This document shows, one piece after another, positions 1 through 64,000 of a stretch of 64,000 nt of DNA (positions are counted from its first letter, which is position 1; each line of letters opens with the position of its first letter). Under the pieces are notes generated by a model. The model did not search any database. It saw only the letters and a list, made by a program, of their open reading frames with translations, and was not told where the DNA came from. The DNA comes from Roseovarius sp. Pro17 (GTDB lineage Bacteria; Pseudomonadota; Alphaproteobacteria; Rhodobacterales; Rhodobacteraceae). The DNA lies in the NCBI RefSeq assembly GCF_035599575.1, contig NZ_CP141179.1, positions 186,001 through 250,000 of the forward strand, read 5' to 3'. Made by a program: the position numbers and the translations under genes.

Positions 1-1
1 C

Positions 2-487
2 GGCTTTGAGGTGGCGAGCCAGCAGATCGCGACACTGCCGGACTATGCGCGCAGCTTTTGCATGCGCTCGATCCACCATCGCGGCACCGAAAAAGAGCCG
101 GGGCTGGTGCTGGCCCTTGACGAGGCGCACGGCGCGCAGTGCCAAGGCGTCGCGCTGGCCGTCGGCGAGGGGCAGGAGGCTGAGACGCTGGAGTATCTGC
201 GCGCACGCGAGCTGATATCGTCGGCTTACCTCGAACGGGATCTGGATCTGCGTCTTGAGGATGGCCGCGTTGTGCGCGCCGTGACCTATGTGATCGACCC
301 TTATCACGTGCAATATTGCGGCGCACTGCCCCTTGAGGAACAGGCGCGCATCATTGCCCGCGCCGTCGGCGACCGGGGGGCGAACACCGAATATCTCTAC
401 AACACCGCGTCGCACCTGACCGACCTTGGCATCGCAGATTCCGACCTTGAATGGCTAGCGGCGCGTGTGCGGGGGCTGTGCGCTTAA
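2..487 (+). CDS. ChaC-like gamma-glutamylcyclotransferase, 5' end missing
   Basis: The reading frame is already open at the left edge, so the start lies outside the window; 161 codons are visible. The visible part reads like the C-terminal two thirds of the ChaC family: EPGLVLALD, then YLRARELISSAYLERDL, then VTYVIDP and a helical tail. ChaC enzymes release 5-oxoproline from gamma-glutamyl peptides, chiefly glutathione, in the cytoplasm. The N-terminal YGSL substrate loop is not in the window, so activity cannot be judged. A second, more distant member of the cyclotransferase fold lies at 36296-36871. Confidence 0.85.
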   Translation, partial: GFEVASQQIATLPDYARSFCMRSIHHRGTEKEPGLVLALDEAHGAQCQGVALAVGEGQEAETLEYLRARELISSAYLERDLDLRLEDGRVVRAVTYVIDPYHVQYCGALPLEEQARIIARAVGDRGANTEYLYNTASHLTDLGIADSDLEWLAARVRGLCA

Positions 488-554
488 CGGCTTGGCTTGA
501 GGGCGCGATCCGCGTAGGGTGCGCCCAAGTAAAACCAGTGTCGGGAGCGTCCGC

Positions 555-1787
555 ATGGACCAGCCGGACCGCGAGGTCGAGCCGAATTTTTCTGAACCTT
601 GGCGCCAGATCGTCATCATGTTTCTGGTGCTGGTGCTGGCGGCGTTGGGCGCGTTCATGGCGCTGCCGCGCGTGCTACCGGTGTTCGAGGCCAATCCCTA
701 TCTGAATGGATTTATCGGGTTTGTTTTCCTGATCGGCGTCGTTGCCTGCTTTTGGCAGGTGTTCCAGCTGATCGGATCGGTGCGCTGGCTTGAGAGTTTT
801 GCAGGCGACGTGCCGGGCCACGAGATGACCAAGCCGCCGCTGCTGCTGGCACCTCTTGCGACGCTGCTGCGCCAGCGGGGCAAGCGGATGCAAATCTCGC
901 AATCCTCGGCCCGCTCAATGCAGGATATGGTCGCGCAGCGCATCGACGAAGCGCGCGAGATCACGCGCTATATCGTCAACGTGTTGATATTTCTCGGCCT
1001 TCTCGGCACATTTTATGGCCTTGCCACGACCGTTCCGGCACTGGTCGAGACCATTCGCGGTCTCGCCCCGCGAGAGGGCGAAGCTGGCGTCGAGGTGTTC
1101 ACCCGTCTGATGACGGGCCTGCAATCGCAGTTGGGCGGGATGGGCGTCGCTTTTGCCTCGTCTCTGTTGGGCCTTGCTGGATCGCTGATCGTCGGCCTGC
1201 TCGAACTGTTCGCGGGGCACGGACAGAACCGGTTCTATCGCGAGCTTGAGGAATGGATGTCGACCATCACGCGCGTCGGGTTCGCTGGAACCGATAGCGA
1301 GGGTAGCGCCGAGCAGGCGCTGCTGACTGGCATCATTGACCAGATGAGCGAGCAGATGGAATCGCTGCAGTTGATGCTAACGCAATCGGACATCACCCGC
1401 GCCGCATCAGATGAGCAGGTGGCAGGGCTGGCCGCTGCCGTCGCTCGCCTTGCCGATGGCACGGATGACGCTGGTACTCACGCGGCGCTAGGCCGGGTTG
1501 CCGACGGACAAGAGCGCTTGATCGAAGCGTTGAGCGCGCGCGAGACACCATCGCAAGAGACGGTCCTTGACGCCGAAAGCCGCATGCGTCTGCGCTCGAT
1601 CGACGTCCAGATGTTGCGCATCCTCGAGGAAATCAGCGCCGGCAGACAAGAAAGCATGAGCGAGTTGCGCACCGATCTGGCCGGGCTGCGCGCGGCGTTG
1701 CAAGGCACGAGTACGGCCCGGCGCAGCTATCGCGATGCGCCCGGCATCAGTTCGGGCTTCGGCGATCCCCCGGAGCAGGAGGGCTAG
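555..1787 (+). CDS. MotA/TolQ/ExbB-type proton-channel protein
   Basis: The protein has 410 residues. Two hydrophobic segments lie near residues 20-40 and 55-75, and two more near 140-165 and 185-215. The third contains FLGLLGTFYGLATTVPAL, the typical pore-lining segment of MotA/TolQ/ExbB stators. After the last helix a soluble, probably helical tail of about 170 residues follows. I chose ATG 555, preceded by GGGAG at a good distance, over an in-frame GTG at 519. The next gene starts 3 bp after the stop and encodes the matching periplasmic partner, so the pair probably forms an inner-membrane motor driven by proton flow. Its target is unknown. ZorA of Zorya is a possible relative, but no ZorC, ZorD or ZorE follows. 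Confidence 0.8.
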   Translation: MDQPDREVEPNFSEPWRQIVIMFLVLVLAALGAFMALPRVLPVFEANPYLNGFIGFVFLIGVVACFWQVFQLIGSVRWLESFAGDVPGHEMTKPPLLLAPLATLLRQRGKRMQISQSSARSMQDMVAQRIDEAREITRYIVNVLIFLGLLGTFYGLATTVPALVETIRGLAPREGEAGVEVFTRLMTGLQSQLGGMGVAFASSLLGLAGSLIVGLLELFAGHGQNRFYRELEEWMSTITRVGFAGTDSEGSAEQALLTGIIDQMSEQMESLQLMLTQSDITRAASDEQVAGLAAAVARLADGTDDAGTHAALGRVADGQERLIEALSARETPSQETVLDAESRMRLRSIDVQMLRILEEISAGRQESMSELRTDLAGLRAALQGTSTARRSYRDAPGISSGFGDPPEQEG

Positions 1788-1790
1788 ATC

Positions 1791-3689
1791 ATGGCCCTGT
1801 CGCGCCGCACCGGGCAACGTTTTCAGGCCTCGATCTGGCCGGGTTTCGTAGACGCGATGACCGGCCTTTTGCTGGTGCTGATGTTCGTGCTGACGATATT
1901 CATGGTTGTGCAATTCGCCCTGCGCGAGACGATCACCGGTCAGGCAACCGAGCTGGATACGCTATCCGCCGAGGTGGCCGCGCTGTCGCGTGCGCTGGGT
2001 CTTGAGCAGGACCGCAGCGCCACATTGGGGGAACGGGTCGGTGCGCTGACCACCACCTTGGGGGATGCCCGCCAACGCCAGGAGGAGCAGACAGCCCTGA
2101 TCGCGTCGCTGACCGCACGCAACGAGGCGGCAGATGCCCGCATCGCCAGTTTTGAACAGCAGGTCGCAGGCCTTCTGGCGCAACGAGACACCGCGTTGGG
2201 GCAGGTCGACGACCTAGAGGCCGCCCGTGATACGCTGGTATCCGACAAGGAAGCGTTGCAATTGGCCATCGCAAGTCTGCGCGATGAGGTCAACGCCGAG
2301 GCCGAAGCAGCCCGCCTCGCCGCCGCGCAGCGCGACGCGTTGGAGGCGCTGGCCGCCGATCTGCGCGCCGAGGCGGGCGAGACAGAAACGCAGCTGAGTG
2401 ACGCCGAGGCTGCGCGCCTCGCTCAGGCTGCCGCCGCCAAGGCATTGCGCGACAAGCTAAAGAACTCGCAGGCCGAACTGACCGCCATGACCCTCGCGCT
2501 GGAAGAACAGCGCCGCCGCGCCGAAGAGACGCTGACCCTGCTGGCCGCCGCCCGCAAGGGTAGCACAGACTTGGAAGCCGAACTGGCCGCCGCCCTCGCC
2601 GCGCGCCGCGACGAGGGAGCAGAGGTCGCCTCGCTGTCCGCTGACCTAGATGCTGCGCGCACCCGCACAGCCGAGCTGGAGGCGCAGTTGGCTGCAGACG
2701 GGCTGGCGGGCGATGCGCGGCTGGAGGCACTGCGCGCGGAGGTGGCAGAGCGCGCCGATGCTGCGCAGGCGGCCAACGCGCGTGTGGCGGCATTGGAGGC
2801 CGAGTTGGCCGCGCTGAAGGCCGATCAGCAGCTTTCCCAAGAGGACGTGCGCGCGAAACTCGCCGCTGCCCTCGCTGCCCAGCTGGCCGCCGAAGAGGAG
2901 GCCGGCACCCAGATGAGCGCCGCCGAAGAGCGCGCGGCCCTTCTGAGTGAAGCGCGAAAGACCCTGACCACGCAAAAGGCCAAGACCGAAAAGGCCGAGC
3001 GCGAACAGGAACTGCTGAACCAGCAGGTCGCGGCGCTACGTGATCAACTGGGGCAATTGCAGGCGCTTTTGGACGACTCAAAGGTGCGCGAGGCGGCGAG
3101 CGATGTGCAAGTCCAGTCACTGGGCCAGGACTTGAACGCGGCGCTCGCCCGCGTCGCATCTGAGGAAAAGCGCCGCCGCGAGGCCGAAGAGGAAAAGCGC
3201 AAGCTGTTGGAGGCGGAAAAGCAGGATTTAGAGAAATACCGCTCGGAGTTCTTTGGCCGTCTGCGCGACGTGCTGGGCAATCAGGAAGGAATTCGGATCG
3301 AGGGCGATCGTTTCGTATTCTCCTCCGAGGTGCTGTTCGCGGTGGGGCAGGCGACACTGTCGAACTCCGGCAAGAACGAGATCGCCAAGGTGGCCGAGAT
3401 CCTGCGAAATGTAGCAAGCGACATCCCCGAGGGGATCGAGTGGATCATCCGCGTCGACGGGCATACGGATAACGTGCCGATCAGGGGCGGGGCCGATTTC
3501 GCTGACAACTGGGAGCTTAGTCAGGCGCGTGCGCTGTCTGTCGTGCGCTACATGATCGACTTTCTGGGCCTGCCGCCGGACAGACTGGCGGCAAACGGGT
3601 TTGGACAGTATCAGCCCATCGCCCCCGGAAGCAGCGCCGAGGCGCGGGCCCAAAATCGCCGGATCGAGTTGAAATTTACCGAAAAGTAG
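1791..3689 (+). CDS. MotB/ZorB-like protein: one TM helix, long coiled coil, OmpA domain
   Basis: The protein has 632 residues. An N-terminal membrane helix starts with PGFVDAMTGLLLVLMFVL; Asp21 at its start is where MotB, ExbD and ZorB carry their proton-binding Asp. About 420 residues of Ala/Glu/Leu/Arg-rich heptad sequence (roughly 45-480) follow, predicting a long periplasmic coiled coil. The C-terminal OmpA-like peptidoglycan-binding domain (about 500-632) shows VDGHTDNVPI, NWELSQARA and AQNRRIEL. It should anchor the channel encoded just upstream to the cell wall. The coiled coil is much longer than in MotB and would bridge a large part of the periplasm. No flagellar, Tol-Pal or Zorya effector gene is adjacent. 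Confidence 0.8.
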   Translation: MALSRRTGQRFQASIWPGFVDAMTGLLLVLMFVLTIFMVVQFALRETITGQATELDTLSAEVAALSRALGLEQDRSATLGERVGALTTTLGDARQRQEEQTALIASLTARNEAADARIASFEQQVAGLLAQRDTALGQVDDLEAARDTLVSDKEALQLAIASLRDEVNAEAEAARLAAAQRDALEALAADLRAEAGETETQLSDAEAARLAQAAAAKALRDKLKNSQAELTAMTLALEEQRRRAEETLTLLAAARKGSTDLEAELAAALAARRDEGAEVASLSADLDAARTRTAELEAQLAADGLAGDARLEALRAEVAERADAAQAANARVAALEAELAALKADQQLSQEDVRAKLAAALAAQLAAEEEAGTQMSAAEERAALLSEARKTLTTQKAKTEKAEREQELLNQQVAALRDQLGQLQALLDDSKVREAASDVQVQSLGQDLNAALARVASEEKRRREAEEEKRKLLEAEKQDLEKYRSEFFGRLRDVLGNQEGIRIEGDRFVFSSEVLFAVGQATLSNSGKNEIAKVAEILRNVASDIPEGIEWIIRVDGHTDNVPIRGGADFADNWELSQARALSVVRYMIDFLGLPPDRLAANGFGQYQPIAPGSSAEARAQNRRIELKFTEK

Positions 3690-3924
3690 TGGGACCAGAA
3701 AATTCGGCGAATTTTGTCGGCACACGGGCGGGCGATCAGTTTGCAATCATCCGCTACGCGGTGCTGTCGATCAAATCGCACGCTGCGCGAGAGGGTAGGG
3801 CAAAACCGGTGCCTTTTGAGCCTGACATAGCTAAGCGCCATGCACGTGCGATCCTACGCAGCGGGCCGGTCCACCGTTGCGGCGCCAGCCAAGATGGCCA
3901 GCGCCGCTAGGGGTGTGATGCGCG

Positions 3925-6249
3925 TCAGCCAGCCGTCAGTAGCGGTGGTTTGCCGCCACTCAGACGAGGTGCATCAGGGCCCGATATCTGCAAGTCGATC
4001 TTGCCGTCCTTGACGCCCACCTTGACGACGCCGCCCTTGGTCAGCTTGCCAAAGAGAAGCTCTTCGGCCAGCGGCTTCTTGATATACTCCTGAATGACGC
4101 GGGCGAGCGGGCGCGCGCCCATCTTGTCGTCGTAGCCCTTGTTGGCCAGCCATTCGGCGGCAGGCTCCGTCAGTTCGATGGTGACATTGCGGTCCATCAA
4201 CTGCGCTTCCAACTGCAGCACGAACTTCTCAACCACCTGCATGATCACCTCCTTGGGCAGCGCGCCGAAAGAAATGACGGCATCGAGGCGGTTGCGGAAT
4301 TCGGGCGTGAACGCCCGCTCGATGGCTGCGATATCCTCTCCATCGCGGCGGTCGCGGCCAAAGCCGATGGCAGATTTCGCCAGTTCGGATGCACCCGCGT
4401 TTGAGGTCATGATCAGCACCACGTTGCGGAAATCGACCGCGCGACCATTGTGATCGGTCAACGTGCCGTGGTCCATCACCTGAAGCAGGATGTTGAACAC
4501 ATCAGGGTGCGCCTTTTCAATCTCATCCAGCAGCAATACGCAGTGGGGATGCTGATCGACGCCGTCGGTGAGCAGCCCGCCCTGATCAAAGCCGACATAA
4601 CCCGGAGGTGCGCCGATGAGGCGGGAGATCGCATGTTTCTCCATGTACTCGGACATGTCAAAGCGGATCAGCTCGACGCCCAATGTGTCGGCCAGCTGTT
4701 TTGCCACCTCGGTTTTGCCCACGCCAGTGGGGCCGGCAAAGAGGTAGTTGCCGATCGGTTTTTCAGGTTCGCGCAGACCTGCGCGGGCCAGCTTGATCGC
4801 GGAACTCAGCGCGTCGATGGCGGCATCCTGACCGAACACCACCCGCTTGAGCGATTTTTCCAGATCGCGCAGCACCGCCGCGTCATCCTTGGATACGCTC
4901 TTGGGTGGGATACGGGCGATCTTGGCCACGACGGCCTCGATTTCCTTGACGCCGATGCTCTTGCGGCGCTTAGAGGCGATGACCAGATGCTGGGCCGCAC
5001 CCGCCTCGTCGATTACGTCGATGGCCTTGTCCGGCAGCTTGCGGTCGTTAATATAACGCGAGGCCAGATCGACGGCGGTTTTGATCGCGTCGTTGGTGTA
5101 TTTGACGCTGTGATGCTCCTCGAAGTAAGGCTTGAGGCCCTTGAGGATCTTGACCGTATCCTCGACCGACGGCTCGGCCACGTCGATTTTCTGGAACCGG
5201 CGGGCCAGCGCGCGGTCCTTTTCGAAATGCTGGCGGAACTCTTTGTAAGTGGTGCTACCCATGCAGCGCAGTTTGCCGCCCTGAAGTGCGGGCTTCAGCA
5301 GGTTTGATGCATCCATCGCCCCGCCCGAGGTGGCCCCGGCGCCGATCACGGTATGGATTTCGTCGATAAAGAGAACCGCGTCGGGGTGGTTTTCCAGTTC
5401 GGTCACGACGGCCTTCAGGCGCTCTTCAAAATCGCCGCGATAGCGTGTTCCGGCCAGCAACGCGCCCATGTCGAGCGAGAAGATCGTCGTTTTCGACAGG
5501 ATCTCGGGGGTCTGACCCTGCACGATCTTGAACGCCAGTCCTTCGGCGATGGCGGTCTTGCCAACGCCGGGATCGCCCACGAGCAGTGGGTTGTTCTTGC
5601 GACGGCGGCACAGCACCTGGATGCAACGCTCGACCTCGTCGGCGCGCCCGATCAGCGGATCGACATCGCCGGTGCGCGATTTCTCGTTCAGGTCGACGCA
5701 ATATTTGGCCAGAGCGGATTCACCCGGCTCGACCGCGCCCGGTTCCTGACCGACGCTTTGGGTGTCTTCCTCGGCACCCTGAACAGGGCGCGCCTCGCCA
5801 AAGGCGGGATCCTTGGCCACACCATGAGCGATGTAATTGACCGCGTCGTAGCGCGTCATGTCCTGCTCTTGCAGGAAATAGGCGGCGTTACTCTCGCGCT
5901 CGGCAAAGATGGCGACCAGCACGTTGGCGCCGGTCACTTCGGTGCGTCCCGACGATTGCACATGGATCGCGGCGCGCTGGATCACGCGCTGGAACGCGGC
6001 GGTCGGAACCGCCTCGGAGCCTTCGATGTCGGTGACGAGGTTCGAGAGCTCATCGTCGATGAACTCAACGAGAGTTGTGCGCAACTCCTCGGTTTCGACA
6101 TTGCACGCGTTCAGCACGCGGTTCGCGTCAGGCTCGTCCACGAGGGCGAGGAGCAGATGTTCGAGTGTGGCGAATTCGTGCTGGCGTGCGTTTGCCAGCG
6201 CCAAAGCGGCGTGAATTGCCTGTTCCAGTGTGGTCGAGAATGAGGGCAC
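3925..6249 (-). CDS. clpA: ATP-dependent Clp protease ATP-binding subunit ClpA
   Basis: The product has 774 residues, the usual ClpA length. An N-domain (about 1-145) is followed by a first AAA+ module with Walker A GDPGVGKT (225-232) and Walker B VLFIDEIH, and a second with GPTGVGKT and VLLLDEIEKAHPDV. The tripeptide IGF in AIGFGRD sits where ClpA has its ClpP-docking loop, so it should work with ClpP rather than as a ClpB-type disaggregase; the long ClpB middle domain is absent. ClpA unfolds substrates, including N-end-rule proteins brought by ClpS, and feeds them to ClpP. Neither clpP nor clpS is in the window. The start is the first ATG, followed by a typical ClpA N-terminus. Confidence 0.96.
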   Translation of the reverse strand: MPSFSTTLEQAIHAALALANARQHEFATLEHLLLALVDEPDANRVLNACNVETEELRTTLVEFIDDELSNLVTDIEGSEAVPTAAFQRVIQRAAIHVQSSGRTEVTGANVLVAIFAERESNAAYFLQEQDMTRYDAVNYIAHGVAKDPAFGEARPVQGAEEDTQSVGQEPGAVEPGESALAKYCVDLNEKSRTGDVDPLIGRADEVERCIQVLCRRRKNNPLLVGDPGVGKTAIAEGLAFKIVQGQTPEILSKTTIFSLDMGALLAGTRYRGDFEERLKAVVTELENHPDAVLFIDEIHTVIGAGATSGGAMDASNLLKPALQGGKLRCMGSTTYKEFRQHFEKDRALARRFQKIDVAEPSVEDTVKILKGLKPYFEEHHSVKYTNDAIKTAVDLASRYINDRKLPDKAIDVIDEAGAAQHLVIASKRRKSIGVKEIEAVVAKIARIPPKSVSKDDAAVLRDLEKSLKRVVFGQDAAIDALSSAIKLARAGLREPEKPIGNYLFAGPTGVGKTEVAKQLADTLGVELIRFDMSEYMEKHAISRLIGAPPGYVGFDQGGLLTDGVDQHPHCVLLLDEIEKAHPDVFNILLQVMDHGTLTDHNGRAVDFRNVVLIMTSNAGASELAKSAIGFGRDRRDGEDIAAIERAFTPEFRNRLDAVISFGALPKEVIMQVVEKFVLQLEAQLMDRNVTIELTEPAAEWLANKGYDDKMGARPLARVIQEYIKKPLAEELLFGKLTKGGVVKVGVKDGKIDLQISGPDAPRLSGGKPPLLTAG

Positions 6250-6405
6250 GGCTGGTGCTCCTTCCTGTCTGGTGCGGCGGTATGCCGGTTACCTTGGCCT
6301 GATAACCTTAAAGTTTGGTCGATAACGGCGCGGCTTCAAGGCTTTTTTCGTGCCAGCCCTACACTTTCTTGTAAGTGGGACCGGCAGCCACTGCAAAATA
6401 ACGCC

Positions 6406-7173
6406 TCAAAAGCGGTCCTTGCGCGCACGGATTTCGGCAAAGACTGCGGCGTCGGATGCGTCCTGCATACCCAGATGTGCCCTGATGGCGGGATCTGCGG
6501 CGCGCAGGAACGGATTGGTGGCCAATTCATCGGCCAACGTTGAGGGAACGGTGGCGCGGCCCTGATTGCGGGCCGCGTTGATTGCGTCTGAACGGGATAT
6601 AAGCGCGGAATTGCCGGGGTCAACGGTTAGCGCGAATTTCGCATTGGCGCTGGCGTATTCGTGGCCGGAATAGACGATTGTTTCGGGCGGCAAGCCCATG
6701 AGTTTGCTAAGTGATGTCCACATCTGCGCTGGCGTGCCCTCGAACAGGCGCCCACACCCCAGCGCCATCAGGCTGTCGGCCGTAAAGACTGCGTGACTGG
6801 CCGGGAAATGCACGGCGATGTGGCCGATTGTATGTCCGCTGACGTCGATCACCTCACCGATCTGGTCGCCAATGATGATGCTGTCGCCCTCTTCTACGGT
6901 GGCATCCAGCGATGGCAGGCGGTGTGCGTCTGCTTTCGCGCCGATGACCTTTGCGGGGTGAACGGCCAGCAGGTCGGCCAGCCCTTGCGAGTGGTCTGCA
7001 TGGTGGTGCGTCAGCAACACATGAGTGAGCGTCCAACCCTTTTGTGCCAGCGCGTCGATGATCGGTTCTGTCTCGGGCACATCGACGCAAAGGGTCGCGC
7101 CGCTGGCCGCGTCATGCGCGAGAAACGCGTAATTGTCGGTCAAACAGGGTATGGTTACGATCTCGAATGACAT
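6406..7173 (-). CDS. gloB: Hydroxyacylglutathione hydrolase (glyoxalase II)
   Basis: The product has 255 residues of the metallo-beta-lactamase fold. The binuclear metal motif THHHADH lies in LTHHHADHSQG near residue 55. Further metal ligands appear as SGHTIGH and FTADSLMALGCGRLFEG. The C-terminal extension (SGHEYASANAKFAL onward) is the glutathione-binding part typical of glyoxalase II. The enzyme hydrolyses S-lactoylglutathione to lactate and glutathione in methylglyoxal detoxification. It is divergent from the methyltransferase gene at 7272, with a shared 98-bp promoter region, an arrangement I associate with Rhodobacteraceae. Confidence 0.95.
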   Translation of the reverse strand: MSFEIVTIPCLTDNYAFLAHDAASGATLCVDVPETEPIIDALAQKGWTLTHVLLTHHHADHSQGLADLLAVHPAKVIGAKADAHRLPSLDATVEEGDSIIIGDQIGEVIDVSGHTIGHIAVHFPASHAVFTADSLMALGCGRLFEGTPAQMWTSLSKLMGLPPETIVYSGHEYASANAKFALTVDPGNSALISRSDAINAARNQGRATVPSTLADELATNPFLRAADPAIRAHLGMQDASDAAVFAEIRARKDRF

Positions 7174-7271
7174 CTGCGGGCCTCCTATAGTGCTGGATCA
7201 GGCGCTTGGGTGTTTTCCCAGCCCGCCTCATAAGCTAGAGTCCAGCCTGACGGATCAAGGGCGCCACTGCA

Positions 7272-8018
7272 ATGCATCTCGATGTGCAGGAGTTACGGAA
7301 TTTCTACTATCGCAGCACGCTGGGCCGGGCTGTGCAAAAAACCGTGCGCAATGAGATCGCTGAGGCTTGGCCAGAAGCCAAGGGGCAGACGGTGGTCGGC
7401 TTCGGCTTTGCCGTGCCATTCCTGCGTCCCTATCTGGCGGACGCGCGGCGCGTCATCGCCCTGATGCCGGGGCCTCAGGGGGTCATCGCGTGGCCGCAGA
7501 AAATGCCGAACATCTCGGTTCTGTGCGAGGAAACCAAATGGCCGCTGGAAACCGGCTATGTCGACAAATTGCTGGTCATGCACGGTCTGGAGGCAAGCGA
7601 ACGGCCCGCCGCGCTGCTGAATGAATGCTGGCGAGTGCTGGGGCCGGGGGGATCGGCGCTGTTCGTCGTGCCGAACCGCGCGGGGCTGTGGTCGCGCAGC
7701 GATCGCACGCCTTTCGGGTCGGGGCGGCCCTATTCGCAGACCCAGCTTGAGGCGCTGCTGAAATCGCACAGCTTCCTGCCCGAGCGCCATATGACCACGC
7801 TCTATCAGCCGCCCAGCACACGGCGTTTCTGGCGCCAGACCGCCGGCATGTGGGAGCGTTTGGGAGGCAACCTGTCGATGATCGCCTCGGGCGGCGTGCT
7901 GATTGTCGAGGCAACCAAGCGCATTCAGGCGCCGCGCGGACCGGGCCTGCGCAACGCGGTGCGCAAGCCGCTGGAGGCGCTTAGCCCCACGCCCAAACCT
8001 GTGGCGGGTCAAGCATAG
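7272..8018 (+). CDS. Class I SAM-dependent methyltransferase domain protein
   Basis: The product has 248 residues. The N-terminal part ([20 protein letters not shown]) is a nucleotide-binding turn resembling motif I of SAM methyltransferases, though not a textbook GxGx[21 protein letters not shown] near residues 115-135 is the usual methyltransferase motif around strand 5. The C-terminal 50 residues are basic. The substrate is unknown. It is divergent from gloB and followed by a clear terminator at 8060-8091, so it is probably monocistronic. Confidence 0.75.
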
Positions 8019-8059
8019 AAAAGCCGGGTGCATGGCCCAGCGCCTTACGGCAAATGTTG

Positions 8060-8091
8060 AAGCTCGCAGCCTTTACGCTGCGAGCTTTTCT
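8060..8091 (+). terminator. Rho-independent terminator of the methyltransferase gene
   Basis: A perfect 11-bp stem (8060-8070 with 8077-8087) encloses a 6-nt loop, CTTTAC, and is followed by a T-rich stretch (TTTTCTTTTC). It lies 41 bp after the stop of the methyltransferase gene and isolates it from the accessory island that begins at 8149. Confidence 0.85.
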
Positions 8092-8148
8092 TTTCGCTCT
8101 TCCATTTCCCTATCTGCCAAGCATCCCAGTCGATAGGAGAAGAAACGG

Positions 8149-8513
8149 ATGGCAAAGCTCCTTGGCGCATCGGATGGCATCTCGCGAGTTCGCATCGACC
8201 CTTCGTGGAGAAAGGGCTTCGTCATCGTGTGTGGGAAAGGCTTCCGTTCCACCAAGTATTTCCCGGATGACATCGAGACGATGCGGCAGATGGATGAAGA
8301 AACCTATCGCTCTGCCGGCGGTGCGGCCGGCTGGGCGATTGCTGGCGGCGTCTTGACCGGTGGTCTTGGATTACTCGCCGGAGCAGCCATCGGGGGCGCA
8401 GGCGGCATCATGCGATCTACCTGATCCGGCTGCGCGACAGAAAGCATGTGGCATTCCACGAGACCGATAAATCGGCGCTGAAGGTTCTGCAAAAGCACTA
8501 CATCAAGCTTTAG
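8149..8513 (+). pseudogene. Small conserved-type protein with a glycine-zipper segment, one-base frameshift
   Basis: The gene starts at ATG 8149 behind AGGAG and reads 91 codons to a TGA at 8422. The last seven codons look wrong. The +2 frame continues with a coherent tail (IYLIRLRDRKHVAFHETD, then LQKHYIKL) to a TAG at 8511. Adding one G to the G5 run at 8392-8396 joins both parts into one protein of 121 residues: a basic beta-rich N-terminus, a Gly/Ala-rich hydrophobic hairpin (about 56-84), then RRR and a soluble tail. Family not recognised; the hairpin suggests membrane association. The base loss could be a true mutation, a phase-variable G-tract or an assembly error. Confidence 0.65.
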
Positions 8514-8529
8514 GCCCAAGTGCCCAAAT

Positions 8530-10283
8530 CTACATGAAATCCCGCTCATAAACCCGCCCGCGTGCGAGCCCGATCCGCATCGCGGGCGTTTTCTTGTCAT
8601 CGCCCGGATCGCACCAGTTGTGGTAGAATCGGTATATCTGCACCATCTTGGCCATCACCTCCGGCTTATAGAGATACTGCTTGTCCCAAGTGCGGCCGAC
8701 ATTCCCGCTGGAAATGGACGGTCGAGAGGCGAAGCGGACATTGGAACGGAACTTGTGGAAGTAGGAACCCACGCTCCGCAGGGTCGCGCGACGGATCAGG
8801 CGTGCTGCCGACATCGCATCGCGTCCAGGCCGCCAGGTCGGCACCTTCACCACCTTGTTCGGCTCGGATTTCCTCGAGAACGGAAAACGGGCGCCGAGAT
8901 TCAGCGGCCATCCCATCACCTGGATTGACAGCGCGAAATCGACAGCCGGGCATAGTCTTTGTCGGATAGCTGCCGGATCTGGTTTATGAGCATCCCGGAG
9001 ACCCCCGATAGCAGTGCCTGCCCTGCCGCGACGGTGTAGTTGCGCATATCGTTGGTCATCTCCTTATCGAAGCTGACAACCGCGATCTCGGCTTTGCGCT
9101 GACATATCTCTTCGACAAATGCCGCCTGAAACGCCTGCTGCAAGCCGCGGTCGTCATCCATCACCATCAGGAGCGGCACATCGGCCCCGGAAAGCATCTG
9201 CTGGACCCGAAGAGCGTGGGCATACTGGAGGATGTCATAGCGCACCAGGACGCCCTGGTGGGGCAGCTGGTAGAGTTCGATCTCCTGCACCTTCTGCCGT
9301 TTCTTGAGGCGCACGAGGTAGTCTTGGAACTCGGTCTTCGTCCAGATGCGCGCATGTTGGCGGAACGCGACCGAGAGGCTCTCCTCGTTGGCCGCGAGGG
9401 CCTGCTCCTCGGCTTGATCCATCGTCATCGTGGGGTCGAACTGGAACGCTGCCTCCATGATGAACCCGGAGCGGTGATGTGCCGTGCAGAGATGTTGGAC
9501 CGCCACCGGTGTCCGCTTGCGCTTTGTCGGCCAGTTCAGCATCAGCGTCTGGCTGTCCGTGGCGAACCGTGAGCCGACCTCCCGGAAATCAACCCGAGAG
9601 AAATCCTCACGCTGGGCGATGAATCCCTGGATCTGGTCGTGGAAGAAGTCGATCTTGCCGTAGAGATCGCGGTAGGAGGTGTCGGTAATTTTGCAGATCT
9701 TCGACAACGACACCTCGTTGCACAGCATCTGGAAGATCACCCGGTTCTTGTCGCTTCGCAGATGCCGGCGCGCCGGCTGGCCGATCAAGAAGGTCTTCGA
9801 GCACAGACGGCACTGGAAGCGCGGATCGCCATTCGCCGTCTTGCTGAACCGCCGGTAGAACTCGGGATGCGCCTCGGGCGCCATCCCCTGCGCGAAGCAT
9901 CCCGGCGTCTTGCAGGAAGGCACGGTTGGATCGTGCTCTTGCAAATGCTTGAGGCGTTGGTTTTCTTCGGTAATCGCGCAGTTATTCTTGATCCGCGAGG
10001 ACTTGTTGCAGGTTGGGCATTGAAAGAACTCTTCGTGCTTCGTGCTTCGTGCTTCGTGCTTCGTGCTTCGTGCTTCGTGCTTCGTGCCTTTGACCTCGCC
10101 TCGCAGGACGTCCGGCGGTGCCGGTGGTTCTCCACCTGGCCTTTTGAACGGGTCCGGATGCACACCGAAGCTGCCGCACGCGGGGTTGCGGCAAAAGTTT
10201 AGGTCGAGCCCCCCGAAGGCTTCGGGACACCTCCGCTCCAGAGGCGGATTTTCTGTCGAAGATATTTTCGAGACAAAACTCAC
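8530..10283 (-). pseudogene. Transposase-like zinc-ribbon protein, frameshifted, containing a 7-bp repeat array
   Basis: The gene starts at GTG 10283 behind a GGGAGAG ribosome site. The first zinc ribbon begins CRNPACGSFGV. A KHEARST heptapeptide repeat follows, encoded by 10031-10086. A second ribbon (FQCPTCNKSSRIKNN, then CKTPGC) and a third (FQCRLCSKTF) lead into a helix-turn-helix-like segment. The next part, with FATDSQTLML and LLMVMDDDRGL, could be an RNase-H-like DDE core. After residue 455 the frame stops at 8916, but the next frame continues the protein (MGWPLNLGARFPF to VYERDFM) to 8530, so one base appears to be missing near 8925-8950. I read it as a decaying transposase; I found no terminal inverted repeats or target duplication. 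Another DNA-binding function is not excluded. Confidence 0.6.
10031..10086. repeat. Eight perfect tandem copies of a 7-bp unit (CTTCGTG)
   Basis: The 56 bases are eight exact copies of CTTCGTG on the plus strand (CACGAAG on the coding minus strand), with no variants. Because 7 is not a multiple of 3, gain or loss of one unit shifts the frame of the surrounding gene. Because 7 and 3 share no factor, every frame reads the same heptapeptide (KHEARST), so the array itself has no stop in any minus-strand frame. With eight copies the zinc ribbons on either side are in the same frame; that also holds at 2, 5 or 11 copies. Confidence 0.95.
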
Positions 10284-10716
10284 CTGATCTCTCCCTCTGA
10301 GAATGCGTCAAGTGTCTTGTCTGGAAAGGAATGTTGGCCACAGTGCGGCCAACAGAACCAATTATTTCAACATTTGCCGTAAGGGGCTGGGGTGCATGGC
10401 AGGTGCAGAGCGGGACGTGCGAGGCCTAGGTTTAGCGCAAACATCGCCAGAGTGCCCCGGTGCCAGAATCGCCAACCGACCCACGGCGCGCATATTTTTT
10501 CGCCTCAAAATGCTGCACAATGCGCCTCACCCTGATTACAGGTTTGAAAACAAAGCCATTTCTCAGCCATTCGCGCGGCGCATAGCAACTTGCCGGATAC
10601 CGATTGCTCTGCTAGACCCACGCCGGATTACAGTGATAAGAGTAACTGAATGCTCGCCAACGCCCCTCAGATGCAGCCGCGTCTGTCGCAGGGGCCTAAT
10701 TGTCGAAAGGGTGGAC
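10284..10716. other. Intergenic region upstream of the ATP synthase operon
   Basis: This 433-bp stretch separates the transposase-like gene from atpH and is more AT-rich than its neighbours in places. It should hold the atp promoter, but I see no convincing -35/-10 pair. An inverted repeat at 10332-10354 is the only clear structure. The atpH frame is open across it, but that upstream part does not resemble ATP synthase sequence. Confidence 0.6.
10332..10354. repeat. 8-bp inverted repeat with a 7-nt spacer
   Basis: TGTTGGCC (10332-10339) is repeated in inverse as GGCCAACA (10347-10354). No T-tract follows on either strand, so an operator or a mobile-element remnant is more likely than a terminator. 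It lies about 50 bp upstream of the transposase-like gene start and about 360 bp upstream of atpH. Confidence 0.5.
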
Positions 10717-11277
10717 GTGTCCGAACCAGCTTCGATCTCCTCGGGTATCGCCGAACGCTATGCGACCGCGATCTTTGAGATTGCCCAAGAAAGCAAACGC
10801 CTGCCCAAGCTGGAGGCCGGCGTAGATTCACTGGCCGAGGCGCTGGATGTCAGCGACGACCTGCGCGCCATGATCGCCAGCCCCATTATCAGCCGCGCCG
10901 AACAGGCTAGCGCCATGTCGGCCATCTCGGATCATCTAAAGCTGACTCCGGAACTGTCGCGCGGCCTTGGCCTGATGGCACAGAAACGCCGCCTCTTTGC
11001 CGTGCCTCAGTTGATCGCGCAGCTGCGCGCGCTGATTGCCGACAATAAGGGCGAGGTTCGGGCCGACGTCACCAGCGCCAAGGCACTGACCAAGACGCAG
11101 TCGGACAAACTCATCAAGACGCTCAAGGCCAATATCGGCAAGGACGTCAAGATCAATGCGACCGTTGATGAAAGCATCATCGGCGGTCTTATCGTCAAAG
11201 TAGGCTCGAAGATGATCGACACGTCGATCCGCTCCAAGCTTGCCTCCCTCCAGAATTCAATGAAAGAGGTCGGATAA
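10717..11277 (+). CDS. atpH: ATP synthase F1 delta subunit
   Basis: The product has 186 residues and starts SEPASISSGIAERYATAIFE, the usual alphaproteobacterial N-terminus. The C-terminal segment (GGLIVKVGSKMIDTSIRSKL) is the conserved delta/OSCP signature. I chose GTG 10717 because GAAAGG lies 6 bases upstream; another GTG at 10711 directly abuts that site. Delta links the F1 head to the peripheral stalk of the membrane Fo part. It is the first gene of atpHAGDC; atpA begins immediately after its stop codon. The Fo genes are not here, as usual in this group. Confidence 0.95.
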   Translation: MSEPASISSGIAERYATAIFEIAQESKRLPKLEAGVDSLAEALDVSDDLRAMIASPIISRAEQASAMSAISDHLKLTPELSRGLGLMAQKRRLFAVPQLIAQLRALIADNKGEVRADVTSAKALTKTQSDKLIKTLKANIGKDVKINATVDESIIGGLIVKVGSKMIDTSIRSKLASLQNSMKEVG

Positions 11278-12816
<1,539 letters not shown>

Positions 12817-12818
12817 TC

Positions 12819-12932
12819 AAAGCGTTTCAACACATTGCTCGGTCACGGCAATATGTTGAAACGCCCATCACGTTTTGATGTTGCGCGCGTTTCGAACCCA
12901 AGTTGTGCCTCAACTCTAATTCGAAACGCTTT
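12819..12932. repeat. Nested inverted repeats between atpA and atpG
   Basis: Four related arms occur in 114 bp. GCGTTTCAACA (12822-12832) pairs with TGTTGAAACGC (12854-12864). GCGTTTCGAA (12887-12896) pairs with TTCGAAACGC (12920-12929). The outermost arms, AAAGCGTTTC (12819-12828) and GAAACGCTTT (12923-12932), also pair. The RNA could form either two adjacent hairpins or one long one. No T-tract follows. It looks like a REP-type element or a processing and stability element inside the operon. Confidence 0.75.
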
Positions 12933-12952
12933 AAGGGAAAGGATGCAGGCAT

Positions 12953-13828
12953 ATGCCAAACCTTAAGGACCTTAAGACACGGATCGCGTCGGTCAAATCG
13001 ACGCGCAAGATCACCAAGGCCATGCAAATGGTCGCCGCAGCAAAGCTGCGCCGTGCGCAAGAGGCTGCCGAGGCCGCGCGGCCCTATACCGAGCGTTTCA
13101 ATGCCGTTATGGGGCGTCTTGCGGCATCGGTCGGCAAGTCCGAAGGTGCACCCCGCCTGCTAAGCGGCACGGGTCAGGACCAGACCTATCTGCTGATTGT
13201 GATGACCTCCGAGCGCGGTCTTTGTGGCGGCTTTAACGCGAACATCGCCAAGCTGGCGAAACAGGACGCGTCCAAGCTGATCGCAGAGGGCAAGACGGTC
13301 AAAATCATGACCGTCGGCAAGAAGGGTCGCGATTCACTGCGCCGTGAATACGGCAAGTATTTCGTGCATCACGTCGACTTTTCCGACGTCAAGCGCATCG
13401 GTTACGGTGATGCGCAGGGCGTGGCGACCGAAGTGCTGAACCGCTTTGATGCGGGTGAGTTCGACGTGGCCAAGATCTACTTCTCGGAGTTCGAGAACGT
13501 GGTTACGCAGATTCCGACAGCACAGCAGATCATCCCGGCCGATTTCGACGCGCCTGAGGATGACGGTGTCGATGCCTTCTACGACTACGAGCCGGACGAG
13601 GCCGCCATTCTGGCCGACCTTCTGCCGCGCGGCGTGGCCACGGCAATCTTTGCCGCTCTGCTGGAAAACGGGGCGTCCGAACAGGGCGCGCGGATGTCCG
13701 CGATGGACAATGCCACCCGCAACGCTGGCGAGATGATCGACAAACTGACCATCCAGTACAACCGCTCGCGTCAGGCTGTGATCACCAACGAGCTGATTGA
13801 AATTATTTCGGGCGCGGAAGCGCTCTAG
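12953..13828 (+). CDS. atpG: ATP synthase F1 gamma subunit
   Basis: The product has 291 residues, normal length. The N-terminal helix begins [20 protein letters not shown] and the C-terminal helix contains [20 protein letters not shown]; these form the antiparallel coiled coil of the rotating shaft. [15 protein letters not shown] is the conserved central-domain motif. Gamma couples proton-driven rotation of the Fo ring to the catalytic changes in the alpha/beta hexamer. AAGGGAAAGG upstream of the ATG supports the start. Confidence 0.97.
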
Positions 13829-15274
<1,446 letters not shown>

Positions 15275-15346
15275 TGATCCTGCCGGACCGCCCCGCGCGG
15301 TCCGGCATTCGGAACACAAACGCCCGCTCAATGAAGGAGGCCATCC

Positions 15347-15772
15347 ATGGCTGACACAGTGCAATTCGATCTGGTATCGCCCGAGCGCCTTCTGACATCG
15401 GTTCAGGCGCGCGAAGTGCAGATTCCCGGTGCCGAGGGCGACCTGACGGCGATGGCCAACCACTCGCCGCTGATCACCACGCTACGTCCCGGAATCGTGC
15501 GCGTCGTATCGGACAAGGGCGAGGAAGAATACGCCGTCACCGGCGGCTTTGCCGAGATTAACGGCGACAGCATCTCGGTTCTGGCCGAGCAGGCCATTCA
15601 TCGCACCGACATGACACAAGAGCATTTCAAGACACTTATCGCTGATGCCAACGAGCGTTTGGAAAAGGCGAGGGAAACCTTCAAGAACGAGCCCGGCCCG
15701 GTCGACGATGCGGCCAAGCTGCTGGCCGACATGGTCGCCATGGGCGATCATATGGGCCTCAGCGCCTATTGA
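15347..15772 (+). CDS. atpC: ATP synthase F1 epsilon subunit
   Basis: The product has 141 residues. An N-terminal beta-sandwich ([23 protein letters not shown] segment, [19 protein letters not shown]) is followed by a C-terminal helical hairpin ([13 protein letters not shown]). Epsilon sits on the gamma shaft and can inhibit ATP hydrolysis. AAGGAGG precedes the ATG. It is the last gene of the operon; a strong terminator follows at 15803. Confidence 0.95.
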
Positions 15773-15802
15773 TTGCGAATAGCGCCGCAACGGACGAACA
15801 AG

Positions 15803-15830
15803 GGGCCTGCTATCTTGCAGGCCCTTTTTT
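15803..15830 (+). terminator. Rho-independent terminator of the atp operon
   Basis: An 8-bp perfect stem, GGGCCTGC (15803-15810) with GCAGGCCC (15817-15824), encloses a 6-nt loop and is followed by six T. It lies 30 bp after the atpC stop. Confidence 0.92.
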
Positions 15831-15917
15831 GTCGAAGATCGTATTTTTGGTAAAGTTGATGTGTAAGGCTGTGCATCGGATTGCGAGCATTAACCCACGG
15901 ACAACGATTGAGCTGGT

Positions 15918-16268
15918 ATGAAACGTATCGACACAAAACTCATGGGAATCGATCAGGGCGAGGCCGTCCTCTTCTCGGAATATGAACAGGGCGGTGACAT
16001 GTGGACTGGCAGGGGCGATCGCATGCGCCGCCAGCTCGTCCGCTTTACCGAGCGGTTTAGCAGCCCGCCCGCCGTGCATTGCTCGCTTTCGATGTGGGAC
16101 ATCGACAGCGCCACCAACGGGCGTGTCGAAGTCAGCGCAGAGGAAATCACCGAGGGCGGCTTTCAGGTGGTGTTCCGCACGTGGGACGACACCCGCATTG
16201 CCCGCGCCCGCGTCCGTTGGATGGCGATTGGTGAGGTGGAAAACGAGGATGACTGGCAACTATACTGA
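15918..16268 (+). CDS. H-type lectin domain protein
   Basis: The product has 116 residues and no signal peptide. The segment from LFSEYEQGGDMWTGRGDR through RFTERFSSPPAVHCSLSMWD to FRTWDDTRIARARVRWMAIG matches my memory of the H-type (discoidin/HPA) lectin fold, a six-stranded beta-sandwich that binds GalNAc-type sugars. In bacteria such domains are often part of surface or phage-related proteins, but this one stands alone. Its position between the atp terminator and a small membrane-protein gene gives no functional clue. Confidence 0.65.
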   Translation: MKRIDTKLMGIDQGEAVLFSEYEQGGDMWTGRGDRMRRQLVRFTERFSSPPAVHCSLSMWDIDSATNGRVEVSAEEITEGGFQVVFRTWDDTRIARARVRWMAIGEVENEDDWQLY

Positions 16269-16443
16269 CAGCGCAGGGCCGGGCCATTGTCCGGACGATG
16301 CTGCCAACCAACCTGCGCCATATCTGCAGCATTCTGATGATCAATCGTACAACATCTTGATTTGAGATACCGGGTTTGGCATCGAGAATACGGGAAATCA
16401 ACCCCATCAACGATTGCCGAAACGACGGCGTGCAGGAGTATAT

Positions 16444-16719
16444 ATGCGAGACTTTTTTATTCGTTCCCTTGAGAAACTGATCGGCGTCATCATCGTCCTC
16501 ATGATCATCGGCGTCCTCGTCGGATTTCTCGGAATCGCATTCGGCGGAAGCTACGGACCATACGGTCAATCCGGGGGGTTCCTCGCCGGTTTGATCTTCC
16601 TCGTCGTCGGCACGATCTATGTCGTCCTGATGGGCGGTTTCATGTATCTGGGCGTGGGAATTTACCAGAACACGCTCCGCACCGCAAACGCGGTCGAGGA
16701 AATGGTCGCCAAGCGATAG
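16444..16719 (+). CDS. Small membrane protein with two helices
   Basis: The product has 91 residues. Two hydrophobic segments are visible: LIGVIIVLMIIGVLVGFLGI near 10-30 and GFLAGLIFLVVGTIYVVLMG near 43-62, joined by a Gly/Tyr-rich loop. The short C-terminal tail is charged. I chose ATG 16444, 5 bases after AGGAG, rather than the ATG ten codons upstream. Family not recognised. The gene converges on prs. Confidence 0.6.
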   Translation: MRDFFIRSLEKLIGVIIVLMIIGVLVGFLGIAFGGSYGPYGQSGGFLAGLIFLVVGTIYVVLMGGFMYLGVGIYQNTLRTANAVEEMVAKR

Positions 16720-16737
16720 ACCGCGATTGACCGGAAA

Positions 16738-16773
16738 GCGCCTTGCCGGACCGTTGGAGGTTCGGCAAGGCGC
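16738..16773. terminator. Hairpin between two convergent genes, possibly a two-way terminator
   Basis: GCGCCTTGCCG (16738-16748) pairs perfectly with CGGCAAGGCGC (16763-16773) across a 14-nt loop. It lies between the plus-strand membrane-protein gene (stop 16719) and prs on the minus strand (stop 16779). Only the minus-strand side has a short T-rich stretch (CTTTCC), so termination of prs is the likelier role. Confidence 0.6.
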
Positions 16774-16778
16774 CCAGA

Positions 16779-17795
16779 TCAATTCCCGAACTGACCCTCA
16801 TAGACCGGCTCCAGCGTCGGCGTCTCGAACAGCGATGATACGCTGGTGCCGTTCCAGATGTTCAGGATCGCCTGCGCAAAAACCGGCGCCGTCGGGATGA
16901 TGCGGATATTTGGCGTGCCCCTGACCGCCTCGGTCGGGGCGATTGTGTCGGTGATGACCATGGACTTCAGCACCGAATTGGTGATCCTCTCGACCGCGGG
17001 GCCGGACATGACGCCGTGTGTCGTATATGCGTGAACCTCAGACGCGCCGTTTTCCATCAGCACTTCGGCGGCCTTGCAGAGCGTTCCGGCGGTGTCACAC
17101 ATATCGTCCACGATGATGCATTTCTTGCCCGCGACATCGCCGATGATCGTCATTTCGGCTACTTCGCCCGCCTTCTCGCGGCGCTTGTCCACGATGCTGA
17201 GGGGCGCGTTGATCCGCTTGGCCAACTCGCGCGCGCGCGCCACGCCGCCCACGTCGGGCGAGACGATCATGACGTCGTCAAGACTGCCCTTGAACTGCTT
17301 CATGATATCGAGCGCAAAGACCGGCGAGGCATAGAGGTTGTCGACCGGGATGTCGAAAAAGCCCTGAATCTGCGCCGCGTGCAGATCCATCGTCAAAACC
17401 CGCTCAATGCCTGCCTCGACCAGCATGTTCGCCACCAGCTTGGCGGAAATGGGGGTGCGCGCCTTGGACCGGCGGTCCTGCCGCGCATAGCCGAAATAGG
17501 GGATCACGGCTGTGATGCGCGCTGCCGAGGACCGGCGCAGCGCGTCGGACATGATCAGCAACTCCATCAGGTTGTCGTTGGCCGGGTTCGACGTGGGCTG
17601 GATGATAAACATATCCTCGCCGCGCACATTTTCGAACACCTCGACGAATATCTCGCCGTCGTTGAACCGTTCGACCCGCGCATCGACGAGGCCGACCGTC
17701 ACGCCCCGGTGCATCGACATACGCCGGGCGATCGCAGTGGCGAGCGGCATGTTGGCGTTGCCCGAGATCAGTTTCGGTTCTGATGTGACTGACAT
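16779..17795 (-). CDS. prs: Ribose-phosphate pyrophosphokinase (PRPP synthetase)
   Basis: The product has 338 residues. It makes PRPP from ribose 5-phosphate and ATP for purine, pyrimidine, histidine and NAD synthesis. Visible signatures are [12 protein letters not shown], the Mg/ATP-binding [14 protein letters not shown], and the PRPP loop [13 protein letters not shown] chose ATG 17795 ([14 protein letters not shown]), the typical N-terminus, with GGGGA nine bases upstream. An ATG five codons earlier and a longer frame to 17912 are less likely; the latter would overlap the divergent gene at 17904. Confidence 0.96.
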
Positions 17796-17903
17796 GTGAT
17801 GGGTCCCCATACGTGGCTGATTAGGCAGATTCGCGGCGTTGACACCGCTTAACATGCGCGTAGGGTCTGGCAAAGCTGCCCCGGCCCCGGAGACCCCTAA
17901 AAT

Positions 17904-18500
17904 ATGGCACATGTTGATTATTATTTCTCAGTCCTGTCGCCATATGCCTATCTGGCAGGCGACGGGCTGGAACGGATCGCCGAGGCGCGGGGTGCCAGTG
18001 TGGCCTACAAACCCGTTGATTTCAGAGCGCTCATGGCGCGCATGGGCGGCGCGGTCATGCACGAGGCACATCCTGCGCGCGCTGCCTACATGGCGCAGGA
18101 TCTGGCCCGACTTGCGGCGCGGCAGGGCGTGTCGCTAACGCCGCGACCGGCACATTGGCCAACCAATCCCGCACCTGCCGCCTATGCGATCATCGGCGCG
18201 CAGGCGGCGGGCGGCGACACCGGCGCATTGGTGCGCGCGCTCATGCGTGCCTGCTGGGCCGAGGATCGCGACATGGCCGACGGGGATGTGATCCGCGCGT
18301 GCCTCACCACTGCTGGCTTTGATCCGGATTTGGCCGATTCCAGCCTATTGATCGGGGCAGAAACCTACAGCGCCAACAACGAAGAGGCGGCGGAGCGCGG
18401 CGTGATCGGCGTCCCGTTCTACATCACCGACGATGGCGCGGCCTTCTGGGGGCAGGACCGGCTGGAGGATCTGGATCGGCACTTGGCGGGCGCCGCCTGA
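17904..18500 (+). CDS. 2-hydroxychromene-2-carboxylate isomerase family (DsbA/GST-kappa fold)
   Basis: The product has 198 residues. [20 protein letters not shown] is the N-terminal thioredoxin-like segment, with a Ser rather than a CxxC motif, as in glutathione-dependent isomerases and kappa-class GSTs. [12 protein letters not shown] is the cis-Pro loop. Related enzymes isomerise chromene carboxylates in naphthalene breakdown, but no aromatic-degradation genes are near, so the substrate is open. The hydrolase at 18502 starts one base after its stop, so the two are probably co-translated. Confidence 0.82.
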
Positions 18501-18501
18501 C

Positions 18502-19314
18502 ATGCCGCGGGGGAACAAGGGTGGATTTCCGACCTACTGGACGACTTTCGGCCAAGGTCCGCGCGCGGCGCTGATGATCCATTGCAGCCTCGCCGAGGCG
18601 GGGATCTGGGGCGGCATGGCGCAGTTTTTGTCCGACGCGCTCTCTATGATCGCCTTTGACCTGCCCGGTCATGGGCGCAGCGGCGACTGGGATTCGCGCG
18701 GCGAGATGAGCGCGGTCTGCACCGGTATCGCGGCGGATTTTGCTTCTGCTTCGGCCCCGATGGACATTATCGGCCACAGCTTTGGCGGGGTCGTCGCGTT
18801 GAAACTGGCGATTGAGCGGCCCGATCTGGTGCGTTCGATCGTCATCATCGAGCCGGTTTTCTTTGCCGTCGCGCTGCGCGCGTATCCCGAGGCCTGCGAC
18901 GAGCATCGTCAGGAACAGTGCGCTTTCAGGGCTGCGTTGGAGGCCGGTGATCTGGAGGCGGCTGCGCGAGGCTTCATCGGTGCATGGGGCGGCGGGCGTC
19001 CGTGGGACAGTTTCAGGCCCGAGGCTCAGGCGCGGATGGCGCAACAGATGCCGCTGATCGCAGCGGCCGGTCCGGCGCTATACGATGATGTCGGCGGGAT
19101 GCTAGAGCCGGGCGTGTTGGAGGCCGTAGATAAGCCCGCCTTGCTGCTTGAGGGCAGCGAGGCACCGACCATCATACCGGCCATCAACAAAGGTCTGGCC
19201 ACGCGACTGCCCAATGCACAGCGCGGCGTGATCGGCGGGGCGGGGCATATGTCGGTCGCGACGCACCCCGAACAAGTCAGCGCGGAGGTGCTGAGGTTCT
19301 TGCAAGAGGTTTGA
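18502..19314 (+). CDS. Alpha/beta hydrolase
   Basis: The product has 270 residues. It shows the nucleophile elbow GHSFGG, an early strand with MIHCSLAEAG in the oxyanion-hole position, FDLPGHGRSGDWD, and a late GAGHMSVATHPE carrying the catalytic His. The substrate cannot be told from sequence. ATG 18502 follows the isomerase stop by one base; the longer upstream frame is not family-like. The gene converges on ltaE. Confidence 0.85.
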   Translation: MPRGNKGGFPTYWTTFGQGPRAALMIHCSLAEAGIWGGMAQFLSDALSMIAFDLPGHGRSGDWDSRGEMSAVCTGIAADFASASAPMDIIGHSFGGVVALKLAIERPDLVRSIVIIEPVFFAVALRAYPEACDEHRQEQCAFRAALEAGDLEAAARGFIGAWGGGRPWDSFRPEAQARMAQQMPLIAAAGPALYDDVGGMLEPGVLEAVDKPALLLEGSEAPTIIPAINKGLATRLPNAQRGVIGGAGHMSVATHPEQVSAEVLRFLQEV

Positions 19315-19349
19315 GACAAGGCGTCTAAGCGCCCCGGCTCGCGCCCGTA

Positions 19350-20390
19350 TCAACCCTTGGCCAGAGCCAGAAATTCGTCGATCATCTCGTGCGTAATCGA
19401 CCAGTCGCAGACGAGGCGCATCATTAGGCGCTCATCTGGGTCGCCCTCGATTTCACCCCATAGGCCATAGATCGCACCCGCGTCGCGCAGGCGCTGGTGC
19501 TGGTGGCGGGGCAGGGTGGCAAAGATCATGTTCGCCTGCGGCTCTTGCACGAACTCCAACGCTGGAACGTCGTGCAGGCCACTGGCCAATCGCGCGGCGT
19601 TGGCGTTGGCCGCGCGCGCCGCCTCCAGCCAGATGCCGCCGTCCAGATAGCCCTGCATCTGGGCCGATAGATAGCGATGTTTGGAAAACAGATGCGCGCC
19701 GCGTTTGCGCCGCAACTCGAATTCCCACGCATGCTTCGGATCAAAGAAGATCACCGCCTCGACCCCCGCACAGCCATTTTTGGTGCCACCAAGGCTAAGC
19801 GCGTCGATGCCGGCCTTCCATGTTATCTCGGCCGGGGTGCAATCCAGCGCGACCAGCGCATTGGCAAAGCGCGCGCCATCCATGAAGGTCGGCAGGCCGT
19901 ATTCGCGCGCGATGCCCGTCAACGCGTGCAGTTCATCCAGCGAATAGATGCGTCCCATTTCGGTGACCTGCGTCAACTGTACTGGGCCGCGCTGGGACGT
20001 ATGCACATCGCCTTTGGTCCACGACTCGATTCGCGCGCGTAGCTGGTCGGCGCTCATCTTGTCGCCGTCACCCACAAGGCTCAGCTTGGCCCCGCCAGTG
20101 TAGAATTCGGGCGCATGGCATTCATCGACGTTGATATGCGCGAGCGGCGTGCAAAACACAGTCTCCCACGGTTGCGCCAACGTCGCCAGCGCCAGCGCAT
20201 TGGCCGCCGTGCCGGTCGCGACGAGGTAAACGGCCGCCTCGGGCGCCTCGAATATCTCGTGGATCTGCGCGCGCACGCTGTCCATGATGGGATCGGTGCC
20301 GTAGCTGGGGTGAAACCCGGTATCGGAAGCCATCATCGCCTGCGCGACGGCAGGATGCATCGGGCCGGAATTGTCGGAGGCAAAATACAT
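19350..20390 (-). CDS. ltaE: Low-specificity L-threonine aldolase
   Basis: The product has 346 residues, a fold-type I PLP enzyme. The PLP lysine lies in SLGGTKNG and the ring-stacking/Asp region in PTFMDGARFANALVALD. Such enzymes cleave L-threonine or L-allo-threonine to glycine and acetaldehyde, linking it to glycine metabolism. Its ATG overlaps the ycgN-like stop by one base (TGATG), so it is the last gene of a ribF, ycgN, ltaE transcript. Confidence 0.93.
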   Translation of the reverse strand: MYFASDNSGPMHPAVAQAMMASDTGFHPSYGTDPIMDSVRAQIHEIFEAPEAAVYLVATGTAANALALATLAQPWETVFCTPLAHINVDECHAPEFYTGGAKLSLVGDGDKMSADQLRARIESWTKGDVHTSQRGPVQLTQVTEMGRIYSLDELHALTGIAREYGLPTFMDGARFANALVALDCTPAEITWKAGIDALSLGGTKNGCAGVEAVIFFDPKHAWEFELRRKRGAHLFSKHRYLSAQMQGYLDGGIWLEAARAANANAARLASGLHDVPALEFVQEPQANMIFATLPRHQHQRLRDAGAIYGLWGEIEGDPDERLMMRLVCDWSITHEMIDEFLALAKG

Positions 20391-20845
20391 CAGGTCGGCT
20401 CCTCTATCACGTGATCTTCCCAGTCGTCCTCGTCAATCTCGAACTCGGGGACCGTGCGGCTTTGCATTGATACGCCCGCGTCATGCACGCTCTGCGGATC
20501 GCCGGAAATCAGCGGGTGCCAGTCGTATAGCTTCTTGCCCTGCCACAGCAGCTTGTAGGCGCAGGTTTCGGGCATCCAGTAGAGGTTCGCGTCCATGTTC
20601 GTCGGCTTTAACACGATACATTCCGGCACGAACTGGTGGCGGATCGGGTATTGCGCGCAGCGGCAGGTGGTATCGTCAAACAGGCGGCAGGCCACGCGGG
20701 TCATCACGACCTCGCCGGTATCCTCGTCCTCCAGCTTGTTCATGCAGCATTTGCCGCAGCCATCGCAGAGCGCCTCCCATTCGGGGCGGGTCATGCGGGA
20801 CGGGGACGTATCCTCCCAAAAGCGGGGGCGCAACGGGGTGGTCAC
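20390..20845 (-). CDS. YcgN/UPF0260 family cysteine-cluster protein
   Basis: The product has 151 residues. CDGCGKCCMNKLEDEDTG and later CRLFDDTTCRCAQYPIR give the conserved cysteine cluster of this family, probably metal-binding; its function is not established. I chose GTG 20845, which overlaps the ribF stop (GTGA) and has GGAGG just upstream, instead of an ATG at 20878 inside ribF. Both ends overlap neighbours, showing tight translational coupling. Confidence 0.88.
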   Translation of the reverse strand: MTTPLRPRFWEDTSPSRMTRPEWEALCDGCGKCCMNKLEDEDTGEVVMTRVACRLFDDTTCRCAQYPIRHQFVPECIVLKPTNMDANLYWMPETCAYKLLWQGKKLYDWHPLISGDPQSVHDAGVSMQSRTVPEFEIDEDDWEDHVIEEPT

Positions 20846-21771
20846 AACGCCTCCAGTATGCGGCGCGCCTCGGCGCAATCCGCATCCATTTGGGCGATAA
20901 ACGCTTCGAGGCTGTCAAATTTAGCCTCCGGGCGCAGATATTCGACCAAGGCGACCGACAGGTCCGCGCCGTAGAGATCGCCTGAGAAATCAAAGATAAA
21001 CGTTTCGAGGTTGGGCATTTCACCGTTGAACATAGGACGCACACCCAAAGATGCCGCGCCGGTATAGTGTCCCTGATGCGCCCCGTTCAGCACGTCGACC
21101 AGCACCGCATAGACGCCAAAACGCGGCGGGTGCAGGCCCTCGATCGACATGTTGGCCGTGGGATATCCTAGGTCGCGCCCGCGCTGGTCGCCGCCCATGA
21201 CAGTGCCTTCGATTCTGTGCCAATGGCCCAGCATTGCTGCGGCGTCCTGTGCGCGCCCCTCGCTGAGTGCTGTGCGGATCGCGGTCGAGGACACCTCACC
21301 GCGCTGCCCTTCCAGAAGGTCAGCGATGACGACATCAAAGCCCATTTCAGAGCCAAATTCGGCCAGCATTTCTGCGTCACCCGCTCGCTTCGCGCCAAAG
21401 TGAAAATCCTTGCCGACGACGACATTTGACAGGCCGAGACCGTCCTTGATCACACCTTGCGCGAATTCGTGGGGGGGAAGCGCGGCCATCGCAGCGTTAA
21501 AGGGCAGCTCGTAGAGGATATCGACCTCCAGCTTGGCCAGGCGGCTGGTACGGGCGGCAGGACTCATCAGGCGAAAGGGCGGGGCATCGGGCGCGAAAAA
21601 CTCACGCGGATGCGGCTCAAACGTCAGGATGCCCAACGGCGCAGCACTGCTATTGCGGGCCAGATCGATCACCGCACGATGGCCCAGATGCACGCCATCG
21701 AAATTACCGATGGCGGCGCTAGCGCCTTTGGCTGAGGCCGGAACGGCCTTGTAATCGCGGAAAATACGCAT
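20842..21771 (-). CDS. ribF: Bifunctional riboflavin kinase / FAD synthetase
   Basis: The product has 309 residues. The N-terminal FAD synthetase half carries GNFDGVHLGH, the nucleotidyltransferase HxGH-type motif. The C-terminal riboflavin kinase half carries GTVMGGDQRGRDLGYPTANM. The enzyme phosphorylates riboflavin to FMN and adenylates it to FAD. It is the first gene of the ribF, ycgN, ltaE cluster. It uses the ATG at 21771; the 71-bp gap to the MaoC-like gene leaves room for its own promoter. Confidence 0.95.
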   Translation of the reverse strand: MRIFRDYKAVPASAKGASAAIGNFDGVHLGHRAVIDLARNSSAAPLGILTFEPHPREFFAPDAPPFRLMSPAARTSRLAKLEVDILYELPFNAAMAALPPHEFAQGVIKDGLGLSNVVVGKDFHFGAKRAGDAEMLAEFGSEMGFDVVIADLLEGQRGEVSSTAIRTALSEGRAQDAAAMLGHWHRIEGTVMGGDQRGRDLGYPTANMSIEGLHPPRFGVYAVLVDVLNGAHQGHYTGAASLGVRPMFNGEMPNLETFIFDFSGDLYGADLSVALVEYLRPEAKFDSLEAFIAQMDADCAEARRILEAL

Positions 21772-21842
21772 GGGTGAGGCCTAGCGCGGCGCATCGCCCT
21801 TCGCAAGCGACGATGCGCGCAAAGGACGCAGGTGTTTCGCGA

Positions 21843-22286
21843 TCAGTCGAACTTGCGCGAGGGCGCGAGGACGGTCGCCTCACCGATCAGCACCTTTTTG
21901 CCATTGATCATGCAGCGACAGTCCAGTTGAACGCGCCGCTTGGCATGGTCGATCGCGATCACCTCGACCTCGGCATGGACCATGTCGCCGGGGCGCACGG
22001 GCGCGAGAAATTTAAGCGACTGGCCCATGTAGACGGTGCCGTGGCCGGGCAACTGCTCGCCGATGACGGCGGAAATCAGACCGGCGGTCAGCATTCCATG
22101 CGCAATACGTCCCTCGAAAATGGTGTCACGCGCATAGTCGTCATCCAGATGCACCGGGTTGCGATCGGTCGAAACCTCGGCAAAGAGTTCGATATCGCGA
22201 TCGGTGATGACTTTGCGCAGATGGCGCGTCATGCCCATTTCAATGTCTTCGATGCAGATCGTTCCGCGTGGCATATTGTCCAACAT
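21843..22286 (-). CDS. MaoC-family (hot-dog fold) hydratase/dehydratase
   Basis: The product has 147 residues. FAEVSTDRNPVHLDDDYA is the hydratase-2 motif with the catalytic Asp and His; IAHGMLTAGLISAVIGEQLPG is the central hot-dog helix. Relatives hydrate enoyl-CoA thioesters. The exact substrate is unknown and there are no fatty-acid genes beside it. It uses the ATG at 22286; AGGGCC lies upstream. Confidence 0.87.
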   Translation of the reverse strand: MLDNMPRGTICIEDIEMGMTRHLRKVITDRDIELFAEVSTDRNPVHLDDDYARDTIFEGRIAHGMLTAGLISAVIGEQLPGHGTVYMGQSLKFLAPVRPGDMVHAEVEVIAIDHAKRRVQLDCRCMINGKKVLIGEATVLAPSRKFD

Positions 22287-22437
22287 AAGGCCCTCCGAGT
22301 GGTCCTGTAGGTAATATTAAGACGCCATGGCGCCCGATATTGGAACTTTATTACTTTGCAGGCGCAGAAAATCAACCCCCTAAAGTGGCTTTCATTGCCA
22401 GCGGAGGGGCTTTGGCCGGAACGCCGCGCGCCTCAGG

Positions 22438-23313
22438 TCAGCGCAAATGGCCGATTGTATAGGTCGGGCTGGTCATTTCCCGCTCGAAATAGGCTTCAAG
22501 CAGCTTGGGATCGGGCTGATCGCCATTGGTCGTCTCGGACGCGGCAAGTCCGCCGGTGATAAAGAGCGAATCGAGGTTCTCGCCCATCGCCCCGGCAATA
22601 TCGGTGCCGATGCCATCGCCGATGGCCAGTATGCCGGCCTCGCCCACATCCTTGCCAAGGGCGGCAAGGCGGCGGCGTGCCAGATCGTAGATCGGTGGGT
22701 GCGGTTTGCCGAAATAAAGGCTCTCGCCGCCCATTTCGGTATAAAGCCGCGCCAGCGCGCCCGCGCACCATTCGCGCGTGTCGCCCCGGTCGACGACGAT
22801 ATCAGGGTTGGCGCAGAGCAGCTTCATTCCCTTTTGCTTGGCATAGAGGAAGTCGGCGCGGTTCACCGACGGGTCGGCCATCGGATCGAACGGGCCGCAG
22901 CAGACGATGCCGGTCGCCTCATCCAGTGGGACACGGGTGATGTCGACCGGGTTTTCGATCACGTTCATCGGGGCAAAAAACCCCTCGTCACGTTCCCATT
23001 CGCCCATGAAATAGACTTTTTCGCCCACAGCGCCTCGAAACATTGCCGCGCGCGCCGAATCGCCAGAGGTGGCGATGGAATCATAGGCGTCCTTGGGCAC
23101 ACCAAACTGGCCCAGTTGTGCCGCGACGCCCACGCGGGGTTTCGGCGAATTGGTGACCAGAACGACCGTGCCGCCGCCCGCGCGATAGGTTTGCATCGCC
23201 TGAACTGCGTCTGGATAGGCTGTCACGCCATTGTGCAGGCACCCCCAGAGATCGACGAACAGCGCGTCGTAGCGGCTGGAAATTTCGGCGAGCGAATTGA
23301 TGATCTGCGTCAT
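22438..23313 (-). CDS. TIGR01459-type HAD-family hydrolase
   Basis: The product has 291 residues. FVDLWGCLHNG is the HAD motif I region with the nucleophile Asp, VVLVTNSPKPR is motif II, and ILAIGDGIGTDIAGAMGENL holds the metal-binding acidic residues of motif IV. The layout is that of the NagD-like subfamily TIGR01459, common in Rhodobacteraceae, with unknown phosphate substrate. I chose ATG 23313 (TQIINSLAEISSRYDAL), behind GGAGAC; the longer frame to 23448 overlaps the transporter gene. Confidence 0.88.
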   Translation of the reverse strand: MTQIINSLAEISSRYDALFVDLWGCLHNGVTAYPDAVQAMQTYRAGGGTVVLVTNSPKPRVGVAAQLGQFGVPKDAYDSIATSGDSARAAMFRGAVGEKVYFMGEWERDEGFFAPMNVIENPVDITRVPLDEATGIVCCGPFDPMADPSVNRADFLYAKQKGMKLLCANPDIVVDRGDTREWCAGALARLYTEMGGESLYFGKPHPPIYDLARRRLAALGKDVGEAGILAIGDGIGTDIAGAMGENLDSLFITGGLAASETTNGDQPDPKLLEAYFEREMTSPTYTIGHLR

Positions 23314-23432
23314 GGCGGTCTCCTGCTTGGCGATTACGCCAGATATGGCAGGCGCATGGGGCCAAGACCAGAGGCGTGTGCGGTTGCAGCCCGTCGCAGA
23401 GCGAGGCAGGGTGACGAAAAAGGCTGGACAGC

Positions 23433-24335
23433 ATGCAAGACCATTCACACGACGGCCACAGCGGCCACGATCATTCTGGTGGGGGACATTCCCACATCCC
23501 CAAGAACGAGACCAAGATCGCCATTGCCGCCGCGCTGACCGGCACCTTTATGGTGGCGGAGGTGGTTGGGGGTGTCATCTCGGGCTCGCTCGCGCTGATT
23601 GCGGATGCGGGGCATATGCTGACCGATTTCGCGTCGCTGATGCTGGCTTGGCTGGGGTTCCGGCTGGCCCGCCGTCCTGCGGATTGGAAGCGTACATATG
23701 GCTTTGATCGTTTTTCGGTGCTGGCAGCCTTTGTCAACGGCATGTCGCTATTCGCCATTGCCGCATGGATCATGTGGGAGGCGGTCCACCGACTGAGTGC
23801 GCCGCAAGAGGTGTTGGGCGGGGTCATGCTGTGGGTCGCGCTGGGCGGCCTGCTGGTGAATATCATTGCCTTCGTCGTGCTTACACGCGGCGGTGAGGGT
23901 GAAAACCTGAATGTGCGCGCCGCCGCTCTGCATGTGATGGGTGATCTGCTGGGCTCGGTCGCGGCACTGGTCGCGGCGCTGGTGATTATCTGGACCGGCT
24001 GGACGCCGATCGACCCGATCCTGTCGGTGCTGGTTGCGCTGATCATTCTACGCTCGGCGTGGGCCGTGGTGGCGCAAAGTGGGCATATATTGCTGGAAGG
24101 CGCACCTGACGGATTCGATCGGCGCAAGGTGGTCGAGGATCTGTGCGCCGAAGTGCCGGGATTGCGCGACGTCAGCCATGTCCACGCGTGGTCGGTTACG
24201 CAAGAGCGGCCAATGGTGACAATGACCATCGCGCTGAAGGATGGTGTTGATCCGGCTGCGGCCAAGGCCGCAATCCGCGAGCGACTGGAAACGCGGCACG
24301 GCATCGGCCATGCGACTATCGAGCTGGATATGTGA
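23433..24335 (+). CDS. Cation diffusion facilitator (CDF) metal exporter
   Basis: The product has 300 residues. A His-rich N-terminus (DHSHDGHSGHDHSGGGHSH) is followed by six predicted membrane helices and a C-terminal cytoplasmic ferredoxin-like domain (VSHVHAWSVTQERPMVTMTI). The two intramembrane metal sites show DAGHMLTDF and HVMGDLLGS, both of the HxxxD type found in Zn/Cd/Co exporters of the ZitB/CzcD group. It exports Zn2+ or Co2+ in exchange for protons. No metal-responsive regulator is adjacent. Confidence 0.9.
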   Translation: MQDHSHDGHSGHDHSGGGHSHIPKNETKIAIAAALTGTFMVAEVVGGVISGSLALIADAGHMLTDFASLMLAWLGFRLARRPADWKRTYGFDRFSVLAAFVNGMSLFAIAAWIMWEAVHRLSAPQEVLGGVMLWVALGGLLVNIIAFVVLTRGGEGENLNVRAAALHVMGDLLGSVAALVAALVIIWTGWTPIDPILSVLVALIILRSAWAVVAQSGHILLEGAPDGFDRRKVVEDLCAEVPGLRDVSHVHAWSVTQERPMVTMTIALKDGVDPAAAKAAIRERLETRHGIGHATIELDM

Positions 24336-24368
24336 GCGCAGAGGTTTTTCGCGAAGTATTGGTGCCGT

Positions 24369-24660
24369 TCAGCGCGCTGTGTAAAGTGCCACCGCCGCAA
24401 AAGCAGTAGCGATGCCCAGCCCTATGCCATTCCGATCAGGTTCAGCATAAATGCGACGGGTTGCTTGGGCTTCTTGTGCCGCAGAATTTGCTGCGCCAGC
24501 TTGGCCGCCGGCCACCCACCGACGAGATTGCGAGCGTCAGCAGCATCTTTTCACGGGTGCGCCACTCTCGCGCGACCGACTGCCGCCTGTCGCGCAGAAA
24601 GGGCTGCATAGGTTATCGCATTCACGATCAAGCCTACCCCACCCAGCGCCACCGGGTGGG
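24369..24660 (-). pseudogene. DUF1294-family membrane protein remnant, several frameshifts
   Basis: On the minus strand, pieces of one protein lie in order in different frames. VALGGVGLIVNAITYAALSA, a membrane helix, comes first. Then REWRTREKMLLTLAIS in the next frame, GGWPAAKLAQQILRHKKPKQ in the third, and LGIATAFAAVALYTAR, a final helix, after another shift. The order and the GGWP and RHK motifs are those of DUF1294. At least three frameshifts and a stop make a functional protein impossible. It lies between the CDF gene and ppaC. Confidence 0.75.
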
Positions 24661-24664
24661 GTAG
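24634..24664 (-). terminator. Hairpin downstream of ppaC
   Basis: CTACCCCACCC (24634-24644) pairs perfectly with GGGTGGGGTAG (24654-24664). It lies 12 bp after the ppaC stop. There is no T-tract, so it may be a transcript-stabilising or Rho-assisted end. It overlaps the start of the DUF1294 remnant. Confidence 0.55.
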
Positions 24665-24676
24665 TCCGGTCTTGGT

Positions 24677-25597
24677 TTAGACCTTGAGGTTGGGGATGAT
24701 CTGCTTTTTGCGGCTCATCACTCCGGGCAGGACGACAGTGTCGCCTGTGGGCGCGGCGCCGAAGGATTTTTCGGCCAGGCCTTTGACCAGATCGTTGGGG
24801 ATCAGCAGCGTCGCTTCTTCGTTGAGGATATCCACAACAAAGAGCAACACCTGATCGACGCCGTCTTCGGCTGCGACCGTCTCCATCGACTTCATCAGGC
24901 TGTCCTTGCGGTCCAGCACGACCTTGGGCGCGGTCGTTTCCAGAACCGAGACGCGGAATTTGGTGCCCGGCAGCTCGAATTCCTTGCTGTCCATGCGCAG
25001 CAGTTCAGCGTCCGAGAATGCCGAAACGTCGGATTTCGCGGCGAACATCTGGGCGGCGTAATCGCCGATATCAATGCTTAGATCCTTGGCCAGATCATGC
25101 GCGATTGCCTTATCCTCGTCCGTTGTGGTCGGGCTGCGGAATTCCAGCGTGTCGCTGAGGATGCAGGACAGCATCGCGCCTTTGATACCTTCGGGCATCC
25201 GGGCCATATCCTTGCCGATCATCTTGTGCATGAGGGTGGCGGTGCAGGCCAGCGGTTCGATCCGGATTTCCAGTGGGCCGCGCGTCTCCAGCCCGCCGAC
25301 GAGGCGGTGATGGTCGATGATGCTGAGGATATTGGCGTTGTTGATGTTTGCGGGCAGCTCGGACGGGTTGTTGGTGTCGACGATGACGACCGACTGATCG
25401 GACTCGACGTCCTCGATGATCTTGGGCGTCTCGAGGTTCCAGCGTTTCAGAACGAACGCCGCCTCGGTATTTGGCTTGCCCAGAAGGACCGGCTTGGCGC
25501 TCTCGCCCTTGATCTCATTCAGATACCAGGCCCAAATGATGGGCGATCCGGTGCTGTCCGTGTCGGGGGAGGTGTGGCCGAAAACGAGAGTTGTCAT
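24677..25597 (-). CDS. ppaC: Manganese-dependent inorganic pyrophosphatase
   Basis: The product has 306 residues, a family II (DHH) pyrophosphatase. Metal and substrate motifs are GHTSPDTDST near the N-terminus, VDTNNPSEL, IIDHHRLVGG (the DHH motif) and the C-terminal SRKKQIIP, which binds pyrophosphate. It hydrolyses PPi and so drives biosynthetic reactions. No CBS or DRTGG insertion is seen, so it is the simple two-domain form. Confidence 0.95.
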   Translation of the reverse strand: MTTLVFGHTSPDTDSTGSPIIWAWYLNEIKGESAKPVLLGKPNTEAAFVLKRWNLETPKIIEDVESDQSVVIVDTNNPSELPANINNANILSIIDHHRLVGGLETRGPLEIRIEPLACTATLMHKMIGKDMARMPEGIKGAMLSCILSDTLEFRSPTTTDEDKAIAHDLAKDLSIDIGDYAAQMFAAKSDVSAFSDAELLRMDSKEFELPGTKFRVSVLETTAPKVVLDRKDSLMKSMETVAAEDGVDQVLLFVVDILNEEATLLIPNDLVKGLAEKSFGAAPTGDTVVLPGVMSRKKQIIPNLKV

Positions 25598-25694
25598 GAG
25601 GCGCGATCCTTGGCTGAGCGTTGCATTTTGCGCGCCTTATATGCGCGCGATGCGGGCTTGTCACGGGGGCGGGGGGCGGTCAATCTGGGCCCAT

Positions 25695-26399
25695 ATGGAT
25701 AAAATTGTGGAAAAAATTGCCGAAACCGATCTCTATCCGCCCGTCAAGGCGTGGCTGGGCGCGCAGGGATACACCGTCAAGGGCGAGGTGGGTGCGGCCG
25801 ACGTCGTGGCGCAAAAGGGCGGCGAGTTGACCATCGTCGAGCTGAAGCTGGGATTTTCGCTGGTGTTGCTGCAACAGGCTGTGGCGCGGCAGGCGGTCTG
25901 CGATCTGGTTTATGTCGCTGTTCCGCGCTGGCGGGGTAAGGCGGGCTGGCGCGCGTTCAAGGGCAATGTGGGGCTGTGCCGGCGACTGGGTCTGGGCGTT
26001 CTGTCGGTGCAGATCGCCGGAGGCGAAGTTCAGCAGCACGCCGCACCCGGCCCGTTTCAGCCGCGCAAATCGCCAAAGAAGCGCGGTCGGCTGATGCGCG
26101 AATTCGAGGCGCGCGTGGGCGATCCGACGCATGGCGGCACGAATGGGCAGGTGATGACGTCCTATCGGCAGGACGCGCTGGCCTGCGCTGCGCATCTGGT
26201 GGATGCGGGTATGGCAAAGGGGGCCGAGGTGGCGCGCGCGACGGGCGTGGGTCGCGCCACGCGAATCATGGCCGATAATCATCACGGCTGGTTCTTTCGT
26301 GTGGAGCGCGGCGTTTATGCGCTAAGCGAGGCGGGCGCGGCAATCTTGGGAGAAGCGCGCATCAGCGGCGGTTATTTCGTCAACAAAGGTCAATACTGA
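25695..26399 (+). CDS. DUF2161-family putative PD-(D/E)XK nuclease
   Basis: The product has 234 residues. The N-terminal domain shows GAADVVAQ (Asp36) and TIVELKLG (Glu49, Lys51), the spacing of the PD-(D/E)XK active site. RLMREFEARVGDPTHGG follows a Pro/Lys linker, and the C-terminal half looks like a winged-helix DNA-binding domain (GAEVARATGVGRATRIMADNHHGWF, split here for length). No target or partner is known to me. ATG 25695 follows the divergent ppaC promoter region; the longer frame upstream overlaps ppaC and is not family-like. Confidence 0.8.
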   Translation: MDKIVEKIAETDLYPPVKAWLGAQGYTVKGEVGAADVVAQKGGELTIVELKLGFSLVLLQQAVARQAVCDLVYVAVPRWRGKAGWRAFKGNVGLCRRLGLGVLSVQIAGGEVQQHAAPGPFQPRKSPKKRGRLMREFEARVGDPTHGGTNGQVMTSYRQDALACAAHLVDAGMAKGAEVARATGVGRATRIMADNHHGWFFRVERGVYALSEAGAAILGEARISGGYFVNKGQY

Positions 26400-26482
26400 G
26401 GTGAATCGGGCGCTAAGCGTTCCGTGTGATCCGGCGCCTCTGAGCGTTCATATCTACGGCGCTCATTTCCAACATGAGCCAG

Positions 26483-26511
26483 TTGACTTCGTCGTGAGGC
26501 TTGCTTACCTA
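26483..26511 (+). promoter_or_regulatory. Candidate groESL promoter
   Basis: TTGACT (26483-26488) is a good -35 box; 17 bp downstream lies TACCTA (26506-26511), a weak -10. The CIRCE operator begins 8 bp further on, which is where HrcA repressor usually acts. The -10 is uncertain. Confidence 0.4.
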
Positions 26512-26518
26512 CCGGTTG

Positions 26519-26545
26519 TTGGCACTCGCCCAGAGTGAGTGCTAG
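26519..26545. promoter_or_regulatory. CIRCE operator (HrcA binding site) of groESL
   Basis: TTGGCACTC, nine spacer bases, then GAGTGCTAG. The consensus is TTAGCACTC-N9-GAGTGCTAA, so there is one mismatch in each arm and the spacing is exact. It lies 52 bp upstream of groES. HrcA repression, relieved on heat shock, is the expected control. Confidence 0.92.
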
Positions 26546-26597
26546 CGGCCCAACATAGGGCCGTATAAACGTAATTTTGAGTTAAGGAGCCTCAGAG

Positions 26598-26885
26598 ATG
26601 GCATTTACACCGCTGCACGACCGCGTCCTCGTTCGCCGTATCGAAGGTGAAGACAAGACCAAGGGCGGTCTGATCATTCCCGATAGCGCCAAAGAAAAGC
26701 CCAGCGAAGGCGAAATTGTCTCGGTCGGCGAAGGCGCCCGCAAGGATAGCGGCGAGCTGATCGAAATGGCCGTGAAGGCCGGCGATCGCATCCTGTTCGG
26801 CAAATGGTCGGGCACAGAAATCACGATCGACGGCGAAGAGCTGCTGATCATGAAGGAGAGCGATATTCTGGGCAAAATGGCCTGA
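26598..26885 (+). CDS. groES: Co-chaperonin GroES
   Basis: The product has 95 residues. [19 protein letters not shown] is the conserved start, followed by the mobile loop ([17 protein letters not shown]) that docks onto GroEL. It forms the heptameric lid of the folding chamber. AAGGAG precedes the ATG. groEL follows 74 bp later in the same transcript, behind the CIRCE operator at 26519. Confidence 0.98.
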
Positions 26886-26956
26886 TATCGCGCGATGCCG
26901 CGCCGCCCCATAGGGCAGGCGTGCATTGACCTGAAACACTAATTCGAAGGAATTGA

Positions 26957-28600
<1,644 letters not shown>

Positions 28601-28662
28601 GATACGTTGATTTCGCTTCGCGAATTCAACTGACCGCATCAAACCAAACGCCGAATAATGAA

Positions 28663-28691
28663 GGGGTCGCCTTACCGGGCGGCCCCTTTTT
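28663..28691 (+). terminator. Rho-independent terminator of groESL
   Basis: GGGGTCGCC (28663-28671) pairs with GGCGGCCCC (28678-28686) with one G-T pair, followed by five T. It lies about 60 bp after the groEL stop. Confidence 0.88.
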
Positions 28692-29199
28692 CATTGTGCC
28701 ACCGGCCTCGCAAAAAGAGAAATTGGCCCCCGACGGCAATAGTCCGAGGTGAGCAAGGCCTGTGACATTTAATCTGAGCTGAACTTATGGTCTCTCTCTG
28801 ATGTGTGCAAAGGTGTGTCGCATGCCTGTTTGGGAGCATGTGATGCGTTTGCCCTATTCTGAGGCTGCCATCGGCCAATGCCTCTTACTGGTGCTGGCAT
28901 CCGCCGCAGGATCTACGAAAAGCGCACGTTGTCGCTCGAAGCCCAAATTGTGAGAGTGATCGTATCCCTCGGTGCTAATTGACCAACCTTCTGTCCGCCA
29001 ATCTGAGAATACCACAGCGCCGCTATCAGTTGCGCAGTCCAGATAAGCGGCCGCGCCTGGTGGCGGCCCAGCGTTTTTCCAATTCGGCTTTTGAATTGTG
29101 CCTTGGCTCCATGGGGCCATTGATAAAAGTGGCAGGAAGCGGCGGGAGCGGTCGAGTTTCGCAGATGCCTCCCGCGCCTCGACGTGGTAGAACGTGATC
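28692..29199. other. 508-bp region with no recognised gene
   Basis: No reading frame here resembles a known protein. A minus-strand frame of 126 codons (28854-29234) overlaps the start of the GNAT gene and has no convincing ribosome site. The sequence is less GC-rich than its surroundings between about 28740 and 29000, which could mark old acquired DNA or regulatory sequence. Confidence 0.5.
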
Positions 29200-29670
29200 A
29201 TGATATTGCGATTTCCGGAGTTCAGTCGTGACATGCGGCGCGGCGAAGAGGGCGCGATCGATGCGCTGTTGCACCGCGCCTTTGATGGCGTGCGCGAGGC
29301 ACAGCTGGTGGCGGCACTGCGCCGTGCGGGTGATATCGCGGGCGAAGTGGTACTGCCGTTTCAGGGAGGCGTCGTTGGTTATTACGCGCTGTCGCGGATG
29401 CGCGCGCCAGAAGATTGGCTGTGCGTCGCCGTGGTCGCTATCGACCCTGACTGGCAGGGCAGCGGGCATGGCCGTCGGCTTATTGGCGTTTTGGGCGAAT
29501 GGGCGCGTCTGAGCGGGCGGCATGTGGTGACGACGGGGCCTGCCGGGTTTTTCGAGCGTGCCGGGTTCGTCACCGCATCTATAGACGGTGCCGAGGTGAT
29601 GCTGGCCGGGCCGGGTGGGGCCACAGACAATACGTCCCTGATTTATCCGGCTGCGTTTGGAAGCCGCTGA
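29200..29670 (+). CDS. GNAT-family N-acetyltransferase
   Basis: The product has 156 residues from ATG 29200 (a GTG two codons upstream is possible). VAVVAIDPDWQGSGHGRRLI is the acetyl-CoA-binding motif A (Q/RxxGxG/A), and GFFERAGF is the typical motif B Tyr/Phe region. The N-terminal RRGEEGAIDALLHRAF is like the YhbS subgroup. The acceptor substrate is unknown. Confidence 0.87.
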   Translation: MILRFPEFSRDMRRGEEGAIDALLHRAFDGVREAQLVAALRRAGDIAGEVVLPFQGGVVGYYALSRMRAPEDWLCVAVVAIDPDWQGSGHGRRLIGVLGEWARLSGRHVVTTGPAGFFERAGFVTASIDGAEVMLAGPGGATDNTSLIYPAAFGSR

Positions 29671-29739
29671 TACGGTTGTTGTTTCGGCGCTCGCGCTGGC
29701 CGGGTGTATCGTGCCGGACGACTGCGCATTTACGCTGCA

Positions 29740-30243
29740 TCATTGCGCCTTGCGGATGGCCGTGACCTCAAGCTCGATCATGCCGCTGGGGCGGGGCCAC
29801 TCGACCACATCGCCGATCTGCGCCTCAAGCAGCGCGCGTGCCAAGGGCGAGGGGGCGCCGATCAGACCCGCGTCGGGGTCTGCTTCGTCTTCGCCAACAA
29901 TGGTATACGTGGCAGAGCGACCGTCCTCGTCCAGAACGTCGACCACCGCACCGAATTGCACGCGGGGATAGTCGCCATCGGGCGGCGCTACCAGCATGGC
30001 CGAGCTGATGCGCGCCTCGACATAGCGCAGATCGCGTTCGGCCACGGCAAGGGGGTAGGATGCCTCGGGATCGTCTGGCGCAGATCGCAGTCGGGCGACA
30101 TCTGCCTCCAGCACCTCGGCGCGCGCCTGAAGCTGCGCCAGCCCCGCGGGCGTGACGTGATTGGGATGTGGCGAGATCGGCAGATCGTCCAGCCGCTGTG
30201 GCGTGGTGCTGCCGTCGTCTTCCTTGGTGAAGGCCTTGTTCAT
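29740..30243 (-). CDS. GreA/GreB-family transcription factor
   Basis: The product has 167 residues. An N-terminal region with VTPAGLAQLQARAEVLEADV and a further helical stretch (AVAERDLRYVEARISS) gives the coiled coil that enters the RNA polymerase secondary channel. The C-terminal FKBP-like domain shows VQFGAVVDVLDEDGRSATYT, VGEDEADPDAGLIG and SPLARALLEAQIGDVVEW. The housekeeping greA would be elsewhere, so this is probably a GreB-like paralogue or regulator. Acidic tip residues in the coiled coil are not obvious, so cleavage activity is uncertain. Confidence 0.82.
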   Translation of the reverse strand: MNKAFTKEDDGSTTPQRLDDLPISPHPNHVTPAGLAQLQARAEVLEADVARLRSAPDDPEASYPLAVAERDLRYVEARISSAMLVAPPDGDYPRVQFGAVVDVLDEDGRSATYTIVGEDEADPDAGLIGAPSPLARALLEAQIGDVVEWPRPSGMIELEVTAIRKAQ

Positions 30244-30250
30244 ATCAGTC

Positions 30251-30688
30251 TCAACTTACAATGTTTTCCAGCGGATCATAGGCGATGCCTGTTGAAAAAG
30301 CGACATCCGGCAGGCGGTCCGGTTTTAGTCGGACGCTTGCTAGCTCATTCTCGTGAAACCAGCGCCTGCGGGTCACGATGCCTTCAGGGTCACGCCAATC
30401 GTGGCTTAGCGTGCCACTGGTCAGCGTGCAGCGAAAGAATATCTCGACCTGATGAAAGCCGCGATCCGGCGCATGAAATTCGTTCACGAGGCAGGGTGCG
30501 CCGACCGTTATGTTTAACCCCGTCTCTTCATACACCTCCCGCGCGAGGTTCTCTGGTAGCCCCACATGCATTTCTGCGCCACCGCCGGGCGCGCACCACA
30601 GATTACTGGCATCACCGGGATAGGCGTTGACCAGCAAGAGCTTGCCGTCGTGAATCAGGACCGCGCGGGCGGCGAGGCGAATGGGCAT
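30251..30688 (-). CDS. Nudix hydrolase
   Basis: The product has 145 residues from ATG 30688. The Nudix box reads GGGAEMHVGLPENLAREVYE and then ETGL. The core metal-binding REVYEETG is intact. The first Glu of the box (Gx5E) is missing; Val or Gly occupies that place, so the box is degenerate at one position. The fold around it (AARAVLIHDGKLLLV, LWCAPGGG) is normal. The substrate is unknown. The gene is divergent from the lipase-like gene, and the longer frame to 30769 overlaps that gene. Confidence 0.83.
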   Translation of the reverse strand: MPIRLAARAVLIHDGKLLLVNAYPGDASNLWCAPGGGAEMHVGLPENLAREVYEETGLNITVGAPCLVNEFHAPDRGFHQVEIFFRCTLTSGTLSHDWRDPEGIVTRRRWFHENELASVRLKPDRLPDVAFSTGIAYDPLENIVS

Positions 30689-30759
30689 GGGCGGACTTTC
30701 ACCAATAACGGTCCAAGGGGGTCTTTTCGTGCGACCAGTTTGCGCATATCTCGTCAAGG

Positions 30760-31482
30760 ATGAAAACATTGGGCTTCATAGCGGCGCTTGCGCTGCCTGC
30801 ACCGGCGTTGGCCGATTGCGCAATATTGGTTCATGGCCTTGCGCGCAGCGATGCGTCGTTTCTGGTGATGGAGGAGGCGCTGAAGGCCCAAGGGATGCAG
30901 GTTGTACGCCCGTCCTACCCCTCGACCGAGGCGCGCATTTCCGTGCTGGCGGACGAGGTGCTGCCGGGTGCCGTTGCCGCCTGCGGCGACGATACGGTAC
31001 ATTTCGTCACCCATTCCATGGGCGGCATCCTGCTGCGCGCGTGGCTGCCGGCACACAGGCCCGAAAATCTGGGGCGCGTCGTGATGATGGCCCCGCCCAA
31101 TCATGGCAGTCAGGTGGTCGACGAACTGGACGGGCTTGAGCTGTTCGAGTGGTTTAACGGCCCGGCTGGGATGCAGCTGGACACCGGCCCTGATACCTTC
31201 ACCGAAAACCTGCCAGCCGTCGATTTTGAGCTGGGCGTCATTGCCGGAACACGCTCACTCAACCCCTATTTCTCGCTGCTGCTGGAGGGGCCGGACGATG
31301 GCAAAGTCTCGGTTGCTTCGACGCGGGTCGACGGAATGGCGGATCATATCGAATTGCCGGTGACCCACACCTTTATGATGAACAATCCCATGGTCATCGC
31401 GCAGGTCGAGACGTTTCTGAAAACCGGGGCCTTCGATCATGACATGAGCCTGAAAGACCTGTTCTGGTGGAGCGGTCCGTGA
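30760..31482 (+). CDS. Secreted lipase-like alpha/beta hydrolase
   Basis: The product has 240 residues. A signal peptide ([17 protein letters not shown]) precedes [16 protein letters not shown] with the oxyanion-hole HG. The nucleophile is in [23 protein letters not shown] resembles the lid region of bacterial triacylglycerol lipases and PGAP1-like esterases. The His could be that in [11 protein letters not shown]. It is probably periplasmic. The phnM-like gene starts within its stop codon. Confidence 0.82.
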
Positions 31483-32621
31483 CGCTGGAGCTATGTTTTG
31501 AAGGTGCTGATGTACTGCGCCCGGGTGGGCTGGAGCGTGCACCGATCAGCATCGCAGGCGGGCGCATCGCCCGAGGCGGCGGACGCGCGGTTGATCTAAG
31601 CGGATTTACCATTCTGCCCGGCATCGTCGACGTCCATGGTGACGGGTTCGAGCGTCATCTGGCCCCCAGACGCGGTGCGATGAAGGATATCGGCGAAGGC
31701 CTGATCGCCGCCGAGGCCGAGCTGGCGGCGAATGGCGTGACCACTGCCGTTCTCGCCCAGTTCTATAGCTGGGAAGGCGGCATGCGCGGGCCCGACTTTG
31801 CCCAAGCCGTGATGGAGGGGCTGGGGCGGATACGCGGTGAGGTGGCGACCGATCTTCGCGCGCAACTTCGGTTCGAGACGTCGATGGTCGACGATTACAC
31901 AGCTGTCGCCGATTTCATCGCGGCGCATGATATTGGCTATGTCGTCTTTAATGATCACCTGCCCCACGACGCGCTAGCGGCGGGCAAGCGTCCACCGCGC
32001 CTGACCGGGCAGGCGCTTCGTATCGGGCGTAACCCCGAAAAGCACCTGGCGGCGATGCAGGCCCTTCATGCCGGAATGCACCGCGTGCCGCAGGCGCTGG
32101 CGCGGCTTTGCGCGGATCTGGCAGCGGCTGGCGTGGTAATGGGCAGCCACGATGATCGCAGCGCCGATGGGCGTGCAGGATGGCGTGCATTGAGCGTACC
32201 GATTACCGAGTTTCCGGAAACGATCGAGGCCGCCGAAGCCGCACGCACAGGGGGCGACGCAATCATCATGGGCGCGCCCAACGTCGTGCGCGGCGGCTCG
32301 CATAATGGCAATGCCAGCGCGCCCGACATGGTGGCGATGGGCCTCGTCGATGCGCTGGCATCGGACTACCACTACCCATCGCTCAGGCGCGCGTCCTTCT
32401 TGCTGGCAGATGCGGGCGTGCTAGATCTGGCGGGCGCTTGGCATCTGGTATCAAAGGGGCCGGCGGAGGTTTTGGGGCTTGCGGATCGGGGCGATCTGAC
32501 GCCCGGACAGCGCGCCGATCTGGTAGTGATCGACAGCGCCACGCGCCGCATCGTGGCCACGGTCGCAGGTGGGCGCATCAGTCACCTCACCGGCGTGGCG
32601 GCCGAACGACTGATCGGCTGA
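31479..32621 (+). CDS. PhnM-like alpha-D-ribose 1-methylphosphonate 5-triphosphate diphosphatase
   Basis: The product has 380 residues of the amidohydrolase superfamily. [20 protein letters not shown] is the characteristic PhnM metal site with its unusual HGDxFE context; [11 protein letters not shown] supplies further metal ligands, and [16 protein letters not shown] is near-diagnostic for PhnM. In C-P lyase operons PhnM removes pyrophosphate from the ribosyl triphosphate intermediate. No other phn gene is in the window. I chose GTG 31479, which overlaps the lipase stop (GTGA) with GGAG upstream; a GTG at 31467 is the alternative. Confidence 0.85.
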
Positions 32622-32697
32622 CTGCGGGCCTGCCCATCGGCGAACCATCGGCGAAACCTTGCAGATGCGTTCAAGCAAACGCTTTCGCAAATGCCGA

Positions 32698-32718
32698 TTG
32701 TTGCGTATTGTGCAACAA
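32698..32718. promoter_or_regulatory. 7-bp inverted repeat upstream of the lytic transglycosylase gene
   Basis: TTGTTGC (32698-32704) is repeated in inverse as GCAACAA (32712-32718) with a 7-nt spacer, followed by an A-rich run. It lies 25 bp before the ATG of the transglycosylase. It could be an operator or a weak hairpin. Confidence 0.35.
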
Positions 32719-32742
32719 AAAAACAGGCAAAGAGGGCAGGAT

Positions 32743-34065
32743 ATGATGCATTGGATTCGCAAAGGGGCCACGCTGCTTCTGCTGGCGGTGCCGGGTGTCA
32801 CGCTGGCTGAGTTGGGCAATGCGCCAGAATCAGATACGCGGCCCGATGACTTGAGGGTGGCTGCAACCGGACCCGCCGTGCAGCGCCCTGTCCTGCGTCC
32901 CGAGGGGCTGCAAAAAGCGCGCGTGCAGCAAGTTGCAACGTCCGATCCCGGCTTTCGCAACTGGATCAAGGGGTTCCGCAGCCGCGCCGTCGCAGCCGGC
33001 ATTCGCAGAAATACGCTGGATGCAGCTTTTGCAGAGGTGCAATACGACCACAGTGTGATCAAACTGGATCGCAATCAGTCGGAATTCAACAAACAGATTT
33101 GGGACTACCTTGACACTGCCGTCTCGTCCGCGCGCGTCGCCAACGGGCGCAAGGCGATGGCGCGCCACAGCGCCACGTTGGACCGGATCGAGACGCGGTA
33201 CGGCGTCGACAAGGCGGTTGTCACCGCGATCTGGGGGCTCGAGAGTGCCTTTGGCGCGGCGCGAGGTAACAACCCCCTGATCGCATCGCTGGCGACACTG
33301 GCCTATGACGGGCGGCGCGGCCCGTTCTTTGAAGAGCAGCTGATTGCAGCGTTGAAAATCGTGCAATCCGGCGACGTGGTCCCGCGCGCCATGACCGGTA
33401 GCTGGGCGGGCGCGATGGGTCATACGCAGTTCATGCCGACCTCATACCTGACCCACGCGGTCGATTTCACAGGCGACGGGCGGCGTGATCTGTGGTCGGA
33501 CGATCCCACGGATGCGCTGGCCTCGACAGCCGCCTATCTCAAGCATTTCGGCTGGAAAAAGGGCCAGCCCTGGGGCGTCGAAGTGCGCCTGCCGAAGGGG
33601 TTCGATCTTGTCCGCGCTCGCCGCTCATTGACGCGCAGCCCAGCCGCTTGGGCCGCTGAGGGGATCCGCGATGTGCAGGGCCGCGCAGTGCCGAACTACG
33701 GCAAGGCTGCGATCCTGTTGCCTGCCGGCGCGTCTGGCGCGGCCTTCATGATCTTTGACAATTTCGCCGTGATCGAGCGTTACAACAAGGCTGACGCCTA
33801 TGTCATCGGCGTTGGGCACCTGTCCGACCGGCTAAAGGGTGGCCCGGCGATTCAGGCCGTCTGGCCCCGCCAGCACCGCGCGATCAGTTCGTCCCAACGC
33901 AAGGAAATCCAGCGCCGGCTTCAGCGCAAGGGTTTCGCCGTGGAAAAGATTGACGGCATCATCGGCCCCAATACCATCGATGCGATCCGTGCCTTTCAAA
34001 AATCCGCCGGGCTGAGCGCGGATGGTTTTCCAACCCAAGACTTGCTGAAGGCGCTGGGGGGCTAA
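32743..34065 (+). CDS. MltB-family lytic murein transglycosylase with peptidoglycan-binding domain
   Basis: The product has 440 residues. A signal peptide (LLLLAVPGVTLA) is followed by the MltB catalytic domain: FRNWIKGFRSRAVAAGI, YGVDKAVVTAIWGLESAFGA with the catalytic Glu, and GSWAGAMGHTQFMPTSYLTH. The C-terminal 60 residues (IQRRLQRKGFAVEKIDGIIG) form a PG_binding_1 domain. It cleaves glycan strands to 1,6-anhydro ends in the periplasm. No lipobox is seen, so it is soluble. A lipoprotein paralogue with the same layout lies at 54931. ATG 32746 is an equally possible start. Confidence 0.92.
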   Translation: MMHWIRKGATLLLLAVPGVTLAELGNAPESDTRPDDLRVAATGPAVQRPVLRPEGLQKARVQQVATSDPGFRNWIKGFRSRAVAAGIRRNTLDAAFAEVQYDHSVIKLDRNQSEFNKQIWDYLDTAVSSARVANGRKAMARHSATLDRIETRYGVDKAVVTAIWGLESAFGAARGNNPLIASLATLAYDGRRGPFFEEQLIAALKIVQSGDVVPRAMTGSWAGAMGHTQFMPTSYLTHAVDFTGDGRRDLWSDDPTDALASTAAYLKHFGWKKGQPWGVEVRLPKGFDLVRARRSLTRSPAAWAAEGIRDVQGRAVPNYGKAAILLPAGASGAAFMIFDNFAVIERYNKADAYVIGVGHLSDRLKGGPAIQAVWPRQHRAISSSQRKEIQRRLQRKGFAVEKIDGIIGPNTIDAIRAFQKSAGLSADGFPTQDLLKALGG

Positions 34066-34125
34066 CAAACGACGCCTTGTCGCTGCTTTGATGGCTAAGG
34101 CGCCACCGCGCGTTCATCGTTCTTC

Positions 34126-34144
34126 AAATACTCCCGCCGGAGGC
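34126..34144. repeat. 19-bp sequence repeated in inverse at 38773
   Basis: AAATACTCCCGCCGGAGGC is the exact reverse complement of 38773-38791. Both copies are intergenic, one before the NYN gene, the other before gcvP. I associate sequences like this with a repeat family common between Rhodobacteraceae genes, but could not check copy number. Confidence 0.7.
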
Positions 34145-34198
34145 GTCTTTCCCCTCGTGCGCAGATAGGGCATGAAGGGCGGCAAAAGGAGCAATCCC

Positions 34199-34897
34199 AT
34201 GCGTGACAGCACTCCCCTTCTGGCCGTCCTCATCGACGCCGACAATACTTCGCCCCGATGGACCAAGGCCATCTTTGACGAGATCGCCGGTATTGGCGAG
34301 GCGTCGGTGCGTCGCTGTTACGGCGATTTCTCGTCCCAGCAGATGAGCGGCTGGAACAAGGTGCAGGCCGAATTCGGCCTTGTGCCGCATCACCAGCCTG
34401 CCAATACCGTAGGCAAGAACGCTAGCGACATCGCTCTGGTGATCGACGCTATGGATCTGATGCATTCCGGTCGCTTTGACGGGTTCGTTCTGGTGTCCTC
34501 GGACAGCGATTTCACGCGGCTGGCCAGCCGCATCCGCGAGCAGGGGCTGGACGTTTTCGGCATCGGCGCGAAAAAGACGCCCGAAGCGTTTCGACAGGCC
34601 TGCAAGCGGTTCATTTATCTCGAAAACCTCGGCGGCGCGCCCGAGGATGCCCCGGCCAAGCCGAGCGGGCAGAACATAAACGAGGCGCGCGATCTGCTGT
34701 TCAAGGCGATGGACAGCATCGATCAGGACAGCGACTGGTATGCGCTGGGCCGCCTTGGCCAGCAGATGACCGCCGCCAATCCCGATTTTGACACCCGCAG
34801 TTACGGCCACAAAAAGCTGAGCGATCTGATCGCTGCGATGAAGGTGCTGGAAACGCGCCGCGAGGGCAATCAGCTGATGGTGAGGCGGATGGACTGA
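34199..34897 (+). CDS. NYN-domain RNase-like protein with C-terminal LOTUS/OST-HTH domain
   Basis: The product has 232 residues. The N-terminal NYN (PIN-like) domain shows LLAVLIDADN (Asp13, Asp15), NASDIALVIDAMDLM and VLVSSDSDF, the acidic residues of a metal-dependent nuclease. A linker leads to a C-terminal domain of about 70 residues (DSDWYALGRLGQQM to EGNQLMVRRMD) that fits the LOTUS/OST-HTH RNA-binding fold. It probably acts on RNA. I chose ATG 34199, seven bases after AAAGGAG, over 34172. Confidence 0.82.
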   Translation: MRDSTPLLAVLIDADNTSPRWTKAIFDEIAGIGEASVRRCYGDFSSQQMSGWNKVQAEFGLVPHHQPANTVGKNASDIALVIDAMDLMHSGRFDGFVLVSSDSDFTRLASRIREQGLDVFGIGAKKTPEAFRQACKRFIYLENLGGAPEDAPAKPSGQNINEARDLLFKAMDSIDQDSDWYALGRLGQQMTAANPDFDTRSYGHKKLSDLIAAMKVLETRREGNQLMVRRMD

Positions 34898-34973
34898 CGG
34901 CGTGAATCTGGACAACAAGCGCGCCCTGTGACACATCCTGCGCGACCCCCCGAGGCTCAAGGATCTGCGTGCC

Positions 34974-36299
34974 ATGACCATCACCCGTTTCGCCCCATCG
35001 CCCACCGGCTACATCCATGTCGGCAACCTGCGCACCGCGCTGATGAACTGGCTCATCGCGCGCAAGGCGGGTGGCACCTTTATCTTGCGCATCGACGACA
35101 CCGATCCGGTGCGCAGCAAGGAAGAGTATGTCGACGGACTGAAAGAGGATCTCGACTGGCTGGGCCTACATTGGGACCGGGTCGAGCGTCAGTCCGAGCG
35201 GCTGGATCGCTATCACGATGCCGCCGATAAACTGCGCGAAATGGGCCGTTTCTACGAGGCGTTCGAGACCCCGACCGAACTGGACCTCAAGCGCAAGAAG
35301 CAGCTGAACATGGGCCGCCCGCCGGTCTATGATCGCGCCGCTCTGGCGCTGGACGATGCTGAAAAGGACCGTCTGCGCGCCGAGCGTGGGCCAGGTGTGT
35401 GGCGCTTCAAGCTGGATCAGCAGCGGATCGAGTGGAATGACGGCGTGCTGGGCGATATCAGCATCGACGCGGCCTCGGTCAGCGATCCGGTTCTGATCCG
35501 TGGCGATGGTCAGGTGCTTTATACGCTCGCGTCTGTTGTGGACGATACCGAAATGGGCGTGACCGATATCGTGCGCGGGTCGGATCATGTGACCAATACC
35601 GCCACCCAGATTCAGATCATCGAGGCGCTGGGCGGGCATGTGCCGAACTTTGCACATCACTCGTTGCTGACCGGCCCGCAGGGCGAATCGCTGTCCAAAC
35701 GCCTCGGTACGCTCAGTTTGCGCGATCTGCGCGCGCAAGGTATTCAGCCCGCTGCTTTGCTGAGCCTGATGGCACGCCTTGGCTCTGCTGATCCGGTTGA
35801 GTTGCGAACTGATCTGGACGCGCTGATTGAGGGCTTTGACATCTCGCGCTTTGGCTCGGCACCGACGAAATTTGATGTTCAGGATCTGTTTCCGCTGACG
35901 GCGCATTACCTGCAAGGGCTGGACTACGGTGAGGTCAAGGCGCGCATCGCGGCCCTTGGCGTGCCGGACGATCTGGCCCCTCAATTCTGGGAGGTTACGC
36001 GCGGCAACATCACGGTGCTGGCCGATCTGGACGCATGGTGGGCGATGTTCCGCGACGGCGCCGAGCCGGTGATCGATGATGAGGATGCCGAATTCATCGC
36101 CGCCGCGATGACGCTGCTGCCCGAAGGCCCGTTGGACCAGGATAGCTGGGGCATCTGGACCACCGCCGTAAAGGAAGAGACCGGGCGCAAGGGCAAGGCG
36201 CTGTTCATGCCGCTGCGCAAGGCATTGACCGGGCAGGCGCATGGGCCTGAAATGGCGCAAGTGCTACCGCTGTTGCAGGTGATCCGCGCGCGCGGTTAG
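34974..36299 (+). CDS. gltX: Glutamate-tRNA ligase
   Basis: The product has 441 residues. The class I signature is FAPSPTGYIHVGNLRTA (HIGH variant HVGN), and the KMSKS-like motif is SLSKRLG. It charges tRNA-Glu. Alphaproteobacteria of this group usually have two gltX genes, one of which may charge tRNA-Gln with Glu for later amidation; which one this is cannot be told here. The frame ends four bases into the convergent gene at 36296. Confidence 0.94.
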   Translation: MTITRFAPSPTGYIHVGNLRTALMNWLIARKAGGTFILRIDDTDPVRSKEEYVDGLKEDLDWLGLHWDRVERQSERLDRYHDAADKLREMGRFYEAFETPTELDLKRKKQLNMGRPPVYDRAALALDDAEKDRLRAERGPGVWRFKLDQQRIEWNDGVLGDISIDAASVSDPVLIRGDGQVLYTLASVVDDTEMGVTDIVRGSDHVTNTATQIQIIEALGGHVPNFAHHSLLTGPQGESLSKRLGTLSLRDLRAQGIQPAALLSLMARLGSADPVELRTDLDALIEGFDISRFGSAPTKFDVQDLFPLTAHYLQGLDYGEVKARIAALGVPDDLAPQFWEVTRGNITVLADLDAWWAMFRDGAEPVIDDEDAEFIAAAMTLLPEGPLDQDSWGIWTTAVKEETGRKGKALFMPLRKALTGQAHGPEMAQVLPLLQVIRARG

Positions 36300-36871
36300 G
36301 CGCGGCGCATCTCAACAGGCAGGTTTGCGAGGCCGTCGTCGACCACATCCCTTTCGCCGCGCGAAAGGCGACAGGCGCGCGGGTAGTGCGGATCGGCCCG
36401 GTCGTCCAGCACCGGCGCGTCCCATCCATCTGTCGTGTCAAAGAAATGTTGCGCGCCGCCCGACCCGAATTCGCGCAGATATCCCTGCACGACCACGTCG
36501 ATGTAACTCAGCAGCAGGTGATGGCCGCCCTTCGCCGCGCCGTCGTAGTTCCGCGGGACGGAATAGACGGCAATCTGCGGGCTGTGAGGCAGGGGATGCC
36601 TGACCATATGCTGCGCCGGGATGCGATCATACGCGCCTTCTCGGATGTCCAGCGCATGCCAATCCGCATCCGGCACCGGGGCGATCAGCCCGTCGATCCA
36701 GCTGTCTTGATCCTCGACCACGGATAGAAACGCTACCTCGCGCAGGTTCGTCGGAAGCCATGTGCGCCGCCAGCCGTTCAGGCGCGCGGGATGCGCGTCC
36801 TTGAAGCTGTGCGTATCGCGGTTCACAAGGCTGCCGTAGCCAAAAAAATAGGCGTGCGAGGGGGCAGTCAT
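36296..36871 (-). CDS. Gamma-glutamylcyclotransferase-fold (AIG2-like) protein
   Basis: The product has 191 residues. FFGYGSLVNRDTHSF is the YGSL substrate loop. LNGWRRTWLPTN follows, as in the family. The later region (YIDVVVQGYLREFG) is helical. The catalytic Glu cannot be assigned with certainty: REGAYDRI offers one in the expected place. I chose ATG 36871 (TAPSHAYFFGYGS), rather than 36925 which lies in the promoter region of the gcv operon. It overlaps the gltX stop tail to tail. Confidence 0.8.
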   Translation of the reverse strand: MTAPSHAYFFGYGSLVNRDTHSFKDAHPARLNGWRRTWLPTNLREVAFLSVVEDQDSWIDGLIAPVPDADWHALDIREGAYDRIPAQHMVRHPLPHSPQIAVYSVPRNYDGAAKGGHHLLLSYIDVVVQGYLREFGSGGAQHFFDTTDGWDAPVLDDRADPHYPRACRLSRGERDVVDDGLANLPVEMRRA

Positions 36872-37002
36872 GGGGGCGTCGCTTTCATATTGGTTCCTCA
36901 GAAGGCTTCGCGCAAAAAGCGCCACAAATCAAGCTGAAGGCGTCGGGCGCATGCAATTCCTCTTGCCGATGCAAAGGCGGTATACTACCGTCGACCATGA
37001 TT

Positions 37003-37153
37003 GGATCGGGAGAACTGGCGACAGCCGGTGCCGAAGGAGCAACCGCCCCGGAAACTCTCAGGCGACAGGACCTTTTCAATCATCAGAACTCTGGAGAGAC
37101 CCCGTTTGGGGCGCCGAAGGGATAGCGATCTCAGGCAAAAGGACAGAGGGGGC
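37003..37153 (+). ncRNA. Tandem glycine riboswitch upstream of gcvT
   Basis: Two aptamers are visible. The first, about 37003-37073, has GGGAGA, GCCGAAGGAGCAA and CTCTCAGGCGACAGGACC. The second, about 37088-37153, has GGAGAG, GCGCCGAAGG and TCTCAGGCAAAAGGACAGAG. These are the conserved elements of the glycine (gcvT) riboswitch. It lies 90 bp upstream of gcvT and should turn the glycine cleavage operon on when glycine is high. A -10-like TATACT lies at 36981-36986. Confidence 0.94.
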
Positions 37154-37242
37154 ATCGTGACGTGGCCTGTTTGCGGGTATTTGCGTCTTTGCGATGTCGA
37201 CGTTGATTTTCATCAGCGCGGCAGCCATGGCAGGAGGCCGGA

Positions 37243-38367
37243 ATGAGCGATCTGAAGGTGACGGTGCTGAACGCGCTGCATCGCGAGTTGGGGGCCAAGA
37301 TGGTCCCATTTGCGGGCTACGACATGCCCGTCCAATACCCGATGGGCGTGATGAAAGAGCATCTGCACTGCCGCGCCGAGGCGGGCCTTTTCGACGTCAG
37401 CCATATGGGACAGGTCATCATCCGGGCGCCCGGTGGCTACGCCGAGGTCGCTGCGGCGATGGAGGCACTGGTGCCAGTCGATGCGATAGGCCTCGCTGAT
37501 GGGCGTCAACGCTATGCGATGTTTACTAACGACCTTGGCGGGATCGAGGACGATCTGATGATCGCGCGGCGCGGCGAAGAGATGTTCGTCGTGGTCAATG
37601 CCGCCTGCAAGGATACCGATATTCCCCGCATGGTCGAGAAAATGCCCGGCTGCGAGGTGATCGAGATTACCGATCGCGCCCTGCTGGCGCTGCAAGGTCC
37701 GGCCGCTGAGGGTGTGCTGGAGGCATTGGTGCCCGGTGCAGCGGCCATGCGGTTCATGGACGTGGCGGTGCTGCCCTCGGAGTATGGCGAGGTCTGGCTG
37801 TCGCGCTCGGGCTACACCGGCGAGGATGGTTACGAGATTTCCGTCGAGGATGGTCGGGCCGAAGAAATGGCGCGCGCTCTGTTGGCGCATGAGGCTGTGC
37901 AGCCCATCGGCCTTGGCGCGCGCGACAGCTTGCGGCTGGAATCGGGGCTGTGCCTTTATGGGCACGACATTGACGCAGGCACGACCCCGGTTGAGGCCAA
38001 TCTGGGCTGGGCCATTCAAAAGGTGCGCCGCTCGGGCGGTAAACGCGCGGGCGGATTTCCCGGCGCCGACGTGATCCTGCCGCAGCTGGTGGAGGGGGCG
38101 GATCGCCGCCGCGTCGGCCTTAGCCCCAGTGGCCGCGCGCCGATGCGCGAAGGTACGCCGCTGTTCGCCGACGAGACTGGTGAAACCGCCATCGGCGTGA
38201 TCACCTCTGGCGCGTTCGGTCCGAGCATCGAGGCGCCTATGTCGATGGGCTATGTTCCCAGCGATCTGGCGGCGCCCGGCACGACAGTCTACGCTGAGGT
38301 TCGCGGCAAGCGTCTGCCCGCCACGGTCGTGGCGCTGCCGTTCAAACCTGCAAACTTCAAACGCTGA
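37243..38367 (+). CDS. gcvT: Glycine cleavage system aminomethyltransferase (T protein)
   Basis: The product has 374 residues. VPFAGYDMPVQYP, FDVSHMGQV, LSRSGYTGEDGYEI and ARDSLRLESGLCLYGHDID are the conserved folate-binding and catalytic segments. It transfers the methylene group from the lipoyl arm of GcvH to tetrahydrofolate and releases ammonia. AGGAGG precedes the ATG. First gene of gcvT-gcvH-gcvP under the glycine riboswitch. Confidence 0.96.
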   Translation: MSDLKVTVLNALHRELGAKMVPFAGYDMPVQYPMGVMKEHLHCRAEAGLFDVSHMGQVIIRAPGGYAEVAAAMEALVPVDAIGLADGRQRYAMFTNDLGGIEDDLMIARRGEEMFVVVNAACKDTDIPRMVEKMPGCEVIEITDRALLALQGPAAEGVLEALVPGAAAMRFMDVAVLPSEYGEVWLSRSGYTGEDGYEISVEDGRAEEMARALLAHEAVQPIGLGARDSLRLESGLCLYGHDIDAGTTPVEANLGWAIQKVRRSGGKRAGGFPGADVILPQLVEGADRRRVGLSPSGRAPMREGTPLFADETGETAIGVITSGAFGPSIEAPMSMGYVPSDLAAPGTTVYAEVRGKRLPATVVALPFKPANFKR

Positions 38368-38388
38368 ACACAGAGGGAGATCCGAGGC

Positions 38389-38748
38389 ATGAAATACACA
38401 GAAGAGCACGAGTGGCTGCGCGTCGAGGATGACGTGATCGTCGTCGGCATCACCGAGCACGCCGCCGAGCAACTGGGCGACATCGTTTTCATCGAACTGC
38501 CCGATGTTGGCAAAGAGGTGGTCAAGGATGACGATATTGTCGTCATCGAAAGCGTCAAGGCCGCCAGCGATATTTTGGCCCCTATCGACGGCGAAATCGT
38601 CGAGGTGAACGAGGCGCTGACAGACGCGCCCAGCGCCGTCAACGAGGACGCAATCGGCAAAGGCTGGATGTTCAAGATGAAGGCCGACGATATGAGCCAG
38701 CTTGACGACATGATGGACGAGGCCGCCTACAAGAAATTCATCGGCTAG
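38389..38748 (+). CDS. gcvH: Glycine cleavage system H protein
   Basis: The product has 119 residues. Lys57 in VVIESVKAASDI is the lipoylation site. The flanking hairpin (GDIVFIELPDVGKEV and IDGEIVEVNEALTDAP) is complete. It shuttles the aminomethyl group between GcvP, GcvT and the L protein. It lies 21 bp after gcvT. Confidence 0.97.
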   Translation: MKYTEEHEWLRVEDDVIVVGITEHAAEQLGDIVFIELPDVGKEVVKDDDIVVIESVKAASDILAPIDGEIVEVNEALTDAPSAVNEDAIGKGWMFKMKADDMSQLDDMMDEAAYKKFIG

Positions 38749-38772
38749 GCGCCTTTGGCCTGCCGGGGGACG

Positions 38773-38791
38773 GCCTCCGGCGGGAGTATTT
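38773..38791. repeat. 19-bp sequence, inverse copy of 34126-34144
   Basis: GCCTCCGGCGGGAGTATTT is the exact reverse complement of the copy at 34126. It lies in the 114-bp gap between gcvH and gcvP, downstream of the gcvH stop, so it is transcribed within the operon. Confidence 0.7.
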
Positions 38792-38862
38792 TTGGAACCG
38801 TGAAAGCCGGGCAGGGCGCCGCGTGCGGCCTGCCTTGCATCCCGAACCTGATGGAGTGTGAC

Positions 38863-41712
38863 ATGGCATTCGAGCCCACCGACTATCTGCCTTATGATTT
38901 CGCCAACCGGCGCCATATCGGCCCTTCGCCAGACGAAATGGACGAAATGCTCAAGGTTCTGGGGGTCGATAGCCTTGCGGCGCTGATCGACGAGACGGTG
39001 CCAAAAGCGATCCGCCAGAAGGAGCCGCTGGATTTCGGCAAAGCGAAGTCCGAGCGGGAATTGCTGCATCACATGCGCCGGGTGGCGGGCAAGAACAAGG
39101 TTCTCGTCTCGCTCATCGGGCAGGGGTATCATGGTACGGTCACGCCACCTGCGATCCAGCGGAATATCTTTGAGAATCCGGCATGGTACACAGCCTACAC
39201 GCCTTATCAGCCCGAGATTTCTCAGGGGCGGCTGGAGGCACTGCTGAACTTCCAGACCATGATCAGTGACCTGACAGGACTCGAGATCGCCAACGCGTCG
39301 CTGCTGGACGAGTCGACGGCCTGCGCCGAGGCGATGACGACGGCGCTGCGCGTGGCCAAATCGAAGGCCAAGGCGTTTTTCGTCGACCGTGACTGCCATC
39401 CGCAGAACATCGCGCTGGTGCAGACACGCGCGGCGCCTCTGGGCATCGAGGTGATCGTCGGGAATCCGGACAAGATGGACGCCAGCAAGGTGTTTGGCGC
39501 GCTGTTTCAGTATCCGGGCACGTACGGGCATGTGCGTGATTTCACCGACCATATCGCGCAGCTGCATGCAGAGGGTGCGATTGGCATCGTCAGCGCCGAT
39601 CCACTGGCCCTGACCCTGCTCAAGGAACCGGGCGCAATGGACGCCGATATCGCCGTTGGCAGCACGCAGCGGTTTGGCGTGCCTCTGGGCTATGGCGGTC
39701 CGCACGCGGCCTACATGGCCTGCCGGGATGAGTACAAGCGCGCGATGCCGGGGCGGCTGGTGGGTGTTTCCATCGACAGCCATGGCAACCGTGCGTACCG
39801 CCTCGCGCTTCAGACGCGCGAGCAGCATATCCGACGCGAAAAGGCTACCAGCAATGTGTGTACCGCGCAGGCTTTGTTGGCTGTCATGGCGTCGATGTAC
39901 GCGGTTTTCCACGGACCCAAGGGGCTAAAGGCGATTGCCCAGCGTATCCACCGCAAGACGGTTCGTCTGGCCAAGGGGCTGGAGGCGGCCGGATTCCAGG
40001 TCGACCCGCAAGCGTTTTTCGACACGATCACCGTCGATGTCGGGCCGTTGCAGGCCGCCGTGATGAAATCGGCACTGGACGAAGGCATCAACCTGCGTCG
40101 CGTCGGCGAGACGCGTGTCGGCATCGCTCTGGACGAATGCACGCGGACCAAAAATATCGAAAGCGTCTGGCGTGCCTTCGGCATCGTGCATGAAGATGAC
40201 GATTTCACACACGAGTACCGGGTGCCCAAGGACATGCACCGCACGTCCGACTACCTGACACACCCCGTGTTCCACATGAACCGCGCCGAGACGGAAATGA
40301 TGCGCTATATGCGCCGCCTTGCCGACCGCGATCTGGCGCTGGACCGTGCGATGATCCCACTGGGAAGTTGCACAATGAAGCTGAATTCGGCTGCAGAAAT
40401 GATGCCGGTCAGCTGGCGCGAGTTTTCGCGAATGCATCCTTTTGTACCGGAGGATCAGGCCGAGGGGTATCACGAGCTGATCGGGGATCTGAGCAAGCAA
40501 CTGTGTTCGATCACCGGGTATGACGCCATCTCGATGCAGCCCAATTCAGGCGCGCAGGGCGAATATGCGGGACTGCTGTCGATCGCCGCCTATCACCGCG
40601 AGCAGGGGCAGGAGGGGCGCAATGTCTGCCTTATTCCGACCAACGCGCATGGCACCAACCCCGCCAGCGCGCAGATGGTCGGCTGGAAGGTGGTGCCGGT
40701 GAAATGCAACGCGCGCGGCGATATCGACCTTGATGATTTCCGCGCCAAGGCCGAAAAATACTCCGAAACGCTGGCTGCCTGCATGATTACCTATCCCAGC
40801 ACGCATGGTGTGTTCGAAGAGACGGTCATCGACGTATGCTCGATCACGCATGAGCATGGCGGCCAGGTCTATATCGACGGCGCCAACATGAACGCGATGG
40901 TGGGGCTAAGCCGCCCCGGCGATCTGGGCGGCGACGTGAGCCATTTGAACCTGCACAAGACGTTCTGCATCCCGCATGGCGGGGGCGGGCCGGGCATGGG
41001 GCCGATCGGCGTCAAATCGCACCTGATCCCGTTTCTGCCGGGCCATCCGCATACTGGCGGGACTCAGGGGCCGGTTTCGGCGGCTCCCTTTGGTTCACCG
41101 TCGCTATTGCCGATCTCGTGGGCCTATATCCTGATGATGGGCGGCGAGGGACTGACGCAGGCGACACGTGTTGCGATCCTGAATGCCAACTATATCGCCA
41201 AGCGGCTGGAGGGCGCGTATGACGTTCTCTATAAGGGGCAAAACGGACGTGTGGCGCATGAGTGCATCCTTGATACCCGCCCCTTTGACGAATCCGCGCA
41301 TGTCACGGTCGACGACATCGCCAAGCGTCTGGTCGATTGCGGTTTCCACGCCCCAACGATGAGCTGGCCGGTTGCCGGTACGTTGATGGTCGAGCCGACC
41401 GAGAGCGAGACCAAGGCCGAGCTGGACCGGTTCTGCGATGCGATGCTGGCGATCCGGCAGGAAATTCGCGACATCGAAGACGGCAAGATCGACGGCAAGA
41501 ACAACCCGCTCAAGAACGCGCCGCACACGATGGAAGATCTGGTCAAGGACTGGGATCGTCCCTACACGCGCGAACAAGGATGCTTCCCTCCCGGTGCGTT
41601 CCGGGTGGACAAGTATTGGCCGTCGGTGAACCGCGTCGACAACGCCTATGGCGACCGCCATCTGGTCTGCACCTGCCCGCCGATGGAGGATTATGCCGAG
41701 GCGGCAGAGTAG
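38863..41712 (+). CDS. gcvP: Glycine dehydrogenase (decarboxylating), P protein
   Basis: The product has 949 residues, the fused single-chain form. Both halves are visible: the N-terminal half with [15 protein letters not shown] and [20 protein letters not shown], and the C-terminal half with the PLP lysine in [18 protein letters not shown]. It decarboxylates glycine and loads the lipoyl arm of GcvH. I chose ATG 38863 ([17 protein letters not shown]) with GGAG eight bases upstream; the longer frame to 38755 crosses the intergenic repeat. Confidence 0.96.
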
Positions 41713-41738
41713 GATTGACGCTGGATTAAGTGAACGGG

Positions 41739-41762
41739 AAAGCGGGCTGATGGCCCGCTTTT
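41739..41762. terminator. Terminator between gcvP and the ABC permease gene
   Basis: AAAGCGGGC (41739-41747) pairs with GCCCGCTTT (41753-41761) across TGATG, followed by TTTCTGTTTT on the plus strand. It ends the gcv operon and may also serve the convergent gene. Confidence 0.85.
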
Positions 41763-41800
41763 CTGTTTTCCGGGGCGGTGCGCTATCTGCTCGGCCCCGC

Positions 41801-44311
41801 TCACTCCCTTGCGCGCAGGATCTGAGCTGGGCGCGCCGCCAAGGGGCGCAGAGCGAAGATCAACGCAGTGGCAAGCGTGACCAGGATTCCTGCGGCCACA
41901 ATTATCAGCGCTGAGGGCCAAAGCACGCGATACTCGACATCCAGAACGAAATGACTGACGGCCCAGCCACCCAGCGCACCCGTGCCGATGGCGACAGCAC
42001 CCGCCGCGCCGCCCAGCAGGATCGCGCGCAAGGCAAGGCTAAGCAGTATCTGCGCGCGCGAGGCGCCCAGCGTTTTCAGCACTGCCGCCTCGTAGATCCG
42101 CGCGTTCTGATCCGCAGCCGCCGCGCCGATCAGCACGAGGAACCCGGTCAGCAGGGTCGCCGATGCACCCCATGACACCGCCGCCGCAAGGCCCTTGAGC
42201 AGTGCGGCCACGCGGTCGATAGCGTCCTTTACGGCGATGCCGGTGACATTGGGATAGGCTGTCGAAACCTCGCGCAGGATACGCGCCTCGGCGGCTTTGT
42301 CGGCGTAGACAGTGGCGATGACGCTGTGCGGCGCACCCTCCAGCGCGGTGGGGTTCATCACCATGATAAAGCCGATACCGGCGGTCGAAAAATCGACTTC
42401 GCGCAGGCTGGTGAGCGTCGCGGTAATGTCACGGCCGAGGATATTGACCGTGATCGTGTCGCCCAGTTTCAGCCCCATCTCGGCTGCCTCCTCGGCGGCA
42501 AAGCTGACCTGTGGTGGCCCGTCATACCCCTCGGGCCACCAATCTCCGGCGGTCAGGGTGCCATCGGCGAGCGCGGCGTAGCTGATGCCCCGGTCGCCTT
42601 CCAGCACCCAGTGATCCCCTGCAACCTCGGCGGCATCGTGCCCGTTGATCGCCGTAATGATACCGCGCAACATCGGCGCAGTTTGAACCCTGCTCACGCC
42701 CGGATCGCCGTCGGTCATCGCGTCAAAGCCGTCCATCTGATCCGCCTGCAAGTCGATGAAAAAGAACGACGGCGCGCGGTCTGGCAGATCGTTGGTGATT
42801 GCGCCGCGCAGAGTGCCGTCGATCTGACCGACAGCAGCAAGGACCGTCAGGCCAAGGCCCAGCGCCAGCATTGCGGGCGTCGCCGTGCTTCCCGGTCCGG
42901 CGATCGCCGCCAGCGCCCAGCCAAGGGCGGGACGCCCGCGCGCCATTGGCCGTGCGAGGCGCGCGAGGCCCTGCACAATGCGCGCCGCCAGCCACAAGAG
43001 CGCCAGCGCGCCGAAAATGCCACCCGCAGTCCAGATCGTCAGGCGCAGATTTCCCGAAAAGGCCGCCGCGACGGCCAGCAGCGCTGCGACCAGCCCGGCA
43101 ATCAGCGCCAGCATCGGCGAGCGGGGCAGCCAACGCCCATCCGCGCCGCCGTCCCGAAAGAGGCTGGCAGCGCGGATATCCTCGATCCGCGACAGCGGCG
43201 CGAGGGTAAAGATCAGCACGGCCAGCGCGCCATAGACTGCTGCTTCGGCCATGGGTCGCGCGTAGAAGGCAAAGATCGCCGGGACCGGCAGACGCGCCTC
43301 AATCACCGGGGCCAGCAACACAGGCACACCCGCGCCCAGCAACGTGCCTAGGAGCAGCCCCAGCCCGCCAAGCGCGCCGATTTGCAGGAAATACGTCGCC
43401 AGAACCGTGCCGCGATCCGCGCCCAGCGTGCGCAGCGTGGCGATGGTGGCGGTCTTGCGCGCCAGATATGCGCGCACGGCAGATGATATGCCGACGCCGC
43501 CCACGGCCAGTCCGCTAAGGCCGACCAGCACCAGAAACGCGCCCAACCGGTCTACGAATTCGGCGATGCCGGGCGCGCCCGCGCGGGCGTCGCGCCACTC
43601 TATCCCGCTAGTGCCTAGCGCGATATTCGCTTCGGCCTGCACAGAGGCGAGGTCAGCGCCCTGGGGCAGGTCCAGTCGGTAGCGCGTGGAAAAAAGCGTG
43701 CCTTCGCGTAACAATCCTGAGGCTTGTAACGCGTCGGTGCGCACCAACGTGCGCGGCCCCAGCGCGAAGCCTGCGGCAGCGTCGTCCGGCTCGTCCACAA
43801 GCGCGGCCATCAGAACGAAATCCTGTGTGCCAAGGCGAAAGCGATCGCCGGGAGCAATGTCCAGTCGCGCGATCAGGGCAGGGGCCATTACGGCACCGGG
43901 TAGGTTGTCTGCGCCGCCCAACGCCTTGGCAAGCGGCATTGCGGGATCAAGGCCCACGTCGCCCAACAGCGGATAGGCGACATCGACTGCCTTGACCTGC
44001 GTCAACGCGCGCTCATCGCCCACCACGGCGAGCGACCGAAAATCGACGATCTCGGATATGGCTTCGGCCTGGGCTGTCATCCACGCGCGCTCGGCCTCGT
44101 TGGCAAAGCGGTAGGTCAGCCCGATCTCGGCGTCACCGCCCAGCAGCTGGGCGCCCTTTTCGCTAAGTCCTGCCTCGATGCTGGTGCGGATCGTGCCGAC
44201 GGCGGCGATGGCCGCTACGCCAAAAACGATGCAGGCCAGCAGGATGCGAAATCCAGCGAGGCCACCACGCAATTCGCGCCGCGCGAGGCGTGCGGCGACG
44301 CGCAAGGTCAT
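41801..44311 (-). CDS. FtsX-type ABC transporter permease (YbbP family)
   Basis: The product has 836 residues. An N-terminal membrane helix follows LARRELRGGLAGFRILLACI. Two FtsX-type permease units are seen (GVGISSAVRAYLARKTATIATLRTLGAD, given here in part, and ARIYEAAVLKTLGASRAQIL), with large periplasmic regions between, about ten helices in total. This is the layout of YbbP, a mechanotransmission-type ABC exporter. It starts inside the end of the ATPase gene (4-bp overlap), so the two form one transporter of unknown substrate. Confidence 0.88.
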   Translation of the reverse strand: MTLRVAARLARRELRGGLAGFRILLACIVFGVAAIAAVGTIRTSIEAGLSEKGAQLLGGDAEIGLTYRFANEAERAWMTAQAEAISEIVDFRSLAVVGDERALTQVKAVDVAYPLLGDVGLDPAMPLAKALGGADNLPGAVMAPALIARLDIAPGDRFRLGTQDFVLMAALVDEPDDAAAGFALGPRTLVRTDALQASGLLREGTLFSTRYRLDLPQGADLASVQAEANIALGTSGIEWRDARAGAPGIAEFVDRLGAFLVLVGLSGLAVGGVGISSAVRAYLARKTATIATLRTLGADRGTVLATYFLQIGALGGLGLLLGTLLGAGVPVLLAPVIEARLPVPAIFAFYARPMAEAAVYGALAVLIFTLAPLSRIEDIRAASLFRDGGADGRWLPRSPMLALIAGLVAALLAVAAAFSGNLRLTIWTAGGIFGALALLWLAARIVQGLARLARPMARGRPALGWALAAIAGPGSTATPAMLALGLGLTVLAAVGQIDGTLRGAITNDLPDRAPSFFFIDLQADQMDGFDAMTDGDPGVSRVQTAPMLRGIITAINGHDAAEVAGDHWVLEGDRGISYAALADGTLTAGDWWPEGYDGPPQVSFAAEEAAEMGLKLGDTITVNILGRDITATLTSLREVDFSTAGIGFIMVMNPTALEGAPHSVIATVYADKAAEARILREVSTAYPNVTGIAVKDAIDRVAALLKGLAAAVSWGASATLLTGFLVLIGAAAADQNARIYEAAVLKTLGASRAQILLSLALRAILLGGAAGAVAIGTGALGGWAVSHFVLDVEYRVLWPSALIIVAAGILVTLATALIFALRPLAARPAQILRARE

Positions 44312-44976
44312 GTCATGCGCCCATCGCGCAGCGATATGGTCCGGTCACAACGCGCAGCTAGGTCGGCGTCATGCGTGACCAGAATCAGCGTGGCACCATG
44401 CTGGGCGCGCAGATCGAAAAGCAGATTGATGATCGACGCGCCGGTGACGCTATCCAGATTTCCTGTAGGCTCATCCGCCAGAATCAGACGCGGGCGCGGC
44501 GCGGTGGCGCGGGCCAGCGCAACGCGCTGTTGTTCACCCCCCGACATTTGCGAGGGGTAGTGCCCCGCGCGCGCCGCGAGGCCGACGGCGTCGAGCTGGG
44601 CAGCTGCGCCGGTGGCGGCATCCGGCGCGCCAGCCAGCTCCAGCGGAACGGCCACGTTTTCCAGCGCGGTCAGCGTCGGAATCAAGTGGAACGACTGGAA
44701 CACGACGCCCAGATGCCCGCGCCTCAGCCGCGCCAACGCATCCTCGCCAAGCGTGCCCAATTCCTGCCCCAGCGTTGTGACGCGCCCGGTGCTGGCCCGC
44801 TCTAGCCCACCTATCAGCATCAGTAGCGACGACTTGCCAGAGCCGGATGGACCGACCAGCGCCAGCGTTTCGCCCTCGGTCACGTCAAGTGAAATGCCCG
44901 TGAGAATCTCGACCTCGCCAGCGCCCGACTTAAGTGTCAAACCGACGTTTTCTAACGATACGATTGGGGAAGTCAT
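44308..44976 (-). CDS. ABC transporter ATP-binding protein (YbbA family)
   Basis: The product has 222 residues. Walker A GPSGSGKSS, the Q-loop VFQSFHLIPTLTALENV, signature MSGGEQQRVALARA, Walker B LILADEPTGNLD and the H-loop VTHD are intact. Sequence is of the LolD/MacB type that works with FtsX-like permeases. I chose ATG 44976; the longer frame upstream overlaps the divergent esterase gene. In E. coli ybbA-ybbP is also divergent from tesA, so the gene order is conserved. Confidence 0.92.
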   Translation of the reverse strand: MTSPIVSLENVGLTLKSGAGEVEILTGISLDVTEGETLALVGPSGSGKSSLLMLIGGLERASTGRVTTLGQELGTLGEDALARLRRGHLGVVFQSFHLIPTLTALENVAVPLELAGAPDAATGAAAQLDAVGLAARAGHYPSQMSGGEQQRVALARATAPRPRLILADEPTGNLDSVTGASIINLLFDLRAQHGATLILVTHDADLAARCDRTISLRDGRMT

Positions 44977-44980
44977 GAAT

Positions 44981-45697
44981 ATGCGCCTGTTGATGAGGAA
45001 TCTCTTGGAATATGGGGTTTTACGCACCCGCGGCAAGACGATTGCGCTGGCCCTCGCCCTATCATTGGGCGGCGCGGCGTTTGCTGCCGAGGATGCGATG
45101 CCGGGCGAAGTGCGAATTATGACATTTGGTGACAGCTTGACCGCAGGATACGGACTGAAGCGTGAGAACGGATTCGTCGCGCAACTCAGCGTTTGGCTGC
45201 GCGAGAATGGCACGCCGGATGGTGTGCCGGTGAGGCTGTTGAACAGTTCTGTGTCGGGCAGCACGACGGCGGGCGGTGTGCGGCGCATCGATTGGGCGCT
45301 TGGCGACACGCCCGACGCGATGATCGTCGAGTTAGGCGGAAACGATCTGCTGCGTGGCGTCGATCCGGCCGAGACACGTGCGAATCTGGACGCGATTCTG
45401 GCCAAAGCGGCTGAAAACGATATCGAAGTGCTGCTCGTCGGCCTGATCGCCAAGGATAATTACGGGCCGGACTACCGCGCCGCCTTTAACGCGATCTATC
45501 CCGATCTGGCCGAGAAATACGGCACGCTTCTGGAACTCGATTTTTTCGGCGCACTGCCTGAGGCGAATGCAGATCAACTGCCCTATCTGCAAGCAGATGG
45601 CACCCATCCGAATACGCAGGGCATCGCGCTGGTCGTCGCCGGTATTGGGCCCAAAGTGCAGGAGCTAATCGCCGAGTCGCTGGCGGATCGCGATTAA
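44981..45697 (+). CDS. SGNH/GDSL esterase of the TesA (arylesterase) family
   Basis: The product has 238 residues. A signal peptide (ALALALSLGGAAFA) places it in the periplasm. The SGNH blocks are MTFGDSLTAGYG, VSGSTTAGG, ELGGNDLLRG and ADGTHPNTQG. TesA relatives act as thioesterase, lysophospholipase and arylesterase. ATG 44981 has GGGGA eight bases upstream; ATG 44975 is possible and would overlap the start codon of the divergent ABC gene. Confidence 0.88.
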   Translation: MRLLMRNLLEYGVLRTRGKTIALALALSLGGAAFAAEDAMPGEVRIMTFGDSLTAGYGLKRENGFVAQLSVWLRENGTPDGVPVRLLNSSVSGSTTAGGVRRIDWALGDTPDAMIVELGGNDLLRGVDPAETRANLDAILAKAAENDIEVLLVGLIAKDNYGPDYRAAFNAIYPDLAEKYGTLLELDFFGALPEANADQLPYLQADGTHPNTQGIALVVAGIGPKVQELIAESLADRD

Positions 45698-45738
45698 AGC
45701 GAAAAAATTTAGGGCGCTAAGAATCGGTCATACACACG

Positions 45739-45766
45739 AAAAAGGGGCCCCGCGGGGCCCCAATTT
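45739..45766 (-). terminator. Terminator of the cold-shock gene
   Basis: GGGGCCCC (45744-45751) and GGGGCCCC (45754-45761) form a strong GC stem; each arm is itself a palindrome. On the minus strand it is followed by five T. It lies 26 bp after the cold-shock gene stop and also follows the esterase gene on the plus strand. Confidence 0.85.
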
Positions 45767-45786
45767 ACCACTATGTCGCAAAAGGC

Positions 45787-45993
45787 TTAAGCCAGAGCGA
45801 TGTTCGTCGCCGACTCGCGGCCATCACGGCCTGCTTCGACGTCGAAAGTCACTTTCTGGTCGTCTGCCAGGCCAGTCAGGCCTGCGCGCTCAACAGCGGA
45901 GATGTGGACAAAAATGTCCTTGCCGCCACCATCGGGTGCGATGAAGCCGAAGCCTTTTGTCGAGTTGAACCATTTCACGGTGCCATTGGCCAT
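45787..45993 (-). CDS. Cold-shock protein, CspA family
   Basis: The product has 68 residues, a single cold-shock domain. NGTVKWFNSTKGFGFIAP holds RNP1 and KDIFVHISAVE holds RNP2. It binds single-stranded RNA and DNA, probably as an RNA chaperone. AAGGAG lies eight bases before the ATG. About 300 bp without a gene precede it, which fits the long 5' leader usual for csp genes. Confidence 0.95.
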   Translation of the reverse strand: MANGTVKWFNSTKGFGFIAPDGGGKDIFVHISAVERAGLTGLADDQKVTFDVEAGRDGRESATNIALA

Positions 45994-46318
45994 ACCGTAG
46001 TCTCCTTGATGTATGCTGCCCGCGTCGTGCGGCAGCCCGGCTAGTCAGTGCAAGATCGAGTGCCTGTGCCGTATAGGAGCAGATGGTCGATAGTGGTAAC
46101 GTCGCGCGGATAATATACGCATCGCAAAGTCATTTTGCAAGTGTTAACCAATTCCGTCGGCCCCAGTCGCCGCGCCGATGTCGCCAGAGCGCACGGGGCA
46201 GGCAGCCTAAAACGAGGCGACAGATTGCCGATTATTTGATGTGGTCTGGTAGCAGCTATAAATAAGCGCCTTTTAAAGGTACCAAGTTTGCGAATGCGTG
46301 GTGAAAGAGCCGCTGGCT
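45994..46318. other. Leader region of the cold-shock gene
   Basis: No gene is supported in these 325 bp. The part nearest the cold-shock gene probably is its 5' untranslated leader. A 93-codon minus-strand frame (46041-46322) resembles nothing and overlaps the neighbouring pseudogene end. Confidence 0.45.
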
Positions 46319-47255
46319 TCACGCGCGGAACATCAGTGGGCGCAGCCAGCAGGCCATGTGCAATGCGCGGTGGACGGGGCGCAGCACGCGGCTGTAGGCG
46401 GGCAGGGCGGTGCGCGGACGGCCAGTGGCGATGGCCTCGGCCGCCGCATGACCCGCCGCGTCGCCTGTCAACAGCACGCGACCCTTGCCGGGTATGCGGC
46501 GATAGTCGCCGAAAGGCAGAAAATGACCTTTGAACCGCGCGTCGCTGCCGTCGTCCAGTCGGGCACGGTAGGTGGCCAATTGCGACTTGATTCGGGGGTT
46601 CTTGGCCTCCCGCCCGTCGTTACCGATGGTGGTGCTGCGCGCCTTGGGAAATTGCCAACCATAGCCCCATGCTGGGGCGCCCAGATACGACACGTATGGC
46701 CTGCGGTTCGTCCATCGGCGGTGCCTCGACCGCTAGCGCGAAGCCGATGGTTTCGGGATCGAACGACCAGCCAGAGAGCGTGCGGGCGACCAGACTATTC
46801 ACCCCGTTGGCGCCGATCATGATGGCACCGCTTAGCGTTGAGCAGTACTCAAGCGTGAGTGATATGGCGTCCGTATCAATCTGCGCGATGCGTCGCCCGA
46901 CAAAATATACCACACCTGCGGCGCGCGCCATGTCCAGCAGATGCGCGTCCATGTCACATCGCATTGTCAGTTAGATCGGTGGGCTATCCACCTTGGCGCC
47001 AAGTGGCGCGCCCATTGCATAGAAAGTGATTCGATCGCGATGTTCGAACAGCGCCGGGTCCAGTTCGCGGCCAAAGATACGGCAGCAAAGATCACGGCTA
47101 CGCCCTGTGATCAGCCCGCCGCACAGCTTGGCGCAAGGAAACGTGGCCTTGTCGATGATCGCGGCGCTCAGGCCCGCCGCGCGCAGCTGTGGTAGCGGCA
47201 GTGCCGGCAGGACCGGCGACGATAATAAGGATATCGAAGGTTTGAGTGGTCGCAA
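46319..47255 (-). pseudogene. Geranylgeranyl-reductase-family FAD oxidoreductase, decayed
   Basis: Three minus-strand pieces are in family order. The first (47255-46971) has LRAAGLSAAIIDKATFPCAK and CGGLITGRS, then ends at an in-frame TAA, after which the same frame continues. The second (to 46620) has MDAHLLDMARAAGVVYFVG, IMIGANGVNSLVARTLSG and EAPPMDEPQAIRV. After a frameshift the third (46693-46319) has AWGYGWQFPKARSTTIG, FLPFGDYRRIPGKGRVLLTG and VLRPVHRALHMACWLRP. After LLTGDAAG about 20 residues with the DPITGEGI motif are deleted. The FAD-binding N-terminus is also damaged. Stop, shift and deletion together show a dead gene. Confidence 0.85.
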
Positions 47256-47340
47256 TGGTGAGGGTCTAGGCGGTTTTCGGGATTGGCGGAAGGGATGCTG
47301 CGCTGGTTTGTTGCGGATCGCCTATCTCATAAAAGACAGC

Positions 47341-47362
47341 GCGCGCCCGATTTCGGGCGCGC
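47341..47362 (-). terminator. Terminator of ettA
   Basis: GCGCGCCCGA (47341-47350) pairs with TCGGGCGCGC (47353-47362). On the minus strand the stem is followed by GCTGTCTTTTATG, a short T-rich tail. It lies about 95 bp after the ettA stop. Confidence 0.7.
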
Positions 47363-47456
47363 GTTTCAGATTTGTCGCTTCAACTTTGATGAGGTAGACA
47401 CGCAATTGCTGTGCAATCGCTCTCGCGCACTTGGTAAACCGCTGCGCGTTTCACCG

Positions 47457-49106
47457 TCACCGCGCAAACTTCTTGTGCTTCATCCTCGTAGGTTCGACGT
47501 CGCCCATGCGGCGCTTCTTGTCCTCTTCGTAGTCCTCGAAGTTGCCCTCAAACCACTCGACATGCGCGTCACCCTCGAAGGCCAGCATATGCGTGCAGAT
47601 CCGGTCAAGAAAGAAACGGTCGTGGCTGATGACCACCGCGCAGCCCGCGAAATCGACCAGCGCGTCTTCCAAGGCGCGCAGCGTTTCAACGTCCAGATCG
47701 TTCGTTGGTTCGTCCAGCAGCAGCACGTTGCCGCCTGAGCGCAAGAGGCGCGCCATATGCACGCGATTCCGCTCCCCGCCCGAAAGCAACGACACCTTTT
47801 TCTGCTGGTCGCCACCCTTGAAGTTGAACGCGCCGCAATAGGCGCGGGCATTCACTTCGGCGTCGCCGAGCTTGATGATGTCCTGGCCGTCGGCGATTGC
47901 CTCCCAGACGTTCTCGTTGGGGTTCAGATCGTCGCGCGACTGGTCGACGTAGCTGAGATCGACTGTGGTGCCGAATTCGATGGTCCCCGCGTCTGGTTCT
48001 TCCTGCCCGGTCAGCATCTTGAACAGCGTCGATTTACCCGCGCCGTTCGGACCGATCACGCCAACGATACCGCCGGGGGGCAGCGAGAATGTCAGATCCT
48101 CGATCAGTAGCGTGTCACCCATCGCCTTGCGCAGTCCTTCGACCTCGATCACCTTCGCGCCGAGGCGCTGACCGTTCGGGATAACGATCTGGGCCTTCGC
48201 CAGCTTCTCGCGCTCGGATTGACCGGCCATATCGTTATAGGCGTTGATCCGCGCCTTGGATTTGGCCTGACGGGCCTTGGCGCCCTGACGCATCCATTCC
48301 AGTTCGCGCTCCAGCGTCTTTTGCTTGGACTTGTCCTCGCGAGATTCCTGCATCAGGCGCTTGGCCTTCTGCTCGACCCAAGCAGAATAGTTGCCCTCGT
48401 AGGGGATGCCGCGGCCGCGGTCGATCTCGAGGATCCAGCTGGTGATGCTGTCGAGGAAGTAGCGGTCGTGGGTCACGATCAGGATCGTGCCCTTGTAGGC
48501 GATCAAATGCTGTTGCAGCCATGCGATCGTTTCAGCATCGAGGTGGTTCGTCGGCTCGTCCAGCAGCAGCATGTCAGGCGCTTCCAGCAGCAGCTTGCAC
48601 AAGGCCACGCGGCGGGCCTCGCCGCCTGAAAGGCTGGTGACATCCGCGCCATCCGGCGGACAGCGCAGCGCCTCCATGGAGACGTCGATCTGGCTATCGA
48701 GATCCCACAGATCATTGCTGTCGATTTCGTCCTGCAAGGCAGCCATTTCATCGGCTGTCTCGTCAGAATAGTTCATCGCCAGCTCGTTGAAACGCTCCAG
48801 CTTGGCTAGTTTGGCTGCAACGCCCAGCATGACGTTTTCGCGCACGGATAGCGCCGGGTCCAGCTTGGGCTCCTGCGGCAGGTAGCCGACGGTCGCGTCC
48901 TTGGCCGCCCACGCCTCGCCGGTGAAGTCCTTGTCGAGGCCCGCCATGATCTTGAGCAGGGTGGATTTACCCGAGCCGTTGACGCCGACGACGCCGATCT
49001 TGACGCCGGGCAGGAAGCTGAGATGAATATTCTCAAAGCATTTCTTGCCGCCCGGATAGGCTTTGGAGACGTCCTGCATGTGATAGACGTATTGATTGGC
49101 TGCCAT
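47457..49106 (-). CDS. ettA: ABC-F protein EttA (energy-dependent translational throttle)
   Basis: The product has 549 residues. Two ABC modules without membrane helices are present: Walker A GVNGSGKST and GPNGAGKST, signatures LSGGEARRVALCKLLL and LSGGERNRVHMARLL, and Walker B MLLLDEPTNHLD and VLLLDEPTNDLD. The linker between them (about 245-310, Lys/Arg/Gln-rich) and an arm in the first module are as in EttA. It binds the ribosomal E site and gates the first peptide bond according to ATP level. Length equals the E. coli protein within a few residues. Confidence 0.95.
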   Translation of the reverse strand: MAANQYVYHMQDVSKAYPGGKKCFENIHLSFLPGVKIGVVGVNGSGKSTLLKIMAGLDKDFTGEAWAAKDATVGYLPQEPKLDPALSVRENVMLGVAAKLAKLERFNELAMNYSDETADEMAALQDEIDSNDLWDLDSQIDVSMEALRCPPDGADVTSLSGGEARRVALCKLLLEAPDMLLLDEPTNHLDAETIAWLQQHLIAYKGTILIVTHDRYFLDSITSWILEIDRGRGIPYEGNYSAWVEQKAKRLMQESREDKSKQKTLERELEWMRQGAKARQAKSKARINAYNDMAGQSEREKLAKAQIVIPNGQRLGAKVIEVEGLRKAMGDTLLIEDLTFSLPPGGIVGVIGPNGAGKSTLFKMLTGQEEPDAGTIEFGTTVDLSYVDQSRDDLNPNENVWEAIADGQDIIKLGDAEVNARAYCGAFNFKGGDQQKKVSLLSGGERNRVHMARLLRSGGNVLLLDEPTNDLDVETLRALEDALVDFAGCAVVISHDRFFLDRICTHMLAFEGDAHVEWFEGNFEDYEEDKKRRMGDVEPTRMKHKKFAR

Positions 49107-49184
49107 GACCCTGCTCTTTCCTGTGGACGGGCGATGCGGCCCGGCTTGATTCCAACAGTCATGTAACTGCGCAGCGGGACGAAT

Positions 49185-51194
49185 TCAAATGGATGTATCG
49201 CGCCGGCGCCCGGCGCGGTGCGCCGCCCGCGCGTCCTGAGCAGGATCGGCCTTGACAGGATCGCAGTATCCGGGATTGGAAGCGCTGGTCGGGGCCTCCT
49301 GCATTTTGATCGGTGCGTCGAAGGGCGTGTGGGTGCGCAGCCAGTCGCATAGCTGGGGCAGGGGCATGGGGTGTGCGAGGCCGTAGCCCTGCACCTGTGG
49401 GCATTTGGCCCGGCGTAAAATCTCCAGCTGGGCTTGCGTTTCGACGCCTGCGGCGATCACGTCCACCCCCAGAAGGGCGCAGAGCCGGATGATCGAACGC
49501 GTGATGACGCGCGCGCGCCCGTCATGCTGCAAACGGCAGATCATCGTTCGGTCCAGCTTGATCGCGTCGATTTCGACGGCAGACATGTGGGCGAGGCCCG
49601 CATAGCCTGTGCCGAAATCATCCAGCGCAACGCGCACGCCAAGGCGGCGCAGGCGCGTCACGGCGGCGGTTACGTCCAGCTCACCCCGGCTCATGATGGT
49701 CGTCTCGAGGATCTCAATGCAGATCGCGCCGGGGGGAAGGCCGCGCGATTGCAGCGCCCAGTCCAGCAACGCGGGATAATCGGCGTCTGCAAGGATCGAG
49801 CTGGAGACGTTCAGCGACATTCCCAGATCTGCAAACCCTTCGGCGTGCAGGGTCGCCAACGCGTCGAGCGCGGCGTTCATCGCAAGGTAGTCGACCTCGC
49901 TCAGCAGTTGGCCCTGCTCGGCCGCGGGCAGAAAATCACCCGGCACCAGCAGGCCGCGCGTGGGGTGGCGCCAGCGCAGCAGCGCCTCGCAGCCGGTCAC
50001 GCGGTTCTGGCCGATATGTACGATGGGCTGGAGATGGACGCAGAATTGCTGTTGCTCAATGGCGTCCAGAAGATCGCGACTCAGCTGCTGTTCGGCGCGG
50101 CAGCGGCGACCCAACTCGGCGGTATAGAGGACTGCGCGCCCGCGCCCACTGTCCTTGGCACTATAGAGCGCCTGATCGGCCTTTCGGATCAGCGCCTCGC
50201 CATCCGGCATGCTGCCCTCATCGCCCGCACTGGGCATGGCGGCGCCGATGGACACGCCCGGCAGCACGGTCTGATCCTTCCAGCTGAGTGGGCGCTCGGC
50301 AGCATTCAGCACGGCCTCGGCCCGGCGCATGAGGCGCGCAGGATCACCGATATCAAGGCAGATCAACAGGAATTCGTCGCCCCCCATGCGGCAGACCAGA
50401 TCGCCATCGAGCGCCACACCGACCAACGCCGACGCGACATGGCGCAGCACCGCGTCGCCCGCCGCATGGCCTAGCGTGTCGTTGATGTCCTTGAACTTGT
50501 CGAGGTCCAGTTGCAGTATGCCCATCGCGCCCGAACGCAGGCTGGAATGGGCAGCCGTCGTGGCCAGAAATTGCGACAGCTTCTTGCGGTTTCCGAGGCC
50601 CGTCAGGTCGTCGTGATGGGCCGCATGGTCCAGATCGTCCTTGACGTCCTGTAGGGCCGTCTGCACGCGTACCTGGTCCGAGATGTCGCGGCAGGTCACG
50701 ACGACCATCTTTTGCGCGTCGCCGGAACCGAGATCGATCAGCGCATGGCTTTGCTGGTTCCAGAACAGGCTGCCGTCGCGCCGCATATGTCGCGTCACGC
50801 GATAGGTGTCGAACAGAGAACTGCGCGTATCATAGCGGAATTCTGCCAGCTCCTCGGGGCTGGGTCGTGTCTCGGGTGGATTGATCAGTTCGGCGGGGTT
50901 GCGCCCGCGCGTCTCGGCCAGAGACCAACCCATCATCCGTTCCAGCGCGGGGTTCATCCACAGGACGCGCCCGCAAATATCCAGCAGGACGATCCCATCG
51001 CGCGCATGATCCAGAATGAGACCGGCCAGCCAAGTGCCCGCCGCATCGCCCGGCTGTGCGCCCGGCGCTGGCATCAACGGCGCCATGAGGTGGGCATACA
51101 TGCCCTCCCGGCCCCGCTCAACGTCGGGGCAGGCAGCACCAGTGCTGTTTGTCATTTTTTTGCGCGACACGCCTTCACCCGCTATTGCGCCCAT
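49185..51194 (-). CDS. PAS-GGDEF-EAL protein (c-di-GMP turnover)
   Basis: The product is at most 669 residues. A PAS domain (about 55-185; HARDGIVLLDICGRVLWMNP) is followed by GGDEF (about 190-355; DDLTGLGNRKKL, and an intact GGDEF in CRMGGDEFLL) and EAL (about 365-620). EAL residues look intact: EALLRW, LNVSSSI, ILETTIM, ALDDFGTGYAG, IKLDR and AAGVET. Both synthase and phosphodiesterase activity are therefore possible. No membrane helix is seen, so it is cytosolic. The start is uncertain: ATGs at 51155 and 51101 are also possible. Confidence 0.9.
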   Translation of the reverse strand: MGAIAGEGVSRKKMTNSTGAACPDVERGREGMYAHLMAPLMPAPGAQPGDAAGTWLAGLILDHARDGIVLLDICGRVLWMNPALERMMGWSLAETRGRNPAELINPPETRPSPEELAEFRYDTRSSLFDTYRVTRHMRRDGSLFWNQQSHALIDLGSGDAQKMVVVTCRDISDQVRVQTALQDVKDDLDHAAHHDDLTGLGNRKKLSQFLATTAAHSSLRSGAMGILQLDLDKFKDINDTLGHAAGDAVLRHVASALVGVALDGDLVCRMGGDEFLLICLDIGDPARLMRRAEAVLNAAERPLSWKDQTVLPGVSIGAAMPSAGDEGSMPDGEALIRKADQALYSAKDSGRGRAVLYTAELGRRCRAEQQLSRDLLDAIEQQQFCVHLQPIVHIGQNRVTGCEALLRWRHPTRGLLVPGDFLPAAEQGQLLSEVDYLAMNAALDALATLHAEGFADLGMSLNVSSSILADADYPALLDWALQSRGLPPGAICIEILETTIMSRGELDVTAAVTRLRRLGVRVALDDFGTGYAGLAHMSAVEIDAIKLDRTMICRLQHDGRARVITRSIIRLCALLGVDVIAAGVETQAQLEILRRAKCPQVQGYGLAHPMPLPQLCDWLRTHTPFDAPIKMQEAPTSASNPGYCDPVKADPAQDARAAHRAGRRRDTSI

Positions 51195-51287
51195 TCGAGG
51201 GAACCGTGACGGATGCCGCTTAATATCCGGTGGCCTTCACCCGGTTTTGTGTTTAGAAAAATCCACGAATTTTAGGAGATCGCGGCA

Positions 51288-51911
51288 ATGACCCTCACCG
51301 AGACTCCTGCTGCGCGCGCCCTGTCCCTGCCGCCGGCGCGCCCGGGCCGTGTGATCGGCCTCTTGGGCGGCTCGTTTGATCCGCCGCATGCGGGGCATGT
51401 GCATATCACGCGTGAGGCGCTTAAGCTGTTCGGTCTGGATGCAGTCTGGTGGCTGGTCAGCCCCGGCAATCCGTTGAAAGAGCATGGCCCCGCCCCGCTC
51501 GAGCGGCGTATGGAGGCGGCGCGCGCTATCATGCAGCACCCCCGCGTTCACATCAGCGATGTCGAAGCGCAGATCGGCGCGCGCTATACGGCCCGCACGC
51601 TGGCCGTCCTGCGCGCGGCGCGCCCGGATGTGCATTTCGTCTGGCTGATGGGCGCGGATAACATGGTGCAATTTCACCTGTGGCAGGACTGGCGCCAGAT
51701 CATGGAAAGTGTGCCCGTCGGCATTCTCGCACGTCCGGGGGCGCGGTTGGCCGCGCGCGCCTCGGTCGCAGCGCGCATATATGAGAGGGCGCGCGTGCCC
51801 CTGGTCGAGGCGCGCAATCTGGGGCGGATGCAGGCGCCCGCGTGGTGTTTTGCCAATGTGCCGATGATGGCGCTTTCGTCGACGGGGTTGCGCGCCGCTG
51901 GGGGCTGGTAG
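51288..51911 (+). CDS. nadD: Nicotinate-nucleotide adenylyltransferase
   Basis: The product has 207 residues. [20 protein letters not shown] holds the nucleotidyltransferase GSFDPxHxGH motif; the C-terminal LSSTGLR is the second motif. It adenylates nicotinate mononucleotide in NAD synthesis. AGGAG precedes the ATG. dacB follows 78 bp later in the same direction, possibly in the same transcript. Confidence 0.95.
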
Positions 51912-51989
51912 GACCGTCTTGGAGTTTGTGTGCCGCGCGGTCCAAGAACGCGATTGCGGCCCGCGCCCTGCTGCGGTTTAATCCGCACC

Positions 51990-53474
51990 ATGTCGAACCA
52001 CTTGTCCAGACGCTTTTTCCTCGGTGCCGCCCTGTCAGGGCTGACCGCCGCTGCCCATGCGGGCGCGCCTGCCGTATCCTTGCGCCCGCAGCTACGCCCC
52101 GCAGGATTGGCCAAACCGCCCGAAGCCGCCGCGCTGATCAAGGCCGCGCGCCTCGATGGCGAGGTGGGATATGCGGTGATCGACATGACAAGCGGCGTGG
52201 TGCTGGAAAAGCGCGATGGCGCGGACGGATTTCCGCCCGCCAGCGTGACCAAGGCGATCACGGCGCTCTACGCGCTGGATGCGCTGGGACCGACCTACCG
52301 CTTTCGCACGCGATTGGTGGCGACGGGACCGGTCGTCGATGGCGTGATCCAGGGTGATCTGGTGCTGGTAGGCGGCGGCGATCCGGTATTGGACACCGAT
52401 GCGCTGGCGAGCATGGCCGCCAATCTCAAGGCGGCGGGCGTGCGCGGTGTCAAAGGCGATTTCCGCGTCTTTGGCGGCGCGCTGCCGTTCGAGCGGGTGA
52501 TTGATGCGGCGCAGCCCGATCAGGTCGGTTACAACCCGGCGTTTTCCGGGCTGAACCTCAATTTCAACCGTGTGCATTTTCAATGGGTCCGCGCGGCGGA
52601 GGGCTATACCGTCACGATGGACGCGCGCTCGACCAAGTTCCGGCCCGAGGTACAGGTCGCGCGCATGAAGATCGCCGATCGCACTGGCCCGATTTATACC
52701 TACAGCGACGGCGGCGGGTATGATCAGTGGACTGTCTCGCGACGCGCCTTGGGTGAATCCGGCGCTCGCTGGCTACCCGTGCGCCACCCCGCCAGCTATG
52801 CGGGCGAGGTGTTCGCCAACCTTGCGCGCGATCAGGGGATCAAGCTGAGCAGTGTCAAGGTGCAGCAAGACGCGCCTGCGGGCGATACGCTGGTCAGCCA
52901 TCTCAGCGATCCGCTGCCGGACATCCTAAAGGGGATGCTGAAATACTCCAACAACCTCACGGCCGAGTTGGTGGGCATGACCGCTACGCTTGCGCGCACG
53001 GGCAGCGTCGCGTCTCTGGCAGCTTCGGGGCGCGAGATGACGGCTTGGGCGCGCGCCGATCTGGGGCTGGAGGGCGCGAACCTCGTGGATCATTCGGGCC
53101 TTGGCGCCGACTCGCGCGTTAGTGCGCGTGCGCTTGCCCGGGTGCTGACCGTGGCCCATCGCAGCGCGGCGTTGCGCCCCATGCTCAAGCCCTTTCGGAT
53201 GCGCGGCGCGAATGGCAACTTTGATGAGGCGCACCCCATCCGCGTCGAGGCCAAAACCGGCACGCTGCATTTCGTCAGCGCTCTGGCGGGTTATGCGACC
53301 GGCCCGTCCGGGCGGCCACTCGCCTTTGCGATCTTTGCCCATGATGCCGACCGCCGCGCCGCCATTGCCGGGTCCAGCGACGACAGACCGCCGGGTGGTG
53401 CTGCATGGAACCGGCGCGCCAAAGGCCTGCAACAAGCCCTGATTGAGCGGTGGAGCGCCGCTTACGGCGGCTGA
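51990..53474 (+). CDS. dacB: D-alanyl-D-alanine carboxypeptidase/endopeptidase (PBP4 type)
   Basis: The product has 494 residues. The N-terminus SNHLSRRFFLGAALSG has a twin-arginine-like signal. Active-site motifs are SVTK (Ser85), YSNN, and KTGTL near residue 425. A large insert between SVTK and YSNN is as in PBP4. It trims and cuts D-Ala cross-bridges in peptidoglycan. I chose ATG 51990; the frame upstream is not family-like. Confidence 0.93.
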   Translation: MSNHLSRRFFLGAALSGLTAAAHAGAPAVSLRPQLRPAGLAKPPEAAALIKAARLDGEVGYAVIDMTSGVVLEKRDGADGFPPASVTKAITALYALDALGPTYRFRTRLVATGPVVDGVIQGDLVLVGGGDPVLDTDALASMAANLKAAGVRGVKGDFRVFGGALPFERVIDAAQPDQVGYNPAFSGLNLNFNRVHFQWVRAAEGYTVTMDARSTKFRPEVQVARMKIADRTGPIYTYSDGGGYDQWTVSRRALGESGARWLPVRHPASYAGEVFANLARDQGIKLSSVKVQQDAPAGDTLVSHLSDPLPDILKGMLKYSNNLTAELVGMTATLARTGSVASLAASGREMTAWARADLGLEGANLVDHSGLGADSRVSARALARVLTVAHRSAALRPMLKPFRMRGANGNFDEAHPIRVEAKTGTLHFVSALAGYATGPSGRPLAFAIFAHDADRRAAIAGSSDDRPPGGAAWNRRAKGLQQALIERWSAAYGG

Positions 53475-53853
53475 TGCGCGCCTGTTGTCCGCTAGGATTT
53501 AATTAAGTTCCTAGCTGAATCCACCGTCGCGCAACCCACCCTCATCGGTGCTGACGCAATAGTCGCTCCCGATCGTCGCAAGGCTCCAGCGCACCCCAGC
53601 GTCTTGGTCTGTGGAGGGGCAGGGCTAAAGAGTTTCCAGTCGTTTAAGGCGATACTAGGCTGGATGACGGTGGCGCGTCGGTTTCGATCCGGTCAAAGGC
53701 GTGCGGCAGGCGCAATATCTAATCCTACGCAAGACCTCCACCGCCAAGCGTCTGCACTGCCGCCCGGGCTATGCTCTTGGTGCACGTCTGATGCCTGAAA
53801 CCGCCCTTGCACAGCGCGTCGCCATCCACTAATTGAAACGCACCACCACGGCA
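53475..53853. other. 379-bp region between dacB and tRNA-Cys
   Basis: No complete gene is visible. On the minus strand a run of about 38 codons ending at 53511 (WSLATIGSDYCVSTDEGG, then LRDGGFS) looks like the tail of a coding sequence but has stops upstream, so it may be a gene fragment. An AT-rich inverted repeat, GCTAGGA (53491-53497) with TCCTAGC (53509-53515), covers its end and may act as a weak terminator for dacB. Confidence 0.4.
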
Positions 53854-53927
53854 GGCGAGTTGGCGGAGTGGTGACGCAACGGATTGCAAATCCGTGTACA
53901 CCGGTTCGATTCCGGTACTCGCCTCCA
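53854..53927 (+). tRNA. tRNA-Cys (anticodon GCA)
   Basis: All arms pair: acceptor GGCGAGT with ACTCGCC (53917-53923), anticodon stem ACGGA with TCCGT around the loop TTGCAAA (anticodon GCA at 53886-53888), and T-arm ACCGG with CCGGT around TTCGATT. The discriminator is T, as expected for tRNA-Cys, and CCA is encoded. An integrase remnant points toward its 3' end, so this gene probably served as an attachment site. Confidence 0.97.
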
Positions 53928-53949
53928 ATTTTTTCAAAAGGTTAGCACC

Positions 53950-54372
53950 TGACGTAATAATTCGCGATTGAACGTCTAAACAAATGTCTACATTCTGCCG
54001 TCGTTCTGTTCGCTTTTGCTGCGCTTGAACGGCTCTGATCTTTTGTCGCACCTTCTTGATGTGATGCAGAACCATCGCAGGACTCTGGCCCGTGACAGCT
54101 GCAATCAGGTCGTCACCACAGCACACCTCTAGAAGCTCACAGGCAGCGTTGTAGCTCCATCTGTGTATATCGAAGCTCAAGGGACGACTCCGCCCCCGAC
54201 TTTCCTGACGGCCTGTGACGCATCGCGATAAGACCAGCGGTTAGTCCCCCGCGCACTGGTTATGATAAGGGCTGAGTGGCGGCTTGCGGCGTCTAGACCC
54301 GCTTGGAGATCGGGCAGGATTGGAACCCAGAGCTTTTTTTTCGTTTGCTCTGTCGCAAAAAATTGCGCTGCA
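53950..54372 (-). pseudogene. Tyrosine recombinase (integrase) C-terminal remnant
   Basis: Two minus-strand pieces form one C-terminal half. The first, KKKLWVPILPDLQAGLDAAS then NRWSYRDASQAVRKVGGG, breaks near 54181. A one-base shift continues it as PLSFDIHRWSYNAACELLE, LIAAVTGQSPAMVLHHIKK and VRQKIRAVQAQQKRTE. The nucleophile Tyr normally found in the AMxxHY context is His here. The N-terminal half is missing, cut off where the IS3 remnant begins. The gene is thus dead by truncation, frameshift and active-site loss. Confidence 0.8.
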
Positions 54373-54645
54373 TTAATGTTGAACCAGTGAGGTGCCCCTA
54401 GTTTTCCAGATACCTGCATTGTTCGGTTTCGACTGTCTTGCATGATGGTCAATGGGTAACAGCATGCTGTTGTTCGCATGCTTGCGGGTCCGGTTGTAAA
54501 ACATCTCAATGTAATCGAACACGTCTTGCCGTGCGGCGTCGCGTGTGAGGTATGTCCGCCGCCTGATCCGTTCCCGTTGAGGAACCGCCTCACGCGCCGA
54601 TGGGTTGTAGTCGGCACACCGGTTGAGGTGGAACGCATCTGAGCC
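54373..54645 (-). mobile_element. IS3-family insertion sequence remnant (transposase OrfB C-terminus)
   Basis: On the minus strand the segment RERIRRRTYLTRDAARQDVF then DYIEMFYNRTRKHANNSMLL is the C-terminal end of IS3-family OrfB, about 60 codons (54591-54400). The IS end is probably TGAGGTGCCCCTAGTTTTCC at 54388-54407. The rest of the element, including OrfA, the DDE core and the other end, is gone. It sits exactly where the integrase homology stops, so it inserted into the integrase gene before both decayed. Confidence 0.75.
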
Positions 54646-54679
54646 AATTCGAAAACCCTTTGACGTCGAGGAGATCGTC

Positions 54680-54877
54680 ATGAATTTCACTGCCACCGCA
54701 TCGGGCCCGCAACCGGGGAATCCCGGCCCCAAAAACCCGGGAATGCCAGACCCGGCGCCTCCGGAGATTCCGAATGATCTGCCGCCCGAAGGCGTACCGC
54801 AGCCCCCCATCGAAACACCCCACGATCTGCCCAATGAGACGCCGCCGCAGCCCCCGCGCGAGGTGCCTGGCACATAG
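54680..54877 (+). CDS. Small proline-rich protein
   Basis: The product has 65 residues, about one third proline, with repeated PP-E/Q-x-P patterns (PPEIPNDLPPEGVPQPPIET). There is no signal peptide, Cys or hydrophobic helix, so it is probably disordered. GAGGAG lies six bases before the ATG, an excellent ribosome site, which is the main reason to accept the gene. Function unknown. It borders the tRNA-Cys scar and converges on the transglycosylase gene. Confidence 0.6.
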   Translation: MNFTATASGPQPGNPGPKNPGMPDPAPPEIPNDLPPEGVPQPPIETPHDLPNETPPQPPREVPGT

Positions 54878-54930
54878 TCGTTTCGCGCGCGAAACGGGAC
54901 CACCTTGGCTCCGGCGCCGCCGGAGCGGCG

Positions 54931-56103
54931 TCAGTCGAGGTTACGCAAAAGCTCGGGCGAGGGTGCGCCAGTCGTAGGCAGGCCGCGGCTAGACTGATAG
55001 GCGCTGATCGCGCTGCGCGTTTTGGGGCCGATCACGCCATCGGTGCCGCCAGTATCGAAACCGCGCGCCGTCAGTCGGGTCTGCAGCGTGATGCGATCCT
55101 TTTTGGTCAGGCCGGTGGCGTCTGGCGGAAAATTCCCCTTCAGCGGCCCAGCGCCGCCGATGCGGTCAGACAGGTGACCGACACCAATCGCGTAGGCATC
55201 GGAATTGTTGTAGCGCTTGATCGCGCGGAAATTGCCGGTAACGGCAAAGCGCGGCCCACCCGGCTGAGGCTGGATCACGGTTCCACTCGCTGCCTCGCCT
55301 GACGCCAGCTCTCGACCCCAAGGGGTGCCACGGCTCCAGCCGCTTTTCGCCAGATAAGCGGCGGTCGAGGCCAGTGCGTCGCTGGGATCTTCGGACCAGA
55401 TGTCGCGCCGCCCATCGCCGGTGAAATCCACGGCAAAAAGTTGATAGGACGTAGGGATGAATTGCGTATGACCCATCGCGCCTGCCCATGATCCGGTCAT
55501 GCGGTCGGCAGTGATGTCGCCGTTCTGGATGATCTTGAGCGCCGCGACCAGTTGCTTTTCAAAGAAAGCGCCGCGCCGGCCATCATAGGCTAGCGTCGAG
55601 GTGGCCGAGATCACCGGCACGTTCCCGCGCCGCTCGCCATAAAAGCTCTCTAACCCCCAAATCGCCGCGATAATGCGCGCGTCAACGCCGTAGCGATTCT
55701 CAAGCGCGCTCAGCGTGGAGCGGTGGCGGGAGTAGGCCGCGCGGCCCTTTGTGATTCGCTCGTCCGAGGCGGCGATGGACAGGTAATCCTCCAGCGTGCG
55801 GGTGAATTCCGTCTGGTTGCGGTCGCGCGTCACCACGCCGGGCAGATAGCCCGCGCCACGAAATGCCGACGCCAAGGTGCCGTTCGTGATACCGTAACCG
55901 CCCGCGCGTCCGCGAAACGCGGCAACCCAAGCGTCGTAGCCCGCATTGGCGCTAGGTCGCAGATCATCCGCCAATGGGGCCTCTGCGGCGCTTGCGCTGC
56001 CGCCCTGCGTCGACATTCCTCGCATGTCGCCGCAGGCCGACAGGCCTAGCGCCGCCAAGCCCAAACCGAAATGCCGCCGTGTCAGAATTGGATCGTTGCT
56101 CAT
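54931..56103 (-). CDS. MltB-family lytic murein transglycosylase, lipoprotein form
   Basis: The product has 390 residues. The signal LTRRHFGLGLAALGLSACGD combines a twin-arginine-like motif with a lipobox ending LSAC, so it is a likely lipoprotein. The catalytic domain shows YGVDARIIAAIWGLESFYGE with the catalytic Glu and GSWAGAMGHTQFIPTSYQL. A C-terminal PG_binding_1 domain (LQTRLTARGFDTGGTDGVIG) follows. It is a paralogue of the soluble enzyme at 32743; the pair may work in different layers of the envelope. Confidence 0.92.
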   Translation of the reverse strand: MSNDPILTRRHFGLGLAALGLSACGDMRGMSTQGGSASAAEAPLADDLRPSANAGYDAWVAAFRGRAGGYGITNGTLASAFRGAGYLPGVVTRDRNQTEFTRTLEDYLSIAASDERITKGRAAYSRHRSTLSALENRYGVDARIIAAIWGLESFYGERRGNVPVISATSTLAYDGRRGAFFEKQLVAALKIIQNGDITADRMTGSWAGAMGHTQFIPTSYQLFAVDFTGDGRRDIWSEDPSDALASTAAYLAKSGWSRGTPWGRELASGEAASGTVIQPQPGGPRFAVTGNFRAIKRYNNSDAYAIGVGHLSDRIGGAGPLKGNFPPDATGLTKKDRITLQTRLTARGFDTGGTDGVIGPKTRSAISAYQSSRGLPTTGAPSPELLRNLD

Positions 56104-56451
56104 GCCTGCCTCGCTTATTTTGACTTTTGCGCCAGCATAAAGGATCGCGAGCGTATTAAAAGCAGCCGCATGCCCGAGGCGGGGATTATCGCCAGTGCCG
56201 GATTGCTACCGTCGCTGCGTGTTGCAGGAAGGATGCGCAAGGCGAATTTGCAACAATTCACTCACCTTAGGGTTGATTGCGCCGTGTAAATATCGCAAAA
56301 GATGCGAAACTTGGCTCTCGGCTGAATACGATGCCGTTCCGCCGCGTTGCCCCAAAAATGAACGTAGTGCGACTTGGCGATGGCGGGCCGGGACGGGCAC
56401 GCCCCGTAGAACCCTTTTAACTAATAGCTGACTTGGGGAAAGGCGCCCAGA
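56104..56451. other. 348-bp divergent intergenic region
   Basis: It must hold promoters for the transglycosylase (leftward) and the CapD-like gene (rightward). I see no convincing sigma-70 boxes, repeats or small gene. GGGGAAAGG near 56436 is the ribosome site for the CapD-like gene. Confidence 0.5.
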
Positions 56452-58395
56452 ATGTTTAACGGTGCCCTTATTCACCTTCTGACGCTCCGGCGTGCGCATA
56501 AGCGTGTTCTGCAATTGATGGCCGATGCCGCGCTGCTGATGATCAGCTATGTCGGCGCAGCGGTTCTGGGCGGCGCAGGGTCGGCGGTAACGGCGGCGCC
56601 ATTCTGGCAGGCGGCGCTGGTGTTTGTGCCGGTCAGCTTGCTGGTCTTTGTGCGGCTGGGATTTTATCGCGCGGTCGCGCACTACCTCTCGATGCAGCTA
56701 TTGATGGCGATCCTTGTCGGCGTGGTGGCTTCGGCGTCGGTGATGCTGTCGGCGGTTAACCTGATGCGCGTGCCTTTGCCATGGTCCACCGCGCTGATCT
56801 ATGCGCTGATTGCGATGATTGTGCTGGGCGGGCTGCGCATGGCGCTGCGCGAGCTGCTTCAGCGCCATGCATCCGAGGGACGCAAGCCGGTGCTGATTTA
56901 TGGCGCGGGCCGGGCGGGGCGCCAATTACTCGATTCGCTGCGTGAGCAGGGGGAGTTTGTGGTCGTCGGCTTTGTCGATGATGCCGTTACGCTGCATGAA
57001 TCCGAAGTCGGGGGCATCCCTATCCACGACCCTGCGCGCCTTGGGCGTCTGATCCAGATTTACGGCGTTCAGCTTGTTTTGCTGGCCGTTCCCAGTGCGT
57101 CGCGCGTCCAGCGGCGCGAAATCGTCGAGCGGCTGGAGACGCTGCCGGTGCGCGTGCAGACCATCCCCGGCATGTCCTCCATCCTGTCTGGCAAGTCGCG
57201 CATGAGCGATCTGCACGACATTGCCATCGAAGACGTGCTGGGCCGCGATCCTGTCCCGCCGATGATGCCTCTGATGATGGGCGATATCCGGGGCAAGTCG
57301 GTCATGGTCACTGGCGCGGGCGGATCGATCGGGGGCGAACTGTGTCGCCAGATCATCCAGCAGTCCCCCCGAACGCTGATCCTGTGGGAGCTGTCCGAAC
57401 TGGCGCTCTATACACTCAACAACGAACTGAGCGAGACGATCGAGGCTGACGGTCTGAACGTGCAACTGGTGCCGCTCATGGGGTCTGTCCAGAACCCGCG
57501 CCGCCTGACTGCGGCGATGACGCGGTTCGGGGTGCAGACAATCTATCACGCCGCCGCATACAAGCATGTCCCGCTGGTCGAACAGAACGTCGTCGAAGGG
57601 CTGCGCAACAACGTTTTTGGCACCCGTGTCGTTGCCGAATGCGCCATTCAGGCGCGCGTTGAATCGGTGATCCTGATCTCGTCCGACAAGGCGGTGCGCC
57701 CGACCAACGTGATGGGTGCCTCCAAGCGTCTGGCCGAGCTGATCTGCCAGGCTGCCGCGCGGCGGCAGTCCGATACGGTCTTTTCCATGGTGCGGTTCGG
57801 CAATGTCCTGGGGTCGTCAGGGTCAGTCATCCCGCGCTTTCGCGCACAGGTTGAGCGGGGCGGGCCATTGACGGTGACGCATCCCGACATCACACGCTAT
57901 TTCATGACCATTCCAGAGGCTGCGCAGCTGGTGATCCAGGCCGGGGCGATGGCGACGGGGGGCGACGTATTCGTGCTGGATATGGGCGAGCCGCTCAAGA
58001 TCGTCGATCTGGCTGACCGTATCATCCGGTTGAGTGGGCTGACACCCTATCACCTCCCCGACCATCTCCCTGACGATGGCACCACGCGCGAGGGCGATAT
58101 CGCCATCCGTTTTACCGGGCTGAGACCGGGGGAAAAGCTGTTCGAAGAACTTCTTATCGGCGAGACGGCAGGCCCGACCCAACACCCGCGCATCATGACC
58201 GCAAGCGAGACATGCCTCGCACCGGATCAGTTGGACATGTTGCTGGACGATCTGCTGGTCGCGTGCAAGATGCAGGACATCGCCGCGCTGCGCCGCCTCA
58301 TCGCCGCCGCACCGCTGGGCTATACACCGTCGGGCCCCGCCGCCGATCTGCTGGGCGGGGATCAGGACGCCGCGCCGCGCGAAGCAGCGGAATAA
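56452..58395 (+). CDS. CapD/WbpM-like nucleotide-sugar epimerase/dehydratase
   Basis: The product has 647 residues. Four N-terminal membrane helices (about 20-125) are followed by a first Rossmann unit, PVLIYGAGRAGRQLLDSL, and a catalytic SDR unit with MVTGAGGSIGGELCRQI near residue 285. The active-site region is LISSDKAVRPTNVMGASKRL; Ser-Asp-Lys with downstream MGASK is typical of membrane-bound UDP-GlcNAc 4,6-dehydratases such as WbpM and PglF. It makes UDP-4-keto-6-deoxy sugars for surface glycans. No glycan cluster surrounds it. Confidence 0.9.
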   Translation: MFNGALIHLLTLRRAHKRVLQLMADAALLMISYVGAAVLGGAGSAVTAAPFWQAALVFVPVSLLVFVRLGFYRAVAHYLSMQLLMAILVGVVASASVMLSAVNLMRVPLPWSTALIYALIAMIVLGGLRMALRELLQRHASEGRKPVLIYGAGRAGRQLLDSLREQGEFVVVGFVDDAVTLHESEVGGIPIHDPARLGRLIQIYGVQLVLLAVPSASRVQRREIVERLETLPVRVQTIPGMSSILSGKSRMSDLHDIAIEDVLGRDPVPPMMPLMMGDIRGKSVMVTGAGGSIGGELCRQIIQQSPRTLILWELSELALYTLNNELSETIEADGLNVQLVPLMGSVQNPRRLTAAMTRFGVQTIYHAAAYKHVPLVEQNVVEGLRNNVFGTRVVAECAIQARVESVILISSDKAVRPTNVMGASKRLAELICQAAARRQSDTVFSMVRFGNVLGSSGSVIPRFRAQVERGGPLTVTHPDITRYFMTIPEAAQLVIQAGAMATGGDVFVLDMGEPLKIVDLADRIIRLSGLTPYHLPDHLPDDGTTREGDIAIRFTGLRPGEKLFEELLIGETAGPTQHPRIMTASETCLAPDQLDMLLDDLLVACKMQDIAALRRLIAAAPLGYTPSGPAADLLGGDQDAAPREAAE

Positions 58396-58494
58396 CGCCA
58401 CTTTTATGGCTCGGTTAGGGGCACAGTGCCGTTGCTCATGCCGGATATCTGTGGCAAAATATTCGCTGAAACACTTGAATGGACGAATTTTGCC

Positions 58495-59148
58495 ATGACC
58501 GACTATGCCGCGCGGCGCACAATGATGGTGGACACACAGGTTCGCCCTGCCGATGTGACCAGATTTTCGATCATCGACGCCATGCTGAGCGTGCCGCGCG
58601 AGGCCTTTGTTCCGCGCGCCCTGCGCGAAGCGGCCTATGTGGGCGAGAATATCGATCTGGGCGGCAATCGCGTGATCCTCGAGCCGCGCACATTGGCCAA
58701 GATGCTGGAGTCTCTCGATATTCGCAGCGATGAGCTGGCGCTCGATGTGGGCAGCGCTCTGGGTTACTCTGCCGCTGTGATCGCGCGCATGGCTGAGGCG
58801 GTCGTCGCGCTGGAAGAGGACGAGGCGATGGGCGCCGAGGCCGAGGACCTGTGGCAGGAACATGGTGCAGACAACGTGATCGCGCATCGCGCCGCGCTGA
58901 CCGAAGGCGCGCCCCAGCACGGACCCTACGACGTGATCGCCATTCAAGGCGCAGTGCAGCATTTGCCGGAGGCGCTGACCGATCAGCTGAAGGAAGGTGG
59001 GCGCATTGCATGTCTCTTTATGGAAGGGGCACTGGGCGTGGTGCGCATCGGCTATAAGCTGAACGGTCAGATGACGTGGCGCTTTGCCTTTAACGCCGGC
59101 GCGCCGGTGCTGCCGGGGTTCGAAAAACACGCAGCTTTTACTCTGTAG
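58495..59148 (+). CDS. Protein-L-isoaspartate O-methyltransferase family
   Basis: The product has 217 residues. [20 protein letters not shown] and [20 protein letters not shown] are the PCMT N-terminal signature; [18 protein letters not shown] is SAM motif [21 protein letters not shown] and [10 protein letters not shown] complete the fold. The usual GTGxGYQ motif is altered to GSALGYS, so it is a divergent member of the kind found next to tolC in alphaproteobacteria. I chose ATG 58495 ([12 protein letters not shown]). Confidence 0.85.
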
Positions 59149-59223
59149 CGGTGCCATGCCCTACGGGCTGAGTTATGCATCCATTCGACGACGCAGTCAC
59201 GGCTTTGCCAAAAGGACGACATA

Positions 59224-60675
59224 ATGACCACCTCACTCGACATGGCGCGGCGCAGCCGGGCAGGCAACATCGTTGCACATACGCGTGGCTGGCTGGTTGC
59301 CGCCGCGATCGCATTTGCTGCACCCGCTGCTTTGGCGGACACGCTGGCCGATGCGCTGGCCGGTGCCTATAACACCAGCGGGCTGCTGGAGCAGAATCGC
59401 GCCCTTCTGCGCGCCGCCGACGAGGATGTGGCCAGTACCATCGCCCGCCTGAGGCCGATCATCAGCTGGTCGACCGATATTACGCGCACTTATACTAACC
59501 GGACCGGATCTAGTGGCCTCGTGTCGTCCAGCAATGGCAGCAGCGGCTCGACCAATCTTAATGCGGGCATCACTGCCCAATGGCTGCTCTACGATTTTGG
59601 CCGCACCACGCTGAGCGTCGATGCCGCAAAAGAGCTGGTTCTGGCCACCCGTCAATCACTGGTCTCGATCGAACAGCAGGTGCTCTTGCGTGCGGTTCGG
59701 GCCTACATGAACGTGCAGCGTAACACCCGTTTTGTCAGTCTGCGCCGCAACAACGTGCGTGTGATCGGCGAATCTCTGCGCGCCGCGCAGGACCGTTTCG
59801 AGGTCGGCGAGGTGACGCGCACCGACGTCGCGCAGGCCGAAGCGCGCCAATCGCTGTCGCGCAGCAATCTGGCGACCGCTGAGGGCGATCTGGAGCGCTC
59901 GATCGAAGAATACGTCGCGGTCGTCGGCAAGCGGCCGGGCCCCCTCGCGCAGCCTCCCAGCCTGCCACGTCTGGCCCTGAACGAAGAGACGGCCAAGCAG
60001 GTCGCCCTGCGCAGCCATCCTGATATGCTGGCCGCCCAGCATGACGTTTCTGCCGCCAAGCTGAACGTGCTTGTAGCAGAGGCAGCGATGAAGCCGCGGG
60101 TATCGCTGAACGCCGGCATCGGCGTGACGGACCGGCTAAATGGCAGCACCACAAGCGAGAACGGCAGCTTTGGCGTTGAGATCGGCGGCCCGATCTATCA
60201 GGGCGGCGCGTTGTCCTCGGCCAAGCGCAGTGCCTTTGCGCAGCGCGATGCCCAGCTTGGCGTGCTCCACCAGACCCGCGACCGCATCCGCCAGAACGTG
60301 GGCAATGCCTATGCCATCCTTGAAGCCGCCCGCGCGTCGGCCATCGCCACGGGCGAGCAGGTGCGCGCAGGCCGCGTCGCTTTTGACGGTGTCAACGAGG
60401 AGGCCAAGTTGGGCGCGCGCACGACACTCGATGTGCTGAACGCCGAGCAGGAATATCTGGACGCGCAGGCGAACCAGATTTCGGCGCAGGCGGACGTGTT
60501 TATCGCGGCATATTCGGTGTTGGAATCCATCGGCGAGTTGACGGTGCGCGATCTGAACCTGGCTGTTCAGACCTATGACCCGGCGGCCTACTATAACCTC
60601 GTCAAGGACGCGCCTGCTGCCCTTAGCGAGCGGGGTAAATCGCTGGACCGGGTGCTGCGCAAGATCGGAAATTAG
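59224..60675 (+). CDS. TolC-family outer membrane efflux protein
   Basis: The product has 483 residues. A signal peptide ends AAPAALADTL. Two structural repeats of helices with NxxxLL-type motifs follow (LLRAADEDVASTIARLRP and ALRSHPDMLAAQHDVSAAK-type segment), giving the trimeric beta-barrel and periplasmic tunnel. VGEVTRTDVAQAEARQSLSR and LGARTTLDVLNAEQEYLDAQ are near-diagnostic. It is the outer-membrane exit for type I secretion or RND pumps; no such partner is adjacent. AAAGGA precedes the ATG. Confidence 0.93.
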   Translation: MTTSLDMARRSRAGNIVAHTRGWLVAAAIAFAAPAALADTLADALAGAYNTSGLLEQNRALLRAADEDVASTIARLRPIISWSTDITRTYTNRTGSSGLVSSSNGSSGSTNLNAGITAQWLLYDFGRTTLSVDAAKELVLATRQSLVSIEQQVLLRAVRAYMNVQRNTRFVSLRRNNVRVIGESLRAAQDRFEVGEVTRTDVAQAEARQSLSRSNLATAEGDLERSIEEYVAVVGKRPGPLAQPPSLPRLALNEETAKQVALRSHPDMLAAQHDVSAAKLNVLVAEAAMKPRVSLNAGIGVTDRLNGSTTSENGSFGVEIGGPIYQGGALSSAKRSAFAQRDAQLGVLHQTRDRIRQNVGNAYAILEAARASAIATGEQVRAGRVAFDGVNEEAKLGARTTLDVLNAEQEYLDAQANQISAQADVFIAAYSVLESIGELTVRDLNLAVQTYDPAAYYNLVKDAPAALSERGKSLDRVLRKIGN

Positions 60676-60757
60676 TAAAACTGCGCCTATCTGTTGTGCG
60701 AAAGGCGTCGCACCGGTAAACTGTGCGGCGAGGCAAGAACCGAGAGCGATAAAAACA

Positions 60758-61702
60758 ATGTCCGATCCCGTGACCAATGTGGAAATCGAGGATGTCCTGT
60801 CGTCGATCCGACGGCTGGTATCTAGTGACGAGCGTCCGGCGAAGGCTCGCGATAAGGTAATTCCGGAATTTCGCGAACCTGACAGATTGGTGCTGACCCC
60901 CTCCCTACGCGTCGATGACGCGCCGCGCGCGGACTTCGAATCGAATCGGCAAGACGCGCCCGATGAGGCAGCGATCGACGATACGGACGATTGGACCGAA
61001 AACTTTGATATAGTTAATGTCGTAGATGCCGCCATGCAGGAAAATCCGCCCGCAGTCCAAGCTGAGGACGACGAGTTCGAGGCCGAAATGACCGCAGTGG
61101 ACGATCCCGCCACCAAGGTCGAGGACGCCGTGGATGACACGGCGCCGCCCTCCCGCGCTGATGAGCTCAAGGCGCGGGTGGCCGAACTGGAAGAGGTCGT
61201 CGCGCGTCAGAGTGATCAATGGGAGCCGGACGGCGCCAGCGCCGAAGCCAATTCGGGCGGCCATGTGTCGCCGCTGCCGTGGGAGGATTGCGTTACCGAC
61301 GAAGACAACGAAGAGGATGCATCTGCCACGCCGCAGAACGCCGAACCGCAGGCGGACTTCGACGATACGTCCAATTCTCGACCGCAGGATGCTGTTAGCC
61401 CTGAGCCTGCCGAAGACTATATCCCCGCGAACGTCGCTGCTGAAGATTGCCCGCAGGACGGGTCATCCAATGTTACCACGAGTGCATCTGACAGTGAATC
61501 CCAGTCGGGTGGGCCGCGAAGCCACGCAGATTTCCTTGATGCGAATGACGATTTTTTGGACGAAGACGCGCTGCGCGATCTGGTCGCCGATATCGTCCGT
61601 CAGGAATTGCAGGGCGCTTTGGGTGAACGGATCACGCGTAACGTGCGCAAGCTGGTACGCCGCGAAATTCATCGCGCCTTGGACAGCCAGGAATTGCAAT
61701 AA
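60758..61702 (+). CDS. PopZ-like (DUF2497) polar organising protein candidate
   Basis: The product has 314 residues. The N-terminal helix VEIEDVLSSIRRLVSSDE resembles the PopZ start (EEILASIRRIIS type). A very acidic, low-complexity middle (about 60-260) has no fold. The C-terminal helices, LRDLVADIVRQELQGALGER and RNVRKLVRREIHRAL, resemble the PopZ oligomerisation region. PopZ self-assembles at cell poles and anchors the chromosome. Overall architecture supports the family; sequence similarity is only at the ends. ATG 60758 is used; the longer frame overlaps the TolC gene. Confidence 0.65.
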   Translation: MSDPVTNVEIEDVLSSIRRLVSSDERPAKARDKVIPEFREPDRLVLTPSLRVDDAPRADFESNRQDAPDEAAIDDTDDWTENFDIVNVVDAAMQENPPAVQAEDDEFEAEMTAVDDPATKVEDAVDDTAPPSRADELKARVAELEEVVARQSDQWEPDGASAEANSGGHVSPLPWEDCVTDEDNEEDASATPQNAEPQADFDDTSNSRPQDAVSPEPAEDYIPANVAAEDCPQDGSSNVTTSASDSESQSGGPRSHADFLDANDDFLDEDALRDLVADIVRQELQGALGERITRNVRKLVRREIHRALDSQELQ

Positions 61703-61706
61703 TCGC

Positions 61707-63161
61707 TCACAGCGACGGTTCGCGCGCCAGTGACAGTAGCAGGTCAATGTTCATGTGCTGCTCTAGATGGTCTGCCAGCGCATCCAGAGCACCGTCCACC
61801 CCGCTTTCGAATTGTAGATCCGATGCTCCGCCCAACTCGGTCAGATAGGCCGCGCGAAACGCGTCCGATGCAAGCAAGCCGTGAACATATGAGCCTCTGA
61901 TCAGGCCATCAGCACTGGCCGCGCCTTCGGGATGACCAGCCATTTGCAGCCACGGACGCGCGCAATCTGGGCCTGTGGTGCGGCCCATGTGGATTTCGTA
62001 TCCGGTAACCTCAGCGCCGCTGGCCGGATGCAGGCCACTGGTCAGCGACAGGCGCTTTTGGGGCTGCATCACGGTCGTGATGTCCAGATGGCCCAGCCCC
62101 CGAACGGTGCGGGGTGATCCTTCGATGCCGCCCGGATCCGACAATTCGCGGCCCAGCATCTGATAGCCGCCACAGAGGCCCAACACCGGACCGCCACGTC
62201 GGACATGCGCGGCCAGGTCGATATCCCACCCGTTGGCACGAAATTCAGCCAGATCGGCGATGGTGGATTTGCTGCCGGGGATTAGCATTAGATTCGCGTC
62301 GCCGGGCAGGGGCCGGCCCGGTTCGATCATTTGCACGGTTACGCCCGGCTCGGCGCTGAGCGGGTCGAGATCGTCGAAATTGGCGATCCGGCCAAGGCGC
62401 GGCACAGCCACCTTGAACGCGCCGCCCGGACGTTGAACGATATCCAGCGCATCCTCGGCGGGCAGGCGCCATGCATCCTTAAACCACGGTATCACTCCGA
62501 GGGATGGCCAGCCGGTGCGCTGCTCGATCGCCGTGAGGCCGTCGTCAAAAAGGCGCGGGTCGCCGCGAAACTTGTTGATGGCAAAGGCTTTGATCCGCGC
62601 GGCATCCTGCGGTGCCAGCACGGTCTGCGTGCCGACGATCTGCGCGATCACGCCACCCCGGTCGATATCGCCGACCAGCACGACCGGCACGCCCGCCGCC
62701 TCGGCAAAGCCCATGTTGGCAATGTCACCTCGGCGCAGGTTAATCTCGGCCGGGCTGCCCGCGCCCTCGACCAGCACCAGATCGGCGGTAGCGCTAAGCC
62801 GGTTGAAACTGTCCAGCACTGCGCGCATCAACTCAGCCTTGCGTTCGGGATAAGCGCGGGCCTGCCAACTGCCCATGACGCGTCCTTGAACGATGATCTG
62901 CGCGCCTGTCTCACTTTCAGGTTTTAATAATACCGGGTTCATGTCCGTATGCGGCGCGCGTCCGGCGGCGCGGGCCTGTAGCGCCTGCGCGCGCCCGATC
63001 TCGCCCCCGTCGGCTGTTACGGCGGCGTTGTTTGACATGTTCTGGGGCTTGAACGGGGCCACGTTCAGCCCGCGTCGAATGCAGGCGCGCGCAAGGCCCG
63101 CGACCAGCATCGATTTGCCCACGTTCGAGCCTGCGCCCTGTATCATGATCGTGCGCGCCAT
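61707..63161 (-). CDS. cobQ: Cobyric acid synthase
   Basis: The product has 484 residues. [19 protein letters not shown] is the P-loop of the N-terminal synthetase domain. The C-terminal glutamine amidotransferase domain shows [10 protein letters not shown] with the nucleophile Cys and [10 protein letters not shown] with the catalytic His. It amidates four side chains of adenosylcobyrinate diamide in B12 synthesis. No other cob gene is in the window. ATG 63161 ([10 protein letters not shown]) is used, four codons inside the longest frame. Confidence 0.95.
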
Positions 63162-63224
63162 GTGCTGCCCCACTGCCTACCCACTCGCTATATAAAGCGT
63201 TTCGTGATGCCATGGGGTAGAAAT

Positions 63225-63250
63225 GAAAAAGCCCCGCCGATGGCGAGGCT
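63225..63250 (-). terminator. Terminator of the small gene at 63277
   Basis: On the minus strand AGCCTCGCC and GGCGGGGCT (63242-63250 and 63230-63238) pair with one G-T pair, followed by TTTTTC. It lies about 27 bp after the stop. Confidence 0.8.
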
Positions 63251-63276
63251 TCGACATGTTCAGTCTGTGACGTGGT

Positions 63277-63600
63277 TCAGGCGGCTTCGGCCTGTGCGGC
63301 GGCAGCGTGACGGCGCTCGCTCTCTTCGCGCGAAAGGGCGACGGAGGTCCGCACGCCTTTGGACACAAAATCCATCAGGCCCGACACGACACGCTCGTTC
63401 GGGTCGATCCCGGCACAGGACAGCACTTCGCGACCGTCGCGCGAACGCGCCCAACGGGCAATTTGATCAGGTCCGTTGCCATATTTCTTGTCGTCAGAAA
63501 TGGCGTCGTCCAGAGCAGCCAGTACAACGGCTGCGAAAAGTTTGCGTGCCCGGTTGCCCTGTTCGTTGTTGAAGGCGGCAGCATCAACGAAATCTTTCAT
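63277..63600 (-). CDS. Small conserved alphaproteobacterial protein (DUF6280-like)
   Basis: The product has 107 residues, helical, no signal peptide. The sequence (AFNNEQGNRARKLFAAVVLA, DDKKYGNGPDQIARWARSRD, GREVLSCAGIDPNERVV) matches my memory of a short family usually found beside efp in Rhodobacteraceae. Function unknown. It is divergent from efp, sharing a 217-bp promoter region. Confidence 0.75.
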   Translation of the reverse strand: MKDFVDAAAFNNEQGNRARKLFAAVVLAALDDAISDDKKYGNGPDQIARWARSRDGREVLSCAGIDPNERVVSGLMDFVSKGVRTSVALSREESERRHAAAAQAEAA

Positions 63601-63817
63601 GATTCGTCCTCAATTTTATTGTTCTTGTGTTTTCGGCTTATCGCTGGTTATGGAGCATTCTATCTGATTCGGATAGAGCAGATATGCATACCTTCTATGC
63701 GTTTCTTGCATGGCTTTCGACCTTGCAACACGACATTTCGTTGGCTTGCCCCCCTGCGTATCACCATATATAGGGTGTGCCCAATTCCCTTCAACCTTTT
63801 GTCAGGATTCAGCCACA

Positions 63818-64000
63818 ATGCCCAAGATCAACGGAAACGAGATCCGCCCCGGTAACGTGCTGGAGCATAACGGTGGTTTATGGTCGGCCGTAAAGGTCGA
63901 TCACGTCAAGCCGGGCAAGGGCGGGGCCTTTGCTCAGGTCGAGATGCGCAACCTGCGAAACGGCTCCAAGCTGAACGAGCGGTTCCGCTCAGCCGACAAG
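63818..64000 (+). CDS. efp: Elongation factor P, 3' end missing
   Basis: The first 61 codons are in the window. [20 protein letters not shown] then [21 protein letters not shown] is the KOW-like N-domain. Lys32-34 region (HVKPGKGGA) contains the loop tip residue modified in many bacteria (KPGKGG). EF-P relieves ribosome stalling at proline runs. The small proline-rich protein at 54680 would be an obvious client. The gene runs off the right edge. Confidence 0.96.

Follow-up and report, generated by a model that had tools for sequence, protein, structure and literature searches.

The window analysed here, a 64,000-nucleotide stretch of the Roseovarius sp. Pro17 genome, carried an insertion element between a methyltransferase-like gene and an ATP synthase operon (both named by eye from their translations). 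On sequence features, the element would be classed as an insertion sequence: it encoded a transposase-like gene, was bounded by terminal inverted repeats and, in the window copy, by direct repeats, and was present in two copies. Within the organism's own genome, a DNA search found both copies and, besides them, a single short row representing a match of one inverted repeat to the other. The second copy comprised the whole element and was identical to the window copy at 2374 of 2379 aligned positions; no direct repeat was found at its ends. The features of the window copy are collected in Table 1.

Table 1. Features of the insertion element and its transposase gene, in window coordinates
Feature	Position	Strand	Basis
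Insertion element, 2354 bp	8037..10390	-	inverted repeats, direct repeats, second genomic copy
Terminal inverted repeat, gene-start end, CCAGCCCCTTACGGCAAATGTTGAA, 25 bp	10366..10390	-	terminal repeat comparison
Terminal inverted repeat, gene-end side, 24/25 identical to the other	8037..8061	-	terminal repeat comparison
Direct repeat GGTGCATGGC, 10 bp, perfect, likely target-site duplication	10391..10400	.	flank comparison
Direct repeat GGTGCATGGC, second copy, likely target-site duplication	8027..8036	.	flank comparison
ORF of 455 aa, GTG start; transposase N-terminal and central part, holds the array	8916..10283	-	ORF list, homologue alignment
Remainder of that transposase (C-terminal, 129 aa), read in another frame and overlapping the 455-aa ORF at its end	8530..8919	-	60% identity to homologue
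Putative first zinc knuckle CRNPAC (C31, C36), upstream of the array	10176..10193	-	invariant cysteines; coordinates counted from translation
Heptanucleotide array, GAAGCAC units on the gene strand	10031..10087	-	57 bp, 8.1 perfect units
Putative second knuckle CPTC (C89, C92), downstream of the array	10008..10019	-	invariant cysteines in alignment
Second cysteine set, C124/C129 and C158/C161	9801..9914	-	invariant cysteines in alignment
Possible passenger ORF, 91 aa, glycine-zipper-like, maybe incomplete	8149..8424	+	ORF list; weak family matches only

The two copies differed at five positions, four of them within ~70 bp of the gene-start end (window 10324-10390, compared with the second copy, L018), which may reflect gene conversion; the fifth was in the array. 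Outside the gene-end inverted repeat, the copies also had ~23 bp in common (window 8014-8036; around 8715-8737 of L018). In the closest relative compared (L180), the neighbouring methyltransferase gene ended differently, from about the point where the shared 23 bp begin. The possible passenger ORF was encoded on the strand opposite to the transposase and, by eye, its stop codon was followed by a coding-like stretch in another frame (8149-8520).

The transposase gene was split near its 3' end. The window ORF had 455 codons, 14 of which were an insertion, whereas the intact homologues L014, L025 and L026 were single ORFs of 577, 568 and 568 codons respectively. The last ~130 residues of these intact homologues were encoded in another frame in both genomic copies of the element, which were identical there. 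Over 129 residues, this C-terminal part matched residues 441-568 of an intact homologue of 568 aa at 60% identity. At the split, as judged by eye, a start codon overlapped the stop codon, an arrangement that would allow two separate polypeptides to be made. Programmed -1 frameshifting was rejected as the origin of the split, as the overlap contained no canonical slippery heptamer (by eye) and the intact homologues were single ORFs. Several other homologues were fragmentary or had internal stops, and decay is thus a common state of this transposase family. As the displaced C-terminal part has kept 60% identity to an intact homologue, the gene may have been broken only recently, and the array perhaps arose while it still worked.

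Alignment of six proteins, the window ORF and five homologues, revealed eight cysteines that were invariant in all six (6/6) and were arranged as two CxxxxC...CxxC sets; an ATD motif and the first aspartate of an MDDD motif were invariant across the same six transposases. The cysteines probably pair into two zinc ribbons. No Pfam family scored above its cut-off for the transposase ORF, PHROGs returned a weak transposase match (E 0.0042), and a profile search of solved structures with eight sequences returned zinc-finger chains only. The best NCBIfam match was NF033558 (IS1 family transposase), which gave the window ORF 26.2 bits and the intact homologue L014 37.5 bits, so that neither qualified as an IS1 family member at the cut-off of 100 bits. 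The element nevertheless resembled the IS1 family (IS1/IS1595) in its zinc-binding N-terminal region, in its inverted repeats and in direct repeats of 9-12 bp. Besides the score below the cut-off, it differed in that the intact homologues had a single ORF of 568-577 codons and that the elements were ~1.9-2.8 kb long. Members of the IS1 family have two ORFs joined by programmed -1 frameshifting; this trait was not found in L014, L025 or L026, each a single ORF, and no canonical slippery heptamer was seen by eye in the overlap of the window gene.

Homologues of the transposase were found in 5 of 60 relatives, in 18 of 394 genomes of the family and in 26 of 390 genomes of the order, each count including the organism's own genome, and in two of the three genomes of the genus of a close homologue. 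Relatives on Rhizobium phaseoli and Marinobacter plasmids (accessions: NZ_CP013583.1 and NZ_CP152381.1; L175 and L176) were annotated just as hypothetical proteins; these plasmid elements had inverted repeats matching at 25 of 25 positions and direct repeats of 9-10 bp each.

Analysis of the window with Tandem Repeats Finder placed an array with a period of 7, 8.1 copies and 100% match at 10031-10087, within the transposase ORF. Its score of 114 was the highest of the 38 rows reported for the window, the runner-up scoring 47. A two-unit pattern allowing at most one mismatch had six matches in the window, every one within the array, against 0.03 expected, and none of 100 shuffles reached six. 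All three minus-strand frames through the array were open, each giving rotations of KHEARST, and a plus-strand ORF (9639-10202) also ran across it. The preliminary description, which had reported a perfect 7-bp array within a coding sequence and the same heptapeptide in every open frame across it, was therefore confirmed by repeat finding, shuffles and open frames. It had also placed the array between two zinc ribbons; cysteine motifs do flank it on both sides, but it probably lies inside the first putative ribbon, in the loop between CRNPAC and CPTC, to judge from the positions of the invariant cysteines.

A three-unit pattern was present at two places in the whole genome, the window array and one more, and, among 84 genomes of the genus, in the organism's own genome only (1/84). 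In 478,001 sampled genome bases, 20 kb of which were counted twice where a sampled stretch overlaps the window, heptamer runs of three or more exact units occurred only as the arrays of the two element copies. Genome-wide heptamer slippage was rejected on this basis, the sample being without any further heptamer array of three exact units. Hairpin-driven slippage was also rejected: folding of the single-stranded array DNA was weak on one strand (z -0.54; 58/200 shuffles as good) and modest on the other (z -2.01; 9/200 shuffles as good). Both genomic copies of the element, in the one genome, had eight units, and this agreement between two near-identical copies is weak evidence of stability. A substitution lay inside one array unit of the second copy, so that its units were no longer all perfect; those of the window copy were.

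The array was replaced in silico by 1-12 units. This revealed that the ORF stayed open to its present end with 2, 5, 8 or 11 units, and that the other eight unit numbers led to a stop after 88-170 residues. The preliminary description had stated that each gain or loss of a unit shifts the frame, which was borne out in silico when one or two units were added or removed. The two flanking cysteine motifs share one frame at eight units, as it had also stated of the ribbons. The locus thus has two properties of a neuO-type system: a heptamer array inside a coding sequence and, over the 12 unit numbers modelled, a reading frame set by the number of units. The third, a downstream gene that is intact in the on state, was found in neither copy.

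Comparison with homologues indicated that the array looks young. Conservation among the homologues extends to either side of it, so that a gene start downstream of the array can be dismissed. In all 35 homologous loci compared, which were picked as spanning the linker and include near-identical copies, the linker was 36-48 residues long, against 57 residues in the window protein; in nine of the 35 it was 43 residues, exactly 14 codons (six units) shorter. Three weak matches had been left out: one spans the linker and has the short form, two align poorly, and none has the heptapeptide. The close homologue L024 (63% identity, among the two closest) has GKRHEEYFQC where the window gene has GTKHEARSTKHEARSTKHEEFFQC, from which the array amounts to 14 added codons, that is, 42 bp or six units. 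By eye, L024 has a single unit-like stretch at the position of the array. The heptapeptide was absent from all 56 homologous loci for which a sequence was available, which were scanned whole and some of which overlap, as were two tandem units in any phase, in agreement with the recent expansion suggested by the preliminary description. A plasmid search returned no similar DNA, and a scan of viral contigs for the exact upstream junction, which would have revealed other array lengths, gave 0 matches.

We consider it probable that the array arose by slipped-strand expansion, from a short seed, within a decaying transposase gene, and that it is most likely tolerated and not used. The seed, of about two units, would have lain in the transposase linker that belongs to the first zinc ribbon; replication slippage would then have lengthened it by about six units (42 bp, 14 codons), with neither the frame nor the remaining N-terminal protein being lost, in a loop whose length varies among homologues. 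The gene is now split close to its 3' end in each genomic copy. The slippage mechanism, the two-unit seed and the absence of function are what we infer from these comparisons. The added linker length is plausibly tolerated because linker length varies among the homologues, and the split near the 3' end in both copies makes it most likely that the array is tolerated rather than used. As a counterpoint, eight is among the one in three unit numbers that keep the frame and the protein is otherwise well conserved, both of which could also be explained by selection for a functional protein at the time of expansion. Polymerase slippage has been proposed for heptanucleotide repeats, and heptanucleotides were the most abundant longer repeats in most genomes, according to earlier surveys as summarised in the available text of PMC4679880.

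The preliminary description proposed a possible phase-variable switch. On this reading, the unit number would toggle the transposase on (2 modulo 3) or off, as in the neuO array. A real precedent for a coding heptamer of this kind exists: in the available text of PMC13001214, neuO encodes a capsule O-acetyltransferase that is made at full length if the gene has a repeat number that is a multiple of 3, and has 3-53 repeats among 64 genomes. As in neuO, which lies on the CUS-3 prophage of E. coli K1, the array here is a coding heptanucleotide array in a mobile element and keeps the frame at every third unit number, and the perfect identity of the window-copy units would also suit a switch. From its sequence, the array may be said to have the architecture of a NeuO-type heptanucleotide contingency locus, as a candidate only. 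However, the neuO repeat number varies between isolates and the gene can be full length, whereas the present gene is split and showed no variation in unit number. With the C-terminal part displaced into another frame in each copy, a full-length transposase cannot be obtained at any number of units. Against a switch, too, both copies have eight units, the units of the second copy are no longer all perfect, and no variant length was found in the one genome of the species or in the single viral-contig junction scan. A switch is thus unproven and disfavoured, and we regard it as unlikely.

Less likely still is a rheostat, in which in-frame additions of three units would lengthen the loop of the zinc ribbon and tune DNA binding or activity without switching it. 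In its favour, the added codons preserve the frame and fall in a linker that differs in length between homologues, and a longer neuO repeat region is said to raise catalytic activity (available text of PMC13001214, citing earlier work), but no homologue compared has an array and the ORF is without its C-terminal part.

The heptamer itself was also sought elsewhere, the preliminary description having stated that similar arrays occur in diverse bacteria. At least four exact units were present in 76 stretches from many phyla in a collection of 84,980 species, although 14 of the 76 came from one assembly. Those stretches contained 83 arrays of 4.0-18.1 units, some clipped by the locus end; for these, the ORF test used does not distinguish genuine genes from frames that are open by chance. 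In viral contigs the heptamer was found in 2 stretches, and five random composition-matched heptamers in 2, 8, 7, 6 and 3. A special abundance of this heptamer was therefore rejected, its viral-contig frequency being not above that of the five controls; the statement holds for the spread of such arrays, with this qualification as to their frequency. The single assembly with 14 stretches was an alphaproteobacterial metagenome assembly, RIFCSPLOWO2_01_FULL_40_26 (MEMO01 contigs; L051-L053, L056, L061, L068, L079, L085, L086, L093, L097, L103, L115 and L123), and its arrays had 4.4-5.4 units and often similar flanks. The exact heptamer strings and the heptapeptide were not found in the literature searched. 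In the available text of PMC4679880, long heptanucleotide simple sequence repeats, surveyed earlier by others, and TAACTGA direct repeats are likewise perfect short heptamer arrays found sporadically across bacteria, and horizontal spread has been suggested for the TAACTGA repeats. Unlike TAACTGA arrays, described there as mostly intergenic and many per genome, the present heptamer forms one coding array per element copy and two in the genome.

Insertion here of a ready-made array of a dispersing heptamer, in place of expansion on site, would accord with the 76 stretches from many phyla but is very improbable. Homologous sequence directly abuts the array at either end, and the array extends from the residues HEE, which are also present in the closest homologues. 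The flanks of the other arrays, as judged by eye, have no sequence in common across organisms, only sometimes within one genome, and the heptamer is no commoner than its composition-matched controls in viral contigs. Equally remote is the idea of a length-counting governor, in which two of every three slippage states would silence the N-terminal part, the split protein would work as two polypeptides, and array length would set the frequency of transposition cell by cell. Slipped-strand expansion within a decaying gene remains our preferred reading, and we place the array among coding heptanucleotide arrays, a known kind, here in a decaying insertion-element gene.

The insertion sites of related elements were also compared. 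An inverted-repeat pair together with a direct repeat was found in 13 of the 23 homologous loci tested and not in the other 10; these 13, with four more sites examined separately, gave 17 insertion sites. Around the duplicated bases, a stem score of at least 10 was obtained at 10 of the 17 sites (L019, L020, L023, L024, L011, L195, L196, L198, L199 and L200) against 0.4% of 20,000 random positions of the sampled genome, and a score of at least 7 at 13 of the 17 against 6.2%, contrasts that are overstated as the control positions were random and not intergenic. Several of the hairpins were followed by a run of T, as in intrinsic terminators. Elements of this family thus often lay in the loop of intrinsic-terminator-like hairpins, with direct repeats of 9-12 bp. 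Stem scores at the L026, L197 and Rhizobium plasmid sites were 6, 3 and 4 respectively, and the folding energy of L195 was within that of its shuffles (21/200). The joined flanks of the second Roseovarius copy folded strongly (z -6.9; 0/200 shuffles), at a site without a direct repeat and with its boundary set a few bases wide. The relatives are possibly a terminator-targeting insertion-sequence family, but the site of the window copy does not fit, having a stem score of 3 and folding no better than its shuffles (147/200 as good).

No title or abstract in the literature searched described insertion into terminator hairpins by such elements. Nor did any describe contingency-locus control of insertion-element mobility, which is no proof of absence. 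If the array is the product of slippage alone, the locus would offer a clean case of a coding heptamer array expanding by a frame-keeping multiple, with a comparison of sequences with and without it. If a switch were true, it would be an insertion element with its mobility under contingency-locus control. The insertion of the relatives into hairpins may matter more than the array itself.
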